Origin: Betaproteobacteria bacterium SG8_39
Lineage (GTDB): Bacteria > Pseudomonadota > Gammaproteobacteria > Burkholderiales > SG8-39
DNA: 35,269 nucleotides
NCBI GenBank assembly: GCA_001303445.1
Contig: LJTQ01000004.1
Span: forward strand, 1-35,269
Direction: 5' to 3'
Part shown: positions 1 to 35,269 of the stretch, one piece after another
How positions within the stretch are numbered: position 1 is the first letter of the stretch
Layout of the letters: every line of letters starts with the position of its first letter
Program-made: the position numbers and the translations under genes
Notes under the pieces: generated by a model
Told to the model about the DNA's origin: nothing
The model's database searches: none
What the model saw: the letters and a program-made list of their open reading frames with translations, nothing else

Positions 1-1133
1 CCTGCGGCTCGATCGCGGCCGCGGGCACGCTCGGCCAGATCATTCCGCCGTCAATCGTGCTGGTCGTGCTCGGCGACCAGATTTCCAACGCGCACCAGGA
101 GGCGCAGCGCGCGCTCGGCAACTTTTCGCCCGAACCCGTGTCGGTCGGAGACCTCTTCGCCGGCGCACTGATCCCGGGGCTTGCCCTCGTCGGCCTGTAC
201 ATCCTCTATCAGGCGGGCCTGGCGATTCTCAAGCCTTCGGTGTCGCCCGCCATCCCGCGCGACGAGGGCATGATGCCCGGCGATATGACGCGGCGCGTGG
301 TGCACGCGCTGGTCGCGCCGGTCGTGCTGATCGTTTCGGTGCTCGGCTCGATCGTAGTCGGCGTTGCCACGCCGACCGAGGCGGCCGGCGTCGGCGCAAT
401 CGGCGCGACGCTGCTCGCCGGCCACCGCCTCGCGGAAGGCAAGCCAGTCCCGGTCTACGCCGCGGCGGCGAGCCTGATCGGGGTCATCGTGCTCACCTCG
501 TTCGTCGACATGCGAGTCACGCGCGAGCACATCACGGCCGGGGAATACGTTTCGATCGGCCTCGCGGTCGTGATGTCCCTGGGCATACTCTGGGGCCTGG
601 GCGTCGCGCTGGTGCGCGTTTACCGGAACAACACGCTGGTGCCGGTTGCGCGCACGACGGCGCGCCTCAGCTCGATGATTTTCATCATCATCGTCGGGGC
701 GCAGCTCTTCTCACTGGTGTTCCGCGGACTCGGCGGCGACGATATGGTGCACGAGTTCCTGTCCGGTATGCCTGGCGGAAAAGTCGGCGCAATGCTCGTC
801 GTGATGGCGATGATGTTCGTGATGGGATTCTTCCTCGACACGATCGAGATCCTGTTCATCGTCGTGCCGGTGGTCGGGCCGGTGCTGCTCAAGTTCGGAT
901 TCGACCCGGTCTGGCTCGGCATCATGATCGCGGTCAACCTGCAGACCTCGTTCCTCACACCGCCGCTCGGTTATGCGCTCTTTTACCTGCGCAGCGTTGC
1001 GCCACCCGAAGTCACCACCATGCACATCTACCGCGGCGTGATTCCGTTCGTGATCATCCAGCTCATGATGCTCGGCGTGCTTTCCATGTTCCCCGCGATG
1101 GCGACCTGGCTGCCGAAGGTCGTCTTCGGCTAG
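1..1133 (+). CDS. dctM: TRAP transporter large permease (DctM-like), 5'-truncated by window edge
   Basis: Inner-membrane large subunit of a tripartite ATP-independent periplasmic transporter, which couples substrate uptake to an ion gradient. The reading frame is open from base 3 and enters with CGSIAAAGTLGQIIPPS then VVLGDQ, the conserved helical-hairpin signature of the DctM family, so the true start lies upstream of the window. About 376 residues remain, with several hydrophobic helices including one near the C terminus (PFVIIQLMMLGVLSMF) and the family signature NLQTSFLTPPLGYALFYLR. The ISNAHQEAQRALGNFSPEP insert resembles the mannitol/chloroaromatic-type branch, but the substrate cannot be inferred. 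The matching DctQ and DctP subunits would be expected to the left. It converges with the lactonase-like gene, leaving only 16 bases between the stops, and no terminator is visible there. Confidence 0.93.
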   Translation, partial: CGSIAAAGTLGQIIPPSIVLVVLGDQISNAHQEAQRALGNFSPEPVSVGDLFAGALIPGLALVGLYILYQAGLAILKPSVSPAIPRDEGMMPGDMTRRVVHALVAPVVLIVSVLGSIVVGVATPTEAAGVGAIGATLLAGHRLAEGKPVPVYAAAASLIGVIVLTSFVDMRVTREHITAGEYVSIGLAVVMSLGILWGLGVALVRVYRNNTLVPVARTTARLSSMIFIIIVGAQLFSLVFRGLGGDDMVHEFLSGMPGGKVGAMLVVMAMMFVMGFFLDTIEILFIVVPVVGPVLLKFGFDPVWLGIMIAVNLQTSFLTPPLGYALFYLRSVAPPEVTTMHIYRGVIPFVIIQLMMLGVLSMFPAMATWLPKVVFG

Positions 1134-1149
1134 CGCGCGCTCGGCGCCC

Positions 1150-1935
1150 TCAGTCCAGCCGCACGACGATCCCCTCGAGCGCCTTTGATGGCGCCGGATA
1201 ACGCGTCATCACCTGCGGATCGTGCCCCGGGATGACATGGCTGGGCCATTCGGCCAGCGCCTGCATCCTGCGGTAGCCCTCGACCATGTCGGCAACCGAG
1301 TAGACGATCGGGAAGGGTCGCGTCTCGCCCATGTTGGCGTAGAGATGGGTCGCATCCGCCGCCAGCAGCACCCAGCCGCGCCGCGTCATCACCCGCACGA
1401 CCTGGATGCCCATGGTGTGCCCGCCGATGAGGTGCAGCGTGATTCCCGGGTGCAGGGCTTCATCCCCGTTGTGGAAGCGGACGCGCCCGCGATAGACCTC
1501 GCGCACCATGCCTACGACGTCCTCGACCTCGTAGGCGTTGCGGAACACGTCGTGGCCCATGTGGCGGCCGGCCGCGTACTGCATCTCGAGGTCCTGCAGG
1601 TGAAACCGCGCCTTCGGGAACAGGTCGAAGTTGCCGACATGGTCATAGTGCAGGTGCGTGATCACCACGTCCGGCACCTCGGCCGCCTCGACGCCGAGCA
1701 GGCGCAGGCCGTCGGTCGGGCAGCGGATGTGGTTGCGCTGGCGTTTCGCCGCGGTCGCCGCCGAGAACCCGGTATCCACGACCACCGTGCGTTCGGCGTC
1801 GCGGATCAGCCAGACGAAGTAGTCGAGCGGCATCGGGCCGTCATGCAGGTCGCCGCCGATGAAGTTTTCCGACGCGCGCCGCGGATGGTGCGCGTACTTC
1901 ACCGCGTAGAGCTCATACTGGGGCAATTCCGACAT
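1150..1935 (-). CDS. Metallo-beta-lactamase-fold hydrolase, N-acyl-homoserine-lactonase-like
   Basis: 261-residue soluble enzyme of the metallo-beta-lactamase superfamily. The dinuclear zinc site is complete: HLHYDH at residues 94-99 (H94, H96, D98, H99), H173 in IGGHTMG, D194 in LAADATH and H238 in IPGHD. Overall layout and length match the AiiA/AttM-like lactonase group, so a lactone or ester substrate is likely. Degradation of acyl-homoserine lactones is a family-based inference, not shown by sequence alone. The ATG at 1935 has a strong GGGAGGAAGG ribosome site just upstream. It lies 30 bases downstream of tyrS on the same strand, so it may be co-transcribed. It also faces the TRAP permease, which would fit a catabolic role for an imported acid or lactone. 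No signal peptide is seen. Confidence 0.85.
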   Translation of the reverse strand: MSELPQYELYAVKYAHHPRRASENFIGGDLHDGPMPLDYFVWLIRDAERTVVVDTGFSAATAAKRQRNHIRCPTDGLRLLGVEAAEVPDVVITHLHYDHVGNFDLFPKARFHLQDLEMQYAAGRHMGHDVFRNAYEVEDVVGMVREVYRGRVRFHNGDEALHPGITLHLIGGHTMGIQVVRVMTRRGWVLLAADATHLYANMGETRPFPIVYSVADMVEGYRRMQALAEWPSHVIPGHDPQVMTRYPAPSKALEGIVVRLD

Positions 1936-1965
1936 GCCTTCCTCCCTCGCCGCTCGGGTCGGCGC

Positions 1966-3165
1966 TCAGGTCACCGTAATGCGTGCCAGCTTGCGCTTGC
2001 CCACCTGCGCCACCACGGTCTGACCGCGCCTCAGGCGCAGGGCGCGGTCTTCGAGCCGCGCGCCGTCCAGGCGCACGCCGCCCTGCTCGATCATGCGCGC
2101 GGCCTCGGTGGTGCTCGCCGTCAGGCCCGCTTGCTTGAGCGCCTGCACCACCGGCAGCCCCTCCGCCGTGCCCTGCAGGGTGACCTGCGGCATGTCGTCC
2201 GGCAGCCGGCCGTGGCGGAAGCGCTCCTCGAACGCCGCCTCGGCCTGCCCCGCCGCCGCGGCACCGTGAAAGCGCGCCACGATCTCCTTCGCGAACAGCA
2301 CCTTGATCTCTCGCGGGTTGCGGCCCGCCGCAACGTCGTCGCGCCAGCGCCGCACCGTCGCCATCGGCTCGAACGACAGCAGCTCGATGTAGCGCCACAT
2401 CAGCGCGTCCGAGACCGACATCAGCTTGCCGAAGATCTCCTGCGGTGGCTCGGAGATGCCGACGTAGTTGCCGAGCGACTTCGACATCTTGTTGACGCCA
2501 TCGAGCCCCTCGAGCAGCGGGGTCGTGACGATGACCTGCGGCTCCTGCCCGAAATCGCGCTGCAGCTCGCGCCCGACGAGAAGGTTGAACTTCTGGTCGG
2601 TGCCGCCGAGCTCGACGTCCGCCTTCATGGCCACCGAATCGTAGCCCTGCATCAACGGATAGAGAAATTCGTGGATCGCGATCGGCTGGTTCGCCCGGTA
2701 GCGTTTGCCGAAGTCGTCGCGCTCGAGCATGCGCGCAACCGTGTAGCGCGCGGCAAGGCGGATCATGCCCTCGGCACCGAGCTTGTCGGACCATTCCGAG
2801 TTGAACAGGATCTGCGTCTTGTCGGGATCGAGGATCTTGAATGCCTGTTCGCGATAGGTCGTCGCGTTCGCCAGGATCTCTTCGCGCGTCAGCGGCGGGC
2901 GCGTCTGGTTCTTGCCCGTCGGGTCGCCGATCATCCCGGTGAAATCGCCAATCAGGAACTGGATCTGGTGCCCGAGGCCCTGGAAATGCCGCAGCTTGTT
3001 GATCACCACGGTGTGGCCCAGGTGCAGGTCCGGCGCCGTCGGGTCGAGCCCGAGCTTGACGCGCAGGGGCCTGCCCTGCGCGAGCTTTTTCGCCAGCTCG
3101 TCCTCGACGATGAGCTCGTCGCAGCCGCGCCGGATGAGTTCGAGTGCTTCCTGGACCGAGGCCAT
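1966..3165 (-). CDS. tyrS: Tyrosyl-tRNA synthetase
   Basis: Class I aminoacyl-tRNA synthetase, charging tRNA-Tyr in the cytoplasm. 399 residues, the usual length of the proteobacterial TyrS type. The HIGH-type motif is HLGH at residues 48-51, the KMSKS loop is exact at 226-230, and the tyrosine-pocket region GGTDQKFN is at 187-194. The C-terminal 65 residues form the S4-like RNA-binding domain (ending [10 protein letters not shown]). The ATG at 3165 gives the expected N terminus. It is divergent from the M23 peptidase gene across a 134-base gap, an arrangement common in betaproteobacteria, and is followed by the lactonase-like gene. Confidence 0.97.
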
Positions 3166-3192
3166 GCCTAAACCACCTGCCCTGCGCGGTGG

Positions 3193-3221
3193 TTTGCGCC
3201 CCGGGCGATCTTTGTTACACT
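3193..3221 (+). promoter_or_regulatory. Candidate sigma70 promoter for the M23 peptidase/anmK operon
   Basis: TTTGCG at 3193-3198 and TACACT at 3216-3221 are separated by 17 bases. The -10 box carries an extended TGT in front (TGTTACACT). The -35 is poor, so recognition would depend on the extended -10. It lies 78 bases upstream of the GTG start at 3300. Similar TACACT or TAGAAT boxes precede other operons in this window. Confidence 0.4.
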
Positions 3222-3299
3222 GCGCCTGGCTTTAAGAAAAGGCGGCAGGCGACTGAATAAAAGGGATTTTCAGCACCCGATCATAGCCGAGATTCGATT

Positions 3300-4580
3300 G
3301 TGACCCAAGTTCCGCAGACACGTCGGACCCGCCTGCTGAGGATCGTTGCGGTTTTCGTCCTCGCGCTATCCGGCGTGGTCGGCGCGTTCGCCACGATCTC
3401 GCCCGCGCCCGACGCCGTCGTCCCCGGACAGGCGGTGGTGCGCGAGCCCTACCCGATCGACCTCGATTCCGCGCTGCTGCCCGCCCCCGAGTTCGTCATC
3501 CGCGAAGACCGCTTCGTGCGCGGCGACGGCTTGCGCGAGTTCCTCGAGCGCCTCGGCATTGATGCGGTGGAGAGCAAGCGGCTGACGACCTTCTACGCCA
3601 TGCACCGCCTGCGGCCGGGAACCATGGTGCGTGCCGAGATCGAGCCTAGCGGCCGGTTCCGCAACCTGTCTTTCCTGGTCGACAGCGACAAGACGGTCCG
3701 CTTCGAACACAGCGGCGATGACATCCGCGTGACCGAGGACGCAGTGCGCTACGACATCGTCCCGGTGGCGCGCGCGGGCGTCATTCGCTCGTCCCTCTTC
3801 GGCGCGGCCGACGACGCGGACGTCCCGGACAGCGTGGCGATTCAGATGGCCGATATCTTCGGCGGTGACATCGACTTTATTCGCGACCTGCGCAAGGGAG
3901 ACCACTTCAGCGTGGTCTTCGAGATGCTGTATCGCGACGGCCTGCCCGTGCGTACCGGTCGGGTGCTCGCGGCGGAGTTCGTCAACAAGGGCAAGGCGCT
4001 GCGCGCCGTGTTCTTCGCGACCAGCGACAGCGGCCAGGGCGGCTACTATGCGCCCGACGGCAGCAGCATGCGCAAGGCATTTCTGCGCTCACCGCTCGAG
4101 TTCTCCCGGATCAGCTCGCGCTTCGGCGCGCGCCGGCACCCGCTGTTCAACAACTGGCGCGCGCATACCGGCGTCGACTACGCCGCGCCGACCGGCACGC
4201 GGATACGCGCCACGGGCGACGGCGTGGTGGACTTCGTCGGGCGCAAGGGCGGCTACGGCAACACGGTGATCCTGCGCCACGGCGGGCAGAACACGACGCT
4301 CTACGGGCATCTCAACCATTTCGCGCGCGGCATTCGCAGGGGTACGCGGGTCGCCCAGGGTGAGGCGATCGGTGCAGTCGGCAGCACGGGGTGGGCCACC
4401 GGCCCGCACGTGCACTATGAGTTCCGCGTCGGCGGGGTGCCGCGCAACCCGCTGACGATCGCGCTGCCCGCAGCGCATCCCGTGCCTGCCGCGCAGATGG
4501 CGGCGTTCCGCGGCCACGCGGCGGAACGCGTGGCGCAACTCGACCTGCTCGGAAGCACGAACCTCGCCCTGCTGCAGTGA
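3300..4580 (+). CDS. M23-family peptidoglycan DD-endopeptidase, membrane-anchored (MepM-like)
   Basis: 426-residue cell-wall hydrolase predicted to cut peptide cross-bridges in the periplasm. An uncleaved signal anchor spans about residues 11-33 after a basic start. The middle (about 65-240) is the pre-catalytic region with an OapA/LysM-like fold. The C-terminal LytM/M23 domain (about 265-385) carries all zinc and catalytic residues: H289 and D293 in HTGVDYAAPTGT, and H370 and H372 in GPHVHYEFR. The GTG at 3300 fits the signal anchor, and no ATG is placed better. Its stop overlaps the anmK start by four bases (GTGA), so the two are translationally coupled. The pairing makes sense, since one opens the wall and the other recycles its fragments. 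Confidence 0.93.
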   Translation: MTQVPQTRRTRLLRIVAVFVLALSGVVGAFATISPAPDAVVPGQAVVREPYPIDLDSALLPAPEFVIREDRFVRGDGLREFLERLGIDAVESKRLTTFYAMHRLRPGTMVRAEIEPSGRFRNLSFLVDSDKTVRFEHSGDDIRVTEDAVRYDIVPVARAGVIRSSLFGAADDADVPDSVAIQMADIFGGDIDFIRDLRKGDHFSVVFEMLYRDGLPVRTGRVLAAEFVNKGKALRAVFFATSDSGQGGYYAPDGSSMRKAFLRSPLEFSRISSRFGARRHPLFNNWRAHTGVDYAAPTGTRIRATGDGVVDFVGRKGGYGNTVILRHGGQNTTLYGHLNHFARGIRRGTRVAQGEAIGAVGSTGWATGPHVHYEFRVGGVPRNPLTIALPAAHPVPAAQMAAFRGHAAERVAQLDLLGSTNLALLQ

Positions 4581-5704
4581 GCGGCGCAGCGCGCAGCGAC
4601 AGGGGCGACCGCGAGGCTGCGCTCTTCGTCGGGCTCATGTCCGGCACCAGTCTCGATGGCATCGATGCTGTGCTGGCCGAGATTGGCGAACTCGGCACAC
4701 GCCTGCGCGCCCATGCGCGGCAAGACTTTCCTGACGCGCTGCGCGCGGAACTGCTTGCCCTGTGCACGCCGGATCACAACGAGATCGATCGCGCATCCCA
4801 GGCCGGCAACCAGCTCGCCCGGCTTTATGCCAGTGCGACACGCGCCGTGCTCGATGCGGCAGGGGTGGCGCCGCGCGCGGTGCGCGCGATCGGCTGTCAT
4901 GGACAGACCCTGCGGCACCGCCCCGAGCGCGGCTATACGGTGCAGATCGGCAATCCGGCGCTGCTCGCCGAGCTGACGGCGATCACGGTAGTCGCCGACT
5001 TTCGCAGTCGCGACATCGCCGCCGGTGGCCAAGGGGCACCGCTGGTGCCGGCGTTCCATGCGACGGTGTTCGGCTCGGCCGACGAGGACCGCGCCGTGCT
5101 GAACCTGGGCGGCATTGCGAATGCGACGCTGCTCGCCCGCGACGGCGCCGTGCGCGGGTTCGACACCGGCCCCGGGAACTGCCTGCTCGATCTGTGGATT
5201 CAGCGCACGCTCGGCAAACGCTTCGACGCGGGCGGCGCCTGGGCTGCTGGGGCGGCACCCGACCCGCAACTGCTGGGCCGCTTGCTGGATGAGCCTTTTT
5301 TTGCCCAGCCTCCGCCCAAGAGCTCGGGGCGCGAGTTGTTCAATGCCGCGTGGCTGGATCGCCGCCTCGACGGCGCACTGCCGCCGCAGGGCGTACAGGC
5401 CACACTGCTTGAGCTCACCGCGCAATCCGCGGCTGGCGCGATTCTCGAGCATGCGCCGTCCGCTGCGCGGGTCATCGTATGCGGCGGTGGTGCGCGCAAC
5501 GACGCGTTGCGCGGCCGGCTCGCGGCCCTGCTCGCGCCGCGACCGGTCGAGGCGAGCGACAGCTGGGGTCTGAATGCCGAGCAGGTCGAAGCCACGGCCT
5601 TCGCCTGGCTCGCCCGGTGCACGCTGAGCGCAACGCCTGCCAGCCTGCCCAGCGTCACGGGCGCGCACGCGGCGCGCGTGCTGGGCGCGATCTACCCAGC
5701 CTGA
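4577..5704 (+). CDS. anmK: Anhydro-N-acetylmuramic acid kinase
   Basis: Cytoplasmic kinase that opens the 1,6-anhydro ring of anhydroMurNAc and phosphorylates it to MurNAc-6-P during peptidoglycan recycling. 375 residues, slightly longer than the usual 363-370 because of a hydrophilic N-terminal extension of about 13 residues. Recognised by GLMSGTSLDGID at 19-30 (phosphate binding), GCHGQT at 106-111, VQIGNPALLAE, DFRSRDIAAGGQGAPLVP at 141-158 and GFDTGPGN at 194-201. The Asp in the last motif aligns with the proposed catalytic base. The start is GTG at 4577, overlapping the preceding stop as GTGA. It may be a substitute for a start further in, but the coupling favours this one. Confidence 0.96.
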   Translation: MSGAARSDRGDREAALFVGLMSGTSLDGIDAVLAEIGELGTRLRAHARQDFPDALRAELLALCTPDHNEIDRASQAGNQLARLYASATRAVLDAAGVAPRAVRAIGCHGQTLRHRPERGYTVQIGNPALLAELTAITVVADFRSRDIAAGGQGAPLVPAFHATVFGSADEDRAVLNLGGIANATLLARDGAVRGFDTGPGNCLLDLWIQRTLGKRFDAGGAWAAGAAPDPQLLGRLLDEPFFAQPPPKSSGRELFNAAWLDRRLDGALPPQGVQATLLELTAQSAAGAILEHAPSAARVIVCGGGARNDALRGRLAALLAPRPVEASDSWGLNAEQVEATAFAWLARCTLSATPASLPSVTGAHAARVLGAIYPA

Positions 5705-5731
5705 AAAAGAAAACGGGGGCCGCAGCCCCCG
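5704..5731 (-). terminator. Rho-independent terminator of the erpA transcript (may act both ways)
   Basis: The inverted repeat CGGGGGC/GCCCCCG (5714-5720 with 5725-5731, loop CGCA) is followed on the minus strand by TTTTCTTTTT (complement of 5704-5713). It sits between the convergent anmK and erpA genes, so it mainly ends erpA transcription. The plus-strand side lacks a clean T-run. Confidence 0.85.
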
Positions 5732-5756
5732 CTTCCATGAATTCGCTGCCGACGCG

Positions 5757-6107
5757 CTAGACCGAGAACGACGATCCGCAGCCGCAGGTGGTTTGCGCGT
5801 TCGGATTCTTGATCACGAACTGGGCGCCTTCGAGACCTTCCTGGTAGTCGATCTCCGCGCCCACCAGATACTGATAGCTCATCGGGTCGATGAGCAGCGT
5901 CACGCCGCCCTTTTCCAGCGCCGTGTCATCGTCGTTCTGCACTTCGTCGAACGTGAAGCCGTACTGAAAGCCGGAGCATCCGCCCCCGCTAACGAACACG
6001 CGCAGCTTGAGCTCGGCGTTGCCTTCCTCCTCGATCAGCTCCCTGACCTTGTGCGCCGCGCTGTCGGTAAACAGCAGCGGGGCGGGCATCTCGGTGACTG
6101 CATTCAT
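5757..6107 (-). CDS. erpA: Iron-sulfur cluster insertion protein ErpA
   Basis: 116-residue A-type carrier that hands Fe-S clusters to apo-enzymes in the cytoplasm (in well-studied bacteria, those of isoprenoid synthesis and respiration). HesB/IscA fold. The three ligand cysteines are present: C44 in [11 protein letters not shown] and C108 and C110 in [11 protein letters not shown]. The ATG at 6107 is preceded by GGAG at suitable distance. It is the last gene of a minus-strand block but has its own good promoter in the 89-base gap after the bactofilin gene, so it can be expressed separately. Confidence 0.96.
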
Positions 6108-6148
6108 GACTTGCGCTCCAATGATCTGATTCGACGCAACGACTTGAA

Positions 6149-6178
6149 ATTATCCCGTTACAAATTCCATGCGGTCAA
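6149..6178 (-). promoter_or_regulatory. Sigma70 promoter of erpA
   Basis: On the minus strand, TTGACC (6178-6173), an 18-base spacer, and GATAAT (6154-6149), matching consensus at 5/6 and 5/6. The predicted start is near 6142, giving a leader of about 35 bases. No convincing IscR-type palindrome is seen beside it. Confidence 0.65.
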
Positions 6179-6196
6179 CGTGGCAATTCGTCGCGC

Positions 6197-6595
6197 TTAA
6201 CTGCCCGTCGCGAGCTTCAGTTCGACCGATTTCACCTCGTCGCCCTGGTGGACCATGCGGCCCTCGACGACGGATCCCTGCACCATCTCGATCGACTTGT
6301 AGTACACGTCCCCTTTGATGCGTGACCCCGCCTGGAGTTCCAGGGACTCGGTCGCATGCACCGGTCCGACGATCGTTCCGCTGACGACGACGTGCGCAGC
6401 ATGCACCTCGCCGTCGATGCGCGCGTTCTCGGACACCACCAGCGTGCCCGGCTGGTCCGGCTGCGCGGTGACATTGCCGCGGATCACGCCGTCCACGCGC
6501 ATCCCGCCGCTGAAATAGAGATTGCCCTCGATGCTGGTCGTCGATCCGATCCAGCTGTCGACCCGGCTTTGCGGTTTGCTCGTCTTTCCGAACAT
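6197..6595 (-). CDS. Bactofilin family polymer-forming protein
   Basis: 132-residue cytoskeletal protein of the bactofilin (DUF583) family, which self-assembles into filaments on the inner face of the membrane and guides local cell-wall work. The core (about 18-115) shows the short repeats of a right-handed beta-helix, for example GNLYFSGGMRVDGVIRGNV and ARIDGEVHAAHVVVSGTIVG, with flexible ends. No membrane helix. It lies 13 bases after the DUF6776 gene and upstream of erpA. The DUF6776-bactofilin pair is conserved in betaproteobacteria, so the membrane-anchored coiled-coil protein may be its partner (inference). Confidence 0.92.
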   Translation of the reverse strand: MFGKTSKPQSRVDSWIGSTTSIEGNLYFSGGMRVDGVIRGNVTAQPDQPGTLVVSENARIDGEVHAAHVVVSGTIVGPVHATESLELQAGSRIKGDVYYKSIEMVQGSVVEGRMVHQGDEVKSVELKLATGS

Positions 6596-6608
6596 CGTCG
6601 CCCTCCTG

Positions 6609-7385
6609 TTACTCGATCGTCGCGTCCGCCGTGGCGCGCGCCTGCGCGGCCTTGCCTTCGTAAACGCGCACCTGAACGCCCTTCACTTTCGCCTTCGGGC
6701 TCACCCGAAAGCTGCCCTCGACACGATGGAAGTATTTGAATGAAAGGCGAAAAGCCGGCGCCGCGTCACCCGTTGCCTCGGGAATGACCATCATAGCATC
6801 CTTGCCTCCCTCGGTCAGGCTGACGACCAGCTCGAGCCGGCCCTGGAACTGCTGCTCGCGACGCCCGGTCCCGGTGAGCAGCAGCAGGCGGTAGCGGTAT
6901 TCGCCTGGCAGGACGTCCGGCTGCACCGTAAGGCGATGAATCGACAGGGGCTTGGACACGCGCGCCTCGGAGGCGAGCAGGCTCTCGAAGGTCGCCAGTT
7001 CCTCCCGCAGGCGGGCATTTTCCCGCTCGAGCAGTTTGATCTGCTGGGCCAGCTTGTGCTGCGCCGACCGCTCGATGGCGAGGCGGCTCTCGGAGGCGGC
7101 GGTTGCGGCGCGCAGGCTCTCGAGCTCCTCGCGCGTGCCCTTGAGCTCATCCCGCACGCGACCATTTTGTCGCTCGAGTTCGCGGATCTGCTGCTGAAGC
7201 TCGCGCTGGTCGAAGCCGGCAAATCGCCGACCGGTTTCGTACATCCAGGCCGCGAGGGCGAACGCCGCCGCCAGGATCACCAGGATTCCGAGCCAGCGCC
7301 AGTACCAGGCCAGCTCGGTACGCACCGCCACCTTGCGGCCCGCGATGCCGAAGCGTTGTCGAAAGCGGGCAAGGCGCCGGATCAT
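6609..7385 (-). CDS. DUF6776-type membrane-anchored coiled-coil protein
   Basis: 258 residues of unknown function. A basic N terminus (MIRRLARFRQRFG) precedes one transmembrane helix at about 29-48. A long coiled coil, rich in Glu, Arg, Leu and Gln, covers about 60-138. A C-terminal beta-rich domain (about 148-250) contains the conserved stretch YRYRLLLLTG. The charge pattern suggests a short cytoplasmic N terminus and a periplasmic coiled coil and beta domain. It starts 7 bases after argC and ends 13 bases before the bactofilin gene. A scaffold or anchor in the envelope is plausible, but nothing in the sequence proves it. Confidence 0.85.
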   Translation of the reverse strand: MIRRLARFRQRFGIAGRKVAVRTELAWYWRWLGILVILAAAFALAAWMYETGRRFAGFDQRELQQQIRELERQNGRVRDELKGTREELESLRAATAASESRLAIERSAQHKLAQQIKLLERENARLREELATFESLLASEARVSKPLSIHRLTVQPDVLPGEYRYRLLLLTGTGRREQQFQGRLELVVSLTEGGKDAMMVIPEATGDAAPAFRLSFKYFHRVEGSFRVSPKAKVKGVQVRVYEGKAAQARATADATIE

Positions 7386-7392
7386 GAATCGC

Positions 7393-8460
7393 TCAGGGCA
7401 CGACCGGCAGCTGATCGAGGCCAGTGGTTTCGGGCAATCCGAACATGAGGTTCATGTTCTGCACAGCCTGACCGGAAGCGCCCTTCACCAGGTTGTCGAT
7501 CACCGAGAGCACCACGACGGTGTCACTGCGGTCGCTCGTCACGTTCGGCCGGTGCACCGCAATGCGGCACAGGTTCGCCCCGCGCACTGCGCGTGTGTCG
7601 GGATGGCTGCCGGCCGGCAGCACGTCGACAAACGGCTCCGCGGCAAAACGTTGCTCGAACAGCGCCTGCAGGGCGGCAAGGTCAGGCTCGGGGGCGCCGG
7701 CGGCAGGGGTCAGCAGGCGCGCATAGAGCGTCGCATGAATGCCGCGGATCAGCGGGGTGAGGTGCGGCGTAAAGACGAGCCCGACCTCGCGGCCTGCGAT
7801 CTGCGCCAGACCCTGGCGGATCTCCGGCCAGTGCCGATGGCCGCTCACGCCGTAGGCCATGAAATTGTCGGCCGCCTCGGCGTACATCAAGTGGAGCTCG
7901 CTCTTGCGCCCCGCGCCACTCACCCCGGACTTTGCGTCGGCGATGAGATGCGCGCCGTCCACCCAGCCGGCCTCGATCAGCGGCAGGAACCCGAGCTGCA
8001 CTGCCGTCGGATAGCAGCCCGGGTTTGCCACCAGGCGCGCCTGGGCGATTTTCGCGCGATTGATCTCGCACAGCCCGTAGACGGCCTCGGCGACGAGCTC
8101 GGGCGCGGCGTGCTTCATCCGGTACCAGTGCTCCCATTCCGCGACATCGCGCAGGCGGAAATCGGCCGACAGATCGATGACCCGCACGCCCTGATCGAGC
8201 AGGGCCCGCGCCTGGCCCATGGCCACGCCGTTGGGCGTCGCGAAGAACACCAGGTCGCAGCGCTCGAGCGCCGACTTGTCGGGCTCGGTGAAGGCGAGCG
8301 CGACGCGCCCGCGCAGCCCCGGGAACATCGCATCGACGCGTGTGCCGGCCTCCTTGCGCGACGTGATCGCGATCAGCTCGGCCTCGGGATGCTGTGCGAG
8401 CAGGCGCAAGAGCTCGACGCCCGTGTAGCCTGTACCCCCGACGATCCCTACCTTGATCAT
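7393..8460 (-). CDS. argC: N-acetyl-gamma-glutamyl-phosphate reductase
   Basis: Third step of arginine synthesis: NADPH-dependent reduction of N-acetylglutamyl phosphate to the semialdehyde. 355 residues, a type 1 ArgC. The nucleotide-binding motif [10 protein letters not shown] is at 5-14, the catalytic cysteine is C149 in NPGCYPT, and the active-site histidine region is [11 protein letters not shown] (about 204-214). The ATG at 8460 is unambiguous. It is located after rpsI, separated by the rpsI terminator, and leads into the DUF6776 gene, so argC probably heads its own transcript or relies on terminator read-through. Confidence 0.97.
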
Positions 8461-8477
8461 TGCGTCACCCCAGAAAC

Positions 8478-8503
8478 GGAAAAGCCGCCCAAGGGCGGCT
8501 TTT
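8478..8503 (-). terminator. Rho-independent terminator after rplM-rpsI
   Basis: A perfect inverted repeat AAAAGCCGCCC/GGGCGGCTTTT (8480-8490 with 8493-8503, two bases between) ends in a T-run on both strands. On the minus strand it closes the ribosomal-protein transcript 27 bases after rpsI. It is only 19 bases before the argC start, so argC needs a promoter within or ahead of it. Confidence 0.85.
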
Positions 8504-8529
8504 CGAACGCGGAACCCTTGGGCCCGGCG

Positions 8530-8922
8530 TCAGCGCTTGGAGAACTGCTTGCGCCGCCGCGCCTTGTGAAAGCCTACCTTCTTTCGCTCGACTTCGCGCG
8601 CATCGCGCGTGACAAGCCCCGCTGCCGAGAGCGTCGGCTTCAAGGTCGCATCGTATTCGATCAGGGCGCGCGCAATGCCATGGCGCACCGCGCCGGCTTG
8701 CCCGCTCTCGCCACCGCCGAAGACGTTGACGCGAATATCGAACGAGGCAAGGCTCTTCGTCAGCTCGAGCGGCTGGCGCACGATCATGCGCCCGGTCTCG
8801 CGGCCGAAGAATTCATCGACCGGCTTGTCGTTGACGATGATCTGTCCGCTGCCTTGCTTGAGAAACACGCGGGCGACCGAACTCTTGCGCCGTCCCGTGC
8901 CGTAGTAGTAATCACCCACCAT
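8530..8922 (-). CDS. rpsI: 30S ribosomal protein S9
   Basis: 130-residue small-subunit protein whose C-terminal tail reaches the P-site tRNA. Identified by [15 protein letters not shown] near the N terminus, [19 protein letters not shown] in the middle, and the invariant basic tail [24 protein letters not shown]. The start is placed at ATG 8922 ([10 protein letters not shown]), matching betaproteobacterial S9 in length. The frame stays open further upstream across rplM, but that extension is a shadow. 23 bases separate it from rplM. Confidence 0.98.
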
Positions 8923-8945
8923 GATGTGCGTTCCGCCTCGCGGGT

Positions 8946-9374
8946 TTAAATTTCGAGAGCTTCGGGGCGCTGCGCGCTGTGCGGGTGCCCTTCGCCAGCG
9001 TAAACCTTCAGCTTCTTGAGCATCGCATTGCCGAGCGGCCCCTTGGGCAACATGCCTTTGACCGCTTTCTGCAGCACCCGATCGGGATGCTTCGCATGCA
9101 TGACCGCAAAGGTCGTCTCGCGAATGCCGCCCGGATAACCGGTGTGCCGGTAGTACTTTTTCTGCTGTGCCTTTTTGCCCGTCACGCGCAGCTTGTCGGC
9201 ATTGACGACGACGATATAGTCGCCCGTGTCCACATGCGGCGTGTATTCCGGACGATGCTTGCCGCGCAGGCGCTGCGCGATGCGCGTCGCGAGGCGACCC
9301 AGCACTTTGTTCTGGGCGTCGACCAGGTACCAGCCGTGCTGGACTTCGGCGGGTTTCGCGCAATACGTCTTCAT
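8946..9374 (-). CDS. rplM: 50S ribosomal protein L13
   Basis: 142-residue large-subunit assembly protein. Typical motifs include [46 protein letters not shown] and [22 protein letters not shown]. The start is set at ATG 9374 ([20 protein letters not shown]), the usual N terminus. An in-frame TTG at 9395 would add seven residues and is less likely, as it lies close to the predicted transcript start. It forms the usual rplM-rpsI operon, with its own promoter at 9414-9443. Confidence 0.97.
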
Positions 9375-9413
9375 GGCGTCTTTCGTGGCGCTCAAGGTGC
9401 GGAAAAGAGCGAG

Positions 9414-9443
9414 ATTTTATGGGACCTTGGGGGTGGCCGTCAA
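9414..9443 (-). promoter_or_regulatory. Sigma70 promoter of rplM-rpsI
   Basis: On the minus strand, TTGACG (9443-9438), an 18-base spacer, and TAAAAT (9419-9414); 5/6 matches to both consensus boxes. Predicted start about 9407, 33 bases before the L13 ATG. It is downstream of the terminator hairpin at 9471-9501, so that terminator belongs to a different, upstream transcript. Confidence 0.7.
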
Positions 9444-9470
9444 AGCCTGCTTTGCACGCCGCCAGGGACG

Positions 9471-9501
9471 CAAAAAAAGCGCAGCCACGATGGGCTGCGC
9501 T
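9471..9501 (-). terminator. Rho-independent terminator of the candidate small RNA
   Basis: Nine-base-pair stem (9478-9486 with 9493-9501, AGCGCAGCC and GGCTGCGCT, six-base loop), followed on the minus strand by seven T residues (complement of 9472-9478). No protein gene on the minus strand ends here, since the neighbours diverge. It therefore closes a transcript that begins within the intergenic region. Confidence 0.85.
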
Positions 9502-9625
9502 GAATCCACCAAAGGAGGAGGGTGGAGGAGACATACTCTCGGTACTTCGCAGCACCTTGAGTCAGGCCTATCTTGCCGCACGATTGCTGCATCGCAAAAT
9601 CATATTACGAATGTCTGAATAAATT
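9472..9625 (-). ncRNA. Candidate intergenic small RNA with CUCCUCC anti-Shine-Dalgarno loop
   Basis: Predicted transcript of about 150 bases. Promoter: TTCAAA (9661-9656), 18-base spacer, CATAAT (9637-9632) on the minus strand, giving a start near 9625. TATAAA at 9630-9625 is an alternative -10. Stems read in the RNA: GCGAU/AUCGU (9595-9580); GGUGCU/AGUACC closed by the GNRA tetraloop GCGA (9556-9541); GAGA/UCUC (9540-9528); UCCACC/GGUGGA with loop CUCCUCCUUU (9526-9505); then the terminator. CUCCUCC occurs twice, once in the loop and once just 5' of it. It could pair with ribosome-binding sites, as CU-rich loops do in Neisseria NmsR/RcoF and alphaproteobacterial cuckoo-type sRNAs. No homolog is recognised, no coding frame of merit is seen, and the transcript is inferred. 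Confidence 0.6.
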
Positions 9626-9774
9626 TTATAGATTATGGATATATCGTCGTAACACTTTGAACATAATCATATAAATATGAAAATGAGAGGTCGGACCAAT
9701 TCCTGTTTAGGCAAACAGAAGTTTTTGTTTTCAATAACATTTTGCAACGCAGCATCAAGAAAGGGGGCTCACCG
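9580..9774. other. AT-rich half of the rplM-osmC intergenic region
   Basis: The 400 bases from 9375 to 9774 lack a protein gene. The left part holds the rplM promoter and the candidate sRNA. From about 9590 to 9745 the sequence turns strongly AT-rich, unlike the rest of the window, and holds promoter-like boxes on both strands. On the plus strand, TTGAAC (9657-9662) and TATAAA (9670-9675) are promoter-like boxes but are not properly spaced from each other. A weak plus-strand hairpin, CTGTTT/AAACAG (9703-9708 with 9713-9718), followed by GTTTTTGTTTT, resembles a terminator or leader attenuator in front of the osmC-like gene. Nothing else is seen. Confidence 0.5.
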
Positions 9775-10194
9775 ATGAACTGCACCGTGCGCTGGAGCGG
9801 CGCAGGAATGACCTTCCTCGCCGAGACCGGCAGCAATCACGTCCTGGCAATGGACGGGGCGCCCGAGGGCGGCGGGCGTAACCTCGCGCCGCGGCCCATG
9901 GAAGTGGTTCTCGCCGGCACCGGCGGCTGCACCGCCTATGACGTGGTCGTCATCCTGAAGAAAAGCGGACAGCAGGTCAGCGGCTGCGACCTGCAGCTCG
10001 AGGCCGAGCGTGCCGAGACCGACCCCAAGGTCTTCACGCGCATCCACATGCATTTCACCTTGCGCGGCAAGGCGCTCAAAAAGAACCTCGTCGAGCACGC
10101 GATCCGGCTCTCGCACGAGAAGTACTGCTCGGCCTCGGCCATGCTCGGCAAGACCGCCGAGATGACGACGGACTTCGAGCTCGTCGAGGACTAG
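9775..10194 (+). CDS. OsmC/Ohr-family protein (YhfA-like)
   Basis: 139-residue cytoplasmic protein of the OsmC superfamily, many of which reduce organic hydroperoxides with two cysteines. Both are present: C52 in GTGGCTAYDVV and C118 in SHEKYCSASAML. Overall pattern (RPMEVVLAGTGGC, HMHFTLRG, LSHEKYCS) is closest to the YhfA branch, whose physiological substrate is not established, so peroxidase activity is an inference. The start is ATG 9775 with GAAAGGGGG about eight bases upstream. A longer frame from a TTG at 9742 is rejected because it would include the ribosome site. Monocistronic; converges with the glycosyltransferase gene. Confidence 0.9.
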   Translation: MNCTVRWSGAGMTFLAETGSNHVLAMDGAPEGGGRNLAPRPMEVVLAGTGGCTAYDVVVILKKSGQQVSGCDLQLEAERAETDPKVFTRIHMHFTLRGKALKKNLVEHAIRLSHEKYCSASAMLGKTAEMTTDFELVED

Positions 10195-10219
10195 CGGGCA
10201 CGCCGGGCCGCGCCCGCGC

Positions 10220-11293
10220 TCACCCCTCGAGCGCGCCCAGGATCGCCGCCTTCCAGGCCTCGCCGATGACCGCAGGGCTGTAGTCGCGCTCGATCAGCAC
10301 CTGCCCTGCGCGCACGCGCGCCAACGCCTCACCGGGATTGCCGAGGGCCCAGCGGATTCCCTCGGCGAGATCCTCGCCCACCCAGCCCGCATCCGCCAGC
10401 GCCTCGTACGCCGGCAGCGGATTGGCCGCGACGAAGCGGCCCGCCCAGACGGACTCGGTAAAGCGGTTGGGGCTTTTCACGCTGCGGCGTGGATCGTAGA
10501 TATCCGAGGGGATCACCACCGCGTCGGTGTCGCGCAGTGCCTGGAACAGCGCATCCGTAGACCAGGGCAGGAAGCGCACCGCGCTGGAGGCCGCGCGCCA
10601 CGCCGCGGCAACCTCGCTCGCGAGCGTCTCGGCACCCGCGCCGCGGGCCGTCACCAGCGTCAGCACCAAGGGCGTAGCGAAGGCCAGACGCTCGAGCGAA
10701 GGAAGCGCGAAGCGCAGGGTATCGAGATTGCTCGGATGGCCGAACCAAAGCAGGCGCAAGGGTGCGGCTGCGGTCACGGGTCTCGAGGCAATATCGCGCA
10801 CCTCGGGTTCGCCCTGCCGGCCCTCCACCGGATCGGTCACCACCGCGACGCGGCGCGCACCCGCCTCGCGCAGCACCTCGGCAAGGCCCGGCGTCGACGC
10901 GACCGAGCAATCGACCTCCTGCACCAGCGTGTTGAAGAAGGGTCCGAACTGCGGATGAGAAAAGTGATCGTCGCTGAAATCCGCCAAGAGGCGCTTGCCA
11001 CGACGCGCGAGCTCTGCGGCAAGATCAAGGACCCGCTGTGCGGTCGCAGCGAAATCCGGCCCAGTGCCGATGAACTTTCCGAAAACGACGGCATCCGCCG
11101 CGTCAAACCGCGCGAGCAGCGAATCGCGTTTCGCCTGAGGCCCCAGGTACATCACACGGCTCGACCAGCCGCCACGCTCGAGCATGGCCGACGGAAGAGT
11201 CATGCGGTATCGCACCGAGGCGATGTCCGAGGTCAGTCCGCCGGGCGACTTTCTCAGCGGCGCGAAACTCACCCAGACGACGCGCGGCTTCAC
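10220..11293 (-). CDS. Glycosyltransferase-like protein (GT-B fold)
   Basis: 357 residues. The N-terminal half begins with a beta strand (RVVWVSFAPL) and contains SVRYRMTLP, as seen in glycosyltransferases that bind the acceptor there. The second half begins with LRLLWFGHPSNLDTLR (about 179-193) and carries a donor-site-like stretch, RFLPWSTDALFQALRDTDAVVIPSD followed by KSPNRFTESVWAGRFVAANPLPAY (273-297), matching the layout of GT4-type enzymes. No signal peptide or membrane segment. The substrate is unknown. The start GTG at 11293 lies 28 bases after the preceding gene on the same strand, so coq7, the GT8-like gene and this gene probably form one transcript. A class assignment by profile search would settle the family. 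Confidence 0.72.
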   Translation of the reverse strand: MKPRVVWVSFAPLRKSPGGLTSDIASVRYRMTLPSAMLERGGWSSRVMYLGPQAKRDSLLARFDAADAVVFGKFIGTGPDFAATAQRVLDLAAELARRGKRLLADFSDDHFSHPQFGPFFNTLVQEVDCSVASTPGLAEVLREAGARRVAVVTDPVEGRQGEPEVRDIASRPVTAAAPLRLLWFGHPSNLDTLRFALPSLERLAFATPLVLTLVTARGAGAETLASEVAAAWRAASSAVRFLPWSTDALFQALRDTDAVVIPSDIYDPRRSVKSPNRFTESVWAGRFVAANPLPAYEALADAGWVGEDLAEGIRWALGNPGEALARVRAGQVLIERDYSPAVIGEAWKAAILGALEG

Positions 11294-11321
11294 GCGCGCC
11301 GGCCCGGCCTGCCCATCGGAC

Positions 11322-12008
11322 CTACTGGCGTGCCGGATTGGTCACCCGCTGCATGGACTCGTACTCCGCCGACCACTCGGCCGCGTAGTCGCAGTCGCGG
11401 TAATCGTCGAAGTAGGGGCCGCCCAGGGTGTAGTGCACGAGCTTCGCCTCCGGGCTGTGGTCGTACTCGCCCACCAGCCAGTTCCATTCGAGCGGAAGCG
11501 CGCCGATCGACGCGTCATCGGTCCAATTGAAGCGGTGCAGGTCGAGTCCGGGCGCGCTGTTGACATAGGCGGGCGTCAGCGCACGGCAGCGCGCGTTGTT
11601 GAACAGCATCAGACTCGACCAGTTCTTGCGCGGATACCGGGTCTGCACCTGGTCGAGAAACTTGCGCGCGGTGCGCGGCACGTAGTCATGCTTGCACACC
11701 AGCACCGCCTTGTCGGGCTGATGGTCGATCTGCGCCGCGAGCTCGGCGACGTCGGCCAGGCACAGCATGTCGCAATCCATGAACAGCGACCAGCCCGCGT
11801 AACCCGACAGGTACGGCACCAGGAAGCGCGTCAGGCTGAACTCGGTCGACTCGGTCGGGCCGCGCTCGCGCGTATAGACGCCTTTCAGTTGCGAGCGCAT
11901 GAGCGGCGCGATGGACACCGGAATCGACGCACGGCGCAGGATCGAATGGGCCAGCGTGTAGAAGGCGACCGACTCGTTGGGGTCGTAGCCGATGTAGACG
12001 TTCAGCAT
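11322..12008 (-). CDS. Glycosyltransferase, GT8-like with DxD motif
   Basis: 228 residues with an N-terminal nucleotide-sugar-binding strand (MLNVYIGYDPNES) and the metal-binding motif FMDCDMLCLADV (D78-C79-D80). Near the C terminus is HYTLGGPYFDDY, equivalent to the HxxGxxKPW-type region of GT8 enzymes. The sequence suits a retaining, GT-A-fold transferase acting in the cytoplasm on a lipid- or polymer-linked acceptor. Donor and acceptor cannot be told. ATG 12008 follows coq7 by 13 bases, with GAGGTAGGA as ribosome site overlapping the coq7 stop region, so the two are likely co-expressed, although no functional link with ubiquinone is known. Confidence 0.8.
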   Translation of the reverse strand: MLNVYIGYDPNESVAFYTLAHSILRRASIPVSIAPLMRSQLKGVYTRERGPTESTEFSLTRFLVPYLSGYAGWSLFMDCDMLCLADVAELAAQIDHQPDKAVLVCKHDYVPRTARKFLDQVQTRYPRKNWSSLMLFNNARCRALTPAYVNSAPGLDLHRFNWTDDASIGALPLEWNWLVGEYDHSPEAKLVHYTLGGPYFDDYRDCDYAAEWSAEYESMQRVTNPARQ

Positions 12009-12021
12009 GTTCGGTCCTACC

Positions 12022-12684
12022 TCAGATTCGGTGCGCGAGCGTCGTCATCACCCGGGCCGCCACGCGCATCACGCGCTTTACCGGCGCCGGCATCTCCGCC
12101 GCCCCCAGCGCAACCGCGCTGCGCCGGTGCCGGGCTTCGTCGGTGCGCATCTGTGCAACGATGGCCCGCGAGCGCGCATCGGCTTCGGGCAGCGACTCGA
12201 GGTGGCCGCCGAGGTGCTCTTCGACCTGCGCCTCCGTCTCGGCGAGAAACGCCAGGTTCCAGCGGTCGCCGAGCAGCCCAGCACCGATGCCCATGGCGAG
12301 CGCACCGGCATACCACAGGGGGTTGAGCAGGCTCAGGCGCCCGCCGAGCTCGTGCACGCGCTCAGCGCTCCAGGCCAGGTGATCCTCCTCCTCGAGCGCC
12401 GCCTGCTCGAGCGCGGCCCGGTTCGACGCATCGCGCGCAGTGAGCGACTGGCCCTGATAGAGCGCCTGGGCGCAGACCTCGCCGACGTGGTTCACGCGCA
12501 TCAGCGCCGCGGCATGCGCGCGCTGCGCCTCGCTCAGCTCGGTTTCCGCGACGCCCTCGGCCGGAGAACTCCGGGCAGCGCGATGCACGCCCGCGACGGC
12601 GCGCAGCGCGCGGTCGAACTCATTGACCGCGCGATCGACGCAGTCCAGCGAGGGATAAGGCGGGCGCGCCGCGCGTGTTTCCAT
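12022..12684 (-). CDS. coq7: 2-polyprenyl-3-methyl-6-methoxy-1,4-benzoquinone monooxygenase
   Basis: Di-iron hydroxylase for the C6 hydroxylation of the ubiquinone ring, membrane-associated. 220 residues from ATG 12684 ([18 protein letters not shown]). Carboxylate and histidine ligands of the ferritin-like fold are all identifiable: E69 in [11 protein letters not shown]99 and H102 in EEEDHL, E151, and E183 and H186 in TDEARH. A hydrophobic segment ([20 protein letters not shown], 121-140) is the usual interfacial helix. A longer frame begins at 12723, but its extra 13 codons cover a TACACT promoter-like box, so the shorter form is chosen. Heads a likely operon with two glycosyltransferase genes. 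Confidence 0.95.
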
Positions 12685-12692
12685 GACCTGCG

Positions 12693-12698
12693 AGTGTA
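12693..12698 (-). promoter_or_regulatory. Candidate extended -10 element of the coq7 operon
   Basis: On the minus strand, TGCTACACT ends at 12693, eight bases before the coq7 ATG. Transcription would then start almost at the initiation codon, giving a leaderless or near-leaderless message. The -35 region (CTGAAT, spacer 16) is poor. Offered mainly because the same box type recurs before other genes here. Confidence 0.3.
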
Positions 12699-12750
12699 GC
12701 AAACGCCCTCGCCGATTCAGCACACGAAGCGCGCAGCGTCATCGCAGGGC

Positions 12751-12780
12751 AAAAAAAAACGGGCGCCCTGGGGCGCCCGT
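12751..12780 (-). terminator. Rho-independent terminator of the porin gene
   Basis: A ten-base-pair GC-rich stem (12759-12768 with 12771-12780, ACGGGCGCCC and GGGCGCCCGT) is followed on the minus strand by nine T residues (complement of 12751-12759). It lies 47 bases after the porin stop and just upstream of the coq7 promoter, so it insulates the two. Confidence 0.92.
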
Positions 12781-12826
12781 TCGGATGAGTGACCGGCTGG
12801 CTGGGCCGGCCTGAATAGCTTGATGC

Positions 12827-14020
12827 TTAGAAGTTATGCGTGACGGTGACCGCAATCTGCTCCGGATCCTGCCCTTGGGCAACCGAGGCGTCGGTGCTGC
12901 CGAGGCCGCCCGCGCTGGTGAACAGGTTGTAGTTCGCGTTCGTGTTGTTCTTGATCTTGGCGTAGCTGAGCGACAGCTTGGTACGCTTGGACATGCTGTA
13001 GGCGTAACCGATGGCCCACATCTTCGCCTTGCTGTCGCACTGCGAGTTGGTGATGACGCCGTTGTTGCACGCCATGCCGTTCTCGAAGACCGAACCCTTG
13101 TCGCGCTTCGCTTCGCTGTAGTGGCCAAACACGCTGTGCTTGCCCCAGTCGTAGCGAATCGGGAGCGACCAGGCGTCACGCTTGGCGAACTTGGAGTCGA
13201 TGGCCATGGCCGACAACTGGCCACTCTTGTCCTTCCACTCCGAACGGTCCCAGACGAGGCCGATGCGCAGGCCGCCCCACTGGTAGTGGCCGTTCACGCG
13301 ATGGCTGCTGCCCTCGACCGACGCTGCCACCGTGCCATAGGCGGTGTTGGTGAACGCGCCACCGTCGCCCACGCCCTGGTAGTAGCTGTAGCCGATGCCC
13401 CAGTTCTTCGCGTTGTACTGCGGCGCGATGTTCCAGCCGTTACCGCGGCTCGACGCGCTGCCGATGTCGTTTTCGGCCGCGCCGTAGGGGTTGGTGCTGT
13501 AGGCCGCAACCACCGTGAAGCCGTTCCAGTTCGGCGAAGCCCAACGGATCGTGTTCGGCGTCCGCGTCGCGTTCGCCACTGCAAACCCGCCGCCGGCGGA
13601 GTAGGCGATGATCGAGGTGTTCGTCATCTTCAGCGAACCACCGCGCGAATACGACTGGTCTTCCGTGTAGACGTAGTGCAGGTCATGACGGCCAATCGTG
13701 AGTTCGCCCCACGACTTGCTGCGCAGACCAACCCAGTTCGCGCCGCTCGTGCCATCCGAGCCCGAGTCCAGCGCAATACGCCAGTCGATCTGGCCAACCG
13801 CCTGCAGGCCGCCGCCCAGGTCCTCGACCACGCGGAAGTAAATCCGCGAGGACTCGTCCTGAACCCGGTCTTCCCGCGAGCGGTTCGTTTTGCCCTTCAC
13901 GTTGACGCTGGCGTAGCTCAGCTTGAAGAAGCCGGTGATCGTCACGCTCGAAGCTGCGAGCGCGGCACCCGGAACAGCGAGGGCACCCGCGACGGCCACG
14001 GCTAGAAGTTTCTTTTGCAT
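12827..14020 (-). CDS. Gram-negative general porin (trimeric 16-stranded type)
   Basis: 397-residue outer-membrane channel. Signal peptide MQKKLLAVAVAGALAVPGAALA with cleavage after residue 22. The mature protein starts ASSVTITGFFKLSYASV, the typical first strand of betaproteobacterial porins, and ends VTVTHNF, with the terminal Phe used by the BAM machine. The middle shows RVVEDLGGGLQAVGQIDWRI and NWVGLRSKSWGELTIGRHD, conserved in this family. Start ATG 14020 has GGGAG eight bases upstream. An in-frame ATG at 14035 would spoil the signal peptide. Two extracellular-type Cys (in ACNNGVITNSQCDS) may form a loop disulfide. Monocistronic with long leader and strong terminator. Confidence 0.95.
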   Translation of the reverse strand: MQKKLLAVAVAGALAVPGAALAASSVTITGFFKLSYASVNVKGKTNRSREDRVQDESSRIYFRVVEDLGGGLQAVGQIDWRIALDSGSDGTSGANWVGLRSKSWGELTIGRHDLHYVYTEDQSYSRGGSLKMTNTSIIAYSAGGGFAVANATRTPNTIRWASPNWNGFTVVAAYSTNPYGAAENDIGSASSRGNGWNIAPQYNAKNWGIGYSYYQGVGDGGAFTNTAYGTVAASVEGSSHRVNGHYQWGGLRIGLVWDRSEWKDKSGQLSAMAIDSKFAKRDAWSLPIRYDWGKHSVFGHYSEAKRDKGSVFENGMACNNGVITNSQCDSKAKMWAIGYAYSMSKRTKLSLSYAKIKNNTNANYNLFTSAGGLGSTDASVAQGQDPEQIAVTVTHNF

Positions 14021-14097
14021 GCAGAAGTCTCCCAACTTGTTTATTGATCGAACGGCCGGGCCGCTCGCCCATACCTCTCACGTGAGAAGTTGTTGGG

Positions 14098-14127
14098 ATT
14101 GTGCCTAGGTGCGTGTCGTTAGAGCAA
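14098..14127 (-). promoter_or_regulatory. Candidate sigma70 promoter of the porin gene
   Basis: On the minus strand, TTGCTC (14127-14122), 18-base spacer, CACAAT (14103-14098), giving a leader of about 70 bases. A second candidate further up is CTGACT (14219-14214), 17-base spacer, TATGGA (14196-14191), beginning right after the trpC stop and giving a leader of about 165 bases. Either could serve. The 14036-14219 gap shows no gene. Confidence 0.4.
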
Positions 14128-14219
14128 CGCTGCCGTGCCGTATGTCACGAGATGGCGACTCTTGTGTTGCGCGGGTGCAACATTCCGAGATCCATAAAAC
14201 TTTACGTATATTCAGTCAG

Positions 14220-15014
14220 TTAACGAATATCGAACAATTCTGCGAGCGCCTGTCCCGGATCGGGCGCGCGCATGAAGGCTTCGCCGACGAGGAAGGCGCC
14301 GACGCCCTGCGCGCGCAGGCGGCGCACATCGACGGCCGAGGCGATCCCGCTCTCGGTCACCACGATACGGTCCTCGGGGACGCGCGGCAGCAGCCCAAGC
14401 GTGGTCTCGAGCCGCGTTTCGAAGCTGCGCAGGTCGCGGTTGTTGATGCCGATCAGCGGCGTTCTCAGCGCGAGCGCCCGCTCGAGTTCGTCACCATCAT
14501 GCACCTCCACCAACACCGCCATGCCCTGCGCCTGCGCCAGCGCTTCGAGCTCGACCATGGCCTGCGTCGTGAGCGCCGCGGCAATGAGCAGAATGCAGTC
14601 GGCGCCCAGCGCGCGCGACTCGAGCACCTGATAGGGGTCGACGACGAAGTCCTTGCGCAGCGCGGGCAGCGCGCAGGCCGCACGCGCCGCCACGAGATGC
14701 TCCGGCGCGCCCTGAAAGTACTGCACGTCGGTGAGCACCGACAGGCAGGCAGCGCCCGCCTGCGCATAGGCGCGCGCGATCGCGGCCGGGTCGTAATCCG
14801 CGCGCAGCAGGCCCTTCGACGGGCTCGCGCGCTTGATCTCCGCGATCACCGCCGCCCGCCCCGCATCGAGTTGCGCGCGCATCGCCGCGACGAAATCACG
14901 CGGCGGCGCGCCCGCGCGCACCCGCGCCTCGAGTTCCACGGACGGCACCGCGCGCCGCGCCGCCGCGACCTCCTCGCGCTTGGTCGCCAGAATGCGTTGC
15001 AGGATGTCGCTCAC
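14220..15014 (-). CDS. trpC: Indole-3-glycerol phosphate synthase
   Basis: Converts CdRP to indole-3-glycerol phosphate in tryptophan synthesis. 264 residues, a monofunctional TIM barrel without the fused TrpF seen in enterics. Motifs include [12 protein letters not shown] (57-68), [10 protein letters not shown] (120-129, K121 as probable general acid), LIGINNRDL (187-195) and VVTESGI. It starts 7 bases after trpD and is the last gene of the rpe-gph-trp block. No clear terminator follows. The porin promoter region begins at its stop codon. Confidence 0.97.
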
Positions 15015-15021
15015 CGCAGCG

Positions 15022-16059
15022 CTAGGCCTTCATCTTCTGGCTGAACGCAACGAAGCGTTCGAGCTTCTCCTTCGCCGCGCCGCTCGCGATGGCCTTGCGC
15101 GCCTTGTCGATCCCTGCTTCGACGGTCTTCGCCTTGCCGGCGACGTAGATTGCCGCCCCGGCATTCAACAGCACGATGTTGAGCGCCGGCCCGGGCTGGT
15201 TGTCGAGCACCGCGAGAATCATGTCCCTGGATTCGTCGATCGTGTTGACCTGAATCGCGCGGCGGTCGTAGAGCTCGAGCCCGAGCTGCGAGGGGTGGAG
15301 CAGGTATTCGCGCACCTCGCCGTCGACCAGCTCGCCGACCTGGGTCTCGCCCGAGATCGACAGCTCGTCCATGCCGTCCAGCCCGTACACCACCATGACA
15401 TGCTTCGAGCCGAGGCGCTGCAGCACGCGCACCTGGATGCCGACCAGGTCGGGGTGAAACACGCCGAGCAGCTGGCGCTGCGCGCCCGCCGGGTTGGTCA
15501 GCGGACCCAGGATGTTGAAAATGGTGCGCACGCCCAGCTCCTTCCTGACCGGCGCGGCGTGCTTCATCGCCGGGTGATGCGCAGGCGCGAACATGAAGCC
15601 CACGCCGATCTCGTCGACCGAGCGCGCGATCTGCTCCGGGGTGAGCGCCAGGTTCGCGCCGAGCGCCTCGAGCACGTCGGCGCTGCCGGTCGAACCGGAG
15701 ATCGCGCGGTTGCCGTGCTTCGCCACCTTGGCCCCGGCCGCAGCGCAGACGAAGGTCGCCGCGGTCGAGATGTTGAAGGTGCGCGCCGCGTCGCCGCCCG
15801 TGCCGACCACGTCGAGCACCTGCTCGGGGTGCTTCACCGGGACGACGGTGGCGAATTCGCGCATCACCTGCGCCGCCGCGGTGATTTCGCCGATCGTCTC
15901 CTTCTTGACGCGCAGGCCGACGATGAACCCCCCGATCTGCGCCGGCGTCAGCTCGCCACGCATGATCTGGCGCATGATGTGGAGCATCTCGTCGTGAAAC
16001 ACCTCGCGGTGCTCGACGGTGCGCTGAATCGCTTCACTGACCGTGATCTCCTTCTTCAT
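15022..16059 (-). CDS. trpD: Anthranilate phosphoribosyltransferase
   Basis: Joins anthranilate to PRPP in tryptophan synthesis. 345 residues. The PRPP-binding GTGGD is at 86-90, KHGNR at 114-118, and the family signature [36 protein letters not shown] is complete. The start is ATG 16059 ([13 protein letters not shown]), with GGGAGG upstream. The frame is open for 52 more codons, but those lie inside the preceding gene. Its ATG overlaps the stop of the TPR-glycosyltransferase gene as ATGA, so translation is coupled to that non-trp gene rather than directly to trpG. Confidence 0.97.
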
Positions 16060-17576
16060 GTGCCGCCTCCCTGTGTCCGCGCGCCCGGCGCGCGGGTCGT
16101 TGTTCCGAGGTCCCGCAGGACCTGTTCGAATACCGTGGACCAGTCCCGCTCGGGTCCCGGGCGGTAGACCTTGAAACCCGGAAACCAGGGCGATTCCACG
16201 CCCCTGGCCATCCACCTGAACTCCGCGACGCCGGCAATCAGCACTTTGCCGCGCCCGCCCACTCCGGCATACAAATGCATGTTGGCGTTGCTCACGCCGA
16301 CGTATTCGTCGAGCTGCGCGAGCAGGGCGAGCATGCCTTCGAGGTCGTCGTTGAGCAGGGAAAAATCAACCACCCGGCCCGGAGCGCGTGCTGAGAGCAG
16401 CGCAAGCTCGGCCGGACACGGATAGCGCTGCAGCACGAGCAGCGTGCCCGGCAGCCCGCCCGCCAGCTCGGCGAACGACTCGAAGGGCAGCGCCTTGAGC
16501 AACCCGCGGAAACCGACGGTTCCGGGCAGCGTGCCGCCACGCCAGGTCAAGCCGATGAGGGGCTGCGCCAGCCCTGCGAGTCGGGCGCGCAGCTCGGCGA
16601 CCCGCTCGTCAAGCGGGGCCAGCCGCAGCGGCGGGGGCAGGTCCGGGCCGTTCGACCGCAGCAGGTACGGCAGGTCGCCGACGGGCAGCCACTGCGGATC
16701 GCGCAGGAGATGCGGCCCCTTCTCGACGCAGGCGTCGACCATGCCGCCGCGACTTACCATGCCGGCGAGGCGCGGGTCGACGGCCGCTTCGATACGGACG
16801 GCACCGCGTGCGCGCAGTTCCGCGGCAAAGCGCAGGAAGAACAGCTCGTCGCCGATCCCCTGCTCGCCGTGCAGCTTCAGCGTGCGGCCCTCGAGGCGCG
16901 CGGGAAGCCGGGGCAGGGTCGCGGTGTCATCGCTGCGGCGCCCCGCCTGATCGAGCATCCGCGCACGGGGCGGGCGTTCCAGGTATTCGCGCCAGCCGGC
17001 CTCGTACTCGCCGAGCGCCAGGAGCAGCTCGCCGAGCGAGAAACGCAGATCGCGGTGTTGCGGAATATGGGCGATGCCGTCGCGCAGAACGGCAATCGCG
17101 GACTCGAACTCTCCGGCGATCCACTGGGCGCGCGCCAATCCGGCCAGCGCCTCGACGTCGGTCGGGTTGACCGCGAGGATCCTGCCGAACAACGCCTGCG
17201 CCTCGGCGTAGCGGCGCGCCTGCAACAGGGCCTGGCCGAAGTTGAAGCGCGCTTCGAGGGCGTCCGGCGCCAGTTTCAGCGCGCGCTGAAAACTCGTGAT
17301 CGCCTCGTCGATCCGCCCGGCGTCGCGCAGCGCGCAGCCGAGCGTGTTGTGGTAATCCGCCTTGCGCTTGGTCAGCGAGATCGCCCGCTGCACCGACTGG
17401 GCCGCGTCTTCCGCGCGGCCCTGGCGCAGCTGCGCGACCCCGACGAGGTGCAGCAGCTGGTCGTCGCGCGGGTTCAGCGAGAGCGCAGCGCGAAACGCCT
17501 GCTCGGCCTCCGCGAAGCGTTCCCGCTCGAGGTGCTCCAGCCCCTGCTGCACGCGCGCGGCGAAGTCGCCGATCAC
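16056..17576 (-). CDS. TPR-repeat protein with C-terminal glycosyltransferase-like domain, inside the trp operon
   Basis: 506 residues. About five tetratricopeptide repeats fill residues 8-200 (for example [18 protein letters not shown] and [17 protein letters not shown]). The C-terminal half begins [22 protein letters not shown] (233-254), the strand-loop-helix of GT-B/GT9-like domains, and ends with a donor-site-like region ([17 protein letters not shown], then [16 protein letters not shown]). This architecture is known from many TPR proteins near surface-glycan genes; the acceptor is unknown. Starts GTG 17576, overlapping the trpG stop as GTGA, and ends overlapping the trpD start as ATGA. 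An upstream-open frame to 17726 is a shadow within trpG. No signal peptide. Its place between trpG and trpD is unusual. Confidence 0.88.
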
Positions 17577-18142
17577 GCCGCGCCCTCGAGAAAGGTCTTC
17601 AACAGCGCGTGCCCGTGCTCGGTGAGCAGGGCCTCCGGATGAAACTGCACGCCTTCGACCGGCAGCGTGCGGTGGCGCAGGCCCATGATCTCGCCGTCGT
17701 CCGACTCCGCGGTGACGACGAGGCACTCCGGCAGCGATGCCCGCTCGATGACGAGCGAGTGGTAGCGCGTCGCGATGAACGTCTCGGGCAGGCCGGCGAA
17801 CACCCCCGCACCGCCGTGACGCACCGTCGACACCTTGCCGTGCATGACCGTTCGCGCGCGCACCACGCGAGCGCCGAAGGCCTGGCCGATCGACTGGTGG
17901 CCGAGGCAGACGCCGAGGATCGGCACCCGGCCGGCAAGGCGCTCGATGAGTGCGACCGAGATGCCCGCCTCGGTCGGCGTGCAGGGCCCGGGCGAGATGA
18001 CGATGCGCTCGGGGCGCAGCGCCTCCACTTCATCGACGCGCATCTCGTCGTTGCGCACCACGCGCACCTCGGCACCGAGCTCGCCCAGGTACTGGACGAG
18101 GTTGTAGGTGAAGGAGTCGTAGTTGTCGATCATCAGCAGCAT
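17573..18142 (-). CDS. trpG: Anthranilate synthase component II (glutamine amidotransferase)
   Basis: Supplies ammonia from glutamine to TrpE. 189 residues, class I amidotransferase with the triad C79 ([11 protein letters not shown]), H168 and E170 ([13 protein letters not shown]), and the N-terminal [23 protein letters not shown]. Start ATG 18142 has an ideal AGGAGG site upstream, 10 bases after trpE stops. It may also serve PabB, as one shared subunit does in many bacteria (not testable here). Its stop overlaps the next gene by four bases. Confidence 0.97.
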
Positions 18143-18152
18143 GACGGCCTCC

Positions 18153-19694
18153 TCACGCGGCCACGGGCCGTGCGGGGCGTCCCGCGGACCCGCTGCCGGC
18201 CTGCTCGGCGTCCACCACTTCCGCCGCGCGCAGGATGGCGCGCGTCTTGTGCAGCGACTCCTGCCACTCGGAGAGCGGGTCGGAGTCGGCAACGATCCCC
18301 GCCGCGGCCTGCACGTGCAGTGTGCCGTCCTTGATCACCGCGGTGCGGATCGCGATGGCGACGTCCATGTCGCCGTTGAAGCCCAGATAGCCGACCGCGC
18401 CGCTGTAGACGCCGCGCTTCACCGGCTCGAGCTCGTCGATGATTTCCATGGCGCGCACCTTGGGCGCGCCGGTGACCGTGCCGGCGGGGAAGCTCGCCTT
18501 GAAAACGTCGACCGCGTCGAGCCCCGGCGCGATCTTGCCTTCGACGTTGGACACGATGTGCATGACGTGCGAGTAGCGCTCGACCACCATCTGCTCGGTG
18601 ACCTTGACGCTGCCGATGGTCGCCACGCGACCGACGTCGTTGCGCCCGAGATCGATCAGCATGACGTGCTCGGCGCGCTCCTTCGGATCGGCGAGCAGCT
18701 CTTGCGCGATGCGCTCGTCCTCTTCCGGACTCGCACCGCGCGGCCGCGTGCCCGCGATCGGCCGCAGGGTCACCACGTCTCCCGACAGCCGCACCATGAT
18801 CTCGGGCGACGCGCCGACGACATGGTGGTCGCCGAAATCGAAGAAGTACATGTACGGCGAGGGGTTGAGGCTGCGCAGTGCGCGGTACAGCGCGATCGGC
18901 GGCGCATCGAACGTGCGCGTGGTGCGCTGCGAGATCTGCACCTGCATCATGTCGCCCGCGTAGACGTACTCCTTGCAGCGTCGCACGGCGGCGAGGAATT
19001 GCGCCTCGGTGAAGGTACGCTCAAGCGCGGCGGGCTGACCCTGAGGCGCTTCGGCTGCGGCCGACAGCAGCTGGCCCTCCGGCAGCGGGGTGGCGAGCCG
19101 CTGGCGCAGCGCCTCGAGGCGGGCCTGCGCCGCGCGCCAGGCCTCGGGCTCGCGCGGATCGGCGTAGACCACGAGGTAGAGCTTGCCGAAGGCGTTGTCG
19201 ACCACCGCGAGCTCGTCCGACACCAGCAGCAGCATGTCGGGCGTGCCGAGCGGATCGGGCTTGTCCGCGCGCAGCGCGCGCGGCTCGACGTGCTTCACGG
19301 TCTCGTAGCCGAAGTAGCCGACCAGCCCGCCGCCGAAACGCAGCGCCGCCGGCACCGGGGCGACGCGCTGCTGCTGCAGCCAGCCGCGCGCATATTCGAA
19401 GGGATCCGTGTTCTCGACCCGCTCCAGGGTGACGTCGGCGCCGCGCGCGTCGCGCAGCAGCCGGCGCACGGTGGACCCGCGCGCCTCGATGCGCTCGGCG
19501 CAGGCCGGTCCGATGAACGAGTAGCGGCCGAAGCGTTCGCCGCCGACCACCGATTCGAGCAGATAGGAATACGGGCCGCCCGCGAGCTTCATGTAGACCG
19601 CGAGTGGCGTGTACAGATCGGCGCGCGCCTCGGCGACGACGGGGACGCGCGTATACCCCTGTTCTGCGAGCTGACGGAATTCGCGCTCGTTCAT
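18153..19694 (-). CDS. trpE: Anthranilate synthase component I
   Basis: Makes anthranilate from chorismate, first committed step to tryptophan. 513 residues. The feedback-site motif LLES is at 45-48, followed by RFGRYSFIG. The chorismate-binding domain carries [42 protein letters not shown] and [19 protein letters not shown], all intact. ATG 19694 is preceded by GGAG. A hairpin, GCCTCG/CGAGGC (19706-19711 with 19715-19720), sits just ahead of the ribosome site, and a 23-codon reading frame ends on the start codon. First trp gene; gph lies 198 bases upstream. Confidence 0.97.
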
Positions 19695-19762
19695 GCTGTG
19701 CTCCAGCCTCGGTTCGAGGCGCCAGAAAATCGTGACGGAAAGTGGGTTGTCGGCCCCTGCAT
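19691..19762 (-). CDS. Possible short upstream reading frame ending on the trpE start codon
   Basis: ATG at 19762 opens 23 codons (MQGPTTHFPSRFSGASNRGW then STA) and stops at TGA 19693-19691, which overlaps the trpE ATG as ATGA. It has a single Trp codon at position 20, falling immediately after the GCCTCG/CGAGGC hairpin. A classic trp leader peptide has adjacent Trp codons and a downstream attenuator, both absent, so this may simply be chance. If translated, it would couple ribosome arrival to trpE. No good ribosome site precedes it. Confidence 0.2.
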   Translation of the reverse strand: MQGPTTHFPSRFSGASNRGWSTA

Positions 19763-19876
19763 GTCGCGCCGCCCGGGGCCGCGCGGGGACGCGAGTGGGT
19801 CTAGCGGCGCCAGTGGCGCCAGCTACGCCAGAGGGCGTTGCCGGAGTGCGGCAGGCAGGACTGAAGCTCGAGTGTC

Positions 19877-19921
19877 ACGTTGGCTACGTTGGCTACGTTG
19901 ATGACGTAGGTTGCGTTGGAT
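19877..19921. repeat. Degenerate 9-bp tandem repeats at the gph 3' end
   Basis: Five consecutive 9-base units: two identical (ACGTTGGCT at 19877-19885 and 19886-19894) and three diverged (ACGTTGATG, ACGTAGGTT, GCGTTGGAT, ending 19921). They cross the gph stop codon, so the last residues of Gph are encoded by the array. CTACGT/ACGTAG (19893-19898 with 19904-19909) forms a small hairpin within it. They lie upstream of trpE. Confidence 0.7.
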
Positions 19922-20585
19922 TCGTCAGCAGCTTCGCAGCGTCGCGAAGCGTGGCGACTATACCATCGGATGCGATCTCGCGCAGCCCGCGCCCCTCGCG
20001 GTAACCGTAGGGCACGAGGAGAAATCGGCACCCTGCGGCGCGCGCCGCCTCGGCATCGTTCGACGAATCGCCGATCACGCAGGCCTCGGCCGGGTGCACG
20101 TCGAGACGGCGACAGGCGTCGAGGAAGATCGCCGGGTCGGGCTTGCGCGCCCCGGCGCGGTCGCTGGTCACCACGCAGTCGAAAAAATCGCGCAGTCCGC
20201 TCGCCACGAGCAGCGGCTCGGTGAACGCCGCGAGCTTGTTGGTCACGCAGGCCAGGCGCAGCCCCCCGGCCTTCATCTGCGCAAGGCCGTCGACGACACC
20301 GTCGAACGGCTGCGCCGCGACACCGTTCAGGCGCGCGTAATGCACGGCAAAGCGCGCGCAGGCTGCCTCGAAGGTCGCGTCCTCGGGTGGCCTGCCGGCG
20401 CTCGTCTCGAGCGCCCGACGTACCAGGTGCGCGATCCCCTTGCCGACGAAATCGCGCACCGTCTGCGCCGGCAGCGCCGCCCAGCCGAGCTCGGCGAGCG
20501 TCGCGTTGGCGGCAGCGGCGAGGTCCGGCGCAGTGTCGAGCAGCGTGCCGTCGAGGTCGATCAGCGCCGCGCGCGCAGGGCGCAT
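19893..20585 (-). CDS. gph: Phosphoglycolate phosphatase (HAD family)
   Basis: Removes phosphate from 2-phosphoglycolate. 230 residues, HAD superfamily with motif I DLDGTL (nucleophile D10, D12), motif II in ACVTNK, the motif III Lys in RKPDP, and motif IV GDSSNDAEAA. The ATG at 20585 (MRPARAALIDLDGT) is chosen. A frame open to 20792 lies within rpe and is spurious. The tail LLTNPTQPTSST comes partly from the tandem repeats and is not family-conserved. It starts 19 bases after rpe, the usual rpe-gph-trpE order of betaproteobacteria. Confidence 0.94.
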   Translation of the reverse strand: MRPARAALIDLDGTLLDTAPDLAAAANATLAELGWAALPAQTVRDFVGKGIAHLVRRALETSAGRPPEDATFEAACARFAVHYARLNGVAAQPFDGVVDGLAQMKAGGLRLACVTNKLAAFTEPLLVASGLRDFFDCVVTSDRAGARKPDPAIFLDACRRLDVHPAEACVIGDSSNDAEAARAAGCRFLLVPYGYREGRGLREIASDGIVATLRDAAKLLTNPTQPTSST

Positions 20586-20604
20586 CGCCACGCGCCTGCG
20601 GGTC

Positions 20605-21288
20605 TCAGGCGCGTCGTGCACCCGCGAGCCGGGTGCGCATCTCGCGGATCGTCGCCGCGTAATCCTTCGAGCCGAAGATCGCCGACCCTGCGACGAAGGT
20701 GTCGGCGCCGGCCGCCGCGATCTGCGCGATGTTGTCGGTCTTGACGCCGCCGTCCACTTCGAGCCAGATCTCGCGCGCGCCGCCGTGCGCATCGATGCGA
20801 CGGCGCGCCTCGGCGATCTTGGGCAGCACCGAATCGATGAAGCGCTGGCCGCCGAAACCCGGATTCACCGACATCAGCAGCACCAGATCCACCTTGTCGA
20901 GCGTGTGATCGAGCCAGGCGAGCGGCGTCGCCGGGTTGAACACCAGCCCCGCCTTGCAGCCGCGCTCGCGGATCAGCCCCAGCGTGCGGTCGACGTGGCG
21001 CGAGGCCTCCGGGTGGAAGCTGATCAGGTTCGCACCCGCGTCGGCGAAATCCGCCACCATGCCATCGACCGGCTCCACCATCAGGTGCACGTCGATCGGA
21101 ATGCGCAGGTGCGGCCGGACGGCCGCGCAGACCAGCGGGCCGACGGTCAGGTTCGGGACGTAATGGTTGTCCATGACGTCGAAGTGGATGAGATCGGCTC
21201 CGGCGGCCTCGACCGCGCGCACCTCCTCGCCGAGGCGCGCGAAGTCCGCGGACAGTACGCTCGGCGCAATGCGGTAACGGTCGTCCAT
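20605..21288 (-). CDS. rpe: Ribulose-phosphate 3-epimerase
   Basis: Interconverts ribulose-5-P and xylulose-5-P in the pentose phosphate and Calvin pathways. 227-residue TIM barrel. Metal ligands H35 and D37 ([14 protein letters not shown]), H68 (DVHLMVEP) and D179 (LEVDGGVK) are present, as is [12 protein letters not shown] 21288 is divergent from apaG with only 26 bases between the two starts, so the promoter must sit partly inside apaG or within this short gap. Probably the first gene of the rpe-gph-trp transcript. Confidence 0.97.
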
Positions 21289-21302
21289 GTTGCGCGCGAG
21301 TT

Positions 21303-21308
21303 TACAAT
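21303..21308 (+). promoter_or_regulatory. Candidate -10 element of apaG
   Basis: TACAAT at 21303-21308, seven bases before the ATG at 21315. A transcript would start at or next to the initiation codon. No good -35 is present (GTCGTC at 17-base spacing). No Shine-Dalgarno site precedes apaG, which fits a leaderless message. Confidence 0.35.
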
Positions 21309-21314
21309 GCGCGC

Positions 21315-21698
21315 ATGTCGGACGAGAAGCGTTACCGCATCGACGTCAGCGCGCGCACGCAGTACCTGCCGGATCAATCGGACGAGACGGCCGGCACGTA
21401 TGTATTTGCCTACACGATCACCATTCGCAACACCGGCAACGTCACGGCGCAGCTCGTCAGCCGGCACTGGGTGATCACCGACGCGCAAGGCCTGGTGCAG
21501 GAGGTGCGCGGGCTCGGCGTGGTCGGCGCACAGCCCGTGCTTGCGCCGGGCGAGGCGCACGAATACACGAGCGGGACCTCGATTGCCACGCCGGTCGGCA
21601 CGATGCGCGGCAGCTACCAGATGGTGGCCGAGGACGGCAGGCGCTTCGACGCGCCGATACCCGAATTCACGCTCTCCATGCCGCGCGTGCTGCACTAG
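21315..21698 (+). CDS. apaG: ApaG domain protein (Co2+/Mg2+ efflux-associated)
   Basis: 127-residue soluble immunoglobulin-like protein. Typical features are [67 protein letters not shown] and [14 protein letters not shown]. Linked by genetics to Co/Mg handling in Salmonella, but the biochemical role is unsettled. In betaproteobacteria it often stands divergent from rpe and next to mltA, as here. Confidence 0.95.
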
Positions 21699-21716
21699 CG
21701 CCCGCGTTGTGCTGCC

Positions 21717-21848
21717 CTAGCGCTCGGATTCCCCGTTTTTGCGCTGCGCATCGGGACTGTCGGCATCGCGCTTTTTCGGCCAGGTCCACCACACGATGAA
21801 GGCGGCCAGGCCGATCACAAGTCCGATTTCGAGCAGAATGACCCACAT
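21717..21848 (-). CDS. Small single-span membrane protein (43 aa)
   Basis: MWVILLEIGLVIGLAAFIVWW followed by TWPKKRDADSPDAQRKNGESER: one membrane helix of about 20 residues and a charged tail, probably facing the cytoplasm since it is rich in basic residues. The frame is open 46 codons further upstream, but ATG 21848 gives the clean membrane start. The ATG shares CATG (21846-21849) with the divergent mltA start. It converges with apaG 18 bases away. No known function. The composition, with WWTW and a polar tail, argues for a real gene rather than a shadow of the mltA signal region, because most of it lies outside mltA. Confidence 0.6.
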   Translation of the reverse strand: MWVILLEIGLVIGLAAFIVWWTWPKKRDADSPDAQRKNGESER

Positions 21849-23040
21849 GGGGTATAGCGCCGTCGCGAAAGGTTTGTCGCTGTCGAGGCGGCCCGCCCAA
21901 TGGGCCACGCTCGCGCTGATTCTAACCGTCGCGGCCTGCGCGCCCTGCCCCAAGTGTCCGGGCCCGGAGCAGCCGGCGCCGCTCACCGCACGTTACGAAG
22001 CAACCGACTTCGCCGCGCTGCCGGGCTGGGGCATGCAGCCGGCGACAGACGCGCTGCGCGCTTTTGTGGCGGCCTGCGCCCGCGTGCGGGCGGGCGCCGC
22101 GCTCGCGGCGGCCTGTGCCCGTGCGCGCGATGTCCCGCCGGACGACGCGTCGGCGCGCGACTTTTTCGAGTCGGCGTTCACGCCGTACGCCATTACCGCA
22201 TCCAGCGGCGCGCAGAGCGGTCTGATCACCGGGTACTACGAGCCGGTGCTGCGCGGCAGCCCGACGCGCAACGAGACCTTCCGTTACCCGGTCTTCGGTG
22301 TGCCGCCCGACATGATCGTGGTCGACCTGGCCGGCCTTTACCCGGACCTCAAACATCGCCGGCTGCGCGGCCGCGTCGAGGGCCGCCGACTGGTCCCGTA
22401 TTACTCGCGCGCCGAGATTGAGCGCGACGACAGCCGTTTCGACGCACCGGTGCTCGCCTGGGTGTCTGACCCGGTCGCGCTTTTTTTCCTGCAAATCCAG
22501 GGGTCCGGGCGAATCGCATTCGACGACGGCTCGCAGCTGCGGCTCGGCTACGCTGACCAGAACGGCCACCCGTATCGTTCGCTCGGTCGTCATCTCGTCG
22601 AACGGGGCGAACTGCCGCTCGAGGAGGCGTCGATGCAGGGCATCCAGGCCTGGGGTGCTGCACACCCGGAAAAGCTGCGTGCCGCGCTCGACGCCAATCC
22701 GAGCTACGTCTTCTTTCGTGAGCTGCCGACGCTTGCGGCGCAGGCGGGACCGATCGGCGCGCTCGGCGTGCCGCTGCACGCGCGCGCCAGCCTCGCCGTC
22801 GACCGCCGCTTCATCCCGCTCGGCGCCCCGCTCTACCTTGCGACGACCCTGCCGCTGTCCGATGCACCGCTCGAGCAGCTCGCCGTCGCCCTCGATACCG
22901 GCGGCGCGATTCGCGGCCCGGTACGCGCGGATTACTACTGGGGCAGCGGTCCGGAAGCCGGCGCGATCGCGGGCCGCATGCGCCAGCAGGGCCGGCTGTG
23001 GCTGCTCTGGCCGCGCGGCGTGCCGTTGCCGCGCAACTGA
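21847..23040 (+). CDS. mltA: Membrane-bound lytic murein transglycosylase A
   Basis: Outer-membrane lipoprotein that cleaves glycan strands to 1,6-anhydroMurNAc ends, the substrate stream later fed to AnmK. 397 residues from ATG 21847. Lipobox TVAAC with Cys31 after the hydrophobic stretch WATLALILTVAAC. The MltA domain contains LITGYYEPVLRGS, FFLQIQGSGRI, GYADQNGHPYRSLGR and the C-terminal 3D domain ALDTGGAIRG then RADYYWGSG, whose first Asp is the catalytic acid. An in-frame start 36 codons upstream (21739) would place the signal far from the N terminus and is unlikely. It converges with dsbC. Confidence 0.95.
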   Translation: MGYSAVAKGLSLSRRPAQWATLALILTVAACAPCPKCPGPEQPAPLTARYEATDFAALPGWGMQPATDALRAFVAACARVRAGAALAAACARARDVPPDDASARDFFESAFTPYAITASSGAQSGLITGYYEPVLRGSPTRNETFRYPVFGVPPDMIVVDLAGLYPDLKHRRLRGRVEGRRLVPYYSRAEIERDDSRFDAPVLAWVSDPVALFFLQIQGSGRIAFDDGSQLRLGYADQNGHPYRSLGRHLVERGELPLEEASMQGIQAWGAAHPEKLRAALDANPSYVFFRELPTLAAQAGPIGALGVPLHARASLAVDRRFIPLGAPLYLATTLPLSDAPLEQLAVALDTGGAIRGPVRADYYWGSGPEAGAIAGRMRQQGRLWLLWPRGVPLPRN

Positions 23041-23056
23041 CGCCGGCGGCGCCCGC

Positions 23057-23800
23057 TCAGTTCTTGGTCTGCGTGGCCTGCTGGTCGAGCGCGGCCGCGA
23101 GCCGCTCGGCCGGCAGGCCGCCGCGCAAGCGCTCACCCGACGGGAGAAACAGCGTCGGCGTCGAATTCACGCCCAGCCGGCGTCCGAGCACCAGCAGCTT
23201 CTCGATCGGCGTGTCGCAGCGCGCGCTCGTCGTCGGCTGCTGTTTGCGCAGCGCGAGATCGAGCCAGGCCTTCGCTCGGTCGGGCGAGCACCACACGGCG
23301 CGCGAATGATCCGACAGTTCGGGCCGGATCACGGGATACATGAACACGTAGATCGTGATGTCGTTGACCTGGGCGAGCTCCTGCTCGAAGCGCTGGCAGG
23401 CGGGACAGTAGGGATCCGAGAACATCGCCAGCACGCGCCGGCCGCTGCCGCGCTTGATCTTCACTGCCTGCTCGAGCGGCAGCGTGCCGAAATCGATGGC
23501 CGACAGTTTCTGCAGGCGCTCTTCGGTGATGTTGCGGTCCGCACGCGCGTCGTACAGCGTGCCCGAGATGATGTAGTGCGCCTTGGCATCCGTGTAGACG
23601 ATGTGGGGGCCGTCCTGCGAGCGAACGTGCACCTCCCACAGGCCCGGCATGGGCGCCGGCTGGACCGCTTCGATCTGCGCGCCGCCGAGCTTCGCCTGGA
23701 CCACGCTGCGTATCGTCTTGATCGTGTTTTCGTCCGCCGCGGCGGGCAGCAGGAAGAAGCATGCCGCCAACCCGCCGGCAAGGCGCATGAGAGCTTTCAT
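23057..23800 (-). CDS. dsbC: Thiol:disulfide interchange protein DsbC (disulfide isomerase)
   Basis: Periplasmic isomerase that reshuffles wrong disulfides, kept reduced by DsbD. 247 residues. Signal peptide MKALMRLAGGLAACFFLLPAAA, then the dimerisation domain (about 23-80), linker, and thioredoxin domain with the CPAC active site (C132 and C135 in SDPYCPACQRFE) and the cis-Pro P215 in NSTPTLFLPSG. C171 and C195 form the expected structural pair. Start ATG 23800 has TGGAG upstream. It follows the UbiH-like gene by 20 bases. Confidence 0.95.
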   Translation of the reverse strand: MKALMRLAGGLAACFFLLPAAADENTIKTIRSVVQAKLGGAQIEAVQPAPMPGLWEVHVRSQDGPHIVYTDAKAHYIISGTLYDARADRNITEERLQKLSAIDFGTLPLEQAVKIKRGSGRRVLAMFSDPYCPACQRFEQELAQVNDITIYVFMYPVIRPELSDHSRAVWCSPDRAKAWLDLALRKQQPTTSARCDTPIEKLLVLGRRLGVNSTPTLFLPSGERLRGGLPAERLAAALDQQATQTKN

Positions 23801-23820
23801 TTCGTCTCCAGAGTCGCGCC

Positions 23821-24984
23821 TCAGCCGATCGCCTGGCGCATGAGCAGGTTCTTTAAGACCGGCAACCGCCCGGTCAGGTTCAATCCGAGGTTGCGCAGCC
23901 GGCCGACGAAGAGATCGGGCGAGCCGAACAACCCGTGCAGGCCGTGCACCACCATGTCCATCGCGAGGACCGGCTCGGCACGCGCGCGTTCGTAGCGGCG
24001 CAGGAAACGCAGGGCACCGATGTCGTGCACCGGTGCGCGCCCGGCGAGCAGCTGGGCGAGCGCGCGCGCGTCCTGAAAGCCCAGATTCGCGCCCTGTCCC
24101 GCGAGCGGATGCACCACGTGCGCGGCATCGCCTATCAGCGCGATGCGCGGCGCAACCACTCGGCTCGCGGTCAGTCGCCGCAGCGGGAACGCGCGCGGCG
24201 CGCCGACCAGCGAGAGTGCGCCCACGGCGCCTCCCGAGGCCGCCTCCACCTCGCGGCACAGTGCGTCTGGCGCCAGTTCCAGCAGGCGCCCGGCCGCGCG
24301 CTCGGGCAGTGACCAGACCATCGAGAGCTGCGCGCCCGGCAGTGGCAGCAGCGCGAGAATCGGCCCGCCCTGGAACCACTGGCGGGCCACGTTGCCGTGC
24401 GGCCGCTCGCAGGCGAAGTTGGCCACCACGGCGCTCTGTCCATACGGACGCACCCGCGCGTCGATCCCGGCCATGTCGCGCAGCGGCGAGTTTGCGCCGT
24501 CCGCAGCCACCACCAGGCGCGCGCTCAGCATCTCGCCGTCCTCGAGCCGCAAACGCGCCTCGCTCTCCCGCACCTCGAGTGCCGTGCAGCGGGCCGCCGC
24601 GAGCAGCTCGCAACGCTCGCGATGCTCGAGCGCGCTCCACAGCGCAGCCTGCAGCGCGGCGTCCTCGACGATCCAGGCCAGCTCGCTCACCCCGGCGCGG
24701 TAGGCGTCGAATTCGAGCAGCGCGCGCCCGTCGTCCCCGTGCACCTGCATGGCATGCACGGGGGTCAGGCGTGCCTGCGGAATCCGCTGCCAGACGCGCA
24801 AGGCGCGCAGGAACGCGACATTGCCGGGACTGATGGCGTAAATGCGGGCGCCGAACGCCGCGTCGTCCGCCGGCGCCGGCGGCAACGCCTGCGGCGACAA
24901 TACGGCGACCGACAGATCCTGCGCCGCGCGCGCAAACGCGAGCCCGACGAGTCCTGCGCCGACGACGGCGATGTCGACTTTCAT
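23821..24984 (-). CDS. FAD-dependent hydroxylase of the UbiH/UbiF/COQ6 family
   Basis: 387 residues. FAD binding motif GAGLVG at 9-14, the DG motif at 162-163 (VVAADGANSPLRDMAG) and the GD motif at 285-286 (LIGDAAHVVHPLAGQGANLGFQDA). This family adds hydroxyls to the ubiquinone ring at C1, C5 or C6. Since C6 is covered by Coq7 here, this one probably acts at another position (inference); which of UbiH, UbiI, UbiL or UbiM it is cannot be read from sequence by eye. Paired with dsbC 20 bases downstream, as often in betaproteobacteria. Confidence 0.9.
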   Translation of the reverse strand: MKVDIAVVGAGLVGLAFARAAQDLSVAVLSPQALPPAPADDAAFGARIYAISPGNVAFLRALRVWQRIPQARLTPVHAMQVHGDDGRALLEFDAYRAGVSELAWIVEDAALQAALWSALEHRERCELLAAARCTALEVRESEARLRLEDGEMLSARLVVAADGANSPLRDMAGIDARVRPYGQSAVVANFACERPHGNVARQWFQGGPILALLPLPGAQLSMVWSLPERAAGRLLELAPDALCREVEAASGGAVGALSLVGAPRAFPLRRLTASRVVAPRIALIGDAAHVVHPLAGQGANLGFQDARALAQLLAGRAPVHDIGALRFLRRYERARAEPVLAMDMVVHGLHGLFGSPDLFVGRLRNLGLNLTGRLPVLKNLLMRQAIG

Positions 24985-25035
24985 GCAGACATTTTAGCGA
25001 GGGCAGCACGCCGCCGCCGCAGCTTCTCGATCAGC

Positions 25036-25065
25036 TTGACCCGCCACCCCTCGGAGGGTGACAAT
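25036..25065 (+). promoter_or_regulatory. Sigma70 promoter of the tRNA-Met gene
   Basis: TTGACC (25036-25041), 18-base spacer, GACAAT (25060-25065). Start near 25072, about 11 bases before the tRNA. The spacer carries the inverted repeat CACCC/GGGTG. It is the only convincing box pair before the tRNA. Confidence 0.6.
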
Positions 25066-25082
25066 CCGACCCCTTTCCCGGG

Positions 25083-25159
25083 GGCGAATTAGCTCAGCTG
25101 GTTAGAGCAGCGGAATCATAATCCGTGGGTCCGGGGTTCGAGTCCCTGATTCGCCACCA
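25083..25159 (+). tRNA. tRNA-Met(CAT), elongator type, CCA encoded
   Basis: 77 bases. Acceptor stem GGCGAAT/ATTCGCC (25083-25089 with 25149-25155), A73 and encoded CCA. D arm GCTC/GAGC, anticodon stem GCGGA/TCCGT with loop ATCATAA giving CAT, variable GGGTC region, and T arm CGGGG/CCCTG around TTCGAGT. The paired first base (G1-C72) excludes an initiator. A lysidine-modified Ile2 tRNA would also read CAT, but the body resembles betaproteobacterial elongator tRNA-Met. Confidence 0.9.
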
Positions 25160-25243
25160 CTTTCCTTTCGCGCCCGTTTGCGGGCCTTCGCCGCCCGGTC
25201 GGCCGGCGCGCCCCGGCCGCAGCGACGCGGGGCGCGTACGACG

Positions 25244-25249
25244 TACAAT
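25244..25249 (+). promoter_or_regulatory. Candidate -10 element for the exported protein-miaB transcript
   Basis: TACAAT at 25244-25249 lies 33 bases before the ATG at 25283. The -35 position (AGCGAC) is poor. The sequence between the tRNA end and this point holds a small GCCCG/CGGGC stem without a T-run, so no strong tRNA terminator is seen. Confidence 0.35.
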
Positions 25250-25282
25250 GCGGTCCGTGACGACCTGCCGGCGTGAACCCTG

Positions 25283-25609
25283 ATGTCCTGGTCAAAATTT
25301 CCGCGTCTTGCAGCCGCCCTCGCGGCGCTGCTCATTGCCGCGTCCGCGATGGCACAGCTGCGCACGATCCCGACGAGTGCCGAGCGGGGTCTCATGAGCC
25401 ACCTCAGCGGCATGCTGGTCTCCCTGAACGGTGAACGCGTGCAGCTCGCCACCGGCGCGCAGATCCGCGACACATCGAACCGCATCATCCTGCCGGCCGC
25501 GCTGCCCCCCGAGTCGCGGGTCAAGTACACGCTCGACCTGCAGGGCCAGGTCCATCGCGTGTGGATCCTCACGCCCGCGGAAGCCGCGCAGCCCGACCTC
25601 GAGAAGTGA
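25283..25609 (+). CDS. Small exported protein of unknown function upstream of miaB
   Basis: 108 residues. Signal peptide [24 protein letters not shown], probably cleaved before QLRTIP. The mature part (about 84 residues) reads as a small beta-rich domain: [60 protein letters not shown] recognise the pattern GAQIRD...LP..LPP...[14 protein letters not shown] as a conserved betaproteobacterial protein with no assigned function. Predicted periplasmic. Its stop lies 17 bases before the miaB start, so they share a transcript. Confidence 0.85.
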
Positions 25610-25626
25610 GCGCCGGGAGGCCCCGC

Positions 25627-26973
25627 GTGGGTGGCAAGTTCCTCATCCGCACGTTCGGCTGCCAGATGAACGAGTACGACTCGCAGCGCATGGCTGACGC
25701 CCTCGCAGCGAGCGACGGTCTCGAGCGCACCGATCGTCCCGAGGAAGCGGACGTGATCGTCTTCAACACCTGCTCGGTGCGCGAGAAGGCGCAGGAGAAG
25801 GTGTTTGCCGACCTCGGGCGCATCCATCATCTGAAGCGCGCCAATCCTGCGCTGGTCGTGGCCGTCGGCGGCTGCGTCGCGAGCCAGGAGGGTGCGGCGA
25901 TCGTCGCGCGCGCGCCGTACGTCGACGTGGTGTTCGGCCCGCAGACGCTGCATCGGCTGCCCGAACTGATTCAACGCCGGCGCCGCTCCGGAGAGGCGCA
26001 AATCGACATCAGCTTCCCGGAGATCGAAAAGTTCGACCATCTGCCGGCGCCGCGCGTCGCAGGCGTGTCGGCCTTCGTCTCCATCATGGAAGGCTGCAGC
26101 AAGTACTGCAGCTTCTGCGTCGTGCCCTACACCCGCGGCCCCGAGGTCTCGCGCTTCTTTGAAGACGTCGTCGTGGAGGTCGCGGATCTTGCGTCGCAGG
26201 GCGTGCGCGAAGTCACGCTGCTTGGCCAGAACGTCAACGCCTGGCGCGGCGAAATTGACGGGGCGCCCGCCGATTTCGCCGCGCTGCTCGCCTACGTCGC
26301 CGAGATCGAGGGCATCGAACGCGTCCGCTACACGACCTCGCACCCGCGCGAGTTCACGCAGCGCCTGATCGACGCGCATCGCGACCTGCCGCAGCTCGCC
26401 GCCCACGTGCACCTTCCCGTGCAGTCCGGCTCGGACCGCATGCTCGCGGCCATGAAGCGCGGCTACACGGCGCTCGAGTACCGCTCGATCGCGCGCCGTC
26501 TGCGCGCGGCGCGCCCGGGCATCAGCCTGTCGTCCGACTTCATCGTCGGCTTTCCCGGCGAGAGCGAGGCGGATTTCGAGGCGACGCTCGCGCTGGTACG
26601 CGAGGTCGGGTTCGACGACTCGTTTTCCTTCGTCTACAGCCCGCGCCCCGGCACGCCCGCCGCCGAGCTCGCCGACACGCTGCCGCACGAGGCGAAGCGC
26701 GCGCGACTGCAGCGCCTGCAGGCGGCGATCGAGGCGCAGGCCGGCGCCATCCGCGCGGCCAAGGTCGGTCGCGTCGAGCGCGTACTCGTCGAGCGGCCCT
26801 CAAAGAAGAACCCCGAGGAGCTGAGCGGACGCACGAGCAGCAACCACGTGGTGAATTTTCGGGGCGATGCGCAGCTGATCGGCTGCTTCGTCGAGGTGCG
26901 CATCGACGCCGCCCGCGCGCATACCCTGCGCGGGATCCTGGAAAACGACGACGGCCTTGTGCGTGCGGCATAG
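25627..26973 (+). CDS. miaB: tRNA-2-methylthio-N6-dimethylallyladenosine synthase
   Basis: Radical-SAM methylthiotransferase that modifies A37 of tRNAs reading UNN codons. 448 residues from GTG 25627. N-terminal MTTase domain with cluster cysteines C12, C49 and C83 ([24 protein letters not shown]). Radical-SAM motif CSKYCSFC (C157, C161, C164). TRAM domain at about 375-440 ([14 protein letters not shown] to [10 protein letters not shown]). GGGAGG sits seven bases before the chosen GTG. A second GTG at 25606 overlaps the previous stop as GTGA and would add seven residues; both are possible. Confidence 0.96.
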
Positions 26974-27024
26974 CGGCCTGCGCCCGACGCAGCGCAGCGA
27001 CCCGGCGAGCGCGCGAGCCGCGCA

Positions 27025-27987
27025 ATGACGTCGCGCCCCGTTCAGCTCCGGCTCGAGCCGATCGACAATCAGCGGCTTGCGCGGCTGTGCGGCGCGCTCG
27101 ATGCGAACCTGCGCCAGATCGAGTCTGCGCTCGACGTCTCGATCGCGCGCCGCGGCGCGTCGTTCACCGTGCGCGGTGACGCGCGTCAGGCCGCGCGCGC
27201 CGCGCAGGCACTCGAAAGCTTCTATGCGCGCGCCACCGAAGACCTTACGGTCGACGACGTGCAGCTCGGCCTCGCCGAGCTGATGCAGGGTGAGCCGGGG
27301 GCGGTGCGCGCGGAAGGCCCGCAACTGCTCACCCGGCGCGCCGACCTGCACGGGCGCACGCCGCACCAGGTGCAGTACCTCGAGAACATTCTCGCGCACG
27401 ACGTGACCTTCGGCATCGGGCCAGCCGGCACCGGCAAGACCTTTCTTGCGGTGGCCTGCGCGGTCGACGCGCTGGAGCGTGACAGCGTGAAACGCATCGT
27501 GCTGGTGCGCCCGGCGGTCGAAGCGGGCGAGCGCCTCGGTTTCCTGCCGGGCGACCTGGCGCAGAAAGTCGACCCCTACCTGCGCCCGCTGTATGACGCG
27601 CTCTACGATCTGATGGGCTTCGACAAGACCGGCCGCCTGCTCGAGCGCGGCTCGATCGAGCTCGCGCCGCTCGCCTACATGCGCGGCCGCACGCTCAACC
27701 AGGCCTTCATCATCCTTGACGAGGCGCAGAACACGACGCCCGAGCAGATGAAGATGTTCCTCACGCGCATCGGCTTCGGCGCAAAGGCGGTGGTGACCGG
27801 GGACATCACCCAGATCGACCTGGCGCGCGGTCAGAAGAGCGGCCTGATCGAGGCGCGGCGCATTCTCGCCGGCGTGCGCGGCATCGCCTTCACCGAGTTC
27901 GGCGCCAAGGATGTCGTGCGCCACCCGCTGGTGGCCCGCATCATCGATGCCTACGAAAAGCACACGGACAAAGGCCCGGAGGGCTAA
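27025..27987 (+). CDS. ybeZ: PhoH-family ATPase YbeZ
   Basis: 320-residue cytoplasmic P-loop ATPase linked to YbeY and RNA handling. N-terminal KH-like part (LRQIESALDVSIARRGASFTVRG), Walker A GPAGTGKT at 132-139, Walker B IILDEAQN at 229-236, and the C-terminal GDITQIDLARGQKSGL motif. 51 bases after miaB, and its 3' end overlaps the likely ybeY start. Standard miaB-ybeZ-ybeY-ybeX-lnt order. Confidence 0.96.
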   Translation: MTSRPVQLRLEPIDNQRLARLCGALDANLRQIESALDVSIARRGASFTVRGDARQAARAAQALESFYARATEDLTVDDVQLGLAELMQGEPGAVRAEGPQLLTRRADLHGRTPHQVQYLENILAHDVTFGIGPAGTGKTFLAVACAVDALERDSVKRIVLVRPAVEAGERLGFLPGDLAQKVDPYLRPLYDALYDLMGFDKTGRLLERGSIELAPLAYMRGRTLNQAFIILDEAQNTTPEQMKMFLTRIGFGAKAVVTGDITQIDLARGQKSGLIEARRILAGVRGIAFTEFGAKDVVRHPLVARIIDAYEKHTDKGPEG

Positions 27988-28447
27988 GCCGCAGGCGCGC
28001 ATTCGCGTGCAGCGCGTCACGCGGGCGCGCGGCGTGCCGGGCGCGCAGCGGCTGCGCGCCTGGGCGCGCGCGGCCTGCCCGCCGAACGCCGACGTCACGC
28101 TGCGCATCGTCGGCGCGCACGAAGCGCTGTCGCTCAACCGGACCTATCGCGGCCGCGCCACTGCGACCAACGTCCTCTCGTTCCGCTACGCGCAGGGGCG
28201 CGCCGTGCACGGCGACCTCGTGCTGTGCCATGCGGTGGTGCAGCGCGAGGCGCGTGCGCAAGGCAAGACCACCGCGGCGCACTACGCGCATCTGGTGGTG
28301 CACGGCATTCTGCACCTGCGCGGCTTCGATCATGCGCGGCGCGCGGCCGCGGCCCGCATGGAGGCGGCCGAGCGGCGCATTCTGCGCGGCCTCGGCTACG
28401 CTGATCCCTACGTCCTGCCGGCAGAGGCGCCACCCGAGGCGCGGTAG
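27947..28447 (+). CDS. ybeY: Endoribonuclease/rRNA maturation factor YbeY
   Basis: Zinc metalloprotein needed for 16S rRNA 3' end maturation and ribosome quality control. The metal site HGILHLRGFDH gives H119, H123 and H129. Upstream are LNRTYRGRATATNVLSF and GDLVLCHAVV. 166 residues if ATG 27947 is used, which overlaps ybeZ by 41 bases and adds a strongly basic N-terminal tail. GTG 28007 would give 146 residues and begins inside the first strand. The GGAGGG at 27978-27983 would suit a start near 27990, but no ordinary start codon is there in frame. The start is therefore uncertain; the rest is secure. Confidence 0.9.
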   Translation: MPTKSTRTKARRAKPQARIRVQRVTRARGVPGAQRLRAWARAACPPNADVTLRIVGAHEALSLNRTYRGRATATNVLSFRYAQGRAVHGDLVLCHAVVQREARAQGKTTAAHYAHLVVHGILHLRGFDHARRAAAARMEAAERRILRGLGYADPYVLPAEAPPEAR

Positions 28448-28450
28448 AAT
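28445..28450 (+). promoter_or_regulatory. Candidate -10 element for ybeX
   Basis: TAGAAT at 28445-28450 overlaps the ybeY stop. Transcription would begin near 28457, upstream of the ATG at 28479. This argues against an alternative in-frame ATG at 28449. No good -35. Confidence 0.35.
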
Positions 28451-28478
28451 GGGGCTCGCGTCCACGGGCGCGCCTCGC

Positions 28479-29300
28479 ATGAACGACCCTTCGAATCCGA
28501 GTTTGCTGGAACGCCTCTCGGCGCTCCTGATGCGCGAGCCCGAGGACCGCGAACAGCTGATCCGGCTGCTGCGCTCGGCGCACGACCGCGACCTGCTCGA
28601 CGCCGACGCCCTTTCGATCATCGAGGGCGCGCTGACGGTATCCGAGATGCAGGTGCGCGACATCATGATTCCGCGCGCGCAGATGGACGTCATCGACATC
28701 AACGAGCCGGTCGAAGCCTTCATTCCGCAGGTCATCTCGACGGCGCACTCGCGCTTTCCGGTCATCGACCAGAATCGCGACGACGTGATCGGGATCCTGC
28801 TGGCGAAGGACCTGCTGCGCTACTACGCAGGCGAGGAGGAGTTCAACGTGCGCGACATGCTGCGGCCGGCGGTCTTCGTCCCGGAATCCAAGCCGCTCAA
28901 CGTGCTGCTGCGCGAATTTCGCGCGACGCGCAATCACATGGCGATCGTGGCCGATGAGTACGGCGGCGTCGCGGGACTGGTGACGATCGAGGACGTGCTC
29001 GAGCAGATCGTCGGCGAAATCGAGGACGAGTACGATTTCGACGAGGTCGCCGACAACATCATCGCCGAGCCCGGCGGCCGCTACCGGGTGAAGGCGCTGA
29101 CCCAGATCGCCGACTTCAACGCCGCCTTCGGCACCCACTTTCCGGACGAGGAATTCGACACGGTGGGCGGCCTGGTGATCGCCGAGCTCGGGCGCGTGCC
29201 GAAGCGCGGCGACACGCTGACGGTGCAGGGCCTGCGCTTCCACGTGCGCAATGCCGACAGCCGGCGCGTACACATGCTCGTGGTCGAGAAGGTGAACTGA
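28479..29300 (+). CDS. ybeX: CBS-domain protein YbeX (CorC/HlyC family)
   Basis: 273 residues. Short N-terminal helix region, two CBS domains (VRDIMIPRAQMDVIDIN to VIGILLAKDLL, about 57-112; VRDMLRPAVFVPESK to GGVAGLVTIEDVLEQIVGEIEDEYD, about 125-188), then the CorC/HlyC transporter-associated domain (about 200-273, DEEFDTVGGLVIAELGRVPKRGD). No membrane segment. Formerly associated with Co/Mg efflux; more recent work links YbeX to ribosome metabolism, in keeping with its neighbours. Confidence 0.95.
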   Translation: MNDPSNPSLLERLSALLMREPEDREQLIRLLRSAHDRDLLDADALSIIEGALTVSEMQVRDIMIPRAQMDVIDINEPVEAFIPQVISTAHSRFPVIDQNRDDVIGILLAKDLLRYYAGEEEFNVRDMLRPAVFVPESKPLNVLLREFRATRNHMAIVADEYGGVAGLVTIEDVLEQIVGEIEDEYDFDEVADNIIAEPGGRYRVKALTQIADFNAAFGTHFPDEEFDTVGGLVIAELGRVPKRGDTLTVQGLRFHVRNADSRRVHMLVVEKVN

Positions 29301-29342
29301 CGTGGCGCGCCGCGCGGGGGTGCGCGGCGCAGCAGCGGCGCC

Positions 29343-30857
29343 ATGTCGCTGACGAGCGCCCTGGCGGGCCTGCGCCTGGCCGAGCGCGCGGCGCTGCGCG
29401 CGGTGCTCGCCGCAGTCGCCGGCGCCACGGCCGTCGGCGGATTCGCGCCGCTCGAGCAGCCGCTCCTCGCGCTCGCCAGTTGCGTCGTGCTGCTGCACCT
29501 GTGGCAGGTCGCGCCCTCCCCGCGCGCGGCGTTCGGCGTCGGCTTCTGGTTCGGCCTGGGCCTGTTCGGCGCGGGGGTGTCCTGGGTCTTCGTCAGCCTG
29601 GCGCGCTTCGGCGGCATGCCGGCACCGCTCGCCGGACTCGCGACGCTCGGCCTGTGCGCCTATCTCGCGCTTTACCCGGCCTGCACCGGCTGGCTGCAGG
29701 CACGCGCGCCCGGCCCGCCCTGGGTGCGCGCCACGCTCGTCGCGCCGGCCGCGTGGGTCGTGCTGGAGTGGCTGCGCGGCTGGGTGCTGACCGGATTTCC
29801 CTGGCTCGCGATGGGCTACGCGGCCATCGACACGCCGCTTGCGGGCTATGCGCCGCTGGGCGGCGTGTACCTGCTGTCGCTCGCCACGCTGGCCTGCGCG
29901 GGCGCCCTGTGGTGCCTCCTCAGCGGACAGGGGCGCGCGCAGGCCGCCGTCGCGGTCGGCCTGATCGTCGCCGCCGGGGCGGCGCTGCAGACGGTGCGCT
30001 GGACCGCGCCGATCGGCGTCGCCACGCACGTCACCCTGCTGCAGGGCAACGTCGCGCAGGATCTGAAGTTCGACCCCGCGCGCTACGCCCGCACGCTGGA
30101 AACCTATGCCCAGCTCGCCGAACTGTCGCAGGCACGCCTCATCGTGATGCCGGAAACCGCGCTGCCGCGGTTTCTCGACCTGGTGGAGCCGGCCTACCTT
30201 GAGCGACTGGATGCCGTCGGGCGGCGCAACGGCGGCGATCTGCTGATCGGCGCGCCGCTGCGCGACGCCTCCGGGCGCTACACCAACAGCGTCGTCAGCC
30301 TGGGGACATCACGCCGCCAGGCCTATCACAAAGTGCACCTCGTGCCGTTCGGCGAATTCGTGCCGCCCGGTTTTGGCTGGGTGATGCGCTGGCTGTCGGT
30401 GCCGCTGTCCGATTTTTCATCCGGCGCGCGCGACCAGCCGCTGCTCGAGGTCGCCGGGCAGCGCGTCGCGGTGAATGTCTGCTACGAGGACGCGTTCGGT
30501 GCCGAGATCGCGCGCGCGCTGCCGGCCGCCACGCTGCTCGTCAACGTCTCGAACGTCGCCTGGTTCGGCGATTCGCTCGCCCCCGCGCAGCACCTGGAGA
30601 TCGCGCGCATGCGCGCGCTCGAGACCGGGCGCATGGTGCTGACCGCGACCAACACCGGCATCACCGCGGCGATCGGGGCGAACGGCGCGCTGCTCGGCCG
30701 GCTGCCGCAGTTCGCCCAGGGCCGGCTGGAGATCGCGGCACTCGCTTTCGGCGGCGCCACACCCTTCGTGCGCCTGGGCAACAGCCTCGCGCTGGTGCTG
30801 GCCGCCGTGCTGCTCGCGGCCGCCGGGCTCATCGCGCGGCTGCAACGGGGCCGGTAG
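29343..30857 (+). CDS. lnt: Apolipoprotein N-acyltransferase
   Basis: Inner-membrane enzyme adding the third acyl chain to lipoproteins such as MltA. 504 residues. About seven hydrophobic helices fill the first 215 residues and one ends the protein. The nitrilase-like domain contains the triad E271 (VMPETALP), K330 ([14 protein letters not shown]) and C380 ([10 protein letters not shown]). NTGITAAIG and [15 protein letters not shown] are also typical. ATG 29343 is 42 bases after ybeX; no strong ribosome site. Confidence 0.96.
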
Positions 30858-30863
30858 AGCCGG

Positions 30864-30869
30864 TAGAAT
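30864..30869 (+). promoter_or_regulatory. Candidate -10 element for glyQS
   Basis: TAGAAT at 30864-30869, in CCGGTAGAATCCGCG. The preceding CCGGTAGAG, which holds the lnt stop, repeats it. It lies 64 bases before the glyQ ATG and is probably the start of the glyQ-glyS-gmhB-plsC transcript. No good -35 found. Confidence 0.4.
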
Positions 30870-30933
30870 CCGCGTCGTTCCGCCGTGCGCGCGCGTGACC
30901 GCTTCGCGCGGCTGCGTTTCGCGTTTCGCGTTT

Positions 30934-31821
30934 ATGCCGACCTTCCAGCAAATCATTCTCCAGCTCGAGCAGTTCTGGGACCGCCAGGGCTGCGCGCTGC
31001 TGCAGCCCTACGACATGGAGGTCGGCGCGGGCACCTTTCACACGGCGACCTTTCTGCGCGCGATCGGCCCGGAGCCCTGGAACGCGGCCTACGTGCAGCC
31101 GTCGCGCCGCCCCAAGGATGGTCGCTACGGAGACAACCCCAACCGGCTGCAGCATTACTACCAGTATCAGGTGGCGCTCAAGCCCTCGCCCGCCAACATT
31201 CAGGATCTGTACCTCGCCTCGCTCGTTGCGCTCGGCATCGATCCGAAGATTCACGACGTCCGCTTCGTCGAGGACGACTGGGAATCGCCGACGCTCGGCG
31301 CCTGGGGGCTCGGCTGGGAAGTCTGGCTTGACGGCATGGAAGTCACTCAATTCACCTACTTCCAGGAAGTCGGCGGGCTGACCTGCAAGCCGGTACTCGG
31401 CGAGATCACCTACGGCCTCGAGCGCCTGGCGATGACCTTGCAGGCCAAGGAATCGGTGTTCGATCTGGTCTGGACGCCGGGCGTCAGCTACGGCGATGTC
31501 TACCACCAGAACGAGGTCGAGCAGTCGCGCTACAACTTCGAGCTGTCGAACAGCGAGATGCTGTTCCGCCACTTCGGCGAATACGAAGCGGAAGCCGGGC
31601 GGCTGATCGAGGCGCAGTGCGTGCTGCCGGCCTACGAGATGGTGATGAAGTGCTCACACGCCTTCAACCTGCTCGACGCCCGAGGCGCGATCTCGGTCAC
31701 CGAGCGCGCTGCCTACATCGGCCGCGTGCGCGCGCTGGCACGGGCGGTGGCGCAGGCGTACTACGCGTCGCGCGAGCGGCTCGGCTTTCCGATGTGCGCG
31801 CAGCAGCCCCGGGCAGCGTAG
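30934..31821 (+). CDS. glyQ: Glycyl-tRNA synthetase alpha subunit
   Basis: Catalytic subunit of the bacterial alpha2beta2 GlyRS. 295 residues from ATG 30934 ([27 protein letters not shown]). An in-frame upstream ACG/GTG region to 30895 is not needed. Signature blocks include [27 protein letters not shown] and [22 protein letters not shown]. Followed with no gap by glyS. Confidence 0.97.
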
Positions 31822-33879
31822 ATGGCGGACGCAACGCTGCTGGTCGAGTTGCTGACCGAGGAACTGCCGCCGAAATCCCTCGAACGGCTCTCGCTCGCCC
31901 TGCGCGACGAAATCGCGAACGGGCTGCTGCGCCACCAGCTTGCGAACGGTGACGCCGGCGCCGCGCGCGCATTCGCGACGCCGCGACGTCTCGCGATGTG
32001 CATGCCGGGCGTTGCCGCGCGCGCGCCGGACCGCATGACCGAGGTGCAGGGACCGTCGGTCAGCGCCCCCGCCAAGGCCGCCGAAGGCTTCGCCAAGAAG
32101 CACGGCCTCGCGCTCGCCGCCCTCGAGCAGCGCGAGACGCCGAAAGGCAACGTCTGGCTGGCGCGGGTGCAGATCAAGGGTGCCTCGCTGGATTCGGTGC
32201 TCGCAGAGGTGGTTTCGGACGCGGTGCGCAAGCTGCCGATCGCGAAGCTGATGCGCTGGGGCGACGGCGAGGCGCAGTTCGTCCGCCCGGTGCACGGGCT
32301 GGTGATGCTGCACGGCAGCCACGTCGTTCCCGGCACGGTCCTCGGGCTCGCGGCGGGTCGGATCACGCGCGGGCACCGCTTTCTCGGTGCATCCTCGATC
32401 GAACTCGCCGACGCGGAGGCATACGAGCGGCGCCTGCTCGAAGAGGGCCGCGTGATCGCCGATTTCGCTGCGCGCCGCAGCGAGATCGAGGGCATGCTGC
32501 AGGCCGAGGCCAAGCGCCAGGGCGCCGCGCTGGGCGAGACGCGCGCGCTGCTCGACGAGGTGACCTCGCTGGTCGAGCTGCCGACGGTGTACGTCGGACG
32601 TTTCGATGCCGCGTTCCTCGACGTGCCGCAGGAATGCCTCATCCTGACGATGCAGCAGAACCAGAAATACTTTCCGCTGTTTGACGCCGCCGGAAAGCTG
32701 CTGCCGAAATTCCTCATCGTCTCCAACATGCGCGTCGACGACGCGCGACATATCGTCGGCGGCAACGAGCGCGTCGTGCGGCCGCGGCTCGAGGACGCGC
32801 GGTTCTTCTACGAGCAGGACCGCAGGACGCGGCTCGAATCCCGCGTGCCGCAGCTCGCCCGGGTCGTGTACCACAACAAGCTCGGCAGTCAGCTGGAGCG
32901 CGTCGAGCGCATCCAGCTGCTCGCCGGCTCGATCGCGCGTGCGCTGGACGCCGACAGCGCGGCCGCGGAGCGCGCCGCGTGGCTCGCCAAGGCGGACCTG
33001 TTGACCGGCATGGTCGGCGAGTTTCCGGAGCTGCAGGGCGTGATGGGCCGCAGCTACGCGCTCAACGACGGCGAGGCGGTCGAGGTCGCCGATGCCATCG
33101 AAATGCACTACTGGCCGCGCTTCGCGGGCGATCGCCTGCCAGAGGACCGGGTCGCCTGCGCGGTGGCGCTGGCGGACAAGCTGGATGCGATGGCGGGGCT
33201 GTTCAGCATCGGCCAGCAACCGACGGGCGACAAGGACCCCTTCGGCCTGCGCCGCGCTGCGCTGGGGGTCATCCGCATCCTGGTGGAGCGGACGCTCCCG
33301 CTTTCGCTGTTCGACCTCGTGCGCGACGCGTTCGCGAGCGACGCGTTCAAGCGCAAGGCCGTGACGGAGATGCAGGCCTTCATCTTCGACCGTCTCGCCG
33401 GTTACCTGAAGGATCTGGGGTACACGACGCTGCAGGTCGATGCGGTGCTCAGCATGCGGCCCGCGCAGCTCAGCCTGGTGCCGAAGCAGCTGGAGGCCGT
33501 GCGATCGTTTCAGGACTTGCCGGAGGCCGAGAGTCTCGCTGCGGCGAACAAGCGCGTGTCGAACCTGCTCAGGCAGGCGCAAGCCAAGGGCGAATCCTTC
33601 GCCAACGCGAAGCTCGCCGAGCTGCCCGAGCCTGCGGAGCAGGCCCTGCATCGGGCGATTCAGTCGACCGCTGCGACGGCGAACCCGCTGTACGAGCGCG
33701 GTGACTATACGGGCTACCTGAAGGCGTTCGCGGTGCTCAAGGAGCCGGTCGATACGTTCTTCGACAAAGTGATGGTCATGGTCGAGGACGACAGGCTGCG
33801 CCGGGGTCGCCTCGCCCTGCTCGCGGATCTGCGCGAGGCGATGAACCGGATCGCCGACATCTCGAAGCTGGCGGCATGA
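31822..33879 (+). CDS. glyS: Glycyl-tRNA synthetase beta subunit
   Basis: 685 residues, tRNA-binding subunit of GlyRS, normal length. Begins LLVELLTEELPPKSL, contains RITRGHRFLG, QECLILTMQQNQKYFPLFD, the HD-type region VALADKLDAMAGLFSIGQQPTGDKDPFGLRRAALG, and a C-terminal anticodon-binding-like domain (VDTFFDKVMVMVEDDRLRRGRLALL). ATG directly follows the glyQ stop; its own stop overlaps gmhB as ATGA. Confidence 0.97.
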   Translation: MADATLLVELLTEELPPKSLERLSLALRDEIANGLLRHQLANGDAGAARAFATPRRLAMCMPGVAARAPDRMTEVQGPSVSAPAKAAEGFAKKHGLALAALEQRETPKGNVWLARVQIKGASLDSVLAEVVSDAVRKLPIAKLMRWGDGEAQFVRPVHGLVMLHGSHVVPGTVLGLAAGRITRGHRFLGASSIELADAEAYERRLLEEGRVIADFAARRSEIEGMLQAEAKRQGAALGETRALLDEVTSLVELPTVYVGRFDAAFLDVPQECLILTMQQNQKYFPLFDAAGKLLPKFLIVSNMRVDDARHIVGGNERVVRPRLEDARFFYEQDRRTRLESRVPQLARVVYHNKLGSQLERVERIQLLAGSIARALDADSAAAERAAWLAKADLLTGMVGEFPELQGVMGRSYALNDGEAVEVADAIEMHYWPRFAGDRLPEDRVACAVALADKLDAMAGLFSIGQQPTGDKDPFGLRRAALGVIRILVERTLPLSLFDLVRDAFASDAFKRKAVTEMQAFIFDRLAGYLKDLGYTTLQVDAVLSMRPAQLSLVPKQLEAVRSFQDLPEAESLAAANKRVSNLLRQAQAKGESFANAKLAELPEPAEQALHRAIQSTAATANPLYERGDYTGYLKAFAVLKEPVDTFFDKVMVMVEDDRLRRGRLALLADLREAMNRIADISKLAA

Positions 33880-34409
33880 AGCTCGTCATCCTGGATCGTG
33901 ACGGCACGATCAATTTCGACAGCGACCAGTACGTCAAGTCGCCGGAGGAATGGCGGCCGATTCCCGGCAGTCTCGAGGCCATCGCCCGTCTGACGCAGGC
34001 GGGCTTCCGCCTGGTCGTCGCCACCAACCAGTCCGGCATCGCGCGCGGGCTGTTCGACGTCGCGACGCTGAACGCGATCCATGACGCCATGCATCGTGCC
34101 GTCGCGCAGGCCGGCGGACGGATCGAGGCGGTGTTCTTCTGCCCGCATGCCGCGGACTCGGATTGCGCCTGCCGCAAGCCGAAGCCCGGCATGCTGCTCG
34201 AGATCGGTCGGCGTTTCAACGTCGCGCTCGAGGACGTGCACATGGTCGGCGACGCGCTGCGTGACCTGCAGGCGGCGGCGGCCGCCGCGGCGCGACCGGT
34301 CCTGGTGCTGACCGGCAAGGGCCGTGCGACGCAGGAGGCGGGCGGCCTGCCGGCCGAGACGCGCGTGTTCTCGGACCTGGCGACCTTCGCGGCGCAGCTC
34401 GCGCCATGA
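33876..34409 (+). CDS. gmhB: D-glycero-beta-D-manno-heptose 1,7-bisphosphate 7-phosphatase
   Basis: Removes the C7 phosphate in ADP-heptose synthesis for the lipopolysaccharide inner core. 177 residues, HAD fold. DRDGT with nucleophile D7 and acid D9, SGIARG, zinc site C89, H91, C97 and C99 (FFCPHAADSDCACRKPKPG), K101, and GDALRDLQAA with D126. ATGA overlaps at both ends couple it to glyS and plsC. Confidence 0.95.
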   Translation: MKLVILDRDGTINFDSDQYVKSPEEWRPIPGSLEAIARLTQAGFRLVVATNQSGIARGLFDVATLNAIHDAMHRAVAQAGGRIEAVFFCPHAADSDCACRKPKPGMLLEIGRRFNVALEDVHMVGDALRDLQAAAAAAARPVLVLTGKGRATQEAGGLPAETRVFSDLATFAAQLAP

Positions 34410-35119
34410 CGGCACTGCGCTCGGCGCTGTTCGCGCTCGCGCTCGTCGTCATCACCCCGCCCTACGCGCTCCTCGCGCTGTGCAGCTGGGTGCTGCCGCG
34501 TCTTGTGCGCTACCGGATCATCTCCGGCTGGTCGCACTGCGCGGTCTGGCTGGCGCGCTGGATCTGCGGCATCCGCTGGCAGGTGGAGGGCCTGGAGCAT
34601 TTGCCGCGACGGCCTGCGGTCATTCTGGCCAAGCATCAGTCGGCCTGGGAAACGCTCGCCTTCCAGATCATCTTTCCGCCGCAGGTCTACCTGCTCAAGC
34701 GCGAGCTGCTGTGGATCCCGTTCTTCGGCTGGGGACTGGCGATGATGAGCCCGATCGCGATCGACCGGGCGCGCGGGCGCGCCGCCTTGCGCCAGCTCGC
34801 CGCACGCGGGGCGGAGCGACTCGCGCAGGGGTTCTGGATCGTCGTTTTCCCGGAAGGCACGCGCACCGCGCCGGGCCGGCGACGCAAGTACCAGCTCGGC
34901 GGCGCCTGGCTCGCGGCACGCACCCAGGCACCGGTCGTGCCGGTCGCGCATAACGCAGGCCTGCGCTGGCCGCGCAACGGCTTTCTCAAGCGCCCCGGCG
35001 TGATCACGGTGCGCATCGGACCCACGATCGACAGCACGGGGCGCACGCCCGAGGCGATCAACGCGCTGGCGGAAACATGGATCGAAGAACAGCAGCACGC
35101 GCTGTGCCCGAGCAGCTGA
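34406..35119 (+). CDS. plsC: 1-acyl-sn-glycerol-3-phosphate acyltransferase
   Basis: Makes phosphatidic acid at the inner membrane. 237 residues. Hydrophobic N-terminal helix (about 6-31), a first acyltransferase motif KHQSAWET with H77 and Glu82, so HX4E rather than the common HX4D, then FPEGTR at 148-153 and a PVVPVAHNAG block. Glu at the last position occurs in some betaproteobacterial members, so I keep the assignment. Overlaps gmhB by four bases. Confidence 0.92.
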   Translation: MTALRSALFALALVVITPPYALLALCSWVLPRLVRYRIISGWSHCAVWLARWICGIRWQVEGLEHLPRRPAVILAKHQSAWETLAFQIIFPPQVYLLKRELLWIPFFGWGLAMMSPIAIDRARGRAALRQLAARGAERLAQGFWIVVFPEGTRTAPGRRRKYQLGGAWLAARTQAPVVPVAHNAGLRWPRNGFLKRPGVITVRIGPTIDSTGRTPEAINALAETWIEEQQHALCPSS

Positions 35120-35269
35120 GCCTGTTCGGTCTGCGGCCGCCCGCGGGCGCCACGCAACGCACGGCGCAACTCGCCGGGCAGTGGATCGAATATCGCTTCG
35201 CGCGCAGGCGCCGCCGCACGATTGCGATCAGCATCGACGGCCGGGGTCTCGCGGTGAGCGCGCCGCTCA
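35077..35269 (+). CDS. M48/YgjP-like metallopeptidase, N-terminal fragment cut by window end
   Basis: Only about 64 codons are visible: MDRRTAARAVPEQLSLFGLR, then AGQWIEYRFARRRRRTIAISIDGRGLAVSAPL. The last part is the start of the DUF45/YgjP-type domain (a beta hairpin with a basic RRRRT stretch); the HExxH region lies beyond the window. ATG 35077 overlaps plsC by 43 bases; GTG 35104 overlaps it by 16 and is an equal candidate. The same position after plsC is usual in betaproteobacteria. Confidence 0.7.
   Translation, partial: MDRRTAARAVPEQLSLFGLRPPAGATQRTAQLAGQWIEYRFARRRRRTIAISIDGRGLAVSAPL

Follow-up and report, generated by a model that had tools for sequence, protein, structure and literature searches.

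An RF02278-family small RNA gene beside rplM in Betaproteobacteria bacterium SG8_39, with relatives outside its order

A compact RNA gene between rplM and an osmC-like gene

What lies between rplM and the divergent OsmC-like gene of Betaproteobacteria bacterium SG8_39: a leader of the ribosomal protein gene, or an RNA with a role of its own? The 35,269-nt stretch of DNA analysed here (the window) carries rplM, the gene for ribosomal protein L13 (Pfam PF00572, 1.8e-49), at 8946–9374 on the minus strand and the OsmC-like gene (PF02566, 4.9e-16, scanned from 9778) at 9775–10194 on the plus strand, with a compact RNA gene on the minus strand between them. An earlier note on this DNA had proposed a small-RNA gene with anti-Shine-Dalgarno loops resembling NmsR/RcoF, a proposal supported by an Rfam match, the predicted fold and a match to the NmsRb model.

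Several parts described in that note could be confirmed on the minus strand. A 5' hairpin capped by GCGA (GGUGCU-GCGA-AGUACC, 9556–9541) is predicted, and its counterpart in a relative of the same genus (locus L047), GAUGCC-UCUC-GGCAUC, preserves the pairing through base changes. The motif CUCCUCC is indeed duplicated, at 9530–9524 and 9520–9514 (ten bases from start to start), and CTCCTCC-N3-CTCCTCC occurs once in the window compared to a mean of 0.005 in mononucleotide shuffles. The first copy (pairing site 1) is, judging from the sequence and the predicted fold, unpaired on its 5' side, and it is constant in relatives, most of which were chosen by the very core that contains it. The predicted hairpin UCCACC-CUCCUCCUUU-GGUGGA (9526–9505), its stem joining 9526–9521 with 9510–9505, presents pairing site 2 in its loop. 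This loop contains CCUCCUUU, as does the 3' end of 16S rRNA. A hairpin with a 9-bp stem and a 6-nt loop (9501–9478) then runs into U7 (9478–9472), forming an intrinsic terminator (9501–9472) that is the sole terminator-like site detected in 9370–9780 (shuffle mean 0.5). The folding energy lies well below that of dinucleotide shuffles, with z values of −4.7 for 98 nt and −5.6 for the 63-nt core.

The separate rplM promoter postulated by the earlier note also stood: the promoter-like site TTGACG-18-TAAAAT (9443–9414, minus strand) lies beyond the end of the terminator at 9472, and both its hexamers are preserved in L047, where the spacer is 17. An L13 leader would be expected inside the rplM transcript, whereas the terminator here would appear to precede the start of that transcript, and no ribosomal-leader family reached the Rfam threshold across the window. 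As for the other neighbours, the OsmC-like gene is close to the sRNA in many betaproteobacterial loci, and coq7 (12022–12723, minus strand; PF03232, 5.7e-44) is a neighbour common to many relatives and to S17 of Bordetella. The reading frame at 12827–14020 (minus strand) has a porin-like N-terminus, as judged by eye, and GGAGAC before its start pairs with GUCUCC of the sRNA.

The RNA belongs to the RF02278 family

Two Rfam matches reached the gathering threshold in the whole window, one being a tRNA gene (25083–25156, plus strand, Rfam covariance model) and the other RF02278 (Betaproteobacteria toxic small RNA), which aligns to 9533–9471 on the minus strand over model positions 1–64 of 64 with 71.3 bits and E 1.2e-12, the gathering cut-off being 50 bits. 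The earlier note had not recognised the family, which is a known one. Kimelman 2012 is reportedly its source. The two hairpins, the CU-rich loop and the U-run terminator of RF02278 are present in the predicted structure, and the matched core (9471–9533) is the equivalent of the processed 'double-hairpin' form. On sequence grounds, the RNA is the rplM-locus copy of the described RF02278/NcS27/S17 family, and hence one more member of it; the assembly, at 84% completeness, yielded a single copy. A match to GcvB (RF00022; 16.6 bits, E 0.19) was attributed to chance.

Published members of RF02278 include NcS27 of Burkholderia (PMC5688073) and S17 of Bordetella (PMC11722255); these and the other papers are cited here for individual passages. 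NcS27 is 92 nt long and has a processed short form (PMC5688073; PMC4603805). The window RNA resembles NcS27 and the other double-hairpin RNAs of Burkholderia cenocepacia in matching the whole model and in its two hairpins, CU-rich sites and terminator, and, like NcS27, it is divergent from its right-hand neighbour, here osmC (PMC4603805). It differs in that one copy was found in its assembly as opposed to four members in B. cenocepacia (PMC5688073), and in that the left-hand neighbour listed for NcS27, BCAL3348a, faces NcS27 (PMC4603805), unlike rplM at the window sRNA. We infer that NcS27 is located in the rplM-osmC region. With S17 of Bordetella pertussis the window RNA shares an RF02278-like core and the vicinity of coq7, which adjoins S17, whereas the ~190-nt long form, S17L, is a feature of S17 (PMC11722255). 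In the Alcaligenaceae loci retrieved, coq7 and osmC are near but a search of the same stretches showed no rplM, in contrast to the window sRNA, which sits beside rplM.

The likeness extends to NmsRA/NmsRB of Neisseria (RF02877; NgncR_162/163; RcoF), for which pairing with ribosome-binding sites and repression have been reported or predicted (PMC5362039): the three-hairpin layout, CUCCUC plus the loop UCUCCUUU, and a length of ~90 nt recur. The NmsRs are, however, paired siblings with an AU-rich stem, and the RF02877 (NmsRb) match at the window sRNA (34.2 bits; genome-wide E 0.0018) is below the gathering cut-off of 52. The NmsRb layout of 5' hairpin, CU-rich linker, CU-rich loop and terminator is present in the window RNA, and the RF02877 and RF02278 models each found one copy in the 84%-complete assembly, at the same place, with no paired siblings. 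Alphaproteobacterial CCUCCUCCC-type sRNAs likewise have CU-rich loops able to cover ribosome-binding sites.

Relatives within and outside the order

In the window's family, RF02278 matched 54 of 80 genomes, 47 of them over the cut-off, and left 26 unmatched; in its order it matched 188 of 300 genomes (114 over the cut-off). Among 114 genomes of the class, 29 were matched, and the two over the cut-off were the window's genome and one other of the same order; since relatives outside the order scored below the cut-off in this class sample, annotation at the Rfam cut-off would miss them. In the class loci outside the order with RF02278 hits, rplM adjoins the hit in 21 of 28, and the core is near-identical in most. 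A search of named genomes with an exact-core pattern gave at least 119 stretches, and the matches listed include Cupriavidus, Bordetella, Ralstonia and Thiobacillus, and also Thiocapsa, Thiothrix, Thioalkalivibrio, Sedimenticola, Halochromatium and Arenicella. Within 700 nt downstream and on the same strand, rplM was present for 51 among the 119 stretches listed, some of which end too early to show it. Records of Thiobacillus and Hydrogenophilales combine the gamma-type stem CCAUC with the beta-type long loop, as descent would predict. One record titled as a Klebsiella pneumoniae MAG (L205) has a betaproteobacterial-type coq7-osmC-sRNA-rplM locus and is probably mislabelled.

In a joint MAFFT alignment of beta and gamma cores, the loop difference of 3 nt fell into the 5' arm and the stem came out misaligned; a new model, R1, and the pair counts were therefore built on 31 short-loop sequences, picked by the exact core pattern with nearness to rplM playing no part in the choice. 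Thirty of the 31 are not titled or placed as betaproteobacterial (the remaining one, L175, is titled Gallionellaceae), and ten come from genomes surveyed again with R1. The constancy of hairpin 1 in this set is no evidence, because the set was picked by the exact core pattern. The terminator stem covaries, with 98.5% of cells paired and 32 cells changed on both sides versus 7.8 in shuffles.

R1 finds the window sRNA, which was outside the training set, with 52.8 bits (E 2.7e-9). It matches 113 of 303 genomes of the class and finds nothing in the other 190; three of the 303 belong to the window's order, as read from a kinship-ordered listing, so that 111 of 300 are matched outside the order. 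In a phylum-wide sample whose share outside the class is unstated, four of 150 genomes were matched, all of the window's class. The best 115 of 139 R1 hits come from 103 genomes, and 72 of these hits precede rplM on its own strand by no more than 900 nt. The 72 belong to 71 genomes, the window's among them, and the other 32 genomes are without a hit beside rplM; five of the 43 hits not beside rplM have less than 600 nt of sequence left downstream. The cores of R1-found hits vary somewhat more than the pattern-picked ones.

A second recurrent home was observed in the short-loop set: the sRNA stands beside an opposite-strand queA-type gene in 12 of 27 loci without close rplM (L090, L128, L132, L141, L145, L155, L172, L192, L195, L197, L201 and L204), with a tgt-type gene on its other side in seven of the 12. 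These loci are mostly from Sedimenticola, Thiodiazotropha and Thiohalocapsa, one protein per cluster having been identified by Pfam. Tandem sRNA copies occur in two gammaproteobacterial genomes, three within ~280 nt in L235 and two in L262. Upstream of the short-loop cores (e.g. L003, L014, L087) there is a conserved TTGACA-17-GAWAAT promoter with ATATTA before the −10; TTGAC[AGT] is present in 51 of 60 upstream stretches (5.3 in shuffles) and a TATTAGA-like box in 30 of 60 (0.4 in shuffles). We read the TTGACA-17-GAWAAT element, from its hexamers and spacing, as a putative ordinary strong sigma-70 promoter and prefer this to the idea of a sulfide-sensor site.

The Neisseria type connects to both models. 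In each of five genomes belonging to a single family within the order, the NmsRb model gave two strong matches (77–107 bits), from which these genomes appear to be Neisseria-like. R1 matches ten of these ten NmsR copies (31–38 bits) in the same places as NmsRb, and RF02278 eight of the ten at E up to 0.01 (32–36 bits, all under its cut-off). The copies have a 5' hairpin, CUCCUC, the loop UCUCCUUU and a terminator, as in the window. A sixth genome, L359, has one weak NmsRb match, and at that place neither RF02278 nor R1 matched.

The start of the transcript

Of 102 loci with a beta-type core, 76 carry the motif TTGCnnYGCA[ACG][ACT]A within the 150 nt that precede this core (mononucleotide-shuffled mean 0.07); some genomes are present twice, from two sources, and merging the duplicates gives 70 of 96 distinct stretches. 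The motif is found in 20 of 28 loci of the window's family (shuffled mean 0.01) and in one of 62 short-loop loci (0.02). In the window the motif, TTGCGATGCAGCA (9597–9585), overlaps a probable promoter at 9597–9570 on the minus strand, composed of TTGCGA (9597–9592), a 16-nt spacer and CAAGAT (9575–9570). CAAGAT has just three of six −10 consensus bases, its L047 counterpart four. When the most favourable of three spacers (16–18 nt) after TTGCnn is taken at each of the 20 family loci, the −10-like hexamer has three to five of the six. Judging from the position of the conserved motif, the RNA would start near 9563 and be ~91 nt long (9563–9472), and the NmsRb alignment, which covers 9563–9473, and the length of NcS27 point to the same likely full transcript.

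The earlier note had instead started an RNA of about 154 nt at TTCAAA-18-CATAAT (9661–9632, minus strand). This site exists, agrees with the consensus at nine of 12 positions, and could be a second start; it is one of two promoter-like sites found versus 0.6 in shuffles, and S17, with its ~190-nt form, offers a comparable case (PMC11722255). In L047, the single same-genus relative aligned, a TATAAT in AT-rich sequence lies a few bases from the aligned −10, but ATCAGT stands opposite the −35 TTCAAA, which is thus not kept, whereas the inner block TTGCGAyGCAGCAATCGT (GATTTTGCGAyGCAGCAATCGT in its longer extent) is preserved better than the upstream site. The folding z of the longer RNA, taken as 148 nt without its last six bases, is −3.8 versus −4.7 for 98 nt. 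We regard the long transcript as unlikely and its promoter as doubtful as an RNA start; neither that promoter nor the ~154-nt length is supported, a verdict less firm than the one against an unrecognised family, and the 5' end in the earlier reading was probably misplaced.

A second copy of the TTGCnnYGCAvCA motif, TTGCAACGCAGCA (9742–9754, plus strand), lies 20 nt before the ATG of the OsmC-like gene, and the occurrence of one motif before both this gene and the sRNA (9585–9597, minus strand) suggests a shared regulator. The genome has 43 matches to the motif, compared to 12 for a reversed control. PhaR is one conceivable candidate for the factor that binds it; no PHA gene was seen by eye at 10 of the 43 matches, and the paper passages on PhaR give no binding site.

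Mode of action and predicted targets

With its family membership, predicted structure, conservation, promoter motif and gene order established here, we consider it highly probable that this is a stand-alone RNA of the RF02278/NcS27/S17 family acting in trans on ribosome-binding sites. It might instead be a cis element of rplM, either a leader bound by L13 or an attenuator that controls rplM through its terminator. In favour of this, 71 of 103 genomes (best 115 of 139 hits) have the element on the rplM strand no more than 900 nt ahead of the gene, a constancy greater than an sRNA without such linkage would lead one to expect. Yet rplM has its own promoter-like site downstream of the terminator in the window, the Alcaligenaceae copies adjoin coq7 in loci without rplM, and copies of the Sedimenticola/Thiohalocapsa type stand beside queA and tgt genes; four members exist in B. 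cenocepacia (PMC5688073) and four in Herbaspirillum, and S17 acts in trans (PMC11722255). All this leaves a cis role very improbable.

Another thinkable role is that of a general translation brake, sequestering Shine-Dalgarno sites broadly with no defined target set. The loop carries CCUCCUUU, as does 16S rRNA, and the pairing core is near-constant across beta and gamma lineages, most sequences having been picked by that core. Overexpressed NcS27 slows growth, its CU-rich region being predicted to lie over ribosome-binding sites (PMC5688073), but an influence of NcS27 on growth is confined to certain substrates (PMC10987360), and S17 alters a limited list of genes and has little effect on the growth of E. 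coli, exponential growth being unimpaired (PMC11722255). 'Toxic' is thus not a general property, and a general brake seems improbable.

For the preferred trans-acting RNA, transcription, processing, pairing, repression and a physiological role may be envisaged from the relatives. The short form of S17 stems from RNase E-dependent processing and represses a sigma-54 activator gene, as followed by a lacZ reporter (PMC11722255). By analogy, a stand-alone RNA of ~91 nt would probably be cut to the 63-nt core, and the unpaired 5' CUCCUCC and the CUCCUCCUUU loop would serve as mimics of the 16S rRNA anti-Shine-Dalgarno end, both CU-rich stretches pairing in trans with the purine-rich ribosome-binding sites that other messages carry, where, we propose, ribosomes could then not start. 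The targets would probably be solute-binding proteins and enzymes of carbon and amino-acid metabolism, so that the RNA may slow uptake and metabolism under restricted growth. Hfq was not found in the 84%-complete assembly.

Start sites complementary to pairing site 1 (AGGAGACA before ATG) have nine matches in the genome and those complementary to site 2 (AAGGAGGA before ATG) 21, and these 30 matches yielded 29 proteins of at least 60 aa for a Pfam scan. Six of the 29 are solute-binding proteins (DctP, TctC, SBP_bac_5, NMT1, NMT1_3, Peripla_BP_6), in agreement with the transporters among the reported targets of S17 (PMC11722255) and NcS27 (PMC10987360). A control with shorter complementarity, AAGGAGW, gave none among 24 proteins, these being what remained from 29 loci of 72 matches once three carrying AGGAGACA and two whose frames were short or repeated had been set aside. 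The one-sided Fisher p of 0.021 is indicative and lends modest support, because the comparison is small, the control covers 29 of 72 matches and the class was chosen after the target list had been seen, although published lists name transporters. Whole-RNA duplex energies were dropped as uninformative, the program ignoring the sRNA's own structure. The sites that the earlier note had named as possible partners, AGGAGG at a trpG-like frame (18142–17573, minus strand) and GGAGGA before the frame 1935–1150 (minus strand), do exist, although six bases make weak evidence of a target.

Family history and significance

The R1 matches outside the order, the rplM linkage and the ten of ten NmsR copies matched make RF02278 look like one branch of an old and often rplM-linked family. 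We lean towards the view that a single ancient family of anti-Shine-Dalgarno mimics unites RF02278, NmsR and the gammaproteobacterial RNAs, that it predates the split of Beta- and other Gammaproteobacteria, and that its ancestral home was upstream of rplM. Against a single fixed home stand the 32 of 103 genomes without an rplM-adjacent R1 hit (among the best 115 of 139) and the 190 of 303 class genomes unmatched. The family itself has already been described; new here are its range beyond Betaproteobacteria and how often it stands upstream of rplM. No earlier report of the rplM link or of gammaproteobacterial members was found in the open-access literature searched, most subscription journals being outside the scope of the search. 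Relatives missed at the Rfam cut-off include, for example, those of Thiocapsa, Thiothrix, Thioalkalivibrio and Sedimenticola. An sRNA conserved over such a span and frequently retained at one position would offer a direct test of the co-evolution of sRNAs and their targets, and, if the proposed history is true, linkage to the gene of a ribosomal protein would couple target repression to ribosome supply.
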